The notes beneath the pieces were generated by a model. It made no database searches. It had not been told where the DNA came from and saw nothing but the letters and a program-made list of their open reading frames with translations. From Kordiimonas marina (lineage in GTDB: Bacteria; Pseudomonadota; Alphaproteobacteria; Sphingomonadales; Kordiimonadaceae): a stretch of 64,000 nucleotides of DNA. How positions within the stretch are numbered: position 1 is the first letter of the stretch; the number at the start of each line of letters is the position of its first letter. Location of the stretch: assembly GCF_023006325.1 (NCBI RefSeq), contig NZ_JAINDF010000002.1, forward strand, positions 1-64,000. Reading direction: 5' to 3'. A program made the position numbers and the translations under genes. Shown here piece after piece: positions 1 through 64,000 of the stretch.

Positions 1-378
1 GAGCTTCTGTTCTCGAACCTCCTGTCGAACGCCTTTGCGGCCCAGGACAAGCCCGAGCATCAGGTCCGTGTCTGGACCTGGGCGGATGAGGGCCGTGTCG
101 GCTGTTGTGTGCAGGACAATGGCCGGGGTATTCCTCAGGCGCGTCTGGCGCGCATCTGGCAAGGTCTTGAAAGCACCCGGCGGTCTGAAGGCGGCACGGG
201 TGTTGGGCTCGGTGTTGTCCGTCGCATTGTCGACGCCCATGGCGGCACCATCGTCGTCACCAGCGAGGAAGGCGTCGGCACCGAATTTACCTTCTCTCTC
301 CCGATTGAGGAAAAGGTCACCAATATCAGCGAAGCCAAGTCTAATCGGCCGAAGCTTGTTGGTGGAAAGCGTGGCTGA
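1..378 (+). CDS. Sensor histidine kinase, C-terminal ATPase domain (5' end outside window)
   Basis: The reading frame is open from base 1, so the gene starts outside the window. What remains is the HATPase_c domain of a two-component sensor kinase, which binds ATP and phosphorylates the kinase's own histidine. Visible motifs are the N box (SNLLSNAFAA, residues 6-15), the G1 box (DNGRGIP, about residues 39-45) and the G2 box (GTGVGLG, about 65-71). A non-conserved tail of about 30 residues follows. The last 38 bases overlap the 3' end of the convergent response-regulator gene at 341-1144. The sensor domain, and so the signal, is not visible. Confidence 0.85.
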   Translation, partial: ELLFSNLLSNAFAAQDKPEHQVRVWTWADEGRVGCCVQDNGRGIPQARLARIWQGLESTRRSEGGTGVGLGVVRRIVDAHGGTIVVTSEEGVGTEFTFSLPIEEKVTNISEAKSNRPKLVGGKRG

Positions 379-1144
379 GGGCGGTCTCCAGCTTTTCCAG
401 CGTAATCGGTTTTTCCAGATAATCCTGCATCCCCGCCGCCAGGCAGCGCGCGCGCATCTCACTGTGCCGCGGGTCGCTTGACATACCGATGATCCAGCGG
501 GGCGCCACGGAGGGCATCTCCGTCAGAAAACGGCGCGCAACGTCCGACCCTAAAAGCCCGGGACCATGCTGATCCATCAGGATCATGTCGAAGCGGGTTT
601 CGGCGCAAAGGCTGGCGGTATCGTTGATATTGTCGCACGGCGTTACGGTATGGCCGAGTTTGGTCAGCAGCCGGACGCCGATATCCCGGTGGATATCATC
701 GTCATCCACGAGCAAGATATGCAAGGGCACCTGGCTTGCGCGGGCGTCCTTCAAGGGGGTGTCGGCTGTACTGCGCCGGGCGGGGCTGCCGCTGGTTTGT
801 TGCCAGAAACTGTCGAGCCGGTCGCTGATCCGGTTCAACAGGGTGTCTATTTCTTGTTGAAGACCTGCCGTGCTACCTTCGTCAGGAATACGTGTGGCGA
901 CCGCCCGCAAGGTCAGGAGCGGGGTGCTCAGGTCGTGCAACAGCCGGGCGGCTTCTTCCCTGGTATTGGGCTGAAGCTCTGATTCGCCTGGTGAGGGCAT
1001 CGCCATATTCGGATCGGTTTTGGGCCCGGCCATAAACTGCGGCATCCTATTTTTGCAGCGTTCTTCTGTTGCTGTTCGCGAATTATGCCTACCGGAGAGA
1101 CGGATACGGTCGGTAAAAAACGTAACGTTAAGCCGGAACAGCAT
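341..1144 (-). CDS. Response regulator with a HisKA-like N-terminal helix and C-terminal receiver domain
   Basis: The C-terminal half (about residues 140-262) is a receiver domain: acidic pocket DDDD at 147-150, predicted phosphoacceptor D191 in LMDQHG, switch serine in GMSSD, and the conserved lysine K245 in EKPI. The middle (about 62-115) contains HDLSTPLLTL around H70, which looks like the H box of a kinase dimerisation helix, but no ATPase domain follows. It may be a phosphotransfer or dimerisation segment. No DNA-binding output domain is seen. Starts at M34 or M38 are also possible, since the first 30 residues look non-conserved. It is convergent and overlapping with the kinase fragment at 1-378, and divergent from the next regulator. 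Confidence 0.75.
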   Translation of the reverse strand: MLFRLNVTFFTDRIRLSGRHNSRTATEERCKNRMPQFMAGPKTDPNMAMPSPGESELQPNTREEAARLLHDLSTPLLTLRAVATRIPDEGSTAGLQQEIDTLLNRISDRLDSFWQQTSGSPARRSTADTPLKDARASQVPLHILLVDDDDIHRDIGVRLLTKLGHTVTPCDNINDTASLCAETRFDMILMDQHGPGLLGSDVARRFLTEMPSVAPRWIIGMSSDPRHSEMRARCLAAGMQDYLEKPITLEKLETALSHAFHQQASAD

Positions 1145-1275
1145 GTTCCTAAGATTTCCACTTTACAAAGCGCTGTACAATCGGAAATCATAGAGTTCAA
1201 TTATAGCAAGAAATCTACACCCATTGGCCAGACTAAACAGACACAGGGTGCATTTTTAGAAAGAGGCCGGGATTT

Positions 1276-2328
1276 ATGTGTACGACCAACCCTTTTGATC
1301 CGGAAATACCGTTTTATCATCCCTGCAGCACGCTCCTTCTGGATGATGATGAGGATTTCGTGCGGTCCCTCAGGGTGGTCCTGGGGGATAAGCACGCCGT
1401 CCTCGGTTATTCCTCACCGATGAAGGCGCTCGAATGTGTCGATGGCGCCTGTGCGTTTGCCGATAACGCCTTCAACCTGTTTGCGGACCACGGTTATCTG
1501 GCCGAGGGCGCGGGCACCGCGATCGGCGACCAGATGGTGCTTCTAAAGTCGTCAAGGCTGCATGACCTGGCCGTTTATGATGACAGGTACCGCATCATTT
1601 CGGTGGCCGTGGTCGATGAGGTCATGCCGGGGATGCGGGGTCTTGATTTCTGTAAGGCCCTCAAGAATACCGGGATCAAGACCATCCTGCTGACCGGGCA
1701 GATGGAAGATGCCGACCAGACGATCGAGGCCTTCAACAGTGGCGTCATGGACCGCTTCGTGTCGAAAAGGGACCCCCAGGCCCTTATCAAGATCAAGGCG
1801 ATGATCGAGGCGCTGCACCGCGCCTATTTTGCGGAACGGCTGGCGCCGTTCAGGGTTGCGCTCGGGGCCGCGAATGCCGGTCCGGACGGGGGCCAGCTAT
1901 CCGAACTCATGGCTGAAATTCACAGCCAGTTCCCCTTCCGCGAATATTATTATCACAGCCGGTCCGGCGGCTATCTGTTGCGTGATGACAGTGGCAAAAG
2001 CCGGGTGTGCCTGGTGTCGGACCTGGATGGCCTCAAGGGCCTGGCCGATTTTGTCGAGGACCAGGCTGGTCCGGGGGAAATGAGCGACGGTTTGCGCCGT
2101 GGTGACCTGATCGCCTGGGATTTCTTCGACAAGGTTGAAGACGGCAGATTGCTGGAAGACCGTATCGCCCACCTTCTATTCCCAGCGAACCGGTGCGGCG
2201 ATATTTTCTGGAGCCTGGTCCCGGAAGAAGACATGCCATATGACGATGCTTTCTCTTGCCTTTCCTGGTCGGTTTATAAGGAACGGGTTTCCGCAAGTCC
2301 TTTGAACACGTTTGGGCACGCCGCGTAA
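1276..2328 (+). CDS. Atypical response regulator with an insertion in the receiver domain and an unrecognised C-terminal domain
   Basis: The N-terminal 180 residues form a receiver domain: acidic cluster DDDED at 23-27, phosphoacceptor D114 in VVDEVMPG, switch threonine T140 in ILLTGQ, and lysine K164 in VSKRD. The gap between the acidic cluster and the phosphoacceptor is about 88 residues, against roughly 45 in standard receivers, so some 45 residues are inserted around 55-100. The C-terminal 165 residues match no output domain I recognise and show no helix-turn-helix. The chosen ATG has GAGG nine bases upstream. Together with the neighbouring kinase and regulator it suggests a two-component cluster. 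Confidence 0.7.
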   Translation: MCTTNPFDPEIPFYHPCSTLLLDDDEDFVRSLRVVLGDKHAVLGYSSPMKALECVDGACAFADNAFNLFADHGYLAEGAGTAIGDQMVLLKSSRLHDLAVYDDRYRIISVAVVDEVMPGMRGLDFCKALKNTGIKTILLTGQMEDADQTIEAFNSGVMDRFVSKRDPQALIKIKAMIEALHRAYFAERLAPFRVALGAANAGPDGGQLSELMAEIHSQFPFREYYYHSRSGGYLLRDDSGKSRVCLVSDLDGLKGLADFVEDQAGPGEMSDGLRRGDLIAWDFFDKVEDGRLLEDRIAHLLFPANRCGDIFWSLVPEEDMPYDDAFSCLSWSVYKERVSASPLNTFGHAA

Positions 2329-2536
2329 GTTTTGCGCGGGGACCTTCCTTTCCACCACCTCAGGGTTGTACTGGCAGGGTGTCGTCCCTATGTCTTTAAT
2401 CAGGGACGAATCTGTCTTTGAACTCTCCTGTTGCTAACCCAAAGATTAGTCGGTGCCCGTCGAGTTTCTAGTTTAGTATCTCACATCATCTATTACCCGG
2501 CCCACGTCGGGCTAATAAATTATCCGGGGGGATATT

Positions 2537-3235
2537 ATGGATAAGTCTGCTTCTGTTGTGTCGGCGCTCGCCGATATTTTCGTTGATCCGAAAAAGGTTT
2601 TCCGCGCGGCCGACGGCCAGAAGGGCTGGACGCTTCTGCCGCTCTTTTTGGTGCTTGGCGCGGCGCTACTGATGCAGGTCTATTATTTCTCTACTATCGA
2701 TGTTGGTTGGTATTTCGACCATGTGATCTTGGCTGTGAAACCGGACATCCCGGATGATGCCCGCGCGCACGTGACTCGTACCATCTTGATGATACAGGGG
2801 AGTGTACTTCCGACTATTATGATCCTAATCATGTTGGCGATCTTAGCACTGTATTTGTTCCTGGTGGCGAAGACATCGAGCCCGGATGACAGGAAATATG
2901 GTGCTTGGTTCAAGCTTGTGATCTGGTCAACGATGCCTGCAGTTCTTGCCTCGATCGCGGTTATGGTCAATTTTGCACTCGCGGCAAACCCGCAGATGGT
3001 TTCTCCAAACGACCTGCAGTTTTTCAGCGTGAATGCTCTTTTCACTCATATTCCGATCGGTCAACCTGGGGCAACGTTGATGGATAGTCTTACCCCTTTC
3101 ACGCTTTGGTCGATTGCCCTCATGGCCGTTGGTCTTCAGGTGTGGACGAACCGTACGTTTGTGAGATCGCTCATCATTGCAGCAGCCCCTTACATTGTAG
3201 TTTTTGGGGTCATGGCTATCTCGGCGTTCGGGTAG
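2537..3235 (+). CDS. Yip1-family integral membrane protein
   Basis: A 232-residue protein with about five hydrophobic segments (near 31-52, 88-112, 128-150, 185-205 and 212-230). The N-terminal FVDPKKVFRA followed by a first membrane helix is typical of bacterial Yip1/YIP1 domain proteins, whose role is poorly known. A strong GGGGGG-type ribosome site lies just before the ATG. The stop is only 4 bases from the start of the MacA-like gene, so it is probably co-transcribed with the exporter and may be an accessory component, which is inference. Confidence 0.7.
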   Translation: MDKSASVVSALADIFVDPKKVFRAADGQKGWTLLPLFLVLGAALLMQVYYFSTIDVGWYFDHVILAVKPDIPDDARAHVTRTILMIQGSVLPTIMILIMLAILALYLFLVAKTSSPDDRKYGAWFKLVIWSTMPAVLASIAVMVNFALAANPQMVSPNDLQFFSVNALFTHIPIGQPGATLMDSLTPFTLWSIALMAVGLQVWTNRTFVRSLIIAAAPYIVVFGVMAISAFG

Positions 3236-3239
3236 GTCG

Positions 3240-4448
3240 ATGCGTAAAATCCTGATTTTTGCCGCCATCATCATCGGTATCGTCGTGATGGCGGTGGTTG
3301 CCAAGCGCCATGGCGGGGAAGCTGTCGCCGTCCGGATGGAAGCTGTGTCGAAGGGCCGTGTCGCGGCCTCGGTCATGGCGTCCGGCAAGGTGAACTTCCG
3401 TGAAAACATCAAGCTGAGGACCGAGGTCACCGGCCGCATCACCAAGATTTTCGTCGAGGAAGGCGACCATGTGAAAGCGGGGGATACCCTTGCGATCATC
3501 AGCCCCGAGCTTTTCGAGGCGGATGTCGCCCAGGCGAAAGCGCTGGTGGAAACCCGCACCATCGGCATCGAACGTCAGGAAGTCTATCTCAAGCAGCTGC
3601 AGCGGGAGCTCAAGCGCCAGAAGGCCCTGTTTGAGGATGGCCATGTGAACGAGCAGGCCTACGAACAGGCCAGCCGTGATACCGAGATGGCGAAGCTCGA
3701 CCTGGAAGCGCGGCGCCAGGACCTGCAGCAGGCGAAGGCGACGCTTTCAAGCGCGGATGACCGTCTCCATAAAACCGTGATCAAGTCACCGATTGACGGC
3801 ATTGTCACCGCGCTCAATGTCAAGGTCGGCGAAACCGTGGTTGCGGGGACAACCAACATCATCGGCTCCAGCCTCATGGATGTGAGCGACCCGTCGGCCG
3901 TCATGGCGGAGGTTGAGGTCGAAGAGGCGGATATCCTGCCCGTAGCACTTGGCCAAAACGCCAAGATCACCATGGCATCGGCACCCGGCAAGGCCTATGA
4001 CGGCAAGGTCGTCAGCATCGCCACCACCGCGCGGGAAGATGCGAGCAAGCGGAACAGCTTCCTTGTCAAACTGCTGGTCGATACCGGCGGCACAAGCTTC
4101 AAGCGGCTCGCCATCAATTGCCGGGCCGAGATTTTCACCAAGGTGGTGGAAAACGCGATGACCGTGCCGGTCGAAGCGGTTTTGGAAGAAAAGGCGGATG
4201 ACGCCGCCGCCGCCAAATCCTATGTCTTCACCGTTAAGGACGGTATCGCCAAGAAGCAGGTGATCACCCCCGGTATCCAGACAGATACGCTGATGGAAGT
4301 GAAAAGCGGCCTCAAGGCGGGGGAAAAGGTGGTGACCGGCCCCTACCGCAAACTCAAGGCACTGCATGACGGCGAGAGCGTGAAGCCGGAAGAAGCAAAG
4401 AAGGCCGAGGGCGAGGATGATAGCGCCGTAGAAGTGAGAGCCGAATGA
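3240..4448 (+). CDS. MacA-like periplasmic adaptor subunit (HlyD/RND membrane fusion family)
   Basis: A 402-residue adaptor that would link an inner-membrane ABC exporter to an outer-membrane channel. An N-terminal signal anchor (residues 1-20) is followed by a lipoyl-type half-motif, a long alpha-helical hairpin rich in Q, E, K and R (about 95-175), a second lipoyl half and a beta-barrel/membrane-proximal region. The ATG at 3240 was chosen because it gives a clean signal anchor; an upstream in-frame start would overlap the preceding gene. The stop overlaps the ATPase start by 4 bases (ATGA), implying translational coupling with the MacB-like genes. The substrate is unknown: macrolides, peptides or lipoproteins are known for this family. 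Confidence 0.85.
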
Positions 4449-5146
4449 CAGCCGAAATCATCAGGCTTGAGGGCGTCTCCCGGCATTACCAGATGGGCGA
4501 TGAGACCATTCGCGCGCTCGATGGCGTCGACCTGTCCATCTTCCGGAATGAGTATGTTGCGGTCATCGGCGCCTCGGGCTCCGGCAAGTCGACCCTGATG
4601 AACATCCTTGGCTGTCTCGACCGGCCTTCGGGCGGTCTGTACCGGCTCAACGACACCGAGGTCGAGGGCCTCAGCGACAGCGAACTGTCCGCTGTCCGCA
4701 ACAAGGAAATCGGCTTCATCTTCCAAAGCTTCAACCTGCTGCCGCGGGCGACCGCGCTCCAGAATGTCATCCAACCGCTTATCTATGCGGGCATGTCCCG
4801 GCATGAGCGGCGGGAGCGCGCCATGGCGGCGCTCAAACAGGTGGGGCTTGAAAAGCGGGAAGGCCATTTGCCGAACCAGCTTTCGGGTGGCCAGCGTCAG
4901 CGTGTTGCCATCGCCCGGGCGCTGGTGACCAATCCGGCGATCATCCTGGCGGATGAGCCGACCGGTAACCTGGATTCGTCGACCACGGCAGAGATCATGG
5001 CGCTTTTCGATAAGCTGATTGAGAGCGGGCAGACGATCATTATCGTCACGCATGAACCGGAAATCGCCGACCATTGCCGCCGCGTTATCACCATCTCCGA
5101 CGGTCGGATTGTTGGCGACACGGGCAGTAAGGGAGGGGCCGCATGA
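4445..5146 (+). CDS. MacB/LolD-type ABC transporter ATP-binding protein
   Basis: A 233-residue ABC ATPase complete in its motifs: Walker [10 protein letters not shown] (42-50), signature LSGGQ (146-150), Walker B ILADE (167-171) followed by PTGNLDS, and a switch histidine in IVTHEPE. The PTGNLDS variant is typical of the MacB/LolD/FtsE branch, which powers mechanotransmission rather than channel transport. It overlaps both neighbours by ATGA, so the adaptor, ATPase and permease form one operon. Unlike E. coli MacB, the ATPase and permease are separate polypeptides here. Confidence 0.9.
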
Positions 5147-6366
5147 ACCGCTACCTTGAAAGCCTCGCGCTCGCGCTTTCTGCGCTCAAGGCCAATTTGC
5201 TGCGCAGCATCCTCACCACGCTTGGCATCATCGTCGGGGTTGCGTCGGTGATCACCGTGGTGTCGGTGATGCAGGGTTTCACCGACAGTATCACCAAACA
5301 GTTCGAAAACATGGGCAGCAACACGCTGCTCATCAAACCCTATGTGCCGTTCAAGGAACGTATTGTCGGCAAGCGCGCGCGGCTCACGATCTCCGACTAT
5401 GAAGCCATATCCCGCGCGGTTGACGGCATCGACATGATCATCCCGGTGGTGTTCCAGGCGCCCGGCCAGCTCCGCTACAAGGGCGAGCAGACGAGCCTGC
5501 AATATTATATCGGCACCGTCGCGGGCTATGATGAGCTCAACAATTTCTACCCCCAGAAGGGCCGCTTCCTGATCCCGAGCGATGACACCTACCGCCGCCG
5601 GGTGGTGGTGCTTGGTGCCGATATCCGCAAGGACCTCAAGCTGCCGGCCGACCCTGCGGGTGAATATGTCGAATTCAACGGCCAATGGTACAAGGTGGTC
5701 GGCGAGATGGAGCAGCAGGACAGCACGCTCGGTTTCAGCCAGGATAATATGCTGATCATGCCGTTCCAGACCGCCGTGGCGCTCCTCCGGGACAAGGCGT
5801 CCGAGAATATGCAGTTTATGATCCGGGTCAAAAATGTCGATGAGGTCCCGCGGGTGCATGACCAGGTCAGCCGGTTGTTGCGCAAGCGGCACCATATCGG
5901 CAAACGCGATACGGACGACTTCCGCATCGAAACATCCGAACAGATCAAGGAGCGTTTTGAAAGCATACTCGATGCCATGACCTATGTGGTCGCGGCGATT
6001 GTCGGGATTTCGCTTGTGGTCGGCGGCATCGGTATCATGAATATCATGCTGGTCAGCGTGACCGAACGCACGCGGGAGATCGGCATCTGCAAGGCACTGG
6101 GGGCCACCCGGGCGGATATCCTTATCCAGTTCCTGGCGGAGGCGGTGATCCTGTGCCTGCTTGGCGGCGTGATCGGCATTGCCATCGGCTATGGCCTTGG
6201 CGCGCTGGTGGGCGCCTTGGTGCCGACGATCCCGGAGATTGTCGTGCCGGTATGGGCGATCCTCCTGAGCCTGGGCTTCTCAAGCCTCATCGGCATCCTG
6301 TTCGGCATTGTCCCGGCTTCGAAGGCCGCGAACCTCGACCCGATCGTCGCGCTGCATTACGAATGA
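5143..6366 (+). CDS. MacB-like ABC transporter permease (MacB_PCD and FtsX domains)
   Basis: A 407-residue permease with the four-helix FtsX/MacB topology: one helix near residues 18-40, a large periplasmic core domain (about 45-270), then three helices near 278-302, 330-352 and 368-392. The motif [16 protein letters not shown] after the second helix is the hallmark of this family. It is the last gene of the exporter operon and overlaps the ATPase by 4 bases. It would transmit ATP-driven movement to the periplasmic adaptor. No outer-membrane TolC-type gene lies nearby. Confidence 0.9.
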
Positions 6367-6406
6367 TGGCGCCGGCCTTGGGGCAGCCCCGGGCGTGCGT
6401 GCGGCC

Positions 6407-8386
6407 CTATTTCATCATGGGCGGTGCGGGGTCCTGGGCCGAAAGGGCTTTCCGGATCTCGGCCTCCCGGCCGCGGGTATAGTCGATCAGGGTTTTGTCG
6501 ACCTTCAGGATATGCTCCTCCCACCAGGACTTCAGGAATTTTTTCAGCGCCAAGAGATGCAGACGGTCTCCGGTCTTGTCATACATTCTGGCAAGGTCGT
6601 TAAGTTGTGTTTCCAGCGCACGGTGGGCCTGCTGGTGGTCTTCCTGGTCCGGATAATCGCAGGCTTCCATGATGGCCTCTTCCCGCCTGAAATGGTGGCC
6701 GGTGTAGGAAATCATCTCCTGCAGGACCTTATATAGTTCCTCATCCGGGCAGTCGTGCCGGGAAACCCGGTTGACCATGGAGAAGATCAGCTGGTGGTCC
6801 CGGTCGATGGGGTCGATCCCCGTACAGAGCGATTCGGTCCAGACAAGGGCATTGTTATTGCTCGCGAGCGGCAGATCGATCCAGAAGCAGCTGCCTTCCC
6901 CGGGCGCGCTCTCAAAATCGATATCGCCGCCCATACGCTCAGCCAGGCTTTTGGAGACGGCGAGGCCGATCCCGAGGCCGTCAACGGCATGTTCGGCATT
7001 ATCCACCGCCCGGTGGAACAGTTTGAAAAGCTCGGTCTGGCGCTCAAGCGGGATACCGGGGCCGGTGTCTGTCACCTTGACCCGCCAGTAGCCTTCACCG
7101 GCCGGCTCTTGCGAAATGATAACCCGGCCGCCTTCAACATTATATTTGATGGCGTTGGTCAGGATGTTCAAAAGAATCTGCCGGAACCGTGTCTTGTCGG
7201 TGTGAAGCTGCGGTGGTGCGGGGGTATCGGCGGCCACCTTCTCGATGGACACTGACCTGCCAGCCGCCATGGGGCGGACGTGGGCGACCGTCTCGTCGAT
7301 GATCAGGTCAGCCGGGAAGCTTTCCGGGTAGATGACAACCCGGTCGGCTTCAATTCTCGAGAGGTCGAGCAGGTCGACGATCAGCTCGAGGAGGTGATTG
7401 GCCGCGGTGCCCACATGGCCGAGATATTCCTTTTGCTTTTCCGACAGGCTGTTTTGCGGGTCGAGCAGAAGCAGCTGGTTATAGCCCAGAACGGCATTGA
7501 GCGGTGTGCGGAGCTCATGGCTCATGCTGGCGAGAAATTCGGACTTTGCCCGGTTGGCTTTCTTGGCATCAGTCAGGGCCTTTGCCAGCGTGTCCTTGCT
7601 TTGATGCAGCTGTTCGTAAGGGTGCCTGATGTTCGACAGGATGAGGGCGGCAAAGACGCAGGCAAACGAATATATCTTGAAGATATGCCCCAGCTGGTTC
7701 GACAGCGCATAAACGCTGACATATTGCGTGAAGCAAAATTCGGCGATGATGGTCAAGGCAACGCTGAGAATCAGGAGCGAAAATTCGCTTTTACGGAATT
7801 GGGCGCGCATGGTGATGAAGCCTGCGGCGGCGATCAGGCATATGACGATCACGATATATTCGGTGACGACCTTGAAGGCGGTCAGGCCAGCCCCGGGGAT
7901 ATAGCAGGTCGGGAAATAGCCCTTTACGATCGCGGTCACGGTTGCCAGCGCGGCGATCGCGCTCAAAAGGAAGATCGGGTTGAGATAGAGGGACGTGAAG
8001 GGGCGCTTGCGGCTGATGAACCAGGGGACAGCCGCCAGGATGCAAGCTTCGAGAAACCGTGCAGCTATCCAGAACTGGGTCGCCATATTGGCGTCGGCGC
8101 CAGCTATCAGGTTCATGCCTTTATAGGTAAAGACATGCGCCATATCGAGAAGGCCGACCCAGACATAGCCAACGGCAATAAGCGGCAGAGACCCGATCGC
8201 CCCCAGGTCGCGCGTGCTGTAGGCGATGGCGAACATCATGAGCGATATCAGGATCGGGAAGAGTTCGGCGAGCAGATGGAAGACGAGGAAATTTTCTTTG
8301 CCGAGCCACAGAAGAGCGGCCGTAAAGAGCATGATCGCGCCGACGGGGGCGAAATACCTGGAAATCTCTTTCAAGCTTATGGGCAT
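6407..8386 (-). CDS. MASE3 sensor histidine kinase with C-terminal bacteriohemerythrin domain
   Basis: A 659-residue multidomain kinase. Residues 1-255 hold about eight hydrophobic segments with the MASE3 signature region (GYVWVGLLDMAHVFTYKGM). HisKA is around H290 (MSHELRTPLN) and HATPase_c follows, with its N box near 407-415, DTGPGIP at 440-446 and DGLGIGLA at 469-476. Residues 513-640 match a bacteriohemerythrin: W and GIDPIDRDH with H531, HHFRREE (H564/H565), HQQAH (H584/H588) and WWEEH (H625). Together these supply a likely di-iron site for O2 or NO. The hemerythrin sits after the catalytic domain, where a receiver is more usual. No response regulator is adjacent. Confidence 0.88.
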   Translation of the reverse strand: MPISLKEISRYFAPVGAIMLFTAALLWLGKENFLVFHLLAELFPILISLMMFAIAYSTRDLGAIGSLPLIAVGYVWVGLLDMAHVFTYKGMNLIAGADANMATQFWIAARFLEACILAAVPWFISRKRPFTSLYLNPIFLLSAIAALATVTAIVKGYFPTCYIPGAGLTAFKVVTEYIVIVICLIAAAGFITMRAQFRKSEFSLLILSVALTIIAEFCFTQYVSVYALSNQLGHIFKIYSFACVFAALILSNIRHPYEQLHQSKDTLAKALTDAKKANRAKSEFLASMSHELRTPLNAVLGYNQLLLLDPQNSLSEKQKEYLGHVGTAANHLLELIVDLLDLSRIEADRVVIYPESFPADLIIDETVAHVRPMAAGRSVSIEKVAADTPAPPQLHTDKTRFRQILLNILTNAIKYNVEGGRVIISQEPAGEGYWRVKVTDTGPGIPLERQTELFKLFHRAVDNAEHAVDGLGIGLAVSKSLAERMGGDIDFESAPGEGSCFWIDLPLASNNNALVWTESLCTGIDPIDRDHQLIFSMVNRVSRHDCPDEELYKVLQEMISYTGHHFRREEAIMEACDYPDQEDHQQAHRALETQLNDLARMYDKTGDRLHLLALKKFLKSWWEEHILKVDKTLIDYTRGREAEIRKALSAQDPAPPMMK

Positions 8387-8555
8387 ATAGTCTGTTTCCC
8401 AAAGCGCTCAGGGCATTGAGCGCCGCTTCAGACTACACATTTCCAGCTTTATGCACAAACAAGTCTGGGTGGGCAGATCGTCGGGGGCGGTCGGTAGAGT
8501 GGTTTCTCCGGGGGCTAGTAATGCTGTTTGCCATGTTGAGCACCCATCTTGGTTC

Positions 8556-9449
8556 TCATCTTTCTCCCCGTGTTTCATCGACTAGGAAATCCACGAAAGC
8601 ACGCACTTTGGGCAGGACATATTGGCGGGATGGGTAAACAGCGTAAATTGAGGTTTCGGTGGAGGCCCAGTCGTTCAATACCGTCACGAGCTGGCCTTCA
8701 GCGATTTCCCTGTCCACATAGATTTTGGGGATCAGGCTCAATCCAAAACCGGCAAGCAGTGCATCGCGTACCGCAAGACTGGTCGTCACCTTATAGCGGC
8801 CGCTGATGGGTACACACTCGGTCTGTCCATCTCGTGCAAAAATCCACTCTTGAGCATGGCCGGAAAGAGTGAACTGCACGCAGTTGTGGGCCTGTAAATC
8901 TTTCGGTTTCTGTGGTCGGCCGAAGCGGTCAAAATAGTCGGGTGTGGCGCAGACGACGTGGGGCAAAGTCATCAGCTTGCGGGCGACCAGGCTTGAATCC
9001 TCAAGGTTGTCACTGCCACGGATGGCGAGGTCGATGCCTTCCTTGACCAGGTCAACCTTTCGGTCCTCCAGCTTCAGATCGAGCATTATCTCAGGGAAAT
9101 GGCGCATGAAAGCCACGATAGGGTACGAGAGGCGGGTCAGAGTAAAAGCCAGGGGCGCGCTCACGCGTAGAAGGCCACTTGGCTTGCGCTGCAGGGGGCC
9201 GAGCGACCGGTCAGCTTCTGCAAGGTCGTCGAGAATACGGGTAATCTGTTCGAAATAACGTGCGCCTGCTTCGGTCAAGCTCATCCGGCGTGTGGTGCGG
9301 TTGAGCAGTCGTACCTGCAGGTCCGCTTCCAGCTCCCTGATATTTTTGCTGATGGCCGCAGGCGAAAGGCCTAATGCGCGGGCTGCTCCTGCGAAAGACC
9401 CCTTCTCCACTGTTTGCCGGAATATCCGGATCGCCTGCAGCCGGTCCAT
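8556..9449 (-). CDS. LysR-family transcriptional regulator
   Basis: A 297-residue LysR regulator. The winged helix-turn-helix is at residues 1-60 (MDRLQAIRIFRQTVEKGSFA, then AARALGLSPAAISKNIREL), followed by a type-2 periplasmic-binding-like effector domain (about 90-290). RTTRRMSLTEAG is characteristic of the CrgA/AaeR/DmlR subgroup. It is divergent from the nitroreductase and DMT exporter genes with a 118-base intergenic space, so it probably regulates them in response to an unknown small molecule. No LysR box is claimed. Confidence 0.9.
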   Translation of the reverse strand: MDRLQAIRIFRQTVEKGSFAGAARALGLSPAAISKNIRELEADLQVRLLNRTTRRMSLTEAGARYFEQITRILDDLAEADRSLGPLQRKPSGLLRVSAPLAFTLTRLSYPIVAFMRHFPEIMLDLKLEDRKVDLVKEGIDLAIRGSDNLEDSSLVARKLMTLPHVVCATPDYFDRFGRPQKPKDLQAHNCVQFTLSGHAQEWIFARDGQTECVPISGRYKVTTSLAVRDALLAGFGLSLIPKIYVDREIAEGQLVTVLNDWASTETSIYAVYPSRQYVLPKVRAFVDFLVDETRGER

Positions 9450-9567
9450 ATTTATTGTTCACTCATGGTTGTTAGTATTAGTACTTGATTTTGTATTACA
9501 TAATTTCTGGAAATCAATAGCCTTCGCATCAAAGGTGGCCTGTTAGCCCGAAAAATGGACAGGCCCG

Positions 9568-10203
9568 ATGTCGAAGGGGAAACCATTGAAGAATCCAATC
9601 ATCACAGCACTCGAAACGCGTATTTCGGCGAACCACTTCGATGCGGGTAAGGTCATGTCCGATGATCAGGTCGAGGAACTGATCAGGCTCGCGACATGCG
9701 CGCCATCGGCCTACAATCTGCAGAATTGGCGTTTCATTGCCGTTAGGTCTCCTGACGCGAAAGCGCGTCTTCAGGCTGCTTCCTATGGGCAAGCCAAAGT
9801 TTCTGAGGCGGCGGTTACGGTCATTGTTTGTGGCCAGTTACCCACTCATATGGACCTGGAGGAACGCCTTCGTCCCAGTGTCGAGGCGGGCTTCATGCCG
9901 CATGAAATGGCTGCTGCCTGGACAAGGGCGGCGGAGCGAGACTTTCGAGGCAATCCACAACGTCAGCGTGATGAAGCCATCCGCACGGCAACGCTTGGCG
10001 CCGCTTTTCTTATGTTCGCGGCCGAAGCCTATGGGCTTGTGTCATGTCCGATGGTCGGATTTGACCCGTCGACGGTTATGTCCGAGTTCGGCCTTGCCGC
10101 CAATGAGATACCCGTCGTTCTCGTCGCCGTTGGTTCCTCAGGCGATGGAAATTGGCCGCAGAAGCCTAGGCTGCCGGTCTCACAAATTCTGGAAACCGTC
10201 TGA
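9568..10203 (+). CDS. Nitroreductase-family flavoprotein
   Basis: A 211-residue member of the FMN-dependent nitroreductase superfamily, which reduces nitro groups, quinones or enones with NAD(P)H. The N-terminal RIS-type segment (ETRISANHF), APSAYNLQNWRF (about residues 47-58) and the C-terminal glycine-rich YGLVSCPMVGFDP segment fit the FMN-binding fold. It is divergent from the LysR gene and 48 bases upstream of the DMT exporter on the same strand. This arrangement suggests a LysR-controlled detoxification pair of reductase and efflux pump. Confidence 0.8.
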   Translation: MSKGKPLKNPIITALETRISANHFDAGKVMSDDQVEELIRLATCAPSAYNLQNWRFIAVRSPDAKARLQAASYGQAKVSEAAVTVIVCGQLPTHMDLEERLRPSVEAGFMPHEMAAAWTRAAERDFRGNPQRQRDEAIRTATLGAAFLMFAAEAYGLVSCPMVGFDPSTVMSEFGLAANEIPVVLVAVGSSGDGNWPQKPRLPVSQILETV

Positions 10204-10251
10204 AACCGCTGTCGCACGCAATCGCAGCAACGTTCTGAAAGAGGAAGAGCC

Positions 10252-11178
10252 ATGAAAATCGACAGCACCACCAATGCTCATATCGGCATGCTGCTTTGGG
10301 CGTTGATCGTCGGAACATCCTTTCCGGCGGTAGGCCTTTTAAGCCATGGACTTCCGCCGCTGCTGCTGACGGCCATGCGTTTCATGATCGGGGCTCTTGC
10401 TATGTTGCCAATGATCTGGCACCGCAAGGATAGACGACCTCATCTGTCGGGCATTCTTCTGTATGCGATTCTGGGGCTTTGTCTTGCCGCGTTTTTTGGC
10501 GCAATGTTCTGGGCCGCTCACAGAGTAACTGGACTTACCATGGCGGCTCTTTCGGTCAGTGTGCCTGTTTTAGCCTACGCTTTCGGCAGGCTATGGGGGG
10601 TGGAGCCCCCGGCCCCCCGCCTTCTGGCGATCTTTGCGCTTGGAACTTTCGGGTCTGTGGTTTTGGCCCTTGCCCAAAATAATGGTGGTGATGTGCAAAT
10701 TCGGTTTGGTTGGGACGAAGCCGTCTTCTTCCTGGGGTGTTTCTCTCTCGCCCTATACACAGTGCTATCGAAATGGGGCTTGGGGCGGCATATTCTATCG
10801 CCAAGTTCTGTTGTGCGCGCGTTCTGGAGTTTGGTCGCAGGGGCGTTTCTGATCGCTGCCGCTGGGCTATTCTTGGAACCGCTCGCTTTGTTGAGCCGTC
10901 TGGAATTAAGGGACGTGCTACTTCTGTCCTACCTTGGTGCCTGTTCGACCGGTGCAACCTTTTGGCTGTTGCAGCGCGGAGCCGGGGCTCTCACACCAGG
11001 TACTGTGACAGCGTATAATTATCTTGTGCCTTGCATTTCGTTGTTGGCGACGGTCTTGCTCAGGCCCGTAGTCATTGGCTTTGAGTGGGTGCCAGGAAGT
11101 TTGCTCGTCATCACAGCAATTGCACTTCTCTTTCATAATACAGCCAGTCGTTCCGATGTGCCGACACAGTCAAGATGA
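10252..11178 (+). CDS. EamA/DMT-family transporter
   Basis: A 308-residue membrane protein with about ten predicted helices arranged as two EamA repeats (roughly residues 10-145 and 155-300), the organisation of the drug/metabolite transporter superfamily. It starts with a good ribosome site (AGAGGAAGAG) and follows the nitroreductase closely. It is most likely an exporter of a small metabolite or drug; the substrate cannot be read from the sequence. It is the last chromosomal gene before the island. Confidence 0.88.
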   Translation: MKIDSTTNAHIGMLLWALIVGTSFPAVGLLSHGLPPLLLTAMRFMIGALAMLPMIWHRKDRRPHLSGILLYAILGLCLAAFFGAMFWAAHRVTGLTMAALSVSVPVLAYAFGRLWGVEPPAPRLLAIFALGTFGSVVLALAQNNGGDVQIRFGWDEAVFFLGCFSLALYTVLSKWGLGRHILSPSSVVRAFWSLVAGAFLIAAAGLFLEPLALLSRLELRDVLLLSYLGACSTGATFWLLQRGAGALTPGTVTAYNYLVPCISLLATVLLRPVVIGFEWVPGSLLVITAIALLFHNTASRSDVPTQSR

Positions 11179-11406
11179 CGGCTATCATTTGGCTAGCTTG
11201 ATTGTGAGGCACCATGGCCACCGGTAGCCATAACGCGGTCCTGTGCAATAGATTTGGGTCTGACCATCATCAACATCACGCTCTGTCCCTGACGTGAGCT
11301 CGTGACGTTGCGCTTCCGCCTTTATTGTCTTAATTCCCGATCCGAGTGTCGGGGAATTAACGCGTCTATGACGAGCTTTTAAAACGACAAGCTGGTTTCA
11401 GGAGAG

Positions 11407-11458
11407 GGAAAAATGGCGCACCCGAGAGGATTCGAACCTCTGGCCTCTGCCTTCGGAG
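11407..11458. repeat. Left attachment site of the island (truncated tRNA-Arg copy)
   Basis: This 52-bp segment is identical to 31612-31663. It corresponds to the tRNA-Arg(CCG) gene from the anticodon loop to the CCA end plus a short A/T tract, on the minus strand. The sequence diverges immediately after it, so it is not a functional tRNA. It marks the outer boundary left by site-specific integration. Confidence 0.95.
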
Positions 11459-11477
11459 AAATATTTTTGGCGTTTTG

Positions 11478-11500
11478 CATGCACTACTATGCTGTGCATG
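11478..11500. repeat. Inverted repeat CATGCAC/GTGCATG next to the left attachment site
   Basis: Seven-base perfect arms separated by nine bases, 19 bases inside the left attachment repeat. It could be a recombinase or accessory-factor site; that function is inferred from position only. Confidence 0.4.
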
Positions 11501-11588
11501 ATGTGAAATTATATAAATAAAAACAGTATATTAATTGACTTGTTGTCACGAGGTGCGCAGCATGCGTTTTCATGGAGTGGCGTCCATT

Positions 11589-11633
11589 TGCACTTATAGG
11601 TCACTTACGATGATCCTGTGCCTATGCACTTAT
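11589..11633 (+). repeat. Paired TGCACTTAT repeats, candidate integrase arm sites (left)
   Basis: TGCACTTAT occurs at 11589-11597 and 11625-11633, 17 bases upstream of the integrase start. Two close matches, TGCACTTAC (31533-31541) and TGCACTTAT (31544-31552), lie in the same orientation near the right attachment site. Short direct repeats at both ends of a tyrosine-recombinase element are the usual form of arm-type binding sites. Confidence 0.5.
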
Positions 11634-11649
11634 CAGGGGAAAGAGGGTC

Positions 11650-12861
11650 ATGCTTTCAAGGTTGAATCGCAAAGTTGTCGATCAGCTAGCGCCTGCGGCG
11701 AAACCCTACGAGGTGCGTGACACCCAGGTTAAGGGGTTGATCGTGCGTGTCCAACCCAGCGGCACTAAAAGCTATTACTGCGAATTTCGCAGAGGCCGCC
11801 GGATTAGCTTGGGTAAGGCATGTCATCTGTCGGTGGAGGAAGCGCGGACAGCAGCGATCACGGCTATTTCCGAGGCTAGAAACGGAGAAGACCCGGCTGC
11901 CGCGCGAAAGCGGCGCAAGGCGGTGTCTTCCTTCAAGGAATATCTGGACGCGCACTATGGTCCGTGGCTGATCGAAAACACTTCCTCGGGGGAGGCGACG
12001 ATCAAGCGGCTGAAAACGACGTTCGCATTTCTCCTAGCCCACAAGCTCGACGACATCCTGCTCTCCGACCTGGAAAAGTGGCGCACCAAGCGTTTGGCTG
12101 GCGGGGTCAAGCATACGACGGTCAATCGAGATATTTCCGCAGTCAAGGCCGCTTTGAATCGTGCTGTGGAATGGAAACTAATTGAAACTAACCCGCTTCA
12201 GGCGCTGAAGAAGTCGCGTGAGGACAAGATCGGCCGGGTCAGGTTCCTGAATGAGCAGGAACGAAAGCGGCTGTTTGAAGCCCTGGAGGCCAGAGAAGAA
12301 CGGATGAGATCTGAGCGCGACACGGCCAACCATTGGCGCCGGGAGCGAGGCTATGACCTGCTGCCGGACCTGAGACAAGTGACGTTTGCAGACCATTTGA
12401 AGCCCATGATCCTGCTGTCCTTGAACACGGGCCTGCGCCGCGGGGAGCTTTTCTCGCTCCGGCGGACAGATATTGACCTAAAAAACAAGCTGCTGACCGT
12501 CAGGGGCACCAACGCGAAATCTAAGCGGACCCGCCATGTCCCGCTCAACGCGGTTGCCTTGGCCGTTATGACGGATTGGCGGAAGCAATCTGCCGCTGGT
12601 GCGGAGTTAATTTTCGTGGGCAAGGGCGGTGGCATGTTCGATAACGTCAGTTCCAGTTGGGAACGACTGTTGGATGAGGCCGATATCATGGCCTTTCGCT
12701 GGCACGATATGCGCCATGACTTCGCCTCGCAGTTGGCGATGGCCGGGGTAGACCTCAATACGATCAGGGAGTTGTTGGGGCACAGCGACTACAGCATGAC
12801 ACTCAGGTATGCCCACTTGGCCCCCAACAAAATGGCGGATGCGGTAGCTAGAATTGGATGA
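11650..12861 (+). CDS. Tyrosine recombinase / site-specific integrase
   Basis: A 403-residue phage-type integrase that would insert and excise the island at tRNA-Arg. The N-terminal DUF4102/arm-binding-like region (about 1-95) is followed by a SAM-like core-binding domain (about 95-195). The catalytic domain has R263 (TGLRRGE), a lysine near 292, H352-x-x-R355 (HDMRH), H378 (LLGHSD) and the nucleophile Y387 (LRYAHL). All catalytic residues are present, so it should be active. It lies next to the truncated attachment copy rather than beside the intact tRNA, which is the less common arrangement. Confidence 0.95.
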   Translation: MLSRLNRKVVDQLAPAAKPYEVRDTQVKGLIVRVQPSGTKSYYCEFRRGRRISLGKACHLSVEEARTAAITAISEARNGEDPAAARKRRKAVSSFKEYLDAHYGPWLIENTSSGEATIKRLKTTFAFLLAHKLDDILLSDLEKWRTKRLAGGVKHTTVNRDISAVKAALNRAVEWKLIETNPLQALKKSREDKIGRVRFLNEQERKRLFEALEAREERMRSERDTANHWRRERGYDLLPDLRQVTFADHLKPMILLSLNTGLRRGELFSLRRTDIDLKNKLLTVRGTNAKSKRTRHVPLNAVALAVMTDWRKQSAAGAELIFVGKGGGMFDNVSSSWERLLDEADIMAFRWHDMRHDFASQLAMAGVDLNTIRELLGHSDYSMTLRYAHLAPNKMADAVARIG

Positions 12862-13020
12862 ATGCCAATCCTAAAAGCCGTTGAGCCTAAAATTTCTTCC
12901 CATGCCGGCTGCTAGATCATGGTTGGGCTTGCGGAATGTATTCAAAGCAACCTATCGTAGAGATTATGCAAACTTGAACGTAATTTTAGCCAGTAAAATG
13001 GTCGTTCTATGGGGAGGCTT

Positions 13021-15003
13021 ATGGGAAATCAGCAGGTTGTGCCCGCAGGGCTAGAATTAGACCGCTTAACCGAGCGATTGAAAGATCGCTACAGGAAACC
13101 GGTTAGGAAAAGTAGTACTCATCTGGGCGTCACTATCGATGGCGAAGATATTGCGTTCTCGGCGCCTGGCCAAGAACAGTATAAAAGTGGAATTTGTGCG
13201 TTTGTTCGCCGCAAGCCGCCCCAAGAATTTGCAGTTCAACTGAAACCAAAAGTTCTTCATTCAAAAGCTCGCTTCAACATCACGTCCGAACTGGCTCCAA
13301 ACCTTGTAGGGGCTGGCGAGGCTTGGGTGGTTAAGATCGGGACGGTTGCCGAATTAGATCGTTTTCTGGAATGGTTTGATCAGTTTGGGCATATCGGTGA
13401 AAAAGTTCTTCCTGATAGGGAGGTACAAGAGTTAGGGACAGAGCACCCGCTGAACCAAATCCTATATGGGCCTCCAGGTACTGGGAAAACGTTTAATCTC
13501 GCCCGTATAGCGGTTGAAATTTGCGATGGCAAAGCGCCAGAGGACCGCACGGAGTTGATGACGCGGTATCGAGAGTTGGTTAGCCAGAAGCGCATCGATT
13601 TTGTTACCTTTCATCAATCCTACTCCTATGAAGAATTTGTTCAGGGTTTACGACCCCATGCAGGCGACGAAGGGGAATCGAATAATTCGGGGGGCTTTTC
13701 TCTAAAGCCTGAAGATGGGATTTTCAAACGGATCGCTGATCGCGCAAAAACCGCTGGTGCGACTCTGGGCAAAATTGACACCCCCAAACTAACCAATCAA
13801 CGCATTTTCAAGATGTCGCTTGGTCAGGCCAATGATCCAGCAGATGCATATCTTTTTGAAGAATGTATGGAGAATGGGTACATCCTGCTTGGTTATGGTG
13901 GAGATGTGGACTGGTCTCAGGTTAAGCCGAAAAGCTTTTCCGACATCAAAGAATATTGGCGAGAGAAATTTAACCCTGAAGTGTCAGGAAACGATCCGAA
14001 TATTGTCTGTATAAACCACCTATTCTTGACAATGAAGGTGGGCGATTTTGTTGTTGTCTCGAAGGGCAATATGGCCTTTCGCGCTATCGGGGTGGTTGCA
14101 GGGGACTACGAATATGTAGCGCGAGAAGAGGATGGGTTTCATCATCGGCGCAAGGTTGACTGGATTTGGGTGCATGACGAGGGACTGCCCGTCGAAGAAA
14201 TTTATGACACGCGTTTCACCCAATATACGTTGGTAGAGATGAAGCGCGAAAAGCTGAATCAGGCCGCCTTTGAGCGGCTGGTGACCCCACACAGGGTTCT
14301 TGAGCAAGAAAATAAGGATAATTTTGTCCTGATTATGGATGAAATTAACCGTGCCAATATCTCCAAGGTCTTTGGTGAGCTAATTACATTGATTGAGGAC
14401 GACAAGAGGCTTGGTACGCTCAACGCATTAACTGCAAACCTGCCCTATTCTAAAATCCCGTTTGGGGTCCCCAAAAATTTGTATCTTCTGGGAACAATGA
14501 ATACAGCGGACCGCTCGATTGCACTTCTCGATACTGCACTGCGCAGACGGTTCAATTTCAGAGAGTTCATGCCTAACCCCGCGCTGCTCTCGAACAATAT
14601 CGATGGTGTCGATTTGCAGGGAGTGTTGACGACGCTCAATGCTCGCCTTGAGTATATGCTAGGCCGCGACTACCAGATTGGGCACGCATATTTTATGGAC
14701 TGCAAGACATTGGATGAGGTCTCAGATGTCATGCGTGGCAAAGTGCTACCTCTACTACAGGAATATTTTTATGATGACTGGTCTAAAATCTTTGCCGTGC
14801 TGGGAGAAGAGGGAGATGGCGGCACTTTCATGAGACGTTCAAAACTGAAATCTCCATTCGGCAATGAGGATGCCGCCCAAGACCGGTATGAAATGATAGT
14901 GGATGGCTCAGTACCGCCGGAGAAATTTCAAAAGCTATTTGACCTCATCTCGAATGAAATGAGTCCGGAGGTCCAGGATGTGGTGGTAAGTGCGGCTGAA
15001 TAG
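13021..15003 (+). CDS. mcrB: McrB-like AAA+ restriction NTPase with inserted EVE-like domain
   Basis: About 660 residues. An unrecognised N-terminal domain (1-130) precedes an AAA+ module of the McrB/MoxR type: Walker A GPPGTGKT beginning at G150, Walker B LIMDEINRAN with D440, and sensor/arginine region NTADRSIALLDTALRRRF. Between Walker A and Walker B there is an extra segment of about 170 residues with DFVVVSKGNMAFRAIGVVAG and a following W-x-W, resembling an EVE/PUA-like modified-base reader. McrB translocates on modified DNA with McrC as nuclease. The start at 13021 follows GGGGAGG; an ATG at 13009 is the alternative. The next gene starts 2 bases after the stop. Confidence 0.85.
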   Translation: MGNQQVVPAGLELDRLTERLKDRYRKPVRKSSTHLGVTIDGEDIAFSAPGQEQYKSGICAFVRRKPPQEFAVQLKPKVLHSKARFNITSELAPNLVGAGEAWVVKIGTVAELDRFLEWFDQFGHIGEKVLPDREVQELGTEHPLNQILYGPPGTGKTFNLARIAVEICDGKAPEDRTELMTRYRELVSQKRIDFVTFHQSYSYEEFVQGLRPHAGDEGESNNSGGFSLKPEDGIFKRIADRAKTAGATLGKIDTPKLTNQRIFKMSLGQANDPADAYLFEECMENGYILLGYGGDVDWSQVKPKSFSDIKEYWREKFNPEVSGNDPNIVCINHLFLTMKVGDFVVVSKGNMAFRAIGVVAGDYEYVAREEDGFHHRRKVDWIWVHDEGLPVEEIYDTRFTQYTLVEMKREKLNQAAFERLVTPHRVLEQENKDNFVLIMDEINRANISKVFGELITLIEDDKRLGTLNALTANLPYSKIPFGVPKNLYLLGTMNTADRSIALLDTALRRRFNFREFMPNPALLSNNIDGVDLQGVLTTLNARLEYMLGRDYQIGHAYFMDCKTLDEVSDVMRGKVLPLLQEYFYDDWSKIFAVLGEEGDGGTFMRRSKLKSPFGNEDAAQDRYEMIVDGSVPPEKFQKLFDLISNEMSPEVQDVVVSAAE

Positions 15004-15005
15004 CA

Positions 15006-16283
15006 ATGAGGCACTATTCTATACAAGAGTGGGACAAGATTGCCATAAGCGACCGGTCTTCAGGGCATAGCCTGTCGAGAGCCGACTCAGAGGTCTTGGA
15101 AAGACTAGTTGAAGAGATAGCCCCTCAAGCCGGTTTGCAAGGTCGCAATATCCTTCAATGTGGCTATTCGCATTTGACCGCCCAACAGGTCGTAGGTGTT
15201 GTTCAAACATCAGAATTTGCGCTCGAAATACTACCCAAAATTGGTGGCCAGGATGCAAGAGATTTGCGCAAAAACCTGGTGCATATGCTGATAGTTACGA
15301 CAGGCCTCGATGTGGCCGAGGGGCCCGGTACTACGTTATCGGCCCAAAACACGGACTTACTAGAGTGTGTTATCGGCTTTTTACTTCGAGAGATGGCTGC
15401 GCTTGTGCGTCAGGGTCTTGCCACGGGTTATATTGGGTACTCCGATGACCTAGCCATGCTCCGCGGCAGTTTGAATGTTTCAAGGCAATTCACAAAGTTT
15501 GCTGTTAATCCCAGCCGGGTATCTTGCCAGTTTGATGAGCTTAGCAAGGACATACCAATCAATCAGTTCTTGAAACTTGCTCTTGTGAAGCTGAAGAGGT
15601 TGGCCTGTTCATTCGAAAATAAGAAGCTGCTGGTTCAATTGGAGCATGCCTTTGCCGATGTGTCTTTAGTGGACAGACGAGCCATCCGGCCAGGTTCAAT
15701 TGAACTCGATCGCCGCTTTCTCCATTATTCAAATGCCCTGAAATTGGCACAGCTTGTTTTGGACTCCTGTTATCAGACGACATCGTTTGGCAATTATGCC
15801 GGAATGTCGCTGCTCTTTGAGATGAATACGTTGTTTGAGGCGTATGTCGCGAAATTGGCCCACAGTGTCGCGGCGACTATTGGCCGCCGGGCAAAGACCC
15901 AGAGTCCGCACAGGTACCTGGCTAGGGATGCTCAGGGCCTACCCGCCTTCAAGATGATACCTGATATAACTGTCTGGGAGGGTGAGCGGTGCGACATGGT
16001 CATCGATACCAAATGGAAGGTTATACAGACCTCGTCTTTTTCCGGTTCGATCGCTTCAAACATTGCCTCTTCAGATGTCTATCAAATGCTGGCCTACAGT
16101 GAAGGTTATCAGCCTCGGCGGCTTGTGTTGCTGTATCCTCATGATGAAAAGTTGGAGGGTGCGCCAGGGCTGCGGACCTCATTCAACCTTCCTGGTGGCG
16201 GCGCCGCACTTGAAATATGGACGCTGGACGTAAACCAGCTCAACCTAGTCCCTCAGCAACTTAGACGCCTCATAGAGAACTAA
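15006..16283 (+). CDS. mcrC: McrC-like restriction endonuclease subunit
   Basis: A 425-residue McrC-family protein, the nuclease partner of McrB. The N-terminal region contains the McrC-type segment FALEILPKIGG, and the C-terminal domain has a PD-(D/E)xK nuclease motif: P319-D320 and D334-T-K336 (VIDTKWK). It lies two bases downstream of mcrB, forming a typical modification-dependent restriction pair that cleaves DNA carrying methylated or hydroxymethylated bases. The gene is less GC-rich than the flanking chromosome, consistent with acquisition. Confidence 0.88.
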   Translation: MRHYSIQEWDKIAISDRSSGHSLSRADSEVLERLVEEIAPQAGLQGRNILQCGYSHLTAQQVVGVVQTSEFALEILPKIGGQDARDLRKNLVHMLIVTTGLDVAEGPGTTLSAQNTDLLECVIGFLLREMAALVRQGLATGYIGYSDDLAMLRGSLNVSRQFTKFAVNPSRVSCQFDELSKDIPINQFLKLALVKLKRLACSFENKKLLVQLEHAFADVSLVDRRAIRPGSIELDRRFLHYSNALKLAQLVLDSCYQTTSFGNYAGMSLLFEMNTLFEAYVAKLAHSVAATIGRRAKTQSPHRYLARDAQGLPAFKMIPDITVWEGERCDMVIDTKWKVIQTSSFSGSIASNIASSDVYQMLAYSEGYQPRRLVLLYPHDEKLEGAPGLRTSFNLPGGGAALEIWTLDVNQLNLVPQQLRRLIEN

Positions 16284-16374
16284 GACATGGGCGGGGGAAA
16301 CAATGGGCGTTCTTTAGCTAGAGACGCAATGTGTTCTGTTTCCCAAGACGCTATAGGGGCTGGACAAATTCGTT

Positions 16375-19152
16375 GTGAACCATCAGCTTACGGTTGTTGG
16401 GCTGAAGGTTGCCAAGGAATTTGATGTGCTGACCCCCGAGCAGGCCGCGCGGCAGGAAATCGATAAGCTGCTGACCAATTCAGGTTGGCTGTTGCAGGAT
16501 CGCGATCAATTCAGCCGGTCGGCGGGTCTAGGCGTGGCGGTGCGGGAATTTCCACTGCCGGGCGGTTTCTGCGACTATCTGCTGTTCATCGACGGCCGGG
16601 CCGCAGGCGTGATCGAAGCCAAAAAAGCCGGCGTGACGCTGAGCGGTGTTGCTGAGCAGGCCGAAAAATATATGGCCCGCTTGCCGGAGCATCTGGCGCG
16701 CTGGCATGACACGCTGGTGTTCGATTATGAAAGCACGGGCGAGGAAACCTTTTTCCGTGACCTGCGCGACCCGCGGCCCCGGTCGCGCCGCCTGTTCGCC
16801 TTTCACCGCCCCGAAACATTGCATGAATGGTTGCGCCAGCCGGAAACCTTGCGCGGCCGGCTCCGCACAATGCCGCCCCTTAACCCGGCGGGGTTGCGCG
16901 CCTGTCAGGTGGAAGCGATCGAAGGGCTGGAGCATTCGCTTGCCGATGATCGCCCGCGGGCGCTGATTCAGCTGGCGACCGGTGCCGGCAAAACCTTTAC
17001 CGCCTGCTCCTTTTCCTATCGCCTGATCCGCGAGGCCGGGGCAAAGCGCATCCTGTTCCTGGTCGACCGCAACAATCTGGGTGACCAGACACTGAAGGAG
17101 TTTCAGGCCTTTCACCCGCCAGGCGCCGCCAACCGCTTCACCGATACCTATATCGTGCAGCACCTGCATTCGCAGCGGATCGACCCTGATGCCAAGGTGG
17201 TGATCACTACCATCCAGCGCCTTTATTCGATCCTGCGCGGGCAGGAAATGGCGGAGGAGGACGAAGAAGCATCCAGCTTCGAGAAATGGCAGGCCGATGA
17301 AGCCGAGCCTTTGCCGCTGGCCTACAATCCCGACGTGCCGATCGAGACCTTCGATTTCATCGTCACCGACGAATGCCATCGGTCCATCTATGGCCTGTGG
17401 CGGCAGGTGCTGGAATATTTCGATGCCTCGATCATCGGGCTGACCGCCACGCCGTCCAAACACACGCTCGGCTTTTTCAACAAGAATCTGGTGGCTGAAT
17501 ATCCTTATGACCGCTCGGTCGCCGATGGGGTCAATGTCGGTTATGAAATCTACCGCATCCGCACGCGCGTGACCGAAGAAGGCGGCATGGTGGAAACCGG
17601 CGATACCGGGTTCCAGGTGCCGGTCAGGGACAAACGCACCCGCCGCATGCGCTATGAAACGCTGGACGAGGACCTGGCCTATACCGCGAAGGAGCTGGAC
17701 CGGTCGGTTGTGAACCCCAACCAGATCCGCACAGTGCTGCAGGTCTATAAGGACCGGGTATTCACAGAATTGTTCCCCGACCGTACCGGTGACTGGCTGC
17801 CCAAGACGCTGATCTTCGCCAAGGATGACAATCACGCCGAAGAAATCATCCATGCGGTGCGCGAAGTGTTTGGTGAAGGCAATGAGTTCGCCAAGAAGAT
17901 CACCTACCGCAACACCGGCGAAGACCCCAAGGCATTGATCAAGGCTTTCCGGGTCGACCCCTTCCCGCGCGTGGCCGTGACGGTGGATATGATCGCCACC
18001 GGCACCGACATCAAGCCGGTGGAGGTGCTGATCTTTATGCGCGACGTGAAGTCGGAAGGCTATTATGAGCAGATGAAGGGCCGGGGCGTGCGCACCATCC
18101 CGGACGCCGACCTGAAGACCGTTACGCCGGACGCCAAAACCAAGACCCGCTTTATCCTGATCGACGCCGTCGGTGTGTCCGAAAGCAAAAAGAACGCATC
18201 CCAACCGCTTGAACGCAAGCATGGTGTCGGCTTCGAGGCGCTGATGGAACAGGTTGCCATGGGCCGGCGCGACGACGACGCCCTGTCCTCCCTCGCTGCG
18301 CGCCTGGCGATGCTGGATCGCAAGCTGACGGAGGAAGACCGGGCCTGGGTGCGTGACATCACGGACGGCCTGGCCCCGCGTGACCTTGCTAATGCGCTTT
18401 TGGACGCCATCGACCCGGACAAACAGGCGGAAGCCGGCGGGGCAGAGGCAGCACGGGATCTTGTCGATGCTGCGTGCCGACCGTTTGACAGCCCGGCGGT
18501 GCGTGCGCTTTTGAAGGACCTGAAGACCAAGGCTGACATCGTGATAGATGAAATCACCACCGACGCGGTGATTGGCGCCGGCTTCGACATGAAGCGCGCC
18601 GAGGAAACGGTGAAAAGCTTCCGGGACTTCATTGAGGAAAACCGCGATGAGCTGACGGCCCTCCAGATCCTCTATAACCAGCCGCAGGGCCGCCAGCGGC
18701 TGACCTATGCCGCCATCCGCGAACTGGTGCAGCGCCTGACCGATCCGCCGCGTTACCTGACCACCGCCAATGTGTGGCAGGCCTACAAGCGGCTGGATGC
18801 CGCCCATGTGCGCGGCGCGCCGGTGGATGACCAATTGACGGAGGTGGTCAGCCTGGTGCGCTTTGCCCTCGGCCAAGTGGATATGCTGGAACCCTTCGCC
18901 GCCGTGGTCGAACAGCGTTTCAACCTGTGGCTCGGGCGCGAAAAGAAGGCAGGGCGCGCCTATACGGCGGAACAAGAAAGCTGGCTTCGGGCCATCGCCT
19001 CCTTTATAGCTGCGAACGCCGAAATCAGCCCGCGCGATTTTCAGGAGGCCCCGAGCCTTGCCGACCGTGGCGGTGTGCTGGCGGCGCGTAAGATATTGGG
19101 GGCAGGCTTGAACGATATGCTGAATGATCTGCAAAGGGCGCTGGTGGCGTGA
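16375..19152 (+). CDS. hsdR: Type I restriction endonuclease subunit R
   Basis: A 925-residue HsdR, the motor and nuclease subunit of a type I R-M complex. The N-terminal PD-(D/E)xK-like nuclease region includes GVIEAKKAG. The SF2 translocase has Walker A ATGAGKT (201-207), DECH at 332-335, and the TAT motif in GLTATP. The C-terminal helical domain is of the EcoEI type. The GTG start has no strong ribosome site, so the exact start is uncertain. The stop overlaps the hsdS start by a base (TGATG). Codon use is GC-rich, like the host and unlike the neighbouring mcrBC. Confidence 0.93.
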   Translation: MNHQLTVVGLKVAKEFDVLTPEQAARQEIDKLLTNSGWLLQDRDQFSRSAGLGVAVREFPLPGGFCDYLLFIDGRAAGVIEAKKAGVTLSGVAEQAEKYMARLPEHLARWHDTLVFDYESTGEETFFRDLRDPRPRSRRLFAFHRPETLHEWLRQPETLRGRLRTMPPLNPAGLRACQVEAIEGLEHSLADDRPRALIQLATGAGKTFTACSFSYRLIREAGAKRILFLVDRNNLGDQTLKEFQAFHPPGAANRFTDTYIVQHLHSQRIDPDAKVVITTIQRLYSILRGQEMAEEDEEASSFEKWQADEAEPLPLAYNPDVPIETFDFIVTDECHRSIYGLWRQVLEYFDASIIGLTATPSKHTLGFFNKNLVAEYPYDRSVADGVNVGYEIYRIRTRVTEEGGMVETGDTGFQVPVRDKRTRRMRYETLDEDLAYTAKELDRSVVNPNQIRTVLQVYKDRVFTELFPDRTGDWLPKTLIFAKDDNHAEEIIHAVREVFGEGNEFAKKITYRNTGEDPKALIKAFRVDPFPRVAVTVDMIATGTDIKPVEVLIFMRDVKSEGYYEQMKGRGVRTIPDADLKTVTPDAKTKTRFILIDAVGVSESKKNASQPLERKHGVGFEALMEQVAMGRRDDDALSSLAARLAMLDRKLTEEDRAWVRDITDGLAPRDLANALLDAIDPDKQAEAGGAEAARDLVDAACRPFDSPAVRALLKDLKTKADIVIDEITTDAVIGAGFDMKRAEETVKSFRDFIEENRDELTALQILYNQPQGRQRLTYAAIRELVQRLTDPPRYLTTANVWQAYKRLDAAHVRGAPVDDQLTEVVSLVRFALGQVDMLEPFAAVVEQRFNLWLGREKKAGRAYTAEQESWLRAIASFIAANAEISPRDFQEAPSLADRGGVLAARKILGAGLNDMLNDLQRALVA

Positions 19153-20495
19153 TGGGTGCGGAGGTGTGTGAATTGCCGCCAGGATGGGAGCCCGTGCCTC
19201 TCGGCATGTTGCTTGATGACATAGTCGGTGGGGGTACTCCTTCCAAGAGCGTTCCCGAGTATTTTCAAGGCTCCATCCCTCTCATGACGGTCAAAGACAT
19301 GAAAGTGTCTCGTCCGTCTCAAACAGGTTTTAATATTACCGAGGCCGCTCTTGCCGATAGCAGTGCTAAAGTTGTTCCAGCGGACACCATCATAATTGCG
19401 ACTAGAATGGGGCTTGGGAAAGTGGTCCGGCCGAAGATGGCTACTGCCATTAACCAGGACTTGAAGGCACTTTTCCCTAAAGAGGCACTAGATAAGTCGT
19501 TCTTGGAGCAATGGCTGCTCTCGGCGGCATCCAAAATAGAGGCGATGGGTACTGGCACAACAGTCAAAGGTATCCGCCTAAATCAAATTCGCGAGCTCGA
19601 ATTCGTCTTACCCCCAATCAACGAACAGCGGCGCATTGTTGACAAGATCGAAACCCTGTTTGCCGACCTGGACAAGGGCGAGGAAACGCTCCGGGCCGTG
19701 CAGAAGCAGCTTGTGCGCTATCGCCAATCGGTGCTGAAGGCCGCCGTCACCGGCGAGCTCACCGCCGACTGGCGGGCGGAAAATGGTGCTGCCGAATGGC
19801 GGAAGATTACCTTAGGTGAACTGGCGGAATTCCTGACCTCCGGCTCTCGCGGATGGGCCAAGTACTATTCGCAACGCGGTGATATCTTTGTGAGAGCGCA
19901 GAACATTAAATATGACCGGCTTGATTTATCTGACATCGCCTATGTGTCACTACCACAAAAGTCTGAGGGCACCAGAACTAGGCTGAAAGTGGGTGATCTT
20001 CTGATCACGATCACCGGCGCCAATGTAACAAAATCTGCTTTGGTCGAAAAGGACATTGGGACGGCTTATGTTAGCCAGCATGTCGCGCTTTTCCGTTGCA
20101 CGGACCAGGTTGACCCTGAATTCCTATATTGGTTTGTGGTCGCTGATTACGGCGGCAGGAAGCAGCTCGAAGACTATGCCTACGGGGCCGGCAAGCCCGG
20201 TTTGAATCTTCAAAACATTAAGGACGTGAAGCTTGATTTGCCGCCGCTACCTGAGCAACGAGAAATTGTACAACGTATCAAAAGGCTTCTAACAAGTCAG
20301 GAGTCTTTAGCGGCAGAGCTAGTGCGCCAAGAACGAGCAGCAAACGCCTTGCGCCAGTCGATCCTGAAGGACGCCTTCGCTGGCAAACTGGTGCCACAGG
20401 ACCCGGCGGACGAGCCGGCCTCGGCGCTGCTGGCGCGCATTAAAGCATCTGCGCCCAAGGCGGTAAAACGTAGCGTTAGAAAGGCCAGTACATGA
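19152..20495 (+). CDS. hsdS: Type I restriction-modification specificity subunit S
   Basis: A 447-residue HsdS that determines the bipartite target sequence for both methylation and cleavage. Two target-recognition domains (about 1-155 and 205-370) are each followed by a conserved helical spacer: INEQRRIVDKIETLFADLD near 158 and LPEQREIVQRIKRL near 374. The spacers are GC-rich and the recognition domains distinctly more AT-rich, as expected from domain swapping. A GTG codon immediately upstream (19149) could also serve as the start. The stop overlaps the next gene by 4 bases. Confidence 0.93.
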   Translation: MGAEVCELPPGWEPVPLGMLLDDIVGGGTPSKSVPEYFQGSIPLMTVKDMKVSRPSQTGFNITEAALADSSAKVVPADTIIIATRMGLGKVVRPKMATAINQDLKALFPKEALDKSFLEQWLLSAASKIEAMGTGTTVKGIRLNQIRELEFVLPPINEQRRIVDKIETLFADLDKGEETLRAVQKQLVRYRQSVLKAAVTGELTADWRAENGAAEWRKITLGELAEFLTSGSRGWAKYYSQRGDIFVRAQNIKYDRLDLSDIAYVSLPQKSEGTRTRLKVGDLLITITGANVTKSALVEKDIGTAYVSQHVALFRCTDQVDPEFLYWFVVADYGGRKQLEDYAYGAGKPGLNLQNIKDVKLDLPPLPEQREIVQRIKRLLTSQESLAAELVRQERAANALRQSILKDAFAGKLVPQDPADEPASALLARIKASAPKAVKRSVRKAST

Positions 20496-21340
20496 GTGCA
20501 AACTATCCCTCGATAGGTAGTGGAGCAATTGTTACCACGTGCTGTATTCTGGACGAAATTCGTACCAATGCGGAACTTGAAACCATATTACTTGAATATG
20601 GCTTGTCAGATGAAGTGAGGGACCAGGGGTCTATCGCTAAAACGCTTTTGGCTTTAAAGAAATTTGCGGTTGCCAATCCTGATTTTGAGGTCGCTACGGA
20701 CTTGGGTCGGCTCCCGGTGTCGCATCTACTTGTTCAGTTAGCAGTTGAGAAGATCGGCTGGACCCAGAGGACGGCCGCCCTATGGGAAAAGCTGGAACGC
20801 TATCTGGCGCTTGATGGCTACAGCCTTCAGAAAGAAGTTACGGAAAACTGGGGCAGCCAAGACATAAAAGTAACTGGTTTGACAGTAGCAATGCCGTCCT
20901 TCGTCGAACTCCCAGAAACGGCCAGTGAGGTTGATCTGCTGCTGGAGCGATTTGGGCTTCAGGTTGCCAGGCGGCATCTCAGTAGTGCTAGGGACAATAT
21001 TGCCCAAGGTGACTTTGAGGCAGCGAATAGCCAATGCCGAACCTTCCTGGAGGCGTTGACGGATGCAATAGCCGACGGGCTATATCCGGAAGATGCTCAG
21101 TCGAGGTCAGGTGGGCTTCAAAAGCGACAGCTCTTGTCTGAAAAGGGCTTCCTGTCACGAGACAAACATGAATTTGGCGACGGCAATGGTCAGACTTTTT
21201 TGCCTGGGCTTGCCAAGCTACTGCATATCGATGGCGCTCATCCCGGAATATCAAATTTGCCTGACGCCACTTTCCGGCTGCAAGTGGTGGTGATTACAGC
21301 GCGGTGGCTGCTTAAACGCCTGGAAGACCTGGCGAACTGA
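20492..21340 (+). CDS. Abortive-infection C-terminal-domain-like protein embedded in the type I R-M operon
   Basis: A 282-residue protein of uncertain function. The C-terminal region (about 165-280) has helices with CRTFLEALTDAI, then GDGNGQTFLPGLAKLL and a final amphipathic helix, resembling the Abi_C domain of abortive-infection proteins. The N-terminal 160 residues are unrecognised. Its ATG overlaps the hsdS stop by 4 bases and hsdM begins 9 bases after its stop, so it is translated as part of the R-M operon and is probably a linked second-line defence or a regulator of the complex. The family assignment is by eye only. Confidence 0.55.
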   Translation: MSANYPSIGSGAIVTTCCILDEIRTNAELETILLEYGLSDEVRDQGSIAKTLLALKKFAVANPDFEVATDLGRLPVSHLLVQLAVEKIGWTQRTAALWEKLERYLALDGYSLQKEVTENWGSQDIKVTGLTVAMPSFVELPETASEVDLLLERFGLQVARRHLSSARDNIAQGDFEAANSQCRTFLEALTDAIADGLYPEDAQSRSGGLQKRQLLSEKGFLSRDKHEFGDGNGQTFLPGLAKLLHIDGAHPGISNLPDATFRLQVVVITARWLLKRLEDLAN

Positions 21341-21349
21341 GGTGATACA

Positions 21350-22792
21350 ATGACGAACGAACAACTGGTCTCCAAGGTCTGGAACTACGCGCATGTGCTG
21401 CGCGACCAGGGCGTTTCCTATGGCGACTATGTCGAACAGATCACCTATCTCCTGTTCCTGAAAATGGATCAGGAACGTGAGGAGCTGCTGGGCGAAACCT
21501 CGGCTATCCCTGCAAAATGGAACTGGGGCCAACTGATCAAAAAGGATGGTGACGCGCTTGAGCTGCAGTACCGCCATACGCTTGAGGCGCTTGGCAAGGA
21601 AGAGGGCCTGATCGGGACAATCTTCCGCAAGGCGCAGAACAAGCTTTCCGATCCCGCCAAGCTGAAACGTGTGGTCAGCCTGATCGATACCGAGGGCCCC
21701 TGGATCGGCCTTCAGGTGGACGTGAAAGGCGAGATCTATGAAGGTCTGCTGGAACGTAACGCCTCGGAAGTCAAATCCGGTGCAGGCCAGTATTTCACTC
21801 CGCGCGCGGTGATCGAAGCAATCGTCGCCTGTGTCGACCCTAAAATTGGCGAAACCGTATGCGACCCCGCCTGCGGCACCGGTGGTTTCCTGCTGGCGGC
21901 CTACGACCATATGAAGGGCCAAAGCCAGGATCGGGCCAAGCTCAACCAATTGCGGCATTCAGCCTTCACCGGCACCGACATTGTGGACGAGGTGGTCCGG
22001 CTCTGCGCGATGAACCTCTATCTGCACGGCATCGGCAATGGCGGTAGCCCGGTTCAGCAGGCCGATGCGCTGGCGGCGGACAGTGGCAAGCGTTTCAACG
22101 TGGTGCTCACCAACCCGCCGTTCGGCAAGAAGTCCAGCTTCAAGATCGTCGGTGAGGACGGTTCGATCACCACCGAGAAAGAGGATTACGAGCGCGAGGA
22201 TTTCAAGTTCACCACCTCGAACAAGCAGCTCAATTTCCTGCAGCATATCATGACGATCATGGAGGTGGGCGGCCGCGCCGGCGTGGTGCTGCCAGATAAC
22301 GTGCTGTTCGAAGCCGGACGCGCGGGCGAAGGCATCCGCAAGAGATTGCTGGAGGGGTTCAACTTCCATACCTTGCTGCGCCTGCCAACCGGCATTTGGT
22401 ACAGCCCCGGCGTGAAGGCTAACGTGCTGTTTTTCGACAAGAGACCGGCCGCGCGGGAGGCTCAGACCAAGGAGCTGTGGGTCTATGATTACCGTACCAA
22501 CGTTCATAAGACCCTGAAGACCAAGCGTTTGGTGGATGAGGATTTCAACGATTTTGTTGAGTGCTACCGAAAACGTGAAGAAACCGAGCGTTTCCGCCGT
22601 TTCAGCTATGAAGAGCTGATTGCGCGCGACAAGCTCAACCTCGATATCTTCTGGCTCAAGGACGACAGCCTTGAGGACCTGGAGAATTTGCCCGAGCCCG
22701 ATGTGCTGGCTGCCGAGATTGTCGAAAACCTAGAAGCGGCGCTCGAGCAGTTTCGCAGCGTGAACGCGGAGCTCGCGGGTGAGGATGAATAG
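21350..22792 (+). CDS. hsdM: Type I restriction-modification N6-adenine methyltransferase subunit M
   Basis: A 480-residue HsdM. The N-terminal helical domain (about 5-140) is followed by the SAM-dependent methyltransferase fold with motif I DPACGTGGF starting at D172 and the catalytic NPPF at 255-258, typical of N6-adenine methylation. It modifies the host copies of the HsdS target, protecting them from HsdR. It is the last gene of the operon (order R, S, Abi-like, M, where M-S-R is commoner) and ends 21 bases from the convergent rdrB gene. Confidence 0.94.
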   Translation: MTNEQLVSKVWNYAHVLRDQGVSYGDYVEQITYLLFLKMDQEREELLGETSAIPAKWNWGQLIKKDGDALELQYRHTLEALGKEEGLIGTIFRKAQNKLSDPAKLKRVVSLIDTEGPWIGLQVDVKGEIYEGLLERNASEVKSGAGQYFTPRAVIEAIVACVDPKIGETVCDPACGTGGFLLAAYDHMKGQSQDRAKLNQLRHSAFTGTDIVDEVVRLCAMNLYLHGIGNGGSPVQQADALAADSGKRFNVVLTNPPFGKKSSFKIVGEDGSITTEKEDYEREDFKFTTSNKQLNFLQHIMTIMEVGGRAGVVLPDNVLFEAGRAGEGIRKRLLEGFNFHTLLRLPTGIWYSPGVKANVLFFDKRPAAREAQTKELWVYDYRTNVHKTLKTKRLVDEDFNDFVECYRKREETERFRRFSYEELIARDKLNLDIFWLKDDSLEDLENLPEPDVLAAEIVENLEAALEQFRSVNAELAGEDE

Positions 22793-22813
22793 GTCCTAGT
22801 AGGGGAGCAGCAG

Positions 22814-25432
22814 TCAAACTGTGCCGCCCTCCCGAAAGCTGTATGTTTCCGAATTTTTCATGAGGTCAATCAAGGTCTTCTCTGCGTCTCCCACTTTCAC
22901 ATCACAGGCCTTATGCAACAAGCGCAGAGCGTGAGCATATTCGTTTCGAATATTCGTCGCGAATATGCCTGGGTCGTCACTGGCCAGAATGATGGTTGGT
23001 CTTGGCTCATCTTTGAAAGTGGGATCAAGGCCGAGCCAGCGCCGTAAATGGTGCTCACCATATCCTCTGTAAAAGGAAATGCTTACGTTGCTGGATAACA
23101 TGGTTTCGATGACGACCTTGCGTCGACATACCTCTTGCAATACCACCTGCTGCATCTTGACGAGCGCTGCCGCCGGGAAGAAGTCACTCTGAATCAGCGT
23201 TTTCTCCCCGCTGGTTTTTACGCAGCGCGGCGTTTCATAAAACCGGCGGACCTGATAGGCGATAGGCGCATCTTTTTTCGCGTCGATGTGCAACGCTCGT
23301 TCGTGGGCGCTCATCGAACCTAGCTGTGGGCCTTTGTCATCAAAATAGCGAGGATCAAGATGGCGCAATTGCCAAGCCTGATGCAGTAACGGCGCAGCGC
23401 CAGCTAGGACTAAGCCCAAAAGTTCACTATCTGAAACCTTCAGGCCCACATAAATTTGTTGTACTAGTCGTGTTATTTCATCTTCTGCCTTTGCTACTAC
23501 ACCATGGAACTCAGGTTCCGCTCGTAGAACCGACCATGCGAACACCAGGTTATCCAGCCATTCACCTTTTTCCATGTGTATTGTCTGTGGCATGCGTTCG
23601 AGCCAAAGCTGGGGAGCGATTCCGATTGCTGTGGCGTGACCGAGTCGGTTTCCGGGCCGATAGTCGAGAAATTCGATCGCTTCCTTGACGGCTCTGATGC
23701 CTGATACAAGGTGGTTGAAGTCCTCTCCCACATGATACGTTGCGTAGGAAAGCCCGGCCTCTCGAGCGCATCTATATAGAGGTGCAAAGACCTCGGGCGG
23801 CGTATGCAGCTCGTTGCTGGCCGCATCTATGCTGTTGATGAAGTAGCGGGCGGCAGGAAATGTGCGTCTGGCGAAATCCAGATGACGCCATTGCTTGTCG
23901 AGATCATTTCGCAATCGCGCAAACCGGTGCTCCCGTTCCGGCATCTTCGTCCTAAGTTCATTTTTTTTTATGAAGTGCGCGGTCAAGCGCAATTGCAGGC
24001 CCTGTGTTTTTTGAGACAGTTCGATGGTGTCTTTTGGCAACGGCTCAGGCGTCTGCCCCATTGCGGCGCCACCATTTTCCAGGGCGAGCAGGTAGCTGCG
24101 ATAACCCTTGATGATCTTTGAGAGCAGAGAAATCAGTTTTTGCCGGTCAGCTTTAGGTGCAAAACGGCCTTCGAAGATTCTGACATCGGCATGGGCCTTT
24201 GGCCCGATTTGGTGGAACCGGGCTTCATAACCATTTTCGACACTGTTTCGCGCGCCGCTGACGGTGAATTTTTGAAATTGATCAAAGCCTTTGTAGGCGA
24301 TTTTTTGTACGCAGATTGGCAGGAACGTACCGTTGAGAATTAGAAGATACAGGTGTAGGGCCCGCGCGACCTGGGGGCGCAGTGTGTGCCGTCTATCCCC
24401 TAATATATCGTACAGCCGTATATACATTGCCAACTCTGCCATGGTCGGGCTTGCCCCTGGCGGCTCCGCGCCAAATGTGCGGAGCGGATGGTAACGCCAT
24501 ACCGGTTGCTCCGTCCCTTGTGGCCAGCCTCCGGCGATGATGGTTTGCAGATTTGGCTGAGTGTTACCCTTGTTAGCGTGTAAAGCCTCTGGGCTTTTGG
24601 TATGTCCATATGCCCAGAAACACAGGGCATGCCGGAGCCTGCGTGCTATTCTGATCCGCTCCAGCAGGAGCTCTGGGGTCAGGGTGACGTCAATCTGCAA
24701 AAGTAACTCACGCGCGATTTGTACCTCATTCAGTTTTAGCGCGTCGGGATCAGGCCCCGAGGTGAACTGCTGCTTCAGGTCAGCCGAGAACTCACCATAG
24801 CGGTCGAGGGCATGAAGCCAAACCGCATCTGCTTCCGTGGTGCCATTCAGATGGACGTGTGGATCATTATACCCACGTTCCCTACCCAGTTTTTCTAGGA
24901 GCTGGCTGTGCGGTCCGATCAGTAGGCTATGCCGGAACGGTTCGAGATGTTGGCTATAGGCTTTTCGCTCCGCGTAACTATCTCGATACCGACCGTATCG
25001 GCGCCATAGGCCAAATGCGATAAAGGGAAGTGGTGATAATTCGGCTAGCTCACCCTGCCAAGCAGCAAAGTGCTTTCTCTTCACACACAGCCGTAAACCA
25101 TGCCATTCCAAATATCGGTCATGAAAGCGTTCGAACAGCGCAAAGAGATGCTCCGCCAGTGGGCCCTCTGCGGACGAGCCAGCGTTGCCGTTTCCTAGCC
25201 CAGCATCGGGCCCGCCTTGGTTGCCTACACCGCAGCCCAACAGTGCGTCTTGATATTTTCGATGAAGATGATCCGGCCAATCGGGACGTCGTCGCCATTC
25301 GGCTAAATAGACCTGCTGTTTGGCATCTGCCCATGATGGTAAAATACCGGTACTGCCCCCAGATAGGTAGGCGTTTAGAAGGGCCTGACTATTCAGTATT
25401 GGGTGCAGGGGGTAGAGGGGATCTGACAACAT
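22814..25432 (-). CDS. rdrB: RADAR system adenosine-deaminase-family protein RdrB
   Basis: An 872-residue protein with divergent metal-dependent adenosine deaminase motifs spread over the C-terminal two thirds: metal-binding H192-V-H194 (DPHVHLNGTTE), the catalytic HVGE with H567 and E570, GNRLGH with H599, and S818-D-D820-PG. In RADAR, RdrB forms a large shell and deaminates adenosine nucleotides to inosine (originally described as RNA editing) during phage infection. It starts 11 bases downstream of rdrA, so the two are one operon. The large size with an N-terminal extension and the ATPase partner distinguish it from a metabolic Add enzyme. All expected catalytic residues appear present. 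Confidence 0.87.
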   Translation of the reverse strand: MLSDPLYPLHPILNSQALLNAYLSGGSTGILPSWADAKQQVYLAEWRRRPDWPDHLHRKYQDALLGCGVGNQGGPDAGLGNGNAGSSAEGPLAEHLFALFERFHDRYLEWHGLRLCVKRKHFAAWQGELAELSPLPFIAFGLWRRYGRYRDSYAERKAYSQHLEPFRHSLLIGPHSQLLEKLGRERGYNDPHVHLNGTTEADAVWLHALDRYGEFSADLKQQFTSGPDPDALKLNEVQIARELLLQIDVTLTPELLLERIRIARRLRHALCFWAYGHTKSPEALHANKGNTQPNLQTIIAGGWPQGTEQPVWRYHPLRTFGAEPPGASPTMAELAMYIRLYDILGDRRHTLRPQVARALHLYLLILNGTFLPICVQKIAYKGFDQFQKFTVSGARNSVENGYEARFHQIGPKAHADVRIFEGRFAPKADRQKLISLLSKIIKGYRSYLLALENGGAAMGQTPEPLPKDTIELSQKTQGLQLRLTAHFIKKNELRTKMPEREHRFARLRNDLDKQWRHLDFARRTFPAARYFINSIDAASNELHTPPEVFAPLYRCAREAGLSYATYHVGEDFNHLVSGIRAVKEAIEFLDYRPGNRLGHATAIGIAPQLWLERMPQTIHMEKGEWLDNLVFAWSVLRAEPEFHGVVAKAEDEITRLVQQIYVGLKVSDSELLGLVLAGAAPLLHQAWQLRHLDPRYFDDKGPQLGSMSAHERALHIDAKKDAPIAYQVRRFYETPRCVKTSGEKTLIQSDFFPAAALVKMQQVVLQEVCRRKVVIETMLSSNVSISFYRGYGEHHLRRWLGLDPTFKDEPRPTIILASDDPGIFATNIRNEYAHALRLLHKACDVKVGDAEKTLIDLMKNSETYSFREGGTV

Positions 25433-25443
25433 GGTATGACCTG

Positions 25444-28359
25444 TCAGCTATCTGTGGCCGTCTCGGAATCAGTCTGAATTTCCACCTCGTGCTTCCGTTT
25501 CTGCTCATCTTTGGCCACAACCTCCTCCTCCTGGTTGGCTTGTTTGTTTGACGAGTTTGTCTTAGCTGAAGGCATAGTTTTTCCCTGGATAGTGACGGCA
25601 TTTAGGAGGTCGACGAGAGAGATACCTTGACCTAATTGATCCACTTGAGAGGCGTCTTTACCCACGCTGGCAGCCTCGCTGTCAGCCCCGAGCAACTTAA
25701 ACTGCCACTGGCCTGGATCATAATTCGGCGCGATGCTTTTACTCTTATACAGCTTCTCGGCCTCTGCATCGAATTTCAGGAAAGGCCACCACAGAGGACA
25801 GCCTAGCACTAGCTGGGTGAGTGGTAAGTTTGAGTGATCCAAACCTTTTCCTCGGCGGGGGGCAGTGAAAATTCTCAAGTTTTGAGTAAATTGTTGATCG
25901 GTTTGGATGGGGTTTCGTCGGATCACATTGGGCCATGCTTCTGTGTCATTGGCGAGCATTTCCTCGGTAAGTATGGCATGCAAGAATGCAACGATCTGTC
26001 GATGCATTAGATTGCCAAGAAAATAGTGGCTGTTTGGAATCCTCTCCACAATGTTTCGGGAGGTTGCGACATACCGGGTCCAAATCCTGCCCCATAGCAA
26101 GGGGCTCACAGATAACTCTATTGCATCAACGCTATTTCGCCATTTGGACAACTGTTTGACTAGAGACTCAAAGATTGTGATTCCGTTGCCAAATTCTTGG
26201 GCCTTTGAATTCAGCTCGGACTCGTCGCCATCATCATTGTTGTCATCGTTCTGAGCGCGGCTATCCAATGCGATTGATGCAGAACTACGATCATCCTTTA
26301 CCTGAAAGCCTGCGATAGCAGGTCTTTCAGTGTGCTCATCTAACAGTCTTGCGATGTCTGAAGTATGGGCAGAGTGGGACAATAGCTCCGCCATAAGGCC
26401 AATAAGGCGTAATGGCGATGCGACATACGCACTTTCACCATTGTTCATCATGAATTCCATGATCGGCAATTTCGCCAGTGGGCCCAGTCGATCATAAAGA
26501 TTGCTAGGGGTCAGACAGAGAGGCCAGTTTGATTCGTAACCTTGTCGGAAATCGAGATAGTTTTTCATCATTTTTTGGGCCGACAAGTTAAGCAAAGCGT
26601 CAGAGCCGAGTTTCTTATAGTTGCTCGTTATGACGGTGCTTGGCGCTCGCTTACCGTATAGCAATTGAACTGACTCGTTTACGGTACCTTTGCTTTTATC
26701 TCTGTAGAGTGGGATGGCGAGGTGACTGGGGCGGAATCGGTTAGGCGTGCTTACGTCGCGCCCCATGACGTGGAAAATGCTGACAAGCCGTTCGGCGACA
26801 TGGCTGGCACTGTTTAATCCAGTGGCTCCGAAAAAATCTACACTAGCCTTGAAATCGTCCCCGATGTGGACCTCTTGAATGGTGGCAAGGGAGGCAATGC
26901 GTAACATGACGCCCAGGCCTCGGTCCCGCGCTTTTTCACCGGAAAGATAAAGCGCTGAGATAAACACGAGCTGCGCTGTCCGGATATCATCATCGTCTCC
27001 CGTGCTGGCCATAAATGGGCCATCCGGGAAATGGTCTGCTCGTGCCACAATTATACTAGCAAACTGACGGGCCACCGACGAGGGATCGTCAAGCGAGAGG
27101 CTTGCGCGGTCGACACCAATGCGGTTGAGGGGGCCCACAAAAATACTTGTCAGGCTTTGAGCCACGAAGGCACGCAAACCGTTTGGCTCACTGTCCGCAT
27201 ACCCATGCAGAAGCTGTAGAAAAGCGCGCAACGGCTGTTCCGCTACTACCCTACGCAACAATTGAAGCTCCCGTCCCTTTCGGATACCTGTCAAGCTAGC
27301 CAGCATGTCGTCTACTAACGCAGGCAACGGTTCAGGTTGGGCCGAGGTGCTTATTTTAACTTTCACCGACCGATCTTTCCCGCGGTCGTCCAGCAACGCA
27401 GCTACGGATTTAAGATCAATACGATTTTCCGGCTTAAGGATTTTTTGCAAGTATTGGTCTTCCAGATGGTTGACCATGGCCAGCACATTGACCTGACCGT
27501 CATGTTTAAGCTGCTTTTGGCTAAAATTAGTCCACTGTCTGCTGCGAACAGCCATTGTGTAAAGGCGGAGATCACCCGAAAGAATTGGCACAAGAAAAGG
27601 AGTGGCGACATAACGGCGTAGGGTTTCCAGGACAGGCCAGCCACGTGCAAAATCCGTGTCGACATCGTCGATGGACAGTACGAAGATGGTCTTTCCTAGC
27701 AGCTCAAGACTTTTTTGCAGAAATTGGTTGAAGCTCTTTTCCAGGTCGATGCTGTTGGAAGCGTTTGCAAGCCCAGTTTCCATGATGAAAACGTCATCGT
27801 CCCATTCCGTGCCATAGAGGGCCGGGCTGCCTACGCCATCAAGCAGCTTTAGGCCCCTGGCGAGGCTCCGCTGATACTTTTTCCAGTCCTCGTAGCGGGC
27901 GTCGTCCCGGGCTTCACCCTTGATAAAGCCATCTACGCGCTTACAAACTTGGCTGACGATTACAATCAGGAAGTTTTCTCGACTGCTAATTAAGGTGGGA
28001 TCAATTGGGTCTAGAATGGCCAGTCCATTCAAACCTTTATCTTTTCCTATCCCTAGCCCTGCGTCGATGCGAAGGGCTTCTAGAACATTTAGGGTGAAGG
28101 TGGTTTTGCCCGAACCGCGCGGGCCGCTTATGAGGATGGCATTATGTTGCCGGTCGTCAATGAGTGACTTGTTCCCAGCTTTTTGATTTGCATCTACTGC
28201 TGTTTTAATCCGTTCAGTCAGCAGCTCTTCTAGCGCCGCTCGAGCTTCCCATTGGATGAACTCTGCATCATCCAGTCGCCGCACCTCCTGAGGTTCTTTG
28301 AGGTCTATCACGATCTCTTTTTTTGAAACGTTTTCTTGAGAGGCGCTAATAGTTGGCAT
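25444..28359 (-). CDS. rdrA: RADAR system AAA+ ATPase RdrA
   Basis: A 971-residue ATPase. Walker A GPRGSGKTT is at 79-87 and Walker B FVLSIDDVD at 227-235, followed by a conserved ETLRRY arginine region. The remaining 650 residues are helical and have no other recognised enzymatic motif. The last 40 residues are highly charged. Length, position immediately upstream of an 872-residue deaminase, and shared orientation match RdrA, which assembles into rings that dock on RdrB and activate or feed it during infection. The operon is less GC-rich than the chromosome. A controller-type XRE gene lies 269 bases upstream on the same strand. Confidence 0.85.
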   Translation of the reverse strand: MPTISASQENVSKKEIVIDLKEPQEVRRLDDAEFIQWEARAALEELLTERIKTAVDANQKAGNKSLIDDRQHNAILISGPRGSGKTTFTLNVLEALRIDAGLGIGKDKGLNGLAILDPIDPTLISSRENFLIVIVSQVCKRVDGFIKGEARDDARYEDWKKYQRSLARGLKLLDGVGSPALYGTEWDDDVFIMETGLANASNSIDLEKSFNQFLQKSLELLGKTIFVLSIDDVDTDFARGWPVLETLRRYVATPFLVPILSGDLRLYTMAVRSRQWTNFSQKQLKHDGQVNVLAMVNHLEDQYLQKILKPENRIDLKSVAALLDDRGKDRSVKVKISTSAQPEPLPALVDDMLASLTGIRKGRELQLLRRVVAEQPLRAFLQLLHGYADSEPNGLRAFVAQSLTSIFVGPLNRIGVDRASLSLDDPSSVARQFASIIVARADHFPDGPFMASTGDDDDIRTAQLVFISALYLSGEKARDRGLGVMLRIASLATIQEVHIGDDFKASVDFFGATGLNSASHVAERLVSIFHVMGRDVSTPNRFRPSHLAIPLYRDKSKGTVNESVQLLYGKRAPSTVITSNYKKLGSDALLNLSAQKMMKNYLDFRQGYESNWPLCLTPSNLYDRLGPLAKLPIMEFMMNNGESAYVASPLRLIGLMAELLSHSAHTSDIARLLDEHTERPAIAGFQVKDDRSSASIALDSRAQNDDNNDDGDESELNSKAQEFGNGITIFESLVKQLSKWRNSVDAIELSVSPLLWGRIWTRYVATSRNIVERIPNSHYFLGNLMHRQIVAFLHAILTEEMLANDTEAWPNVIRRNPIQTDQQFTQNLRIFTAPRRGKGLDHSNLPLTQLVLGCPLWWPFLKFDAEAEKLYKSKSIAPNYDPGQWQFKLLGADSEAASVGKDASQVDQLGQGISLVDLLNAVTIQGKTMPSAKTNSSNKQANQEEEVVAKDEQKRKHEVEIQTDSETATDS

Positions 28360-28527
28360 TGCTCGATTCCGTTCATAAACTCGATGAAGTGATTATCTTT
28401 ACTCTGCAATTCACAACTGGCGGTTTCAATCGAAAAGTGTTGTTTGAAGAAGTTGTTGGAGGTGGGGCGCTCTTAAAGCCAGCTAGGAATGAGTTTAGCC
28501 ATCGCTTATGGCAAACGAGTCCCTTCG

Positions 28528-28558
28528 CCTGTACAGGACGGGTACATACATTAATGTA
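28528..28558. promoter_or_regulatory. Two short palindromes upstream of rdrA, candidate operators
   Basis: CCTGTACAGG (28528-28537) and TACATTAATGTA (28547-28558) are perfect palindromes in the space between the XRE gene and rdrA, about 170-200 bases upstream of the rdrA start. The space (28360-28628) contains no credible gene. They do not match the C-box upstream of the XRE gene, so any regulator is unknown. Confidence 0.35.
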
Positions 28559-28628
28559 AATAACGCGCTTCTTAGATCCACAATAATTGATCAGCAGCTC
28601 GACCAATTATTTATCGAAGGCGACAATT

Positions 28629-28871
28629 TCAGTAGCGAATTCCAGAATATTTTGAGTTTTGTTTCGTACTGGCGACTAGGATTGCTACATCTACTACCAA
28701 AGCAGATGCTATTTCCTGGATGACGGTAATCGTGGGGTTTCTGATGCCGCGCTCCACGCCTGAAATGTATGTACGGTGCAGGCCAGACCTAAATGCCAGC
28801 TCCTCCTGCGAAAGCCCTTGCTCCCGCCGAATCCTTGCTACATTCATACCCACTTGCCGACGAATATCCAT
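28629..28871 (-). CDS. XRE-family controller (C) protein of restriction-modification type
   Basis: An 80-residue single-domain helix-turn-helix protein. RIRREQGLSQEELAFRSGLH and RTYISGVERGIRNPTITV (about residues 14-52) closely follow the pattern of R-M controller proteins such as the C.AhdI/C.Esp1396I type, which activate their own gene and the linked restriction gene and later repress themselves. A tandem C-box lies 23 bases upstream of the start. There is no obvious ribosome site, as is often the case for C genes, which can be leaderless. It is upstream of and co-oriented with rdrAB, whereas the type I R-M operon is distant and opposite, so rdrAB is the likely target. Confidence 0.82.
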   Translation of the reverse strand: MDIRRQVGMNVARIRREQGLSQEELAFRSGLHRTYISGVERGIRNPTITVIQEIASALVVDVAILVASTKQNSKYSGIRY

Positions 28872-28893
28872 GAGCCAAATATTTCTGGATGTT

Positions 28894-28919
28894 GACTATC
28901 GGTCTACAGACTATGAGTC
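28894..28919 (-). promoter_or_regulatory. Tandem C-box operator of the controller gene
   Basis: On the minus strand this reads GACTCATAGTC, spacer TGTA, GACCGATAGTC. Both boxes end in ATAGTC and the first is a GACT-N3-AGTC element. Two 11-bp boxes separated by 4 bases is the operator layout of known C-protein promoters (for example PvuII and Esp1396I). It sits 23 bases before the XRE start, as expected for an autoregulated C gene. Confidence 0.8.
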
Positions 28920-29000
28920 ACATTTCGATTGAAAGGCCGGAACCTGCAAGTTAACCTGGGACCTAATATTCTGGCTTTAAACAGCAGCGGAGGCATAACT

Positions 29001-29468
29001 ATGTTCGGCAAAAAGAAAGATGCGGCACCGATCAAATCGCTCGCGCGGGTCGGGCCGATAGTACCGAGTGTGCCGGTCTTTTTTGGATCAGCGCCAGAGG
29101 GCTATGTGTTGATCGAACAGAAGGGTGTGGTTATCACCAACGTGACAGCGTCTGATCCTTTCAGCGGATCGTTCGCGGCTCTTATGCGCGAGGAACAGGG
29201 CAACATGGTTCGGGCGCTGAGCAGCCAGACCAAGGAGCTCGGCTGCAATGCGGTTCTGAATTGCCAGCTTGAGTATGGTACCTACCAGAGGCAGGGGTCG
29301 AGTTGGAACGGCATTCTGGCCACTATGTATGGCAATGCCTGTGTGCTTGAGCGGAGGCTAGTTAGGGCCGCGGTAGGGCCGTTCTGGGACTGCCCCAAGG
29401 GTATTTTTGCCGGCGGTCATTGGTTCGGCAATTGGGTCATGACTTCTCTTTTCTTCATACACACCTGA
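29001..29468 (+). CDS. YbjQ-like (heavy-metal-binding-domain-like) small protein
   Basis: A 155-residue protein. The central part (about 50-115: VVITNVTASDPFSGSF, then LSSQTKELGCNAVLNCQLEY) resembles the YbjQ/UPF0145 fold, in which an ELGANAVV-type segment is conserved. The role of that family is unsettled. The C-terminal 40 residues are unrelated and end in a hydrophobic segment. The ATG at 29001 has CGGAGG eight bases upstream and is preferred to an upstream TTG. It is divergent from the controller gene, whose C-box lies 82 bases upstream of this start. Confidence 0.5.
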   Translation: MFGKKKDAAPIKSLARVGPIVPSVPVFFGSAPEGYVLIEQKGVVITNVTASDPFSGSFAALMREEQGNMVRALSSQTKELGCNAVLNCQLEYGTYQRQGSSWNGILATMYGNACVLERRLVRAAVGPFWDCPKGIFAGGHWFGNWVMTSLFFIHT

Positions 29469-29619
29469 ACGCAGGTGCCCTTTTCTAAAATACTCTTTTA
29501 AAATCAATATCTTAAGTTTGAATACTGGAAAAATACGAAGTATACGCTTTTGAAAACATTGAGTTTTCACCCAATGGATCAATCACTTAGCCATTTACTT
29601 ATGATTTGAGAAATGAGTC

Positions 29620-29645
29620 GAGGGGCAGCGCGGACGCTACCCCTC
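29620..29645 (-). terminator. Hairpin just after the ribbon-helix-helix gene
   Basis: GAGGGG/CCCCTC arms with inner AGCG/CGCT pairing and a four-base loop, 6 bases past the stop of the gene at 29652-30038. The T-run expected of an intrinsic terminator is weak, so terminator function is only likely. Confidence 0.4.
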
Positions 29646-29651
29646 CTGGAG

Positions 29652-30038
29652 CTATATTTTGATGGCGATCACCTCGAAGAGCTGATCGATCTGACGATGG
29701 AGAATCTTCGCATCATCAAGTCGAAGCTTTCTCAGATCATCCAAAGCCGTGTCACGTGCTTTGACCAGGAGCTCGCTAAACTCCCCTTCGTCCAACCGGT
29801 CTTTCAGCAGCTTTTCGGCGGTGGCGACTTGAACTCGAAATGCCGTCGCTACCATGATTGTGAGTGCCCGAAAGGGGCTATATTCAATCTTGCTTTGTAG
29901 CTCATTCTCGGCAGCACGGACCACCATACTGCGTCCAAACTGAGCGGGGCTCACACCCGCTTGGTCGGAGGCCTTCAGCACCTTATATTTTTGGTCTTCC
30001 GTGAGCCGGACGGTCAGCGTTTCGTGGTACCTACTCAT
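29652..30038 (-). CDS. Ribbon-helix-helix protein, possibly mobilisation-related
   Basis: A 128-residue protein whose first 50 residues (ETLTVRLTEDQKYKVLKAS, then GVSPAQFGRSMVVRAAENEL) fit a CopG/MobC-like ribbon-helix-helix DNA-binding domain. The rest is helical and unrecognised. Its ATG overlaps the stop of the upstream ribbon-helix-helix gene by 4 bases. Paired proteins of this type act as relaxosome accessories or as autoregulators on mobile elements, but no relaxase gene is present here. Confidence 0.55.
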   Translation of the reverse strand: MSRYHETLTVRLTEDQKYKVLKASDQAGVSPAQFGRSMVVRAAENELQSKIEYSPFRALTIMVATAFRVQVATAEKLLKDRLDEGEFSELLVKARDTALDDLRKLRLDDAKILHRQIDQLFEVIAIKI

Positions 30039-30322
30039 TCGAGACTCTCCCGAATCCTAACTCCTAGCAGAAAGTCCTTTCCGAAAATTTCCGAAAGTGC
30101 CATTTCTAGGAACTTTCGTAGATCTCGCGCAGAAGAGAGGATTTGTTGAAGTGCCTGCTGATGGTCATAATCCTCCCCATGCGACATCTTCTGAAGCACG
30201 ATTTGCGTCAGCAACGTTCGGGCAATCACACTTTTGGACAGACCTTTTCCGTCCGCGAGGACGGCCAACCAATCATCAACTTGCGGAGTGACGCGGATAG
30301 AAAGAGTGACAAGTTTTGACAT
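30035..30322 (-). CDS. Ribbon-helix-helix domain protein
   Basis: A 95-residue protein beginning SKLVTLSIRVTPQVDDWLA, a typical beta-strand plus helix ribbon-helix-helix start, followed by GLSKSVIARTLL. The ATG at 30322 has AAGGAGG just upstream on the minus strand; the longer open frame to 30391 has no such signal and overlaps the AlpA-like gene. It lies 11 bases after the AlpA-like gene and overlaps the next gene by 4 bases, so the three form an operon. Confidence 0.6.
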   Translation of the reverse strand: MSKLVTLSIRVTPQVDDWLAVLADGKGLSKSVIARTLLTQIVLQKMSHGEDYDHQQALQQILSSARDLRKFLEMALSEIFGKDFLLGVRIRESLE

Positions 30323-30333
30323 GTTGCCCTCCT

Positions 30334-30525
30334 TCATACGTGCCGCGCGGGGGCGTTGGAAAGCCAGTTGTGGATCTCTTTCCGATGCCATCGAACGACG
30401 CCGCCTGAGAACCGAAGTGGTCTTGGCAAGCGCCCGGTGCGCTCCCAGCGATAGACGGTTGAGGTACTGACACCGAACAGGTTCGCAACCTCTCGGGCGG
30501 ATATATATTCAGCTTTATCAGACAT
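30334..30525 (-). CDS. AlpA-family / excisionase-like helix-turn-helix protein
   Basis: A 63-residue MerR-like helix-turn-helix protein: YISAREVANLFGVSTSTVYR and WERTGRLPRPLRFSGGVVRW match AlpA/excisionase-type proteins that bend DNA or activate integrase genes on islands. It is preceded by AGGAAAA. It lies near the right end, at the opposite end from the integrase, and could act as the recombination directionality factor or as the regulator of the ribbon-helix-helix genes behind it. Confidence 0.75.
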   Translation of the reverse strand: MSDKAEYISAREVANLFGVSTSTVYRWERTGRLPRPLRFSGGVVRWHRKEIHNWLSNAPARHV

Positions 30526-30619
30526 ACAATTTTCCTATGGGGTCGAAAGCGGACCCGATGCGCTGCCAGCGCGAATCACTAGCAAGCATTGTATGTCATG
30601 GTGGAGAACGGGGAGGGTG

Positions 30620-30645
30620 CACCTGCATGCAGTTGCATGCAGGTG
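30620..30645. promoter_or_regulatory. Perfect 12-bp inverted repeat upstream of the AlpA-like gene
   Basis: CACCTGCATGCA and TGCATGCAGGTG are separated by two bases. The repeat sits 95 bases upstream of the AlpA-like start and 8 bases past the stop of the membrane protein gene. There is no T-run on the minus strand after it, so an operator or recombination-factor site is more likely than a terminator. Confidence 0.5.
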
Positions 30646-30652
30646 TCGATTT

Positions 30653-31279
30653 TTATTTTCGTGGCTGAACTTTGCGGCTCGCGTCAAAGAAGGCGCCAGC
30701 TCCTTCTCGGATGCTGCGGCATACTCGATCACCCAATTCGCCCGCGTGCGGGGTGTCCAACCGACTTTTTTCGAGAGCTTCAAGAGCGTAACGGTCCAGA
30801 CTATCCAACCTATCGGCATGTACGCGCCTGTATATCTTTAGGAAGACGTTCCGGACATGAATGAAGTTATCTTCAGGCCAGTCTTTCTCCATATCGTCCA
30901 GGAAGTCGTCAATATAGTGTTGGGGAATGGCGAAGTACCAGCCAAGCTTGGGTTTTGAAATCGCCAGTATCTTCTGATCAAGCAGTGGTGTCCACGGAAC
31001 CGGCTTGTCTGTCTTGGCAACACGGGTGAGGTGTAGGCCGTAGTAGTAGGCGAAGCACAGAGCGGCCAATATCCACGTAAATGCAGGCAGCGACATTGGT
31101 GGATGCCGCATGTCCTGCCCTACAGGGATTCCCTCTTGTATGAATGACCGACCCACGTCCGCAAAAAGCAGAGCAACCAACATCCAAAACAGCGTACTTA
31201 CGACACCAAAGCCGAACCCCAACTTGGTATCCAAGGCAACGGTGGGTTCGTATAGGAATTTCTTTGCAAAGCTTGCCAT
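30653..31279 (-). CDS. Membrane protein with two predicted helices, unknown function
   Basis: A 208-residue protein. Two hydrophobic segments (about 22-44 and 62-82) are followed by a 125-residue soluble, charged, mostly helical domain with no motif I recognise. A strong GAGGAGG ribosome site precedes the ATG. It is the outermost gene at the tRNA end of the island. The layout (two helices plus a cytosolic domain) is common among defence effectors, but nothing in the sequence shows that role here. Confidence 0.55.
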   Translation of the reverse strand: MASFAKKFLYEPTVALDTKLGFGFGVVSTLFWMLVALLFADVGRSFIQEGIPVGQDMRHPPMSLPAFTWILAALCFAYYYGLHLTRVAKTDKPVPWTPLLDQKILAISKPKLGWYFAIPQHYIDDFLDDMEKDWPEDNFIHVRNVFLKIYRRVHADRLDSLDRYALEALEKSRLDTPHAGELGDRVCRSIREGAGAFFDASRKVQPRK

Positions 31280-31611
31280 ATATCCTCCTCTCAGATGAAC
31301 AAGTTCAACAACGAGATTGTCAGGCTGTGCCGCGCCAGCGAGTTCGCGAGGTTATTGCCCTGTTAGCTCAAGAAATCTGGCCTTGGCACATCCAGCGAGA
31401 ACAATAATAGTACAAAACAGGAATATAGACAAAAAATAGAACAAAAAAGGTGCATATATAGAACATTTTCAGAGTGTCAGACTCTATTCATGATGCACAA
31501 TCAGTGATTTGGGGGAGCGTGTGGTGCGGGAATGCACTTACTATGCACTTATCTGACGCTGCAACCGACGAGGGCTTGGGCTTTCAGTGATGTAAGTGTA
31601 TGGTTTTTCTT

Positions 31612-31618
<7 letters not shown>
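31280..31618. other. Right terminal non-coding region of the island
   Basis: No gene is seen. The left part is ordinary sequence. Bases 31400-31480 are A-rich with several AGAACA-type repeats. TGCACTTAC and TGCACTTAT at 31533-31552 repeat the motifs found beside the integrase, and the right attachment repeat begins at 31612. Confidence 0.6.
31533..31552 (+). repeat. Paired TGCACTTA repeats, candidate integrase arm sites (right)
   Basis: Two nine-base copies (31533-31541 and 31544-31552), two bases apart, in the same orientation as the pair beside the integrase and about 60 bases inside the right attachment repeat. Confidence 0.5.
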
Positions 31619-31695
<77 letters not shown>

Positions 31696-32021
31696 ATGGC
31701 CGGTAAAGTTCGCCGCGGACACTACACGCGAGCCTGCCATGATGCAAGAGCCTTCAACAGGCCCCCAGGCTGATTCTCTGTTCCCCGGATGCGGGGCAAT
31801 AGGACAGCGACACTGTCCCAAGAAGGCGAAGGCTATGGAAGGATGGAAATTTCCATTATATTTCAATTTGTTACAGGTAAATTTCATCGTTCATTAAAAT
31901 TTTATCCAATTGATTACCCGGGGTTAACGCCCTCTCTTTATATATCGGACCCGCGCACGATACTCGTAGGCCTTGCAAATTTTCGGGGCCTATCGGGTTA
32001 ATAAAAATTCCAAGACGATGG
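31696..32021. other. Intergenic region between tRNA-Arg and the TonB-C genes
   Basis: No gene is seen. The stretch contains a GGACAG/CTGTCC inverted repeat (31802-31818) and a perfect palindrome ATGGAAATTTCCAT (31843-31856) in an AT-rich stretch upstream of the first TonB-C gene. Either could be a regulator site, but no regulator can be named. Confidence 0.4.
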
Positions 32022-32399
32022 ATGGGAAAGATGTTGAAGAAATTTAACGCTTTATTCGCGGCTGTAATCGCCGCTGGTTTTGTTTTCGGGGCCTTTACCG
32101 CACCGGCTTCTGCCGCGCCGCTTGATGACTGGCGCCATGCTGTCATGAAGTCCGTGGCTAAACACCAACGCTACCCGCGTGCGGCTGTCGCCCGTGAGAT
32201 TGAAGGCTCCGCGAAAGTGAAGCTGATCATTGCCGCTGATGGCACCATCACATCGAGCCAAATTCTGAAAGAGACTGGCCAGAGCATTCTGGACCGCGAG
32301 ATTCCGAAGCTGATCGAGCATCTGAACCCGCTGCCTGCCCTGCCGGCTGGCACCAAGGAAATGGCACTTGTTCTGCCGCTGACGTGGGCCCTGAAATAG
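32022..32399 (+). CDS. Secreted minimal TonB C-terminal-domain protein (copy 1)
   Basis: A 125-residue protein with a signal peptide (about 1-31, ending ASA) followed directly by a TonB/TolA C-terminal-type domain: QRYPRAAVAREIEGSAKVKL, then ADGTITSSQIL and IPKLIEHLNPLPALP. The usual TonB membrane anchor with proline-rich spacer is missing, so it would be a free periplasmic protein. An ATG at 32031 is an alternative start. By eye it shares more than half its residues with the next gene, so the two arose by duplication. Confidence 0.75.
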   Translation: MGKMLKKFNALFAAVIAAGFVFGAFTAPASAAPLDDWRHAVMKSVAKHQRYPRAAVAREIEGSAKVKLIIAADGTITSSQILKETGQSILDREIPKLIEHLNPLPALPAGTKEMALVLPLTWALK

Positions 32400-32450
32400 G
32401 GTCTCTATAGAGTTTTTGTTCTGAGTATCCTTCCTATTTGTTTTGAGTAT

Positions 32451-32481
32451 AAAATGGCCGTCCCTTGGGGCGGCCATTTTT
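32451..32481 (+). terminator. Intrinsic terminator after TonB-C copy 1
   Basis: Perfect AAAATGGCCG/CGGCCATTTT arms with further CCC/GGG pairing in the loop, followed by T residues. Confidence 0.85.
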
Positions 32482-32641
32482 CTTGTCTAACTAAAGTGAA
32501 ACGAAGCACGAGAACTAGGTAAAATTGTCTGAATACCGCCATTTATTTAACGGTTAGGTCTTATAAGTAACTATTCGTTAAGGGGTTGCCGGATATAGGA
32601 GCGAGCCAATAAATTAAACTCCTGTTTTGGATGCCAAAGAC

Positions 32642-33007
32642 ATGACGATTGCCCCCTTTATCAAGACCCTTACCGCCGCTGCGCTTCTGAGTGTTTCGCT
32701 TGCGGGCACCGCCTATGCCGGTGCTGCTGACATGAAAGCCTGGCGCATTTCCGTCGTAAAAGAAATTGCCAAGAAGCAGCGCTATCCGCGTGCGGCCCAG
32801 GTCCGTGAGATCGAAGGCACCGCGAAAGTGAAGATCGTGGTTGCGGCCGACGGCACCATCAAGTCGAGCGAAGTCCTGCAGCCGACCGGCAAAGACGTTC
32901 TCGACCAGGAAATTCCGAAACTGCTCAAGCGGCTTACGCTGCCTGCGCTGCCTGCTGGCGAAAGTGAAATGTCGCTGGTCCTGCCGCTGAGCTGGACCCT
33001 GCGCTAA
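32642..33007 (+). CDS. Secreted minimal TonB C-terminal-domain protein (copy 2)
   Basis: A 121-residue paralogue of the preceding gene: signal peptide ending AYA, then KKQRYPRAAQVREIEGTAKV, ADGTIKSSEVLQ and IPKLLKRLTLPALP. The ATG at 32642 is preferred over an upstream TTG because it gives a normal signal peptide. It has its own terminator, as copy 1 does, so the two are independently transcribed. Such proteins may modulate TonB-dependent transport, since two TonB-dependent receptors lie about 10 kb away, but no link is shown. Confidence 0.75.
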   Translation: MTIAPFIKTLTAAALLSVSLAGTAYAGAADMKAWRISVVKEIAKKQRYPRAAQVREIEGTAKVKIVVAADGTIKSSEVLQPTGKDVLDQEIPKLLKRLTLPALPAGESEMSLVLPLSWTLR

Positions 33008-33032
33008 GCCCCTGTCGGCATATTGTTTGAAG

Positions 33033-33063
33033 AAAAGGCCGCTCCAATTCGGGGCGGCCTTTT
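33033..33063. terminator. Bidirectional intrinsic terminator between TonB-C copy 2 and nadB
   Basis: AAAAGGCCGC/GCGGCCTTTT arms with an 11-base loop. A-rich and T-rich flanks on both sides suit termination of both convergent genes. Confidence 0.85.
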
Positions 33064-33091
33064 CTGCTAGGTTGGGTGATGGCCGGTGCGA

Positions 33092-34720
33092 TCAGGCGAC
33101 GCGGTCGGATACTGCGCGCCCGAACGGGATCAGCGTGGTGTCGCGCGCGACTTCCGCGGTTTCCGGGTAGTCGGCGGTATAATGGAGCCCGCGTGATTCC
33201 TTGCGCATCTGCGCCGAGCGGACGATCAGGTCCGCGACCGTGACGAGGTTCCTCAGTTCCAGAAGGTCGGCGGTCACGCGGAAGTTGCCGTAATATTCCA
33301 GGATCTCGCTCTGGAGCAGGTCGATGCGGTGTTTGGCACGCGCCAGCCGCTTGTCGGTGCGGACGATGCCGACATAGTCCCACATGAAACGGCGAAGTTC
33401 CTTCCAGTTGTGGGTGACCACAACTTCCTCATCCGAATCGGTGACCTGGCTTTCATCCCAGTCCCGTGCGGTGGCGGGGCCGATCATGTCATCAAGCCGG
33501 GCGAGGATATCATCGGCGGCGGCATTGCCGGTCACCAGGCACTCGAGCAGGCTGTTGGAGGCCATGCGGTTGGCGCCGTGAAGGCCGGTGTGGGCGCATT
33601 CGCCGACGGCATAGAGGCGGTCGAGCCCGGTGCGGGCTGAGAAGTCCACGTCGACGCCGCCGCAGGTATAGTGCGCCGCCGGTACCACCGGAATCATATC
33701 CTTGGTGATGTCGATCCCGAGCGTCAGGCAGTGGCGGTAGATGGTCGGGAAGTGGGAGATAACGAAATCGGCATCCTTGTGGGTGATATCCAGATAGACG
33801 CAGTCCTGACCCGTGCGTTTCATCTCGCTGTCGATCGCGCGGGCGACAATGTCACGCGGCGCAAGTTCCTCGCGTTTGTCATAGCCGGGCATGAAGCGTT
33901 TGCCGTCCTTGCCGCGTAGAACCGCGCCCTCGCCGCGCATCGCTTCGGTGATCAGGAAGGTCTTGGCGTCGGGGTGATAAAGGCACGTCGGGTGGAACTG
34001 GTTGAATTCCATGTTGGTGACCCGGCAACCCGCCCGCCACGCCATGGCGATGCCGTCACCGGTGGAGGCATCGGGGTTCGAGCTATAGAGATACACCCGG
34101 CTCGCGCCGCCTGTTGCCAGGATGGTCGCGCGGGCGGAGAAGGTCTCTACCTGGCCCTTATCCAGATTGAGCACGTAAACGCCGTGCGCCTGGTCGGTAT
34201 AGGCGGCCTTGTTCTTCAGGTGGCGGTTGGTAATGATGTCGATCGCCATATGGTTCTCATAGACGTCGATGTTGGGTTCATGCATCACCTGCTCATTGAG
34301 GGTTTTTTGCACCGCGCGGCCGGTGGCGTCGGCGGCATGGATGATGCGCCGGTGGCTGTGGCCGCCTTCGCGGGTCAGGTGGTAGTCGTAGCCGTCTTCG
34401 TGGCGGGTGTCGGCCTTGTCGAACTCGACACCGAGGTTGATCAGCTTCTCGATCGCCTCACGCCCGCGTTCAACCACATAACGCACGGCGTCTTCGTGGC
34501 AGAGACCGGCGCCCGCGATCAGCGTGTCGTCGATGTGGGACTGGATCGAATCGGTAGCCTCGAGCACGGCGGCGATGCCGCCCTGTGCCCAGCGGGTTGA
34601 CCCCGCGGCCATTTCGCCTTTCGACAGCACCGCAACGCGCATATGCGGCGCGAGCTTGAGGGCCGCGGTCAGCCCTGCGGCGCCGCTGCCGACGATGACG
34701 ACATCATAGGTGCGTCTCAT
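33092..34720 (-). CDS. nadB: L-aspartate oxidase (NAD biosynthesis)
   Basis: A 542-residue flavoprotein that oxidises L-aspartate to iminoaspartate, the first step of de novo NAD synthesis. The N-terminal FAD dinucleotide-binding motif GSGAAG (11-16) is followed by [10 protein letters not shown], the active-site segment [17 protein letters not shown], and the C-terminal [12 protein letters not shown] and [19 protein letters not shown] motifs shared with succinate dehydrogenase flavoproteins. The short segments GGI(A)A and HRRI favour NadB over SdhA. Its start overlaps the stop of the ABC ATPase gene by 4 bases. nadA and nadC are not in the window. Confidence 0.95.
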
Positions 34721-35673
34721 GCTGCTTCCTGTCCATCCTTGTTTTTGCTGCTGGTGAGCTGCAGGAAGATATCTTCGAGGTCGGTCTCCTGCGTGGAGAT
34801 ATCCAGGATCGTGAGACCGGCGTCCTGCACGGCGGCGAGAACCTGGCCGACGTTGGCGTTGGCCTGGTTGATTTTAACCGCAAGCCGGTTGTCTTCCAAG
34901 AGCTCGGTCGAAAACGCCGACAGGGCTTCGGGGACGGCGGTCAGTTTTTCGGTGAGCTCGATGATCACCTGCTTCTCATCCACGCGCTTCAGAAGCTGCT
35001 TGGTCGGCTCGCACGCCACCAGTTCCCCATGGTTGATGATGGCGATGGTGTCGCAAAGCTCCTCGGCTTCTTCGAGATAGTGGGTGGTCAGCACGATGGT
35101 GGTGCCGCGGGCATGAAGCTCGCGCACATAGTCCCACAGTTGCTGGCGAAGCTCGATATCGACGCCGGCGGTGGGTTCATCCAGCACCAGGATCGGCGGG
35201 TTATGCACCATGGCTTTGGCGACCAAGAGGCGGCGTTTCATGCCGCCTGACAGGGTGCGCGAATAGGCATCCGCCTGCGGCAGCAGATGCACGGCCTTCA
35301 GGAGGTCCTCGGTGCGGCGTTCCTCCGGCGGGACGCCATACATGCCGGCCTGCACCTCGAGCATCTCACGCGGGGTGAAGAAGGCATCGAACATCAGTTC
35401 CTGCGGCACGATGCCGATATTGGCGCGCGCGTTCCTGGGGTTTTCGTCGATATCGAAGCCCCAGATTTTGGCGCTGCCCTCGGTTTTATTCACAAGGCCT
35501 GCGAGGATATTGATGGTGGTGGATTTCCCGGCGCCGTTCGGGCCCAGAAGGCCGAACATGGACCCTTGCGGGATATTGAGGTCGATGCCCTTGAGTGCCA
35601 GCTTGTCCGGGGACCCGTGCCGACCCTTGTAGACCTTCTTCAAGCCTTTGATTTCAATTGCATTTTCACTCAC
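34717..35673 (-). CDS. ABC transporter ATP-binding protein (CcmA/DrrA-type)
   Basis: A 318-residue ABC ATPase: Walker [10 protein letters not shown] (44-52), signature LSGGM (141-145), Walker [10 protein letters not shown] (162-170), and a switch histidine in [10 protein letters not shown]. The C-terminal 90 residues form the extra domain typical of ABC-2 type exporters for drugs or polysaccharides. No permease gene is adjacent: upstream is the divergent zinc-finger gene and downstream is nadB, overlapping by 4 bases. It must work with a permease encoded elsewhere. Confidence 0.88.
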
Positions 35674-35808
35674 ACGCCATTCCTTCCGTACTGGTTACCG
35701 GCCGCCGCTTTTGTCAGGAGCCTTCGTGCGGTTCTGTCTCACCGCTTGTCGGCTCTTCCTGCCTTCGTTATATAGGGTCCAATCCTAACAGTATCAGAGA
35801 TTAGTGCC

Positions 35809-36003
35809 ATGAGCGTTGAAGCACCAGAAATCAAAATTGTCGACACACGTAAAGTTTCCTGTGACGGGGACGAAGGCCCGCTCGGCCACCCGCGTGTGTT
35901 CCTGACCATGGACGAAGAAGGCAAGGTCGAATGCCCATATTGTGACCGCCTGTATATTTTGCAAGGCGGCCCGTCGGACAAGACCGCAGCCAAAAGCAAG
36001 TAA
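35809..36003 (+). CDS. Zinc-finger domain protein of the NDUFS6/CHCC type
   Basis: A 64-residue protein with C18, H27, C42 and C45 (C-x8-H-x14-C-x2-C), the zinc-binding pattern of the CHCC zinc-finger family. That family is conserved in alphaproteobacteria and includes mitochondrial complex I subunit NDUFS6. GHPRVFL and VECPYCDRLYIL are typical. In mitochondria the homologue aids complex I assembly; a bacterial role is inferred. It lies 87 bases upstream of polA and helps mark the window as alphaproteobacterial. Confidence 0.88.
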   Translation: MSVEAPEIKIVDTRKVSCDGDEGPLGHPRVFLTMDEEGKVECPYCDRLYILQGGPSDKTAAKSK

Positions 36004-36090
36004 CACCAGGTTAGCACCCCGGCGGGATCCATGTGACCAGCCGGGGTGTTGCATAGGTCCGCGCACCGCGGGCGAAACAGGGGGATCCCC

Positions 36091-38868
36091 ATGTCTGAGC
36101 CAGCGGACGGCCAAAAACACATCTATCTCGTTGACGGTTCCGGTTTCATCTTCCGGGCCTATCATGCCCTGCCGCCGATGACGCGCAAGGACGGTACGCC
36201 GGTGAATGCGGTGTACGGTTTCTCCAACATGCTGTTCAAGCTGTTGCAGGACCTGGGCGAGAATGAAAAGCCGACCCACCTGGCGGTGATCTTCGATGCC
36301 GCGCGCAAGAATTTCCGTAATGATATTTATGCGGACTATAAGGCCCATCGGCCGCCTGCGCCCGAGGACCTCGTCCCCCAGTTCAGCCTGATTCGTGACG
36401 CTGTGGTCGCCTTCGGGGTGCCGTCGATCGAACTTGAAGGCTATGAAGCCGATGACCTGATCGCGACCTACGCGGCCGAGGCGCGCAAGCGCGGCTGGAA
36501 GGTGACGATCGTCAGTTCCGACAAGGACCTGATGCAGCTTATCGATGACGATACCGAGCTGTTCGACAGCATGAAGAACGTTCGCATCGGTTATGACGGC
36601 GTGGAGGCCAAGTTCGGCGTGACGCCGGACAAGGTGGTCGATGTTCAGTCGCTGGCGGGTGACAGTGTCGATAACGTGCCCGGTGTGCCGGGGATCGGCA
36701 TCAAGACCGCGGCCCAGCTCATCAATGAATATGGCGACCTCGACACGCTTCTTGCCCGCGCGGGTGAGATCAAGCAGCCGAAGCGGCGCGAAAGCCTGAT
36801 CGAACATGCCGAGATGGCGCGCATCAGCCGCGAGCTGGTGCGCCTCGCCAAGGATGCGCCGGTTGAGGTCGGGCTCGATGACTTCACGGTGCATGAACCG
36901 GAAGCCGGCCCCCTGCAGGCGTTCCTGGACGCGCAGCAGTTCCGCTCCTTGAAGGTCAAGGTCAACCATCACTATGGCCATGACCTCGCCGCCACCGACC
37001 CGGTCAGCGACGCCGTGACGGTTGAGAAGACCGAGTATGTGTGCGTGACCGACATGGACGCGCTCAAGGGCTGGATAAAGGCAGCGACCGAGGCGGGGCA
37101 GGTGGCGGTCGATACCGAAACCACCGGTCTCAACACCTCGAAGGCTGACCTCGTCGGCGTGTCGCTTTCCATCGAGCCCGGCAAGGCCTGCTATATCCCG
37201 GTCGGCCACGGTGTGATGGGCGGGGACCTGCTCGCTGAAAAGCCCAAGCAGATCGATAAGGCTGAGGCCCTTGCCGCGCTGAAGCCGCTCCTTGAAGACC
37301 CTGCGGTCCTGAAGATCGGTCAGAACCTTAAATATGATATGTCGATCCTCGCGCGCGAAGGCATCGACCTTCACCCGATCGACGACACCATGCTGATGTC
37401 CTATGCGCTCGACGCGGGCCTGCACGGCCACGGCATGGATGAGCTTTCAAGCCTGCATCTGGACATTACGCCGATCCCGTTCAAGGACGTAGCGGGCACC
37501 GGCAAGAAGCAGATCACCTTCGATCAGGTCCCGCTCGATAAAGCCACCGACTATGCCGCCGAGGACGCGGATATCACCGGGCGGCTCTACCGCATCCTGA
37601 AGCCAAGGCTGGCGCCTGAGCAGGTGACGACCGTTTATGAAACGCTGGAGCGTCCCCTGGTGCCGGTCCTCTCGGCGATGGAACGTGCGGGCATCAAGGT
37701 GGATGTGGCAGAGCTGAACCGGCTGTCGAATGAGTTCGCGACCGGTATCCAGAAACTGGACGAGGAAATCCAGAAACTGGCGGGCCGCCCGTTCAATGTG
37801 GCGTCACCCAAACAGCTTGGCGAAATCCTGTTTGAGGATATGGGCCTCAAGGGCGGCAAGAAATCCTCCAAAACCGGCGCCTGGACCACCGACGCCGAGG
37901 TGCTGGAAGGGCTGGCGAACGAAGGCCACGAACTGCCCGCGAAGGTGTTGCAGTTTCGACAGTTCGCCAAGCTCAAAAGCACCTACACGGACGCGCTGGT
38001 CGCCCAGGTCAATGACCGCACGGGCCGGGTGCACACGAGCTATCACTTGGCGGCCACCACCACGGGGCGGCTGTCCTCCAACGACCCGAACCTGCAGAAT
38101 ATCCCGATCCGGACCGAAGAAGGCCGCAAGATCAGGAAGGCCTTCATCGCCGAGAAGGGCAATGTGCTGATCGCGGCCGACTATAGCCAGATCGAACTTC
38201 GCATCCTCGCCCATATCGCCGGGATCGACGCGCTCAAGGAAGCGTTCGAGAAAGGCACCGACATTCACGCCATGACGGCGTCCGAGGTGTTCGGCGTGCC
38301 GGTTGAAGGCATGGACCCGATGGTGCGCAGGCAGGCCAAGGCGATCAACTTCGGCATCATCTACGGCATTTCGGCCTTCGGGCTCGCGCGTCAGCTTGGC
38401 ATCAGCCGCGGTGACGCCCAGGGCTATATCGACGCTTATTTCGAGCGCTTCCCCGGCATCCGCCACTATATGACCGAAACGGTCGACGGCGCGAAGGAGA
38501 AGGGCTACGTCAGCACGCTCTTTGGCCGCAAATGCCATATCAAGGCGCTCACCGACAAGAACCCGATGAAGCGCGGCTTCGGCGAACGCGCCGCGATCAA
38601 CGCGCCGATTCAGGGCACGGCCGCGGATGTCATCCGCCGCGCGATGATCCATATGCCCGCAGCGCTCGAAGACGCGGGGCTCACGGATGTCCGTATGCTT
38701 CTGCAGGTGCACGATGAACTGGTGTTCGAAGCCCCCGAAGGCCTGGCCGAGAAGGCTGTGCCCGTGATCCGGGAGACCATGGCCAACGCCTGCGCCCCGG
38801 CGCTTGAGCTTACGGTCCCGCTTATCGTAGACTGCGGTATCGGTAAGGATTGGGAAGAAGCGCACTGA
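36091..38868 (+). CDS. polA: DNA polymerase I
   Basis: A 925-residue polymerase with all three domains: 5'-3' exonuclease/flap nuclease (1-290; YLVDGSGFIFRAYHA, then SVDNVPGVPGIG), 3'-5' proofreading exonuclease with intact DTETTG near residue 340, and the family A polymerase domain with motif A DYSQIELRILAHI near 696 and motif C VHDEL near 872. It fills gaps and removes RNA primers in replication and repair. The ATG at 36091 was chosen because the conserved N terminus begins soon after it. The 3' end overlaps the next open frame by 19 bases. Confidence 0.97.
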   Translation: MSEPADGQKHIYLVDGSGFIFRAYHALPPMTRKDGTPVNAVYGFSNMLFKLLQDLGENEKPTHLAVIFDAARKNFRNDIYADYKAHRPPAPEDLVPQFSLIRDAVVAFGVPSIELEGYEADDLIATYAAEARKRGWKVTIVSSDKDLMQLIDDDTELFDSMKNVRIGYDGVEAKFGVTPDKVVDVQSLAGDSVDNVPGVPGIGIKTAAQLINEYGDLDTLLARAGEIKQPKRRESLIEHAEMARISRELVRLAKDAPVEVGLDDFTVHEPEAGPLQAFLDAQQFRSLKVKVNHHYGHDLAATDPVSDAVTVEKTEYVCVTDMDALKGWIKAATEAGQVAVDTETTGLNTSKADLVGVSLSIEPGKACYIPVGHGVMGGDLLAEKPKQIDKAEALAALKPLLEDPAVLKIGQNLKYDMSILAREGIDLHPIDDTMLMSYALDAGLHGHGMDELSSLHLDITPIPFKDVAGTGKKQITFDQVPLDKATDYAAEDADITGRLYRILKPRLAPEQVTTVYETLERPLVPVLSAMERAGIKVDVAELNRLSNEFATGIQKLDEEIQKLAGRPFNVASPKQLGEILFEDMGLKGGKKSSKTGAWTTDAEVLEGLANEGHELPAKVLQFRQFAKLKSTYTDALVAQVNDRTGRVHTSYHLAATTTGRLSSNDPNLQNIPIRTEEGRKIRKAFIAEKGNVLIAADYSQIELRILAHIAGIDALKEAFEKGTDIHAMTASEVFGVPVEGMDPMVRRQAKAINFGIIYGISAFGLARQLGISRGDAQGYIDAYFERFPGIRHYMTETVDGAKEKGYVSTLFGRKCHIKALTDKNPMKRGFGERAAINAPIQGTAADVIRRAMIHMPAALEDAGLTDVRMLLQVHDELVFEAPEGLAEKAVPVIRETMANACAPALELTVPLIVDCGIGKDWEEAH

Positions 38869-39638
38869 GCCACCTGAAAGCCGCTCTTATCTGTCTTCTG
38901 CTCCTGGTAACTACACCAGCGGCGTGGGCTGGCGGCGTGCTCAGCGACAATATCCGGATCGATAGCAAAATCCTCGGCTATGCGCTGCAATATCGGGTCT
39001 ACCGGCCTGAAGGCGTGGCCGCCAAGGCCCCGCTTCCCACCGTCTATGTCACCGACGGCCAGTGGTACCTGAAGGACGGTGGGTTCAAAGAAACCCTGGA
39101 CAGGATGATCGCATCCCACGTCATCACCCCGGTGATGGCTGTGTTTGTCGACGCCCGCAACCCGGACAAACCCGCTGAGAACCGACGGAACGACCAGTTC
39201 ATGTGCAATCAGGCCTATGCGAACTTCTTCGCGGGTGAATTGGTGCCGACGGTCGAAGCGCATTTCGCCGCGCTTGCGAACCGGGACCATAGGCTGATCA
39301 TGGGGCTATCGTTTGGCGGGCTTAATGCCGGCTGCTTCGGCCTGATGGTGCCGTCCGTCTTCGGCAAGATCGCCATGCAGTCACCCGCGAGCGACAAGCA
39401 TGTGAAACTTCTGATGGGTCTTTATAAGAACAACCCTGTCCAGCTCGTGCGCATGTTCCTGAGCGTGGGCAAGAAGAAGGACAACACCAGCGCCGTGCGC
39501 CGTTTCCATAAGCTGCTCGTAAAGAAAGGCTATGATGTCACCTACAAAGAGGTGCCGTACGGCCACGAATGGGCCAACTGGCGCCCGCTCATTGATGACG
39601 TGCTCACCACCTTCTACGGGACGGCGAAAACCGGCTGA
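38850..39638 (+). CDS. Secreted alpha/beta-hydrolase, esterase D-like
   Basis: A 262-residue protein with a signal peptide (hydrophobic 9-20, ending AWA) and a putative-esterase fold. The nucleophile elbow is GLSFGG with S154, the likely catalytic histidine is H239 in YGHEWANWRP, and an early TVYVTDGQWY strand is present. The W-x-x-W after the histidine is typical of Fes/ferri-enterobactin esterase and feruloyl-esterase relatives. The start is uncertain: the TTG at 38850 overlaps the end of polA by 19 bases and no ATG precedes the signal peptide. Confidence 0.7.
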   Translation: MGRSALSHLKAALICLLLLVTTPAAWAGGVLSDNIRIDSKILGYALQYRVYRPEGVAAKAPLPTVYVTDGQWYLKDGGFKETLDRMIASHVITPVMAVFVDARNPDKPAENRRNDQFMCNQAYANFFAGELVPTVEAHFAALANRDHRLIMGLSFGGLNAGCFGLMVPSVFGKIAMQSPASDKHVKLLMGLYKNNPVQLVRMFLSVGKKKDNTSAVRRFHKLLVKKGYDVTYKEVPYGHEWANWRPLIDDVLTTFYGTAKTG

Positions 39639-39722
39639 GACTTGAGGAACGCGTGTCTGCCGTGGTAAGCGGAGAATAGCTATCCGCATTTCCGCCCATC
39701 GCCAACGCCCGGAACCTCGCCC

Positions 39723-40898
39723 ATGCTGCCTCATAAAAACCAGACCCTCAGGGTCGTGCTTATCCTTGGCAGCGTAACCGCGCTTACGCCCTTGTCGGTC
39801 GACATGTACCTGTCCACGTTCCCGGCGATTGCGGCGGACCTCAAGACCGATATGTCGCATGTGGAGCTGTCGCTGACGCTGTTCTTTATCGGGATCGCCA
39901 CGGGCCAGCTTTTCTTTGGGCCATTGTCCGACCGGTTCGGGCGCAAGCTGCCGCTGATGGGTGGGCTGCTTCTGGCAGCGCTTGCTTCTTTCCTGTGCGC
40001 GGTGACGCCGGATATCGGTTCTTTCATCGGGTTCCGTTTTGTGCAGGCGTTGGGCATCTGCGCAGGCACGGTGATCGCCCGGGCGATGGTGCGGGACATG
40101 TTCGATCACCATGAGGCGGCGCGGTTTTTCTCGCTGCTTATGCTGGTGATGGGGCTTGCGCCGATCCTGGCGCCTGCCGCGGGGAGCATCCTCAGCCGCT
40201 TTTTCGGCTGGCCCTCGGTGTTTTATTTCATCATGGCGGCGGCGCTTCTATGCCTTGTGGCCGTGTTGGTCCTGTTGCCGGAAACACAGGCACCCAACCG
40301 GTCGGTCCGGCTGACCAAGGTATTCCATACCTACTTGGATATCCTCAGGAACCCAGGCTTCCGCCACTATGCGCTTGCCGGGGCGTGCGCTCAGGCGGGC
40401 ATGTTCGCCTATATTACCGGCAGCCCTTACGTCCTGATCGATTATTTCGGCGTTGCGCCCGAACATTTCGGCCTGATTTTCGGCTTGAACGCTGTTGGTC
40501 TCATCGGCTTCAGCCAGCTCAACCGCTATCTTCTCAAGCACCATGATTTCAACCGCATCCTCCGGGTCGCATTCTCGGTGATCCTGTTTGCGGGGCTGGG
40601 GCTGATTGCCGGGACGATTTTCAATTTCGGGCTTGTGGGCGTGGCGCTGCTTCTGTTCGCCTATGTCGCCTCCCTTGGCATGGTGATGCCGAACGCCCTT
40701 GCCGGCGCGCTTGCGGAAGAAGGCGGACGGGCGGGTGCCGCGTCCGCGCTGGCCGGGTCGTTGCAATTCTCGGCGGCGTTCGTGTCATCCGGCCTCATTG
40801 GCCTCATCCATGCCACGTCCCCGGTGCCGCTTATGCTGGTCATGGGGGTATGCGGCACAGGCGCGTTCGTTATTTCCCGTCGGCGTACGGTGGCCTGA
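39723..40898 (+). CDS. Bcr/CflA-family multidrug efflux transporter (MFS)
   Basis: A 391-residue membrane protein with twelve predicted helices. LSVDMYLSTFPAIAADL after the first helix and GPLSDRFGRKLPLMGG in the first cytoplasmic loop (MFS motif A) are characteristic of the Bcr/CflA branch of drug:H+ antiporters. RFVQALGICAGTVIARAMVRD around helix 4 also fits. It is monocistronic and faces the convergent phosphate transporter gene 15 bases away. Confidence 0.92.
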   Translation: MLPHKNQTLRVVLILGSVTALTPLSVDMYLSTFPAIAADLKTDMSHVELSLTLFFIGIATGQLFFGPLSDRFGRKLPLMGGLLLAALASFLCAVTPDIGSFIGFRFVQALGICAGTVIARAMVRDMFDHHEAARFFSLLMLVMGLAPILAPAAGSILSRFFGWPSVFYFIMAAALLCLVAVLVLLPETQAPNRSVRLTKVFHTYLDILRNPGFRHYALAGACAQAGMFAYITGSPYVLIDYFGVAPEHFGLIFGLNAVGLIGFSQLNRYLLKHHDFNRILRVAFSVILFAGLGLIAGTIFNFGLVGVALLLFAYVASLGMVMPNALAGALAEEGGRAGAASALAGSLQFSAAFVSSGLIGLIHATSPVPLMLVMGVCGTGAFVISRRRTVA

Positions 40899-40912
40899 AA
40901 AGACGGTCCAGC

Positions 40913-42373
40913 CTAGCCTTCAAACGTGTGGTACAGCGCCAGGTACAGTGCGGCTGATACCAGGGCCGAGACCGGCACGGTTATCACCCAGGCGGCCACG
41001 ATGGTGAGAAGCTCGCGCCGTCTGACCAGGCGGCGCCGTTCACGCGTGCGGGCCACATTGGGTGACAGCTTCTTGGTGTTGCCATTGCTGTTGTTGCTCA
41101 GATATTCCCGCAGGAAGCCAACCCCGAAAACACCGCCCACGGCAATGTGGGTGGAGGAAACGGGCAGTCCCAGCCAGCTGGCTGCGATAACCGTGATCGC
41201 GGCGGACAAGGCCACGCAGAAGGCGCGCATCTGATTGAGCTTGGTGATCTTCTCGCCGACCGTGCGGATCAGCTTCGGGCCGAATAGCATCAGGCCGATC
41301 GAGATACCAAGCGCGCCGATGACCATCACCCAGAAGGGCAGGGCGATCTTGGCCGTGCCTGCCACGGTGCCAGTGGCGGCGGTCACGATAGCGGCCAGCG
41401 GTCCGACCGCGTTGGCGACATCGTTGGCGCCGTGGGCGAAGGACAGCAAGGCTGCCGATCCGATGAGCGGAATGGTGAATAGCGTCGCGACCGACTTGCG
41501 GCGGTTTTCAAGGCCACGGCAGGCTCCGGCGATGACCGGACGGGTGATGACCCAGGTGATGGCGGCCGTTCCCAGGGCGATCAGCCACAACATCCCGGGA
41601 CCCGCGTGCCAGATATGCTTAAGGCCCTTCATCACCAGATACATGGCGAAGGCGCCGGTCATGATGGCGACAAGCACCGGCACCCAGGTGCGTGAGGCGG
41701 CGAGCTTGTCTTCCTTGAACAGGATCATCTTCTTGATAAAGAGGAGGAACCCGGCGGCGATCAGGCCGCCCATCAGGGGTGAGATCACCCAGCTTGCGAC
41801 AATCGCCCCCATCTTCACCCAGTCGACGCTGGACGCCCCGGCAGCCGCGATACCGGCGCCGACCACACCGCCGACGATGGAATGGGTGGTGGAAACCGGT
41901 GCCCCGAACCAGGTGGCGAGATTGAGCCACAGGGCGGCTGCCAGCAGCGCAGACATCATGGCCCAGATGAAGACCATCTTATCTTCCACCCCTTTGGGGT
42001 CGATGATGCCTTTCTGGATGGTGGAGACCACGTCACCGCCCGCGATCAGGGCGCCACTGGCCTCGAAAATGGCGGCAATGATCAGGGCGCCGACCATGGT
42101 CATGGCGCGCGACCCGACCGCCGGTCCGATATTGTTGGCGACATCGTTGGCACCGATATTCATCGCCATATAGGCGCCGACGACCGCCGCGGCGACCACG
42201 AACATCCCAAGGTGGCCATTGCCCTGCGCGAAGGCCGCATAGAGAAGCACGAGCACCAGAAAGATGATCGCCATCCCGAGATTGGTCAGTGATTGATGCT
42301 CTTTCGCCAGCCCGGCCCGGAAGCTCTGCACCTTCTTGAGGTCTACATCAACCTTGTGCGGCTCAATAGACAT
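40913..42373 (-). CDS. PiT-family inorganic phosphate transporter
   Basis: A 486-residue membrane protein with about ten to twelve helices and the two inverted PiT signature repeats: GANDVANNIGPAVGSRA (N-terminal half) and GANDVANAVGPLAAI (C-terminal half). PVSTTHSIVGGVVGAG and PVSSTHIAVGGVFGVG are the second matched pair. It is a low-affinity phosphate or metal-phosphate symporter. A 35-residue cytosolic extension with a coiled character precedes the first helix. No PhoU-like partner gene is adjacent. Confidence 0.93.
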   Translation of the reverse strand: MSIEPHKVDVDLKKVQSFRAGLAKEHQSLTNLGMAIIFLVLVLLYAAFAQGNGHLGMFVVAAAVVGAYMAMNIGANDVANNIGPAVGSRAMTMVGALIIAAIFEASGALIAGGDVVSTIQKGIIDPKGVEDKMVFIWAMMSALLAAALWLNLATWFGAPVSTTHSIVGGVVGAGIAAAGASSVDWVKMGAIVASWVISPLMGGLIAAGFLLFIKKMILFKEDKLAASRTWVPVLVAIMTGAFAMYLVMKGLKHIWHAGPGMLWLIALGTAAITWVITRPVIAGACRGLENRRKSVATLFTIPLIGSAALLSFAHGANDVANAVGPLAAIVTAATGTVAGTAKIALPFWVMVIGALGISIGLMLFGPKLIRTVGEKITKLNQMRAFCVALSAAITVIAASWLGLPVSSTHIAVGGVFGVGFLREYLSNNSNGNTKKLSPNVARTRERRRLVRRRELLTIVAAWVITVPVSALVSAALYLALYHTFEG

Positions 42374-42500
42374 GCCTTCCCCCCTATTTCTGATGGGCGA
42401 TCGCCCAACAGACCGCCCTCAGCAACAGGCTGTCATAAATATGTAATAATGTCGACCTTCGGGGGTGCAGGTGCTGTGTGACCGGGGTTTCCGGGAGCCA

Positions 42501-42528
42501 AAGAAAAAGGGCGGCCAAAGCCGCCCTT
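42501..42528 (-). terminator. Intrinsic terminator of the first TonB-dependent receptor gene
   Basis: AAGGGCGG/CCGCCCTT arms with a six-base loop, followed on the minus strand by a T-run, 23 bases past the stop. Confidence 0.85.
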
Positions 42529-42550
42529 CTCCAGATCTTGTCTGCGGGTC

Positions 42551-45127
42551 TTAGTATTTGACCCGGAGCGTAACACCGTAGGTGCGCGGGTCGCCGATGT
42601 AGGCATTCAGGCTGCCGCCCGGAATGGTCGAATCGAACGTGTCGAGCACATAGTGTTCATTGAGGAGGTTGCGGGCCCACAGTTGCAGGCTCCAGTTCTG
42701 GTCCTGACGGCCGAGGCCGAAGCTTGCGCCGACAAGGGCGTAGGCATTCTGCTTCTGGCGGGCATCCTGTGCGACCGACAGGCGCTGGTCGCCTTTATAG
42801 TAGAGCTCGCCGCGGACGAAATATTCCAGATCGTCATTGATCGGCTGGGAATAGGTCGCCGTGACGTTGCCGGTGAATTTCGGAACTTCCGACAGGCGGA
42901 CGCCCGAGAGGTCCTGAACCGGACGAACCACACCCTGGTCGTTGGCAACGAAGGTACAGCCTTCGGTGTTGTAGGCCGGGCACGGGCCGTTGGTGTAGTT
43001 CTGGTATTCCGCTTTCCACAGCCAGGTGAAGCCGGCGGTCAGCAGCAGTTCAGGCGTTGCCTGGAACTTGCCGTCGAATTCAAGGCCTTGTACCGCAGCG
43101 TCCACGTTACCGGGCACGAAGGACGACCCGGTGAAGATGTTTTCCTGGAAGCCTTTGATCTTCTCATCGAAGAGCGCGAAGTCCAGGCTCATCCGGCGGT
43201 CCATCAGGCGGGCTTTCATGCCGAGTTCGTAGGAAGTGGTGACTTCCTTGTTGAACTTGAAGCTGCCGACGCGGACAGCGGCACTGTCGAGCGCATAACC
43301 GCCAGCTTTGAAGCCGCGGCTGTAGCTTGCGTACATGGTGACCTGATCGCTCATCTCATAGTTGGCGATGAGGTTGCCGGACAGTTCATTGTCGGTGAAG
43401 CTGTCGTCAACATTCGATGCCGGCGGGAAGAATTGCAGCGCCGTCAGGCCCAGAAGCGGGTTGTAGGTCGGCGTCAGCGGATCGGTTTGCGGGCCGCCGG
43501 ACTGAACGGTCTTCACAGCTGCCGCGTTGGCATAGGCCTGGGCGGTGGCCGCCTGGACGTAAGCCGCCGGATACCCGGCTGCGGTCAGTTGCGCCTGGAC
43601 GCCACCGGCGAAGACCGGTGCCCACAGGTCGATCATGTTGAGCGCGGCAAACGGGTCGTTGATGACGATATCCGACACCATCGACTTTTTCTCACTGGTG
43701 TAGCGCAGGCCGCCGGTCAGGGTCAGCTTGTCATTGAGGTGCCAGTCAAGCTGGACAAAGCCCGAATAGGACTGGTTGTCCTGGTTGAAGAGGCCCTTGA
43801 GCTGGCCGGACCCATCAGCAAGGAAGGTGCCGGACGGCAGGCCAAGGCCGGCTTCCAGGTTGGTGATGGCGTTGCCGGTCAGGAGGTCGGCGAACGGCCG
43901 CAGGGCGGCGCCCTGTACCGTGGAGTTATTGGCGCTCAGGTTCTGCTTGTAATAGTAAACGCCGGCCATCCAGTCGATCGGGCCCGAGGTTTTGGAGGTA
44001 ACGCGCAGTTCCTGGGTGAAGGTGTTGTAGGACTGGTCGAGCGTGCGGTACTTGTTCAGCTGCAGGTCCGAGAAGTCGGCATCGATATTCTGCTTTTCCT
44101 TATAATCGCGGTAAGCCGTGATCGAGGTGACGCTGAAGGTATCGAAGTCCAGGTCCAGCTGGCCGGAAACCCCCCAGTTTTCAACATTGCCTTTGACGGC
44201 GCCGTTGATGTGGGTGTTGCCGCTGAACGGATGGGCGCCCTGTACCTTGGACCCCATGACGGTCAGAACCTGTTGGGTTGCGTCGGTCACCAGATAGAAG
44301 GGGGCGGCGCAGCATTCTTCATCAAGCTTGTTATAGTCGGCGATAATGCGCAGCTTGGTGCGGTCGTTCGGCTCGAACAGCATCTGGCCGCGGAGGCCAT
44401 ACCGGTTGCGCTCATTCAGCTTGCGGCCGTCATCGTTGGTGAAGATGCCGTCGCGCTTGTTGAGGTTGGCGTCGAGGCGGAAGGCCAGCTTGTCTTCGAT
44501 GGCCGGCAGGTTCACAGCCGCCTTGGCAACGGTGGCGTTATAGTTGCCATAGGTGAACTCGCCTTCGACGAACGGCTCGTAGGTCGGTTCCTGGGTAATG
44601 ATGTTGATCACGCCAGCCGAGGTGTTCTTGCCGAAAAGGGTCGACTGCGGGCCCCGCAGCACTTCCACGCGCTGGATGCCGAGGAAGTCGTTGACCGAGG
44701 CGCCGTTCCGGGAGCGGTAAACGCCGTCAACGAAAACGCCGACAGCCGGCTCGATACCGAAGTTGAAGGTGGAAGATCCGATACCGCGGATCGAGAAGGA
44801 CGTGTTCGAGGCCGAAGCACGCTGGGTTACAGCCAGGCTCGGCATCAGCGTCTGCATGGCGGTCAGGTCGCGGATCTGCGCCTTCTCCATGCTCGCGCCG
44901 GTGAGCGCTGAAACGGCAACCGGGGTCTCAAGCAGGGTTGCTTCCCGCTTCTGTGCGGTTACGACGATTTCTTCAAGGCCGAAACCGGCCTTGTCCTTTT
45001 TGGTCGACTGGGTGTCCTGCGCCATTACCGATACGCTGGCACCCATGACAGTAGCCATGGCGGCTCCAAGCATCAGACGGTTACGCCAAACTTGTTGTCC
45101 GTACTTTTTCATGATGGTCCTTCCCAT
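42551..45127 (-). CDS. TonB-dependent outer-membrane receptor
   Basis: A receptor of about 858 residues. A signal peptide ends in VMAQ, then a TonB-box-like EEIVVTAQKREATLLETPVA and a plug domain (about 45-170; SFSIRGIGSSTFNFGIEP, then GVFVDGVYRSRNGAS) precede a 22-strand barrel ending in a C-terminal aromatic strand (YGVTLRVKY). The substrate is unknown; this subtype is common in sphingomonad-like and marine alphaproteobacteria for plant or algal compounds. The ATG at 45127 follows GGGGAGGG; the ATG at 45112 is the alternative. Confidence 0.92.
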   Translation of the reverse strand: MGRTIMKKYGQQVWRNRLMLGAAMATVMGASVSVMAQDTQSTKKDKAGFGLEEIVVTAQKREATLLETPVAVSALTGASMEKAQIRDLTAMQTLMPSLAVTQRASASNTSFSIRGIGSSTFNFGIEPAVGVFVDGVYRSRNGASVNDFLGIQRVEVLRGPQSTLFGKNTSAGVINIITQEPTYEPFVEGEFTYGNYNATVAKAAVNLPAIEDKLAFRLDANLNKRDGIFTNDDGRKLNERNRYGLRGQMLFEPNDRTKLRIIADYNKLDEECCAAPFYLVTDATQQVLTVMGSKVQGAHPFSGNTHINGAVKGNVENWGVSGQLDLDFDTFSVTSITAYRDYKEKQNIDADFSDLQLNKYRTLDQSYNTFTQELRVTSKTSGPIDWMAGVYYYKQNLSANNSTVQGAALRPFADLLTGNAITNLEAGLGLPSGTFLADGSGQLKGLFNQDNQSYSGFVQLDWHLNDKLTLTGGLRYTSEKKSMVSDIVINDPFAALNMIDLWAPVFAGGVQAQLTAAGYPAAYVQAATAQAYANAAAVKTVQSGGPQTDPLTPTYNPLLGLTALQFFPPASNVDDSFTDNELSGNLIANYEMSDQVTMYASYSRGFKAGGYALDSAAVRVGSFKFNKEVTTSYELGMKARLMDRRMSLDFALFDEKIKGFQENIFTGSSFVPGNVDAAVQGLEFDGKFQATPELLLTAGFTWLWKAEYQNYTNGPCPAYNTEGCTFVANDQGVVRPVQDLSGVRLSEVPKFTGNVTATYSQPINDDLEYFVRGELYYKGDQRLSVAQDARQKQNAYALVGASFGLGRQDQNWSLQLWARNLLNEHYVLDTFDSTIPGGSLNAYIGDPRTYGVTLRVKY

Positions 45128-45753
45128 TTTTCCCTCCCCGGAAATTCTGCATCGGTGCCGCCTGTCATGAATGAACGGTCGCTCATCCCCGGGCAGGACT
45201 GACATAGGGCAGCATCGCAGACTTATCCGGACGTCTGACTATTTCATGGGGGTCAACAGATGGGGGATGAATGCCTGCCGGACGACGCTAAAACCGACCA
45301 TGGTCTTCCGACGCGGATTCACCTTTCCTCCCTTGCTCCCTGAAATCGCGCTTGGCTGGTAGAGGCCAGGGTCGCGATTTAGCCGAATATTGCCCGCCTC
45401 TTTCCGTAAACGTCAAGCGGATCACAAGGTTATTTTCAAGATTTGCCGGGTAGGTGTTACCCCCCAACCACAGCCATGGCTGGTAAAAAATCGGTACACT
45501 ATAACGCGGAGGCCAGAGTTCCGTAACGTCACAGAGAATCGCTGGTTTCGGTTTGCGCGAAAGATAGGCCTGAGAAAAAATATTCGTGAAAATAATCTAT
45601 CGATGAGCCGGGGGGCCGCCAATGTCCCTTTTGGGCGGGTTTGGCGTTTCTGGTGATGCTGCGTCGGGTCCTGCGTCGGGGTGTGTCGTATGGCGTCGGG
45701 GCATAAAAAAAGGGCGGCTCGCGCCGCCCTTTCCGATCGTTTTTTTACCCGGC
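45128..45753. other. Intergenic region between the two TonB-dependent receptor genes
   Basis: No gene is seen in 626 bases. It must hold the promoter of the first receptor gene. An inverted repeat AAATCGCG/CGCGATTT (45343-45380) with inner pairing lies about 215 bases upstream of that start and could be a leader structure. The terminator of the second receptor is at 45705-45732. Confidence 0.5.
45705..45732 (-). terminator. Intrinsic terminator of the second TonB-dependent receptor gene
   Basis: Perfect AAAGGGCGGC/GCCGCCCTTT arms with a four-base loop, then seven T residues on the minus strand, 22 bases past the stop. Confidence 0.9.
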
Positions 45754-48477
45754 TTAGAAGCTGGTGGTCAGCTTCACATAAGCCATACGGCCACGCGGGT
45801 CATGCAGCTTCGATTCAAAGCCACCGTTGGTCGAAACATACGGCGGGGCTTTGTCGAACGCGTTGATCACGCCGACCTGCAGGCTGGTGCCCTGAAGCGA
45901 TTCCATCAGGCCACCCAGGTTCAGGGTATATTGCGCATCGACCGTGGTCATGGCGCCGACACGGCTACCCGGGTTCTGGTCATCGGTCACGCCGCTCATG
46001 TAACGGACGTAGAAGCGGATGTCGTGAACGTCGTTCACCCAAGCCGCCCCGAAGTTGGACCGCCAGCGCGGGGTCGGGCTGCCGAAGTTGGTGAAGTTCC
46101 GGTTGCCAGCACCGCTGATCGTACCGGCCTGCGGGTCTTCAAGGTCATACTTGTTGACATAGGTCGCATCCACAAACGGCATGAAGGTGCCGCTACCGGC
46201 GGCCATGCGGTATTTGGCCGAGAAGTCGAAGCCATCGGTCTTGACGCTCGACGCGTTCACATAGTCGACCAGGACCATCAGGATGCTGCCCGAGGTACCG
46301 AACGCGCGGACAACGCGGGTCGGGTCGGTCGGGTTATCATTCACCACCGACTGGTAGTTTTCCTGAATGATCACATCCTTGAAGGTGTAGTTCCAATAGT
46401 CGATGCTGAGGTCAAGGCCATCGGTCGGCTGCCAGCTGATACCGAAGTTGAGCGCGCGGCCTTTCTCCGGCTTCAGGTCCCGCGTGCCAGTGGACGGCAG
46501 GAAGCTGCGGATTGCAGCAAAGGCCGTACCGCCAAGCGGATCGACAACCTGGTTCAGGCTCGTGCCCGTACCCGACACCTGATAGACGCTCGGTGCCCGG
46601 AAGCTGGTGGAATAGCTGCCGCGAAGCGAGAGCTTGTCGTTCGGGTGGAACAGCAGCGACACTTTCGGGTTTGTCGTGCTGCCGATACCGCCGCCATAGC
46701 TTTCATGGCGGGCTGCCAGCGACAGATCTAGCTGTTCGGTCAGCGGAACCGAGGTTTCCAGGAAGACGGCTTTAGCCGTACGGTTGTCGCCAAAGTCCTG
46801 GTTACCGATGATGAAGGCAAAGCAGTCGCGGTTCGAGCAATTGTCGTAATCGCGGCTCCATTGTTCACCACGGACCTGCATCCCGATGGCAAGCCCGATA
46901 TCGCCAGCACCGGTATGACCGACCGTGCCGGAGGCTACAGCATCGAAGACCTGGGTTTTCGAAATGCCGCGGATCTCCTGACGACCGATAATATAGTCCA
47001 TGACGCTCTGGCTGTTGGGTGCCGTGGTGAAGGAGGTTGCGAACGGATTGTAGAATTCGCAGCCATTCTGCCCCGGAACGCCGGCCTTGCGATCACAGTT
47101 GCGACCACCGTAACCCATCAGGGCACGCTGGAAGCGGTCGGTTACAACATCGTTGGTGAAGATGTTGTAATGGTTGCCGGCCATGGTGAAGGCGACGTCA
47201 TAAGTCCAGTCGCCACCGAGCGGACCGGTCAGGTCGATATTGAAGCGTGCGGTGGTCGAATAGAATTTGTTCGGAGACGCCGTCCCGCCGTTACCGATCG
47301 CACGGCCAAGCATGATGGCATAGGGGTGCGTCGGGTCCCAGAAGGGCGAGTTGAGGAAAGCGGCCGGGAAGTCCGGATGGTAAGCCGGTACGACAGCTTT
47401 CGCGAGTTGCAGATACGGGAACGTCGGCGAGTTGTTCCGGATAGCGTCATTGTAGGCATAGCCGCCTTCAAGACGCAGGGTATGGCCGTCACCGAGATCC
47501 TGTTTGACAGTCAGGTAGGCCTGGGTGCGGTGCTCTTTCGGTACCAGGTTATAGTAGCTGCCGAAATCGAAGCCGCAGGTGCCGAGGTCGAAGCCCGGAT
47601 AGAGCGTCAGGCCGACATTGCGCTGGCCGCCGGCGGATTCACAACCCGTCGGGTCGATCACCGGTGCCGCACCAGCCCCGAGGCTTGCGAGGAAGGCATT
47701 AACACCCGGCAGATAGTAGGCGCCCGGGTTGCCGAGGACGGAGCTGTCGTCCTTGGTTTGGCTCAGGCGGCGTTCCGCGGTGGTCAATGGTGTCCGGCTA
47801 TAGTAGCTGAAAGCACCCATGACATGGGTGTTGTCATTGCCGAAACCGAATTTACCTTCAGCCAGATAGTCGTCCTGGCTGCCTTGGTTGGTCACACCCT
47901 GCCACTTGCCCGAAAGCTGGACGCCCTGGAAGCTGTCGTCGGTGATGAAGTTGACCACACCAGCCACGGCGTCGGTACCGTAAATGGCGGCGGCGCCGTC
48001 TTTCACGATTTCAACACGCTGCACGGCGATCTGCGGCACCAGCGAGCTGGTGTCGACAAAGGCGATGCCGTCGTTGGTGGTGGTGGCACCGACAACCTGA
48101 CGGCGGCCATTGAGGAGCACGAGCGTGGAAGCCACGCCCAAACCACGCAGGTTGAAGTTGGAGGTCCCTGTGGTGCCGTTCTGGGTGAAGGCATCGGGGT
48201 TGTTCTGGGACCCGGTATTGATGGTCAGTGTCTGAACAAGATCGGCGACGTTACTGGCACCGATATTGTTCAGTTGGTCTGCGCCGATCACCGCAATCGG
48301 TGATGGGCTGTCAAATTGGGATTTCCCTTTGATGTGGGTACCCGTGACCACCACTTCTTCGATTTGCATATTCGACGAAGTATCGGCCTTGTCTTGGGCA
48401 TAGGCTGCATTGGTGGCAAGTAGGCCAAGGCAGCCGGTCGTTAGAGCGGTAGCTCTAAATAGTCTATGATGACGCAT
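45754..48477 (-). CDS. TonB-dependent outer-membrane receptor
   Basis: A receptor of about 907 residues. The signal peptide ends AYAQ, then a TonB-box-like EEVVVTGTHIKG and a plug domain (LNNIGASNVADLVQTLTINT, then STLVLLNGRRQV and IYGTDAVAGVVNFIT) precede a long barrel ending in an aromatic strand (AYVKLTTSF). LNGRRQ and GTDAVAGVVNF mark the iron-independent subgroup often used for oligosaccharides or peptides. The ATG at 48477 follows AGGGAGGG. It is in tandem with the first receptor, but each has its own terminator. No adjacent regulator or hydrolase indicates the substrate. Confidence 0.92.
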   Translation of the reverse strand: MRHHRLFRATALTTGCLGLLATNAAYAQDKADTSSNMQIEEVVVTGTHIKGKSQFDSPSPIAVIGADQLNNIGASNVADLVQTLTINTGSQNNPDAFTQNGTTGTSNFNLRGLGVASTLVLLNGRRQVVGATTTNDGIAFVDTSSLVPQIAVQRVEIVKDGAAAIYGTDAVAGVVNFITDDSFQGVQLSGKWQGVTNQGSQDDYLAEGKFGFGNDNTHVMGAFSYYSRTPLTTAERRLSQTKDDSSVLGNPGAYYLPGVNAFLASLGAGAAPVIDPTGCESAGGQRNVGLTLYPGFDLGTCGFDFGSYYNLVPKEHRTQAYLTVKQDLGDGHTLRLEGGYAYNDAIRNNSPTFPYLQLAKAVVPAYHPDFPAAFLNSPFWDPTHPYAIMLGRAIGNGGTASPNKFYSTTARFNIDLTGPLGGDWTYDVAFTMAGNHYNIFTNDVVTDRFQRALMGYGGRNCDRKAGVPGQNGCEFYNPFATSFTTAPNSQSVMDYIIGRQEIRGISKTQVFDAVASGTVGHTGAGDIGLAIGMQVRGEQWSRDYDNCSNRDCFAFIIGNQDFGDNRTAKAVFLETSVPLTEQLDLSLAARHESYGGGIGSTTNPKVSLLFHPNDKLSLRGSYSTSFRAPSVYQVSGTGTSLNQVVDPLGGTAFAAIRSFLPSTGTRDLKPEKGRALNFGISWQPTDGLDLSIDYWNYTFKDVIIQENYQSVVNDNPTDPTRVVRAFGTSGSILMVLVDYVNASSVKTDGFDFSAKYRMAAGSGTFMPFVDATYVNKYDLEDPQAGTISGAGNRNFTNFGSPTPRWRSNFGAAWVNDVHDIRFYVRYMSGVTDDQNPGSRVGAMTTVDAQYTLNLGGLMESLQGTSLQVGVINAFDKAPPYVSTNGGFESKLHDPRGRMAYVKLTTSF

Positions 48478-48650
48478 GTTTCCCTCCCTGGAATTAACAG
48501 CAGCTAATCTTCCTTCCCAGATATAAAGGGTTAGGTCGAAACGGCTGGGGGTCAAGGCAGGGATGATGCTATTTTTATGACAATGGTTGCGTGCCCTCCC
48601 AGTGTATCAAATAAACCACAGTTAGAGGGGGTGTTGACCCGGAAAATCCC

Positions 48651-49064
48651 CTATTCGGGGGTTACCATGGCTTCCTTCACATAGACGGTGACCTTGCCCG
48701 TTCCGAGACGGTAGTCGGCGTATGGCGTGAGGTAGGCGGAGATAATATCGGGGTCAATCGGCCTGTTGGGGTCAATCTGCTGGTTGGCGAGGATGGTGAG
48801 CGCGGTCAGGAAATCGGACCTGAGCTGCGGCTGATGCAGGCGGATATATTTCATATCGTCCGACTTATTGACCACAAGTGTCAGGGTGACGCTGACTTTG
48901 CCGCGGACCCTTCCCCGCTTGATCAGGGAAAACTTGAAAGGGGTCATGTCGATCTTGGGCAAGGCGTCTGTCTGCGAGTCAGGCGCTTTCTCGGCGCCAC
49001 CTTCTCCGGCCCAGGCGGCAGAGGGCGTCATCATTAGGCAGAGCAGGATCAGAAGGGTGCGCAT
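48651..49064 (-). CDS. Small exported protein, weakly FliL-like
   Basis: A 137-residue protein with a clear signal peptide (LLILLCLMMTPSAAWA). The mature part alternates strands and helices: VRGKVSVTLTLVV, then a helix QLRSDFLTALTILANQQ and a final strand GKVTVYVKEAMV. This pattern recalls the periplasmic domain of FliL-like proteins, but the similarity is only in layout, and the membrane anchor is replaced by a cleavable signal. The ATG at 49064 was chosen for the signal peptide; the longer frame to 49166 is not supported. Confidence 0.6.
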   Translation of the reverse strand: MRTLLILLCLMMTPSAAWAGEGGAEKAPDSQTDALPKIDMTPFKFSLIKRGRVRGKVSVTLTLVVNKSDDMKYIRLHQPQLRSDFLTALTILANQQIDPNRPIDPDIISAYLTPYADYRLGTGKVTVYVKEAMVTPE

Positions 49065-49310
49065 GATTTTCAAGTATCCTTTGTCGACCAGCGTGGTGCT
49101 TGTGCCTTTTCCTAGCATAGCCCGGATGAACGGTCCCCTAACAAATTGGCGGTTCCAACCAGGCAAGCTTGCTGCATATTGCGATTATTATTGCAATATG
49201 CAGCTATAAAAGATGCATATTGCAACAGATTCAACGAGTCTCAAAACGGCGTTAAAGGCGTATTTTTTGTAACCATTTGTTTTATATGAAGTTTCATTTT
49301 TTATGGGAAC

Positions 49311-49326
49311 TGGCACAGGTCTTGTA
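49311..49326 (+). promoter_or_regulatory. Sigma-54-like promoter
   Basis: TGGCACA-N4-TTGTA has the -24 TGGCAC element exactly and the correct spacing to a -12 TTG element; the GC of the -12 box is GT. Transcription would begin near 49337, immediately before the candidate RNA hairpin. Confidence 0.5.
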
Positions 49327-49337
49327 CCTATTGGTGT

Positions 49338-49454
49338 ACCTCTCGAGCAGGGGTGCGGGAATGGGTAAATTTATTTACTCGACCCCCAATCGTGCACCTG
49401 TTCCCGCCTACCCCCTGCGAGGAAAACCCGTATCGGTTCGATACGGGTTTTTTC
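49338..49454 (+). ncRNA. Candidate structured small RNA ending in an intrinsic terminator
   Basis: The sequence can fold as one long rod. Outer arms CCTC/GAGG and GCAGGGG (49347-49353)/CCCCTGC (49412-49418) and inner arms GCGGGAA (49355-49361)/TTCCCGC (49401-49407) enclose a small GTAAA/TTTAC hairpin. A very strong terminator follows directly. A sigma-54-like promoter sits at the correct distance upstream. No known RNA family is recognised. Confidence 0.45.
49423..49454 (+). terminator. Strong intrinsic terminator
   Basis: Perfect AAAACCCGTATCG/CGATACGGGTTTT arms with a three-base loop, then T residues on the plus strand. It could also stop leftward transcription from the gene at 49596-52655, which lacks another terminator. 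Confidence 0.85.
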
Positions 49455-49595
49455 ATGGCCTTTGTTTCGGGGGGGACCGCATAAATATACTTTCAGCCTG
49501 CCAAAAGGAGCCTGCTAGAGGGCGTCCCTTAGCTAAAATTCAGGAAAATAAGGTCGGATTTGTTGTGTCATTGGCCTTGGATTGGCCAAGAACAG

Positions 49596-52500
49596 TCAGG
49601 CAAACAAGCTGTAGGACGATGAAGAACTGCCCGCCGTCAAGCGCGCCAGGCCGGTCTGAAGGTTCGCCAGTTGCTTGGCCTGCTCGGGCGACGGGCCGCC
49701 GCCGGTGTTTTTGGTGCCGTTCTTCAGTTTATCGACAAGCGGGTTATAGTCCAGCGTCCGGTAGGCGCGCTCGATGGTCGAAATCGCCTTGTCGAGAAGG
49801 TTGAGCGTATATTTGGCCGTCGGCTTGTCGCCGATATTGATTGCGCCGCCCAGGCCCAGGCCGAACACGCCGCCAATGTTAAGGGATGGGTCTTTCTTGG
49901 CCGCGGCTGTCTGGGCAGCGGTTTTGATGCCATATACCTCATTACTATTGAGCAGCTTACCCGGCTGGATTCCGAGATGAGACAGCAGGTCGCGGCCATT
50001 CGCGCCAGCGATCAGGTCGATGGACTGGCCAGTCGCCAGGGTGCTGATCGTCAGCTTGTCGCCACTGGTTGTGGTCGCAACCGAGGCTTTCAGCTTGCCA
50101 AAGCCCGCGATGTTGAGCTTGCGGGAAATGTCCCTCAGGTCGTCCCCGGCTTGCAGGGTAATCTTGTGCTTGATCCCGCCGCCGAGCGAGAAATAGAAAT
50201 AGTCACCGACCTGCGCGGATGTCTGTGTTTGGATATTCAGTGTCTGGGATGCAATCACGGAACCAGTGGGCAGGCCCAGGGTCGAAAGAACGGAGTTGCC
50301 CTTGTTGGTGAAGGCAATGCCGCCGCTTGTCTCCTGGGAAAGGCTCTCCCCAAATTGCTGGATATCGCCGAGGGTTCCGGTGGCGCCATCGACCCGGGCG
50401 ACAAAAGCATCCGTGGCACCGTGGGAGACCTCCCCGGCGAACGTTCCTGACGTCGACCCGGCCACATAAACGGTGTTGCCCGAGACTTTAACGTCAGCGA
50501 TGCGGTCCGTGCTGGCTGTGCCAAGATAAGTGGTGAAATTGGCGGTAAGGGCGGTGGTACCGCTCAAGGTTACACCGCTGACAAACCCGTCGAAGCCACC
50601 GGCTGCCGCGCCGTTCACTGTGGCGGTACCCCCGGCATTGAGGCTGCCGTTGGTGGTTGTGCCGGCGAGATAGACGCTGTTGTTGGCGTTATCGATGCTG
50701 AGGCCCTGGATCGCCCCGCCGCTGCCGAGCGCCCCGAAGTCGATGCTGGCGGTCTGGTTCGCGAGGTTGGTGCTGTCGATCCGGTAAACCTTGGCATTGC
50801 CGCTTTGTTCGGCCGCGACCACCAGGTTGTTGTTGCTGTCGACCTGGATGCCTTTGATGACATCGTTGCCCGCCGTGCCGAACACATTTGAATCTATCAA
50901 TTTACCTGTGGTGCCGGATACCTTCAGGATCATGGCATCCTGCCCACCTGAGAAGCCGGAGGTCGCGCTGATGCCGGATTTGGTATAGCCGCCGACATAG
51001 ATGTCGTTGTTGCTGTCCACGGTCACAGACGTGCCTGCGCTTTCACCGGCGGTGTCGAGCTGGTAGCGGAAGACCTCATCCCCGGTCTTGGTGTATTTGG
51101 TGACGAAAGCATCCTTGCCGGCGATGACGTCGCTGGTGGAAAGCGCACTGTCGGTCTGGCCGGTGACGATGACATTATCATTGCTGTCCACCGTCACGCC
51201 GTAGGCGCTGGCGTCGCCCGAAACACCCAGAAGACGCGAGAAGATGACATTGCCCTGGTTGTCAAACTTGGTCAGGAACACATCATTGCCGGTGGCGGTG
51301 TTGATTTGGTTGTTGAAGCTGCCCTGCGATTTGCCGACAACATAAACGCCGCCTTCGCTATCGACCGCAACCTTGCTGGCCTGGGTATTGGCGGTGACTT
51401 TGTTTTTGCTGGTAATATCGGTGATCGACTTGAGCGCATCGGCATTGGCCGTGGCTGTTGTCGTGGTCGAACTGCCGGTGACGGCGAGCAGGGCGGCGGA
51501 TTTCATTTTGTCGCGGAGCGCGGCAATTTTCGGATCGATCGAAGTATTGGCTGTTTTGTCGTTGGCCACGGCCTGCTTGATCGCACTGCCTGCGATATCG
51601 ACACCGGCAAAGGATGTGGTGTGGTCGACCGTCATGGTGCCGGAAAGGTTGCCGATTTCAGTGAGGCGGCTGGTAACCGGCGCCGTGCCGCTGACCTGCG
51701 CAACCGAGGAGGCAATATAAAGGCTTGGCGACGATGACGCTGCCGACAGGCTGATTTGTTCGGTTGAAACCCCGTCTACCTGCAAACCATATTGGCCGGT
51801 GGTCGTGTTCCGGTGAACACTGAACCGGGTCAGATCCTTCGGAACCGGGTTGCCCGTGGCGTCCAGGATGGTCAGAGACGAGATCTGAGTGTTGATATAG
51901 TCCTTGATGTTATTCAGCGACAGGGTGCCCGTCATTTTGCTGAGGTCGACGGTGATATTGTCAGTTACGCCGCTTTTGGTGATGGCGACGTTGAAGACTT
52001 CAGTGCCGGTCAGGCCGCTGATGGCAGCATTTGGGTCGTTGGTGATGAAGCTGCCGCCATAGCTGGTGGCATTATGGCCGGTCTGGATGCTCGTATCTGC
52101 CTTATAGGCTTTATCCCCCAGGAACAGGCCAAGCTTGTCCAGCTGTGTGTTGGAGAGATAATTGCGGACTTCGTTAAGCCCGGACTGGAACTGGGTATCG
52201 AGCCGTGCCAGCGACGTGGTCGGCGTGGCGTTCTGGGAGGCATATTCCGCCAATACGCGCAAATTCGACAAGGCCTTGTAAAGCGCGAAGGTCGCCTGTT
52301 TGTCGGGGTTTTTCGATACCGACTTCACTGTCGGGTCATTGAGGTCGATGAATTTGGTGAGCGACCGGGCCTTGCGGACCTGCTCATTCAGTGACGGCGG
52401 CGACTGGTTGGCCTGATCCTGCTGCCAGGGCGTCGTGATGCTCGAACTTGCGCCGCGGAAGTTATAGGCGGCGCGGTCTGCGGCCGACAGGGTCGAGAGA

Positions 52501-52655
52501 CCCGCGAGAGCATTCTGGGAATCTATTGAGGCGGAGATGAGCGAATAATCGATCCCGACAATCGAGCTACCGCTGGATGTGCCAAACAGCCCACCGCTAC
52601 TAGCGCCAAGGGTGCTTAAAAGGCTGCTCGAACTGACGGTTCCAAAAAAGGCCAT
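49596..52655 (-). CDS. Large SBBP-repeat protein, FlaEY-like
   Basis: A 1019-residue protein without a signal peptide. The N-terminal 390 residues are rich in S, T, A and N, with flagellin/hook-protein-like stretches. Residues of about 425-760 contain at least four SBBP beta-propeller-type repeats (VDSEGGVYVVG, VDSNDNVIVTG, VDSNNDIYVGG, VDSNNNLVVA, each followed by a D-AF-TK-type segment). The C-terminal region has LSLGIQ- and AINIGD-type segments reminiscent of hook-associated proteins. Caulobacter FlaEY, a regulator tied to flagellin assembly, has a similar size and repeats. That assignment is from memory of the family and not certain; no flagellin gene is in the window. Confidence 0.55.
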   Translation of the reverse strand: MAFFGTVSSSSLLSTLGASSGGLFGTSSGSSIVGIDYSLISASIDSQNALAGLSTLSAADRAAYNFRGASSSITTPWQQDQANQSPPSLNEQVRKARSLTKFIDLNDPTVKSVSKNPDKQATFALYKALSNLRVLAEYASQNATPTTSLARLDTQFQSGLNEVRNYLSNTQLDKLGLFLGDKAYKADTSIQTGHNATSYGGSFITNDPNAAISGLTGTEVFNVAITKSGVTDNITVDLSKMTGTLSLNNIKDYINTQISSLTILDATGNPVPKDLTRFSVHRNTTTGQYGLQVDGVSTEQISLSAASSSPSLYIASSVAQVSGTAPVTSRLTEIGNLSGTMTVDHTTSFAGVDIAGSAIKQAVANDKTANTSIDPKIAALRDKMKSAALLAVTGSSTTTTATANADALKSITDITSKNKVTANTQASKVAVDSEGGVYVVGKSQGSFNNQINTATGNDVFLTKFDNQGNVIFSRLLGVSGDASAYGVTVDSNDNVIVTGQTDSALSTSDVIAGKDAFVTKYTKTGDEVFRYQLDTAGESAGTSVTVDSNNDIYVGGYTKSGISATSGFSGGQDAMILKVSGTTGKLIDSNVFGTAGNDVIKGIQVDSNNNLVVAAEQSGNAKVYRIDSTNLANQTASIDFGALGSGGAIQGLSIDNANNSVYLAGTTTNGSLNAGGTATVNGAAAGGFDGFVSGVTLSGTTALTANFTTYLGTASTDRIADVKVSGNTVYVAGSTSGTFAGEVSHGATDAFVARVDGATGTLGDIQQFGESLSQETSGGIAFTNKGNSVLSTLGLPTGSVIASQTLNIQTQTSAQVGDYFYFSLGGGIKHKITLQAGDDLRDISRKLNIAGFGKLKASVATTTSGDKLTISTLATGQSIDLIAGANGRDLLSHLGIQPGKLLNSNEVYGIKTAAQTAAAKKDPSLNIGGVFGLGLGGAINIGDKPTAKYTLNLLDKAISTIERAYRTLDYNPLVDKLKNGTKNTGGGPSPEQAKQLANLQTGLARLTAGSSSSSYSLFA

Positions 52656-52877
52656 GGCCTATATTCCTGTCTCTCCGCGTCTTATCGGCCTCGAGTTTTT
52701 TGCCGGGTGGGCAAATATTTCCGAGCCAAAAACCCGAGTCACTTCAAACGACTCGGAATTTCAGGCAAAATTTGCCGCCCAATTGCATTTGGGGCGATAA
52801 GTCACTAGATGTCATGCAAGGATTGTGACAATTTGGATTCCGCACGCACGGTATCCACGGCTGGCGAGGACCTGAAT

Positions 52878-53174
52878 ATGGCCATTGTATATGCACTTCT
52901 CGACGTAACCTACATGGCGCTGTCCATCTATCTATGGATATTGTTCGCCAGCATTATCCTGAGCTGGCTGACCAACTTCGGCATCGTCAACAGTTACCAG
53001 CCGTTCGTGCAGGCCGTCGGCCGTTTTCTCTATGCCGTGACCGAACCTGTGCTCAGGCCGATCCGGCGCCATGTGCCGGCAATGGGCGGCTTCGACCTGT
53101 CACCCATGCTGTTGATTCTGGTGATCTATTTTATCCAAAGCCTGATCCGTAACATCTATCTCCATGGCTTCTGA
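52878..53174 (+). CDS. YggT-family membrane protein
   Basis: A 98-residue protein with two hydrophobic helices (about 5-32 and 74-94) separated by the conserved VTEPVLRPIRRHVPAMGGFDLSP loop, the YggT signature. Members are linked to cell shape, osmotic stress or membrane organisation. The ATG at 52878 follows GCGAGGA; an upstream in-frame ATG would add an unconserved 23 residues. It overlaps the DUF167 gene by 11 bases, a gene pairing seen in many proteobacteria. Confidence 0.9.
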   Translation: MAIVYALLDVTYMALSIYLWILFASIILSWLTNFGIVNSYQPFVQAVGRFLYAVTEPVLRPIRRHVPAMGGFDLSPMLLILVIYFIQSLIRNIYLHGF

Positions 53175-53490
53175 GGACGTCCTTTCCGCGCGCGAAGATG
53201 GCGTTCTCCTGCGCGTGCGCCTGACCCCGAAGGCCTCGAAGGATGCCATTGGCAGGGTCGAGGCTGACGCCGATGGCAAGGCATGGCTCAAAGTCTCGGT
53301 GACGGCGGTGCCTGAAAAAGGCAAGGCCAATGCAGCACTTGCAAAGCTGCTGGCCAAAAAACTGCGGTTGCCCAAAACCGGCATCCGCCTTATAGCGGGG
53401 GAAACATCCCGGCAGAAGACGCTGCTGATCGCAGGGGAGCCGGGGGAAGTGTTGCCCGAGCTTCTGGCCCGCCTTGAGGCGCTAGGCTAG
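53164..53490 (+). CDS. DUF167/YggU-family protein
   Basis: A 108-residue protein of the UPF0235 family: [15 protein letters not shown] at the start, [26 protein letters not shown] in the middle and [15 protein letters not shown] at the end are conserved signatures. Its biochemical role is not established. It overlaps yggT and precedes folD, suggesting co-transcription of the three. Confidence 0.9.
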
Positions 53491-53536
53491 AAGCCGCAGA
53501 GTTCGCCAGCCAAGACCTCAAGGGAGAGCCCAGCCC

Positions 53537-54421
53537 ATGACTGCCAAAATCATCGACGGAAAGGCCTTCTCGGCCAAGGTCCGCGCCGCCGTCGCCACGG
53601 ATGTTGAAACGCTCAAAGCCAAGCACGGCGTCACGCCCGGCCTTGCCGTCGTGATTGTCGGCAAAGACCCGGCGAGCGAGATTTATGTCCGCAACAAGGT
53701 GAAGCAGACCGCCGAAGCAGGGATGAACGGCTGGCACTATGAACTGCCCGCTGAGACCACGGAAGCCGAGCTTCTGGCCAAGGTCGAGGCGCTCAATGCC
53801 GACCCGGCGGTGAACGGCATTCTGGTCCAGCTGCCGCTCCCCAAGCATATCAATGAATCCGCCATCATCGCTGCGATCGCGCCGGAGAAGGACGTGGACG
53901 GTTTCCATGTCATCAACTCCGGCCTCCTGGCCACGGGTGGCCGCGCCATGGTGCCCTGCACGCCGCTTGGCTGCTTGCTTATGCTCAAGGACACGCTCGG
54001 TGACATGACCGGCATGAAGGCGCTGGTGGTCGGCCGCTCGAACATCGTCGGCAAGCCGATGGCGCAGCTGCTCTTGGATGCCAACTGCACCGTCACCATC
54101 GCCCACAGCCGCACGCGCGACCTGGCCGCCGAAGTGGCCCAGGCCGATATTGTCGTCGCCGCCGTTGGCGTGCCGGAACTGATCAAGGGCGCCTGGGTCA
54201 AGGAAGGCGCGACCGTCATCGATGTCGGCATGAACCGGATCCCGAAGGAAGACGGCAAGACCAAGCTGGTGGGTGATGTGGAATATGCCGCCGCCGCGGA
54301 ACGCGCGAGCGCGATCACGCCGGTGCCGGGCGGTGTCGGTCCGATGACCATCGCCATGCTGCTCAGAAATACCGTGACAGCCACCTGCCGTCAGAACAAT
54401 ATTGACCCGGATGCACTTTAA
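53537..54421 (+). CDS. folD: Bifunctional methylenetetrahydrofolate dehydrogenase/cyclohydrolase
   Basis: A 294-residue FolD, which interconverts 5,10-methylene-, methenyl- and 10-formyl-tetrahydrofolate with NADP. The catalytic-domain motif [20 protein letters not shown] carries the conserved tyrosine and lysine, followed by [12 protein letters not shown] and PEKDVDGFH. The Rossmann part has [17 protein letters not shown], and the C-terminal [17 protein letters not shown] is diagnostic. Length is normal and the start is preceded by a GGGAGA site. Confidence 0.97.
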
Positions 54422-54488
54422 GGCTGCGCTTTAGGGCGCCTCTGTACGGAAGGCCCGGCCGGGGCCGGTAGAAAAGGGGGAACACTCG

Positions 54489-55109
54489 ATGTATGACGCT
54501 TTCATCGCTGCTTTCACGGCGCTTTTCGTCATCGTCGACCCCATCGGCATCGCGCCGGTGTTCGCCGGGCTCACTCAGGGCACCACGGTCGCGCACAAGC
54601 GCAAGATGGCGATCCGCGGTACCATCATCGGCACGCTGATCCTGGTTTTCTTCGCCGCCGTCGGGAAGCCCTTCCTCAACTCGCTCGGGATTTCCATGAA
54701 CGCGCTTCGGGTGTCGGGCGGGTTGATGTTGTTCATCATCGCGCTCGAGATGGTTTTCGAGAAACGCGCCGAACGCAAACAGGAAACCGCCGACAAGCTC
54801 GACGAATATTTCGAGGATATTTCCGTTTTCCCGGTCGCCCTGCCTTTGCTGGCTGGGCCGGGGGCGATCGCCACCATCATGCTTCTGATGACAAGCTATG
54901 AGCATAACACCGCGGCGCAGCTCGCGGTGATGGCCGCCTTGGGCGTGGTGATGCTGATCGTGCTGATCGTCTTCTTCACCGCGGGCAAGCTGATGGACCT
55001 TCTGGGCCCCACGGTGAACGCGGTCCTGACCCGTCTTCTCGGGGTCATTCTCGCGGCCCTCGCCGCGCAATATGTGCTGGACGGCCTGAAGCGCGCCTTC
55101 ATGGGGTGA
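54489..55109 (+). CDS. MarC-family integral membrane protein
   Basis: A 206-residue membrane protein with six predicted helices. FVIVDPIGIAPVFAGLTQG in the first helix region and FPVALPLLAGPGAIATIMLL in the middle are characteristic of MarC/UPF0056 proteins. Despite the name the family has no proven role in antibiotic resistance. A ribosome site (AAAAGGGGGAA) precedes the start. It is separated from folD by 67 bases with no clear terminator. Confidence 0.92.
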   Translation: MYDAFIAAFTALFVIVDPIGIAPVFAGLTQGTTVAHKRKMAIRGTIIGTLILVFFAAVGKPFLNSLGISMNALRVSGGLMLFIIALEMVFEKRAERKQETADKLDEYFEDISVFPVALPLLAGPGAIATIMLLMTSYEHNTAAQLAVMAALGVVMLIVLIVFFTAGKLMDLLGPTVNAVLTRLLGVILAALAAQYVLDGLKRAFMG

Positions 55110-55216
55110 GGTTTCCCGACCGGGCGGTCACGTGTTTGTGTGCGCCCGCCCCCTGGCATTGACAAGCCCCTTCCCTTGCCGCCACTCTGCCCGCTTCTAT
55201 GCAGGGGAAAAATAGT

Positions 55217-56869
55217 ATGAAGAAATTTTTATTGGCCTCGGGCCTGGCCCTGGCGCTTGCCGCCTGTGGCAACAATGGCGCCGAAGGCCCCAGTAAACCG
55301 TATCAGATGAATGCCAAGGCGCTGGGTGAAAGCATCAAGACGCTGGCATCGGACAAATTCGGCGGCCGCGGTGTCGGCACCGAAGGCGAGAAGCTGACCG
55401 TCGCCTATATGACCAAACAGTTCAAGGATGCCGGCCTTCTGCCCGCGAACGGCGACAGCTACACCCAGGACGTGCCGCTCGTCTCCATCGAAGCGCTGGG
55501 GAACCCGGACCTGAAGATCGAAGGAAACGGTCAAAGCCTGGACTTCAAATACCGCCACGATGAAGTGGTCTGGACCCGTCACGAAGTGCCGGAAATGTCC
55601 GTGAAGGACAGCGACCTCGTGTTCGTTGGTTATGGCATCAACGCGCCGGAGCGCGGCTGGAACGACTATGCCGGTGTGGACGTGAAGGGCAAGACGGTGG
55701 TCATGCTGGTGAACGACCCCGGGTATGCGACCCAGGACCCCAAGCTTTTTGGCGGCAACGCCATGACCTATTATGGCCGCTGGGACTATAAGTATGACGA
55801 AGCCGCCCGCCAGGGCGCCGCGGGTGCCATTATCATCCACCGCACCAAGCCCGCCGCTTACCCGTGGGCGACGGTGGATTCAAGCTGGACCGGGCCGAAG
55901 ATGCGGACCGTTCAGCAAGACAAGGGCGCGCATTTTACCGGTTTCGAAGCCTGGATCACCACGGACGCGGCCGACAAGCTGTTCGCGGCTGCCGGGCTCG
56001 ACCGTGCCGCCCTTGAAGCTGCCGCTGAGAAGCCGGGCTTCAAGGCTGTGCCGATGGGCGACCTGAAGGTTTCCACGAGCTTCAAGAATGAGGTCAAGCA
56101 TGTGACCTCCCACAATATCGCGGCCTATGTGAAGGGCACCGAACACCCGGATGAAGTGTTCGTCTATATGGCCCACTGGGACCATCTGGGCACCGACCCT
56201 ACCATGGAAGGCGACAATATCTATAATGGCGCGCTCGATAACGCCTCAGGCTCCGCCGGGCTCATCGAACTTGCCCGCGCTTTCGGCCACGCCAAGGTGA
56301 AGCCGAAGCGCTCGGTGCTGTTCCTGTCGGTGACGGGCGAAGAGCAGGGGCTTCTGGGCTCGGCCTATTATGGCGACCATCCGCTGTTCCCGCTCGCCAA
56401 GACCGTGGGCGGCCTCAATATGGACGGCCTCAACAACTATGGCCCGACGAAGGACATCACCATCATCGGCCTCGGCAATTCCCATCTGGATGACTATATC
56501 CGCAAGGCGGCGGCCAATCAGGGCCGTGTGCTCGACCCGGACCCGGAGCCGGAAAAAGGCGGCTTCTACCGGTCGGACCATTTCGAGCTTTCGAAGCATG
56601 GTGTGCCGATGCTGTACCCGGAATCCGGTGCCGACAGTGTTGCACATGGTCGTGAATGGGTGCGGAAACGCTCGGAAGACTATACCGCGCACAATTACCA
56701 CAAGCCGTCGGATGAATATCACGACGATTGGGACCTCTCGGGCGCCATTCAGGACCTGAATGCCTACTATCAGACCGGCCGTATGCTGGTTGATTCCGGG
56801 GACTGGCCGACATGGAATGACGGCACCGAGTTCAAGAAAATCCGCGAAGAACAGCGCCCCGCTAAGTAA
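55217..56869 (+). CDS. M28-family zinc metallopeptidase, lipoprotein
   Basis: A 550-residue exopeptidase. A lipoprotein signal peptide has lipobox LAAC with C17, so the mature protein is membrane-anchored in the periplasm or outer membrane. A PA-like domain lies within about 130-280. The peptidase domain carries all expected zinc ligands and catalytic residues: H320 and D322 (AHWDH), D341 (GALDNASG), E375/E376 (TGEEQG), D403 (NMDG) and H455 (SDHFE). It most likely releases N-terminal amino acids from peptides. The ATG at 55217 was chosen because it gives the lipoprotein signal. Confidence 0.93.
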   Translation: MKKFLLASGLALALAACGNNGAEGPSKPYQMNAKALGESIKTLASDKFGGRGVGTEGEKLTVAYMTKQFKDAGLLPANGDSYTQDVPLVSIEALGNPDLKIEGNGQSLDFKYRHDEVVWTRHEVPEMSVKDSDLVFVGYGINAPERGWNDYAGVDVKGKTVVMLVNDPGYATQDPKLFGGNAMTYYGRWDYKYDEAARQGAAGAIIIHRTKPAAYPWATVDSSWTGPKMRTVQQDKGAHFTGFEAWITTDAADKLFAAAGLDRAALEAAAEKPGFKAVPMGDLKVSTSFKNEVKHVTSHNIAAYVKGTEHPDEVFVYMAHWDHLGTDPTMEGDNIYNGALDNASGSAGLIELARAFGHAKVKPKRSVLFLSVTGEEQGLLGSAYYGDHPLFPLAKTVGGLNMDGLNNYGPTKDITIIGLGNSHLDDYIRKAAANQGRVLDPDPEPEKGGFYRSDHFELSKHGVPMLYPESGADSVAHGREWVRKRSEDYTAHNYHKPSDEYHDDWDLSGAIQDLNAYYQTGRMLVDSGDWPTWNDGTEFKKIREEQRPAK

Positions 56870-56889
56870 GCGCCGGAGACAGAAACGAC

Positions 56890-56919
56890 AAAGGGCCGCC
56901 AATTGGCGGCCCTTTCTTT
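56890..56919 (+). terminator. Intrinsic terminator after the M28 peptidase gene
   Basis: Perfect AAAGGGCCGCC/GGCGGCCCTTT arms with an AATT loop, then a T-rich tract. It also separates the convergent GST gene. Confidence 0.85.
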
Positions 56920-56936
56920 ATGCTTATGACAGGGTA

Positions 56937-57530
56937 TTAGCTGTTCGTGCGTGGGTCCGTGGCGGTGATGTCGGCGTCCCCTTTGGCGGTGTCGAACCAG
57001 GCGGCAAGGGCGGGGGCTTCTGCGCGCCAATTGAGCCCTTCGTGGCGGAAGCCGACATAATCGAGCGCGCACACGGTGGCGATGCTGCCCATGTGCCAGC
57101 CCTCAAGGCCGTCTGTGCCTTGGTCTTCCAGATATTTCACCGCGCGCAGGATCGCCTGCGTCCAGCGGTCCATCCAGAAGGCTGAAGGCTCGGCGTCCGG
57201 GCGGCGGGTCTCCATCGCCATGGCGACGGCGGCGTCCATGATGCCGTCGGCTACCGCCTGAAGCTGCAGCTGGGCGAGATAGTCATCCCCGCGCTTTACC
57301 CCGGCCATGTCGTTCAGAGTTTCGACGATCACCGGGCTGTCGAACACTGCCGCGCCCGCGTCTGTGATCAGCGCGGGCACCTTGCCGAGCGGGTTGGTGT
57401 TCGGCAGGTCGGTCTCCGGGTCCATGGAGCTGCCGACGATCAGCTCGATCTTTTCTGCCAATCCCAGCTTGCGCGCGAGCACATAGACTTTGCGGGAATA
57501 GGGCGAGGTGACGGAATAATAGAGTTTCAT
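56937..57530 (-). CDS. Glutathione S-transferase
   Basis: A 197-residue protein with an N-terminal thioredoxin-like domain (MKLYYSVTSPYSRKVYVLARK; S9 is the likely catalytic residue), the cis-proline segment NPLGKVPALITDAG, the glutathione-gamma-glutamyl motif DSPVI, and a C-terminal helical domain. It conjugates glutathione to electrophiles; the substrate is unknown. The start lies 10 bases after the AEC transporter stop, so the two are co-transcribed. Confidence 0.92.
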   Translation of the reverse strand: MKLYYSVTSPYSRKVYVLARKLGLAEKIELIVGSSMDPETDLPNTNPLGKVPALITDAGAAVFDSPVIVETLNDMAGVKRGDDYLAQLQLQAVADGIMDAAVAMAMETRRPDAEPSAFWMDRWTQAILRAVKYLEDQGTDGLEGWHMGSIATVCALDYVGFRHEGLNWRAEAPALAAWFDTAKGDADITATDPRTNS

Positions 57531-57540
57531 GCGCGGGGTC

Positions 57541-58488
57541 CTATAGAGGCAGGTGTGACTTCAGGAGGAGCAGGATGATGCTGATCGTCACCGCAGACAG
57601 GGAGGTCGACAGGAGGATGGTCGAGGCCGCCCGTCGGGCGCCGATGCCGTGCTGGGTGGCGAAACTGTAGGGGATCATCCCGGCGGGCATTGCGCCCACC
57701 AGCGTCGCCACCGCGACCCACAGGGTGGGCAGGCCCAACAGATAGTGGGTGACCAAGAACACGGCGGCGGGCAACAGGGCCAGCTTGATGACAACAGACG
57801 TGCCGGCCTGGGTGAGGTCACCCGCGATCTTGACGCGCGAGAGGGCCATGCCGGCCGCGAACAGGCCGACGGGAGAGGCCGCAAGGGATGGCAGCTCGAA
57901 CAACCGGTCGAACCAGCGCGGGAACGGCAGCCCGAGCGCCGACCAACTCAGGCCGGTGATGAGCGCGATGATGATCGGGTTATGGCGGATGCTTTGGAAC
58001 ACGCGCTTGGCGACGCCGTCCTCACCTTCAAGCGTGCCCTTGCCGCGTTCGACCAGAATAGTGGTGACGGGCAGAAGCGTCAGCGAATGGAAGCTCATCA
58101 GCATCAGCAGAAGCCGCACGCCTTCATCACCGTAAGCGCCATGCATGATCGGGATGCCGACGAAGCCGAGGTTGGCGAAACAGCTCGAAAGCGCAAAGAT
58201 GCCGCGCTCGGCGGCGCTCAGGCCGAACGCCACCCGCGCGATCAGCATGGACAGGGCATAGACCGTGTACATGGCGCCGTAATAGCTGCCGACCAGCAGG
58301 ATTTCATTGGCATCCGGCAGGTGCCTGGGGGCGAGCGAGCGGAACAAGAGCGCCGGGATCGCCACATACCAGACAAAAGCAATGAGGACGTCGCTGGACC
58401 CGTCCGGGAACAGACGGGTCTTCCCAAGCCCGAACCCCAGTATCATCAGAAGGAATACCGGGGCGATGATGGTCAGGATATCAGCCAC
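57541..58488 (-). CDS. AEC-family transporter (auxin efflux carrier type)
   Basis: A 315-residue membrane protein with about ten helices in two halves. FLLMILGFGLGKTRLFPDGSSD at the N terminus and the GLPTLWVAVATLVGAMPAGM segment near the end are typical of bacterial AEC/MleP-type permeases, which export or import small organic acids. It lies 23 bases downstream of argG on the same strand and just upstream of the GST gene; any functional link to arginine metabolism is inference. Confidence 0.88.
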   Translation of the reverse strand: MADILTIIAPVFLLMILGFGLGKTRLFPDGSSDVLIAFVWYVAIPALLFRSLAPRHLPDANEILLVGSYYGAMYTVYALSMLIARVAFGLSAAERGIFALSSCFANLGFVGIPIMHGAYGDEGVRLLLMLMSFHSLTLLPVTTILVERGKGTLEGEDGVAKRVFQSIRHNPIIIALITGLSWSALGLPFPRWFDRLFELPSLAASPVGLFAAGMALSRVKIAGDLTQAGTSVVIKLALLPAAVFLVTHYLLGLPTLWVAVATLVGAMPAGMIPYSFATQHGIGARRAASTILLSTSLSAVTISIILLLLKSHLPL

Positions 58489-58511
58489 ACGCCCTCACGC
58501 TCATGGTTTCG

Positions 58512-59732
<1,221 letters not shown>

Positions 59733-59896
59733 CTAACTCTGCTCCGTTAAGATTAACAGGCCGGGAGTATAGGGTAAGCGAAAGCTTGGTCAATCGCCAA
59801 AAGGCCTTAATTTTTGCGGGTTTCATGCAGTTTTTCTTGTCTCAGGGCCGCAAGCCACACCCAGCCCGCGTATTTTTCTTGAAAAAAGGCCTTGCC

Positions 59897-59913
59897 CCTG
59901 ACGTAACGTCAGG
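59897..59913 (+). promoter_or_regulatory. MerR-type operator in the promoter of the TipAS regulator gene
   Basis: CCTGACGTAACGTCAGG is a perfect 17-bp palindrome around a central A. It lies between a TTGCCC -35-like box and a TTAGGG/TAGGGC -10-like box with a spacer of 18-19 bp, the elongated spacing that MerR regulators recognise. It is 40 bases upstream of the regulator's start, so autoregulation is likely. Confidence 0.7.
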
Positions 59914-59952
59914 CCTTAGGGCTTTTCCCTGTGGAAAGAAAACAGGTGTTTC

Positions 59953-60729
59953 ATGCAGACAATGATGATCGGCGATCTGGCGAAACGGTCGGGCCTTACC
60001 GAACGGGCGCTCAGGCACTATGAAAAGATCGGGCTTCTTAACCCCCGGCGGACCCAGTCACGACAGCGGGTTTATAGCTATGCCGATATCCTGCGGCTGA
60101 ATGAAATCCAGCTTCTCAAGCGCGCGGGCTTCACGCTCAGTGAAATCGGCGGGATGCTCGGCAAGACCGCGCTGGATGCCCGCGCGCTCCTTGAAGGCCA
60201 GAAGGCGGTGCTGGAGGCGGAAGCCGAAAAGCTCCGCGCGGGGGTGGGCGCCATTGAGGGCGCCCTCAAGGCCGTCGAGGCGGGCACCCCTGTCAATCTT
60301 TCCACGCTATGTCAGCTCATCAAATTAGGAGAACAGACCATGAGCGAGGAAAAGTGGCAAAAAGTATGGGACAAATTCTATACGGAAGAAGAACGAGAAC
60401 GCTGGAAAGCAGCCAAGAATGCCGTACCGGACGCTGTTGTGCAGGAACATCAGAACATGTGGCCCGCCCTGATAGCCCGGACCGAGGAACTGGTGGCTGC
60501 GGGCGCAGATCCGACAAGCGACGAGGCACTTGAGGTCGTCGCCGAATGGAACAAGATGACCCAGGTGGTCTATGACATAGACCCTAAACTGGCAGGCAGC
60601 GCTGCCAAGCTTTATGACAATATGGACGCCTGGCCAGCGGACGGCCCGGCGCTGCCTTTCTCGAAGGAGGTCTGGGCCTTCATCAAGGAAGCCGGGGAAA
60701 CCCTCAAGGCATCCCAGGTTGAGGCCTGA
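59953..60729 (+). CDS. MerR-family regulator with TipAS-like ligand-binding domain
   Basis: A 258-residue protein. The MerR winged helix-turn-helix (residues 1-70: IGDLAKRSGLTERALRHYEK, then GLLNPRRTQSRQRVYS) is followed by a coiled-coil dimerisation helix (about 75-115). The C-terminal 145 residues are helical and TipAS-like (KVWDKFYTEEERERW, then a helix ending WNKMTQVVYDIDPKL). TipAS domains sense thiopeptide antibiotics and other large ligands. The upstream palindrome has MerR promoter spacing. It converges with rlmN, 3 bases away. Confidence 0.88.
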   Translation: MQTMMIGDLAKRSGLTERALRHYEKIGLLNPRRTQSRQRVYSYADILRLNEIQLLKRAGFTLSEIGGMLGKTALDARALLEGQKAVLEAEAEKLRAGVGAIEGALKAVEAGTPVNLSTLCQLIKLGEQTMSEEKWQKVWDKFYTEEERERWKAAKNAVPDAVVQEHQNMWPALIARTEELVAAGADPTSDEALEVVAEWNKMTQVVYDIDPKLAGSAAKLYDNMDAWPADGPALPFSKEVWAFIKEAGETLKASQVEA

Positions 60730-60732
60730 TCC

Positions 60733-61965
60733 TTACACCCAACCAAGCGCGCTGTCGGCGGCGTCCACATGGGCGCCGTCTGCAGTTGCAGCCTTGGCCG
60801 CCGCTTCTTCACGGTCGCGCTCAGCGCGGGATTTCTTCTCACTGGCCGACTTCAGCTGGCCGCACGCGGCCATGATGTCGCGCCCGCGCGGCGTCCGCAC
60901 GGGGGCCGAGATACCGCCTTCATACACAATGTCGGAGAAGCGCTGGATGCGGTCCCAGTCGCTGCATTCATAGTCCGACCCGGGCCACGGGTTGAACGGG
61001 ATCAGGTTCACCTTGGCGGGCAGCTTGTATTTGCGGATCAGGCGCACCAGCTCCTTGGCGTCAGCGTCAGAATCGTTGATGTCCTTGAGCATGGTGTATT
61101 CGAACGTGATGCGGCGGGCATTGTGGGCGCCGGGGTAATCGGCGCAGGCCTGCAGCACCTCAGCGAGCCCGTATTTCTTGTTGATCGGCATGATGTCCGA
61201 GCGCACGTCGTCGCGCACGGCATGGAGCGAGACGGCGAGGTTGACGCCGATCTCCTGCCCGCAGCGTTCCATGTGCGGCACCACGCCGGAGGTCGACAGT
61301 GTGATCCTGCGCTTGGAAAGCTGGATGCCTTCCTCGTCCATCACGATCTCCAGCGCCTTCTTGACGTTGTCGAAGTTATAGAGCGGTTCGCCCATGCCCA
61401 TCATGACGATGTTGGTCACCCGGCGGCCTTCGGTCGGGTTTTCCCATTCGCCGAGGTCGTCGCGCGCGACCATCAGTTGGGCGACAATCTCACCTGCCGT
61501 CAGGTTGCGGACCAGCCGCATGGTGCCGGTGTGGCAGAATTTGCAGTTGAGCGTGCAGCCGACCTGGGACGAGATACACAGCGTGCCGCGGTCATCCTCG
61601 GGGATATAGACTGTCTCGGCCTCATTGCCGTCGGCGAAGCGGATCAGATATTTACGCGTGCCGTCGTTTGAATATTGCGCTTCCACCACTTCGGGCCGCG
61701 TGATCAGGAAATGTTCCTTCAGGAGCGCGCGCACGTCCTTCGACACATTGGTCATGGCGTCAAAGTCGGTCACACCGCGGTGGTACAGCCAGTGCCATAC
61801 CTGGCTCGTGCGCATTTTCACCTGTTTTTCGGGGACGCCAGCTTCGAGGAGCGCAGCCTTCAGGTCATCCCGGTCATAGCCGAGGATGTTCTTCTTACCG
61901 GTGGCTTCCGCCGGGTCGATACGCGGGGAGACGATCGGCTCTTGGCCGTTCGGGGTGATCTGCAT
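60733..61965 (-). CDS. rlmN: Dual-specificity 23S rRNA/tRNA methyltransferase (radical SAM)
   Basis: A 410-residue RlmN, which methylates C2 of A2503 in 23S rRNA and A37 in tRNAs. The radical SAM cluster motif C137-x3-C141-x2-C144 (GCTLNCKFC) is complete, preceded by RGTLCISSQ and followed by [10 protein letters not shown] and [13 protein letters not shown]. The N-terminal accessory domain includes [12 protein letters not shown]. The C-terminal tail of about 40 residues after the conserved domain is lysine-, arginine- and alanine-rich and not conserved. Confidence 0.96.
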
Positions 61966-62141
61966 CTTTTTAACTCCTGCCTTTAGGGCGCATGTCTTGC
62001 CCGCCAGGTCGCTTCAGGCACCGGGGCGTTCCACCCCGGTACGGGTTTATCTTGGCGCGGCTTATACGCTTCACGAAAGCTCTTGTAAAGCTGCTCGCCA
62101 TAGGGGAAGGATGGGACAACCTATCAGGGAGTATTGATGCC

Positions 62142-62693
62142 GTGGATACTATCCTCAAAAAGAAGCTGGCCTTTGCGCTTATCCAGCTCGCCGCCGGGAT
62201 CGCTCTTTTAGTCGGTGATTCCCTCGGTTGGTTTTCGGCCACTGTTTTTCCGTTTGTGATCATCAGCAGCGGTCTTTACCAGACCGTACGGTTCTATGAT
62301 CTTCTGAAGGAGAGGAAACAGAAGGGTACTGACCGCTTCATCAAGGATCAGGCTCGCCAGTTGACCTATGCGGGTCTCCTGTTCAGCGCTGGCCGGAAAG
62401 CTGGTGCAGGGAAGGCCGAGATCGAAAAGCTCCAGCAGCTGATGGAGGAACGCTTTGGGTCCGCGCCCCTCTATCCGATGGTGGCCAGGGGTATCGAGGA
62501 GGCGGACGGCTTGGAAGGCAGGAAGTCTCTTTTTGAAGATCTGCGGCTGTTTTCCCGCAGCTTTGGCGCCGATACCGTGCAGGAGCTTTTGCAGCTGTTC
62601 CAAGGGTTCGCTCATGATCCGGTACTGAGGTCGCCGATGACTGAGCAAGCTTATAGCGAGCTGGAGGCTGTGCTGGAGAGCGCACGGGCCTGA
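62142..62693 (+). CDS. Membrane-anchored protein of unknown function
   Basis: About 183 residues. Two hydrophobic segments (FALIQLAAGIALLVG and FPFVIISSGLYQTVRF) near the N terminus are followed by a soluble helical domain of about 130 residues (DRFIKDQARQLTYAGLLFSA, ending MTEQAYSELEAVL) that faintly recalls TerB-like helical bundles. I do not recognise the family. The start is uncertain: the GTG at 62142 has AGGGAG upstream, while the ATG at 61992 gives an unlikely basic leader overlapping the divergent rlmN promoter. Confidence 0.55.
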   Translation: MDTILKKKLAFALIQLAAGIALLVGDSLGWFSATVFPFVIISSGLYQTVRFYDLLKERKQKGTDRFIKDQARQLTYAGLLFSAGRKAGAGKAEIEKLQQLMEERFGSAPLYPMVARGIEEADGLEGRKSLFEDLRLFSRSFGADTVQELLQLFQGFAHDPVLRSPMTEQAYSELEAVLESARA

Positions 62694-62714
62694 GCCCGCG
62701 CGCCATTTTTTCCT

Positions 62715-63908
62715 TTATTCCGCCATCACAGGCACAGCCTTGGCTTTCAGCGCCTTCAGGCTGGGCGCATCCCCGAACACGCCGAACAGGGGCCGGAGCC
62801 ACGAAAGCGGCCGGATGACATATTCATAAAGCCCGAAGCAGCCGAGCGTGGTGAGCCCCACGAGGGCCACGAACTCGGGCACGGCGCCAAGGTGGAAGCC
62901 GGACAGCCATACCCCGAACAGGATAATCAGCGTCTGGTGCAGGATATAATAAGGGAAGATCGCCCGGGTGAAATAGGTCAGCAGCGGGCTCGGCCGGTTG
63001 AGATATTCCTGGGCCGCGCCCAGAAGGCTCAGGATAACCGCCCAAGCATAGAGCACCTTGGACACCTGCGCGATCACGGTCAGCACCGGGTGGCCGTGCA
63101 TCCACTGGGCCCAATGGCTCCAGACCGGGGTGAGGATGATGCCGAGGCCCACCGCCACGGTCAGGCACAGCCGCCACTGGCTTGCGACCACCCGCCAGAA
63201 GGCACCGCTTTTCGCAAGGAGCAGGCCATAGAGGAAGATGGTGAAAAAGTTGGCGTGGGCGTTCCAGTCGTCAATGAGCGCATGGGTCATCGGGAACCAC
63301 ATGTCGGTGGTGAAGCGGAACAGGATGAAGGGCAGGATCGGGATGATGAGGATACGCCCGCCTGACAGCAGGCGTTCGACTCGGTCATTATCGAGTCGTG
63401 CCGCCAGCCGGCGGAGCAGCGGCATCAGCGCCATGGCGACGAGCGTGTAAGCGATCAGGTACGCGACATACCAAAGATGGTTCCAGGTCGGCACGATGAT
63501 GCTGAAGCTGTCATGGCTCAGGTAGCGCGGCCAGAAGGCGAGGATGCCGGGCTCGATCTCATGAAGCCGGAGCAGCTGGAAGTAGGATTGCGGCATCACG
63601 ATCACCGCCATGCCGAACGCGAGCGGCACGAAAAGCTTGTAGAAACGGCTCCAGGTGAACTGAAGCGCCGGCGCTTTGTCGGCGGCGAAGCGGATGGCAA
63701 CGCCCGATATGAAGAACAGAAGTGACAGGCGCCACGGACTGAGGAGCATCATCGGGGCTTCGGGAGCCGTGTTCATATAGGGGCTTTTGACGTGCCAGTC
63801 CCACGGCACATAATACATGCCGATGTGATAGAAGATCAGAAGCCCGAAGGCGATGACGCGTAACCAGTCAAGGTCATAGCGCCTGCGGCTGAGGGTGGGT
63901 GCTGTCAT
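62715..63908 (-). CDS. Acyltransferase-3 / OpgC-like membrane acyltransferase
   Basis: A 397-residue membrane protein with about ten helices. RYDLDWLRVIAFGLLIFYHIGMYYVPWDWHV at the N terminus (catalytic histidine in YH), the SLLFFISGVA segment and RFYKLFVPLAFGM place it in the acyltransferase-3/glucan-modifying family, which transfers acyl groups to membrane or periplasmic sugars. The acceptor is unknown. It converges with the preceding unknown gene, 21 bases away. Confidence 0.88.
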   Translation of the reverse strand: MTAPTLSRRRYDLDWLRVIAFGLLIFYHIGMYYVPWDWHVKSPYMNTAPEAPMMLLSPWRLSLLFFISGVAIRFAADKAPALQFTWSRFYKLFVPLAFGMAVIVMPQSYFQLLRLHEIEPGILAFWPRYLSHDSFSIIVPTWNHLWYVAYLIAYTLVAMALMPLLRRLAARLDNDRVERLLSGGRILIIPILPFILFRFTTDMWFPMTHALIDDWNAHANFFTIFLYGLLLAKSGAFWRVVASQWRLCLTVAVGLGIILTPVWSHWAQWMHGHPVLTVIAQVSKVLYAWAVILSLLGAAQEYLNRPSPLLTYFTRAIFPYYILHQTLIILFGVWLSGFHLGAVPEFVALVGLTTLGCFGLYEYVIRPLSWLRPLFGVFGDAPSLKALKAKAVPVMAE

Positions 63909-64000
63909 GACTCGGGTCTCCCGAAATTTTTGCGATGTTTTTTGATGTCAGGAAACCTGCCTGAGATGCCTGTCTGCCGCCAGCGCGTGGGGGCGAATTA

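Follow-up and report, generated by a model that had tools for sequence, protein, structure and literature searches.

A controller (C) protein gene with its own operator pair lies ahead of the RADAR genes in an integrated island of Kordiimonas marina

Controller (C) proteins are timers of type II restriction enzymes, and their genes are best known from type II restriction-modification (R-M) systems. In the parts of the cited sources on which we draw, the operators of C.PvuII-like proteins consist of GACT-tat-AGTC boxes with GT at the center of the spacer (PMC4824078), and the base contacts of C.Esp1396I are made by R35, T36, and R46 (PMC4041747). In C-controlled R-M systems, the stop codon of the C gene and the start of the next gene are reported to lie within ±20 nt of each other (PMC2997769). 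In Csp231I, the endonuclease gene behind the C gene is served both by promoters of its own and by a bicistronic C-R transcript (PMC4824078). Incompatibility between C proteins has been described (PMC3874152), and overexpression of RdrB, one of the two RADAR proteins, leads to ITP accumulation and toxicity without infection (PMC9994260). Our search of a library of open-access papers found none that joins RADAR, phage defense, and a controller protein.

We analyzed a stretch of 64,000 nucleotides (the window) in which a small gene with an ATG start, at 28629–28871 on the minus strand, encodes an 80-residue protein. The preliminary description had assigned this XRE protein the sequence pattern of a C protein, and the database matches bear this out: Pfam finds an HTH_3 domain (2e-16), PADLOC labels it Control_protein (9.6e-18), and the closest solved structures are C.BclI (2.2e-13), 3clc (2.9e-11; C.Esp1396I, a name that we took from the PDB codes in PMC4041747), and C.AhdI. 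If a 3-residue tag offset is assumed, R33, T34, and R44 of the controller align with the three base-contacting residues of C.Esp1396I, and S52 of that protein, which contacts the backbone, is replaced by V50. Judged by these matches, 28629–28871 encodes a true controller of the C.PvuII/Esp1396I type.

The operator lies directly upstream. Reading along the minus strand, the distal C-box (left operator) GACTCATAGTC at 28919–28909 is followed by the TGTA spacer (28905–28908), the proximal C-box (right operator) GACCGATAGTC at 28904–28894, and then 22 bp to the ATG of the controller gene. The distal box was identified by pattern match, and its position is shared with relatives. The proximal box departs by one base from GACT-n3-AGTC, so that the whole pair agrees at 15 of 16 box bases; apart from that base, the operator fits the definition of a GACT-n3-AGTC pair with a GT-centered spacer. 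Single boxes occur in the window at the level expected by chance (31 matches with at most two mismatches vs 35 expected). When the genome of 3,684,098 bases was scanned for the spaced pair GACYNATAGTC-N4-GACYNATAGTC with up to three mismatches, the one site found was the controller operator, which matches without a mismatch; a reversed control pattern of the pair gave two matches at the same tolerance. The two boxes split by TGTA, previously proposed as a C-promoter layout, are thus real, and the spaced pair is unique in the genome. Neither the box scan of the window nor the pair scan of the genome placed a C-box directly ahead of rdrA. Regulation of the type I R-M or McrBC genes by the controller was also considered and rejected, because the box pair occurs nowhere else in the genome; a lone box with one mismatch at 15896 falls within mcrC and is consistent with chance. 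From this layout we infer that dimers of the controller would bind the two boxes and autoregulate its promoter. The transcript is probably leaderless; a spacing of 22 bp between the boxes and the ATG would allow such a start.

The next genes on the same strand are those of RADAR. The ATPase gene rdrA (25444–28359, 971 aa; PADLOC RdrA, 2.2e-35; PDB 8fnt, 2.9e-53) is adjacent to and co-oriented with the adenosine deaminase gene rdrB (22814–25432, 872 aa; PADLOC RdrB, 5.1e-23; PDB 8fnw, 1.6e-88), and both products match solved RADAR proteins. The gene map confirms that the controller gene is co-oriented with rdrAB and opposite to the type I R-M operon, as first reported. The controller stop and the rdrA ATG are separated by 269 bp (28360–28628) with a GC content of 0.43. 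This gap exceeds the spacing of about 20 nt seen in C-controlled R-M systems, and in PvuII and ScaI units of the same genus the C gene and the next gene overlap by 4 bp. On the minus strand of the spacer we found no predicted terminator and no sigma-70-like site, the latter in a scan that misses the C promoter too; an Rfam search of the spacer matched no known RNA or riboswitch. The sole open reading frame in the gap, 77 codons with a TTG start, was not taken for a gene. Right after the controller stop lies a near-perfect dyad of 30 bp (28582–28611; AATAATTGGTC-n8-GATCAATTATT on the minus strand) that has no U-run. It is unique in its own genome at up to three mismatches, and its hairpin has a z score of -1.57, with 14 of 200 shuffles folding equally well; the dyad could be an operator or a hairpin. 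As the operator pair occurs nowhere else in the genome, the controller can affect RADAR only through transcription that reads through the 269-bp spacer.

All of these genes lie within an integrated island of about 20 kb (11407–31663), which is bounded by a 52-bp direct repeat (11407–11458 and 31612–31663) and contains a tyrosine integrase gene (11650–12861). The right-hand copy of the repeat overlaps the 3′ end of tRNA-Arg(ccg). In relatives, second partial copies of the tRNA end lie 33–35 kb away (for example G387:C6:1596891/1630190 and G392:C1:217883/252648), and because of these copies the tRNA looks like a hotspot for islands. A DNA search with the right-hand part of the island (28300–31700) against 20 relatives found the tRNA and no other island DNA, except in one genome (G394) with a 199-bp match of 72% at the C gene. 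A plasmid search with the whole island gave 36 records, all below 80% coverage of the query; those listed, 20 in number, match 0–1% of it, at the island ends. Neither the divergent YbjQ-like gene nor the NikA-like gene close by had a plasmid match. The controller gene has no type II endonuclease or methylase partner. Its neighbors are rdrAB and, convergent on the opposite strand, McrBC and the type I hsd operon; neither a type II endonuclease nor a type II methylase was detected among those island proteins that were scanned. The label “orphan” is thus safe for the gene in the window, but not for all its kin. Two further features of the island were seen in passing: residues 285–386 of the McrB-like protein (13009–15003) match PADLOC PDC-S02 and form an insert between AAA parts, and the type I hsd operon contains a 282-aa gene (20492–21340) without a Pfam or PADLOC match.

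We compared the locus with other RADAR loci drawn from genomes of the class, plasmids, viral contigs, and a pattern scan of 85k genomes; this last scan used two short peptide patterns, and its 36 loci are a sample. After removal of duplicates (L012, L018, L019, and L020, which equal L038, L037, L028, and L036), of a plasmid hit (H5), and of loci in which no RdrB was found (L033, L042, L043, L056, and L060), 38 other loci were counted, each with matches to both rdrA and rdrB and 35 of them with at least 1 kb of upstream sequence. None of the 38 has a C-like HTH reading frame upstream of rdrA, in a search that recovered 23 of 23 known C loci used as a positive control. Nor does any of them carry a C-box pair in the upstream sequence scanned, which was up to 3 kb long, the best scores being 14–16 of 22 as against the full match in the window. 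The survey of rdrA neighbors for small XRE genes with C-boxes that the preliminary description had proposed therefore came back empty. The C gene ahead of RADAR is a single case, from which a chance adjacency cannot be told from a working link. Among the loci themselves, one that was excluded for lack of RdrB (L033) has a C-like HTH gene about 5 kb from its rdrA-like gene, and in one that was counted (L059, 4602–7431) the top-scoring RdrB relative (38.6%) lies behind an rdrA reading frame of only 193 codons. We found no RdrA in phages; a single-protein scan of the viral collection for rdrA was empty, and an alignment-based scan gave three.

Relatives of the controller itself are widespread. 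Counting the genome of the window each time, we found them in 27 of 385 class genomes (E ≤ 1e-12), in 21 of 398 from the phylum (1e-13; partly the same genomes), and in 9 of 19 from the genus (1e-8). Among 71 C loci, with the window counted in, the box pair is placed 22–24 bp ahead of the ATG in 26; the starts were partly extrapolated, and the count omits R-M loci whose pair scored at another distance (for example L105, L139, and L197). At 57% identity or above the figure is 16 of 21 loci, and among random pieces of the same DNA it is 5 of 14,200. A stricter form of the operator pattern (at most one mismatch) was found in 4 of 367 genomes, always ahead of a C homologue. As a stand-alone marker the operator was rejected: its 18-base core occurs in seven contigs of the viral collection, and a C homologue follows in five of them, the exceptions being L199 and L201. 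In a tree of 45 C proteins, the controllers of PvuII, ScaI, and a Geobacillus R-M system group with one non-R-M row (91/89), and one that we label as DraIII-linked and two more that we label as methylase-linked fall in the weak set that includes the window protein; the 76 columns of the alignment are too few to settle the origin of the controller.

For the 26 loci with the operator we noted how the next called gene of 100 aa or longer is oriented: it points the same way as the C gene in 19 and is convergent to it in 6, and in 1 it is uncalled. On the strength of the 19 co-oriented cases, a C gene at the head of varied cargo appears to be common, with the qualifications that one type of element dominates these cases, that the genes were called mechanically, and that the record of one locus (L015) annotates no such gene. 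The downstream genes were scanned in part. In 12 of the 26 loci, one of the six called genes nearest downstream is a ParB_N-methylase homologue (Pfam was run on two); by Pfam the ParB_N proteins are DNA methylases, and their companions are often DUF5681 and terminase-like genes. Alphaproteobacterial elements (L092–L101 and L163–L172, with L202 added by eye) combine a C gene with ParB_N-N6/N4 methylase, DUF5681, and terminase-like genes, and some have a gene that resembles, on inspection by eye, one for a serine recombinase. It is to these ParB_N-methylase elements that the controller seems to belong.

The surroundings of the remaining relatives are diverse. Two on conjugative plasmids stand alone by annotation, and others head R-M units with DraIII, PvuII, and ScaI enzymes. 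Two relatives in integrase islands of the same genus have 67% (L136) and 56% (L123) identity to the controller and the same box layout. The former adjoins a HATPase + Methyltransf_35 pair with a type II-like methylase, and the latter a SIR2-like gene, a methylase, and a HATPase gene labeled REase_II by PADLOC (1.1e-23); both loci may be R-M-like units. On a viral-collection contig (L198, 8512–11572), an operator identical to that of the window (26 of 26 bp) serves a C gene that is convergent to a CBASS operon (patatin phospholipase, E2, and cyclase). Convergent C genes also lie beside a type I HsdR gene and beside a SIR2-like gene. Looser relatives of the controller have Gabija and DRT3 genes as neighbors. 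On a Ruegeria pomeroyi megaplasmid (L113, 6001–11064), a C homologue with just one intact C-box heads a series of co-oriented genes: a small one, one with a DUF4365 annotation, and those for GajA (4e-49) and a GajB-like helicase (4.4e-17). The series is a possible C-linked Gabija. In L102 (5215–9132), a C homologue that is the sister of the Ruegeria gene in the tree (100/100) is convergent to the Drt3b reverse transcriptase gene of DRT3 (7.2e-209).

We favor, with a probability of about 0.57, the interpretation that the gene is a self-regulating controller of mobile elements which arrived upstream of rdrAB, where its transcription may read through into RADAR, and that it is not a conserved timer. 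Dimers would bind both boxes of the controller's own promoter and give rise to a self-activating and later self-limiting transcript, probably leaderless. The controller would stem from a set carried by mobile elements and would have ended up before rdrAB in this island, where read-through across the 269-bp spacer would add to whatever promoter rdrA has. A real effect of the controller on rdrAB is possible on this sequence evidence, with the odds leaning somewhat against it. The preliminary description had gone further and proposed a timer. In this reading the C gene and rdrAB would form one operon, in which the C protein delays or caps RADAR after entry of the island and averts the toxicity of a nucleotide deaminase. 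The local arrangement agrees with this proposal: the sole genomic site of the operator pair precedes the C gene, the three genes are co-oriented, and no terminator is predicted between the C gene and rdrA. The toxicity of overexpressed RdrB (PMC9994260) and the co-oriented C homologue upstream of Gabija in Ruegeria favor it as well, although that homologue has a single good box. What found no support is a timer of RADAR as such, given the absence of C genes from 38 of 38 other loci, the 269-bp gap, the lack of a box before rdrA, and the relatives that are convergent to their neighbors. We regard this operon as unlikely, and a selected delay timer likewise; delay or tuning of RADAR through read-through is possible, and tuning is plausible because read-through could occur and RdrB is toxic when overexpressed.

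It comes close to an even bet that the controller serves only itself or the island, that a separate promoter within the AT-rich spacer drives rdrA, and that the C protein has no effect on RADAR. The large gap of low GC content and the lack of a box before rdrA fit this possibility, as do the C genes convergent to CBASS, DRT3, a type I HsdR gene, and a SIR2-like gene, the RADAR loci that do without C, and the precedent of the Csp231I endonuclease promoters (PMC4824078). However, Csp231I also has its bicistronic transcript, and the scan that misses the C promoter detected no sigma-70-like site on the minus strand of the spacer. The controller might instead act as an exclusion factor: if a C-dependent R-M system belonging to its operator group enters the cell, the endonuclease of that system would be switched on too early, so that the cell dies and rivals are blocked. 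C incompatibility (PMC3874152) is a precedent. Exclusion would explain why orientations are mixed, why the genes travel on mobile DNA, and why the operator is conserved, and the same genus has a PvuII system whose box pair shows the same TGTA-centered layout; we nevertheless consider this role distinctly unlikely, as the PvuII-system and window operators differ at several positions and exclusion gives no reason for a position beside RADAR. The mixed orientations of the relatives are explained at least as well by exclusion, or by a controller without effect on its neighbors, as by a timer. That the gene is a relic of a type II R-M system from which endonuclease and methylase have been lost is improbable: gene and operator are intact, the scanned island proteins include no type II endonuclease or methylase, and on plasmids and beside CBASS there are relatives with no R-M unit in evidence. 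What speaks for a relic is that type II systems are the best-known home of C genes and that same-genus genomes hold PvuII and ScaI units with C genes. In addition, the two closest same-genus relatives adjoin methylases, one of them beside the REase_II-labeled gene, and for this reason we raised our estimate for a relic and lowered that for the mobile-element controller.

The recurrence of such genes beside unrelated defenses is more interesting than the link to RADAR itself. One could imagine that C proteins, together with the C-box promoters of their genes, make up a mobile regulatory module that repeatedly docks beside RADAR, Gabija, the HATPase-methylase system, CBASS, and DRT3, and acts as a shared switch or excludes C-dependent R-M rivals, an idea that we consider rather doubtful. 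If it is true, delayed and self-limited control reaches toxic defenses other than R-M, or islands exclude competing R-M systems; if neither holds, the locus cautions against inferring operon logic from one adjacency.

With controllers of the C.PvuII, C.AhdI, and C.Esp1396I type, the window gene shares an 80-aa HTH_3 protein, the base-contact residues, and a pair of GACT-n3-AGTC-like boxes with a GT-centered spacer before the ATG. It differs from them in that no type II endonuclease or methylase is attached, a gap of 269 bp takes the place of an overlap, and the gene that follows is rdrA. The HTH protein QseC, from Mesorhizobium ICEs, regulates the adjacent qseM on these mobile elements and works with it in quorum sensing (PMC8627217). 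It resembles the controller in being a mobile HTH regulator, and a PDB chain named QseC matches the controller at 1.2e-7; in contrast, the relatives that we label QseC-like (beside an AHL synthase gene) and TraM-linked lack the GACT pair, and a box pair of another kind stands at 22–23 bp in two of the TraM-linked relatives. The RADAR genes have the usual arrangement, rdrA and then rdrB, both matching solved proteins, whereas the C gene upstream of them has no counterpart in the other loci (0 of 38). BrxR/CapW and CapR, dedicated regulators of BREX and CBASS, are WYL HTH repressors (PMC12255303); unlike the controller described here they are not C proteins, and they provide a precedent for regulators of defenses other than R-M.
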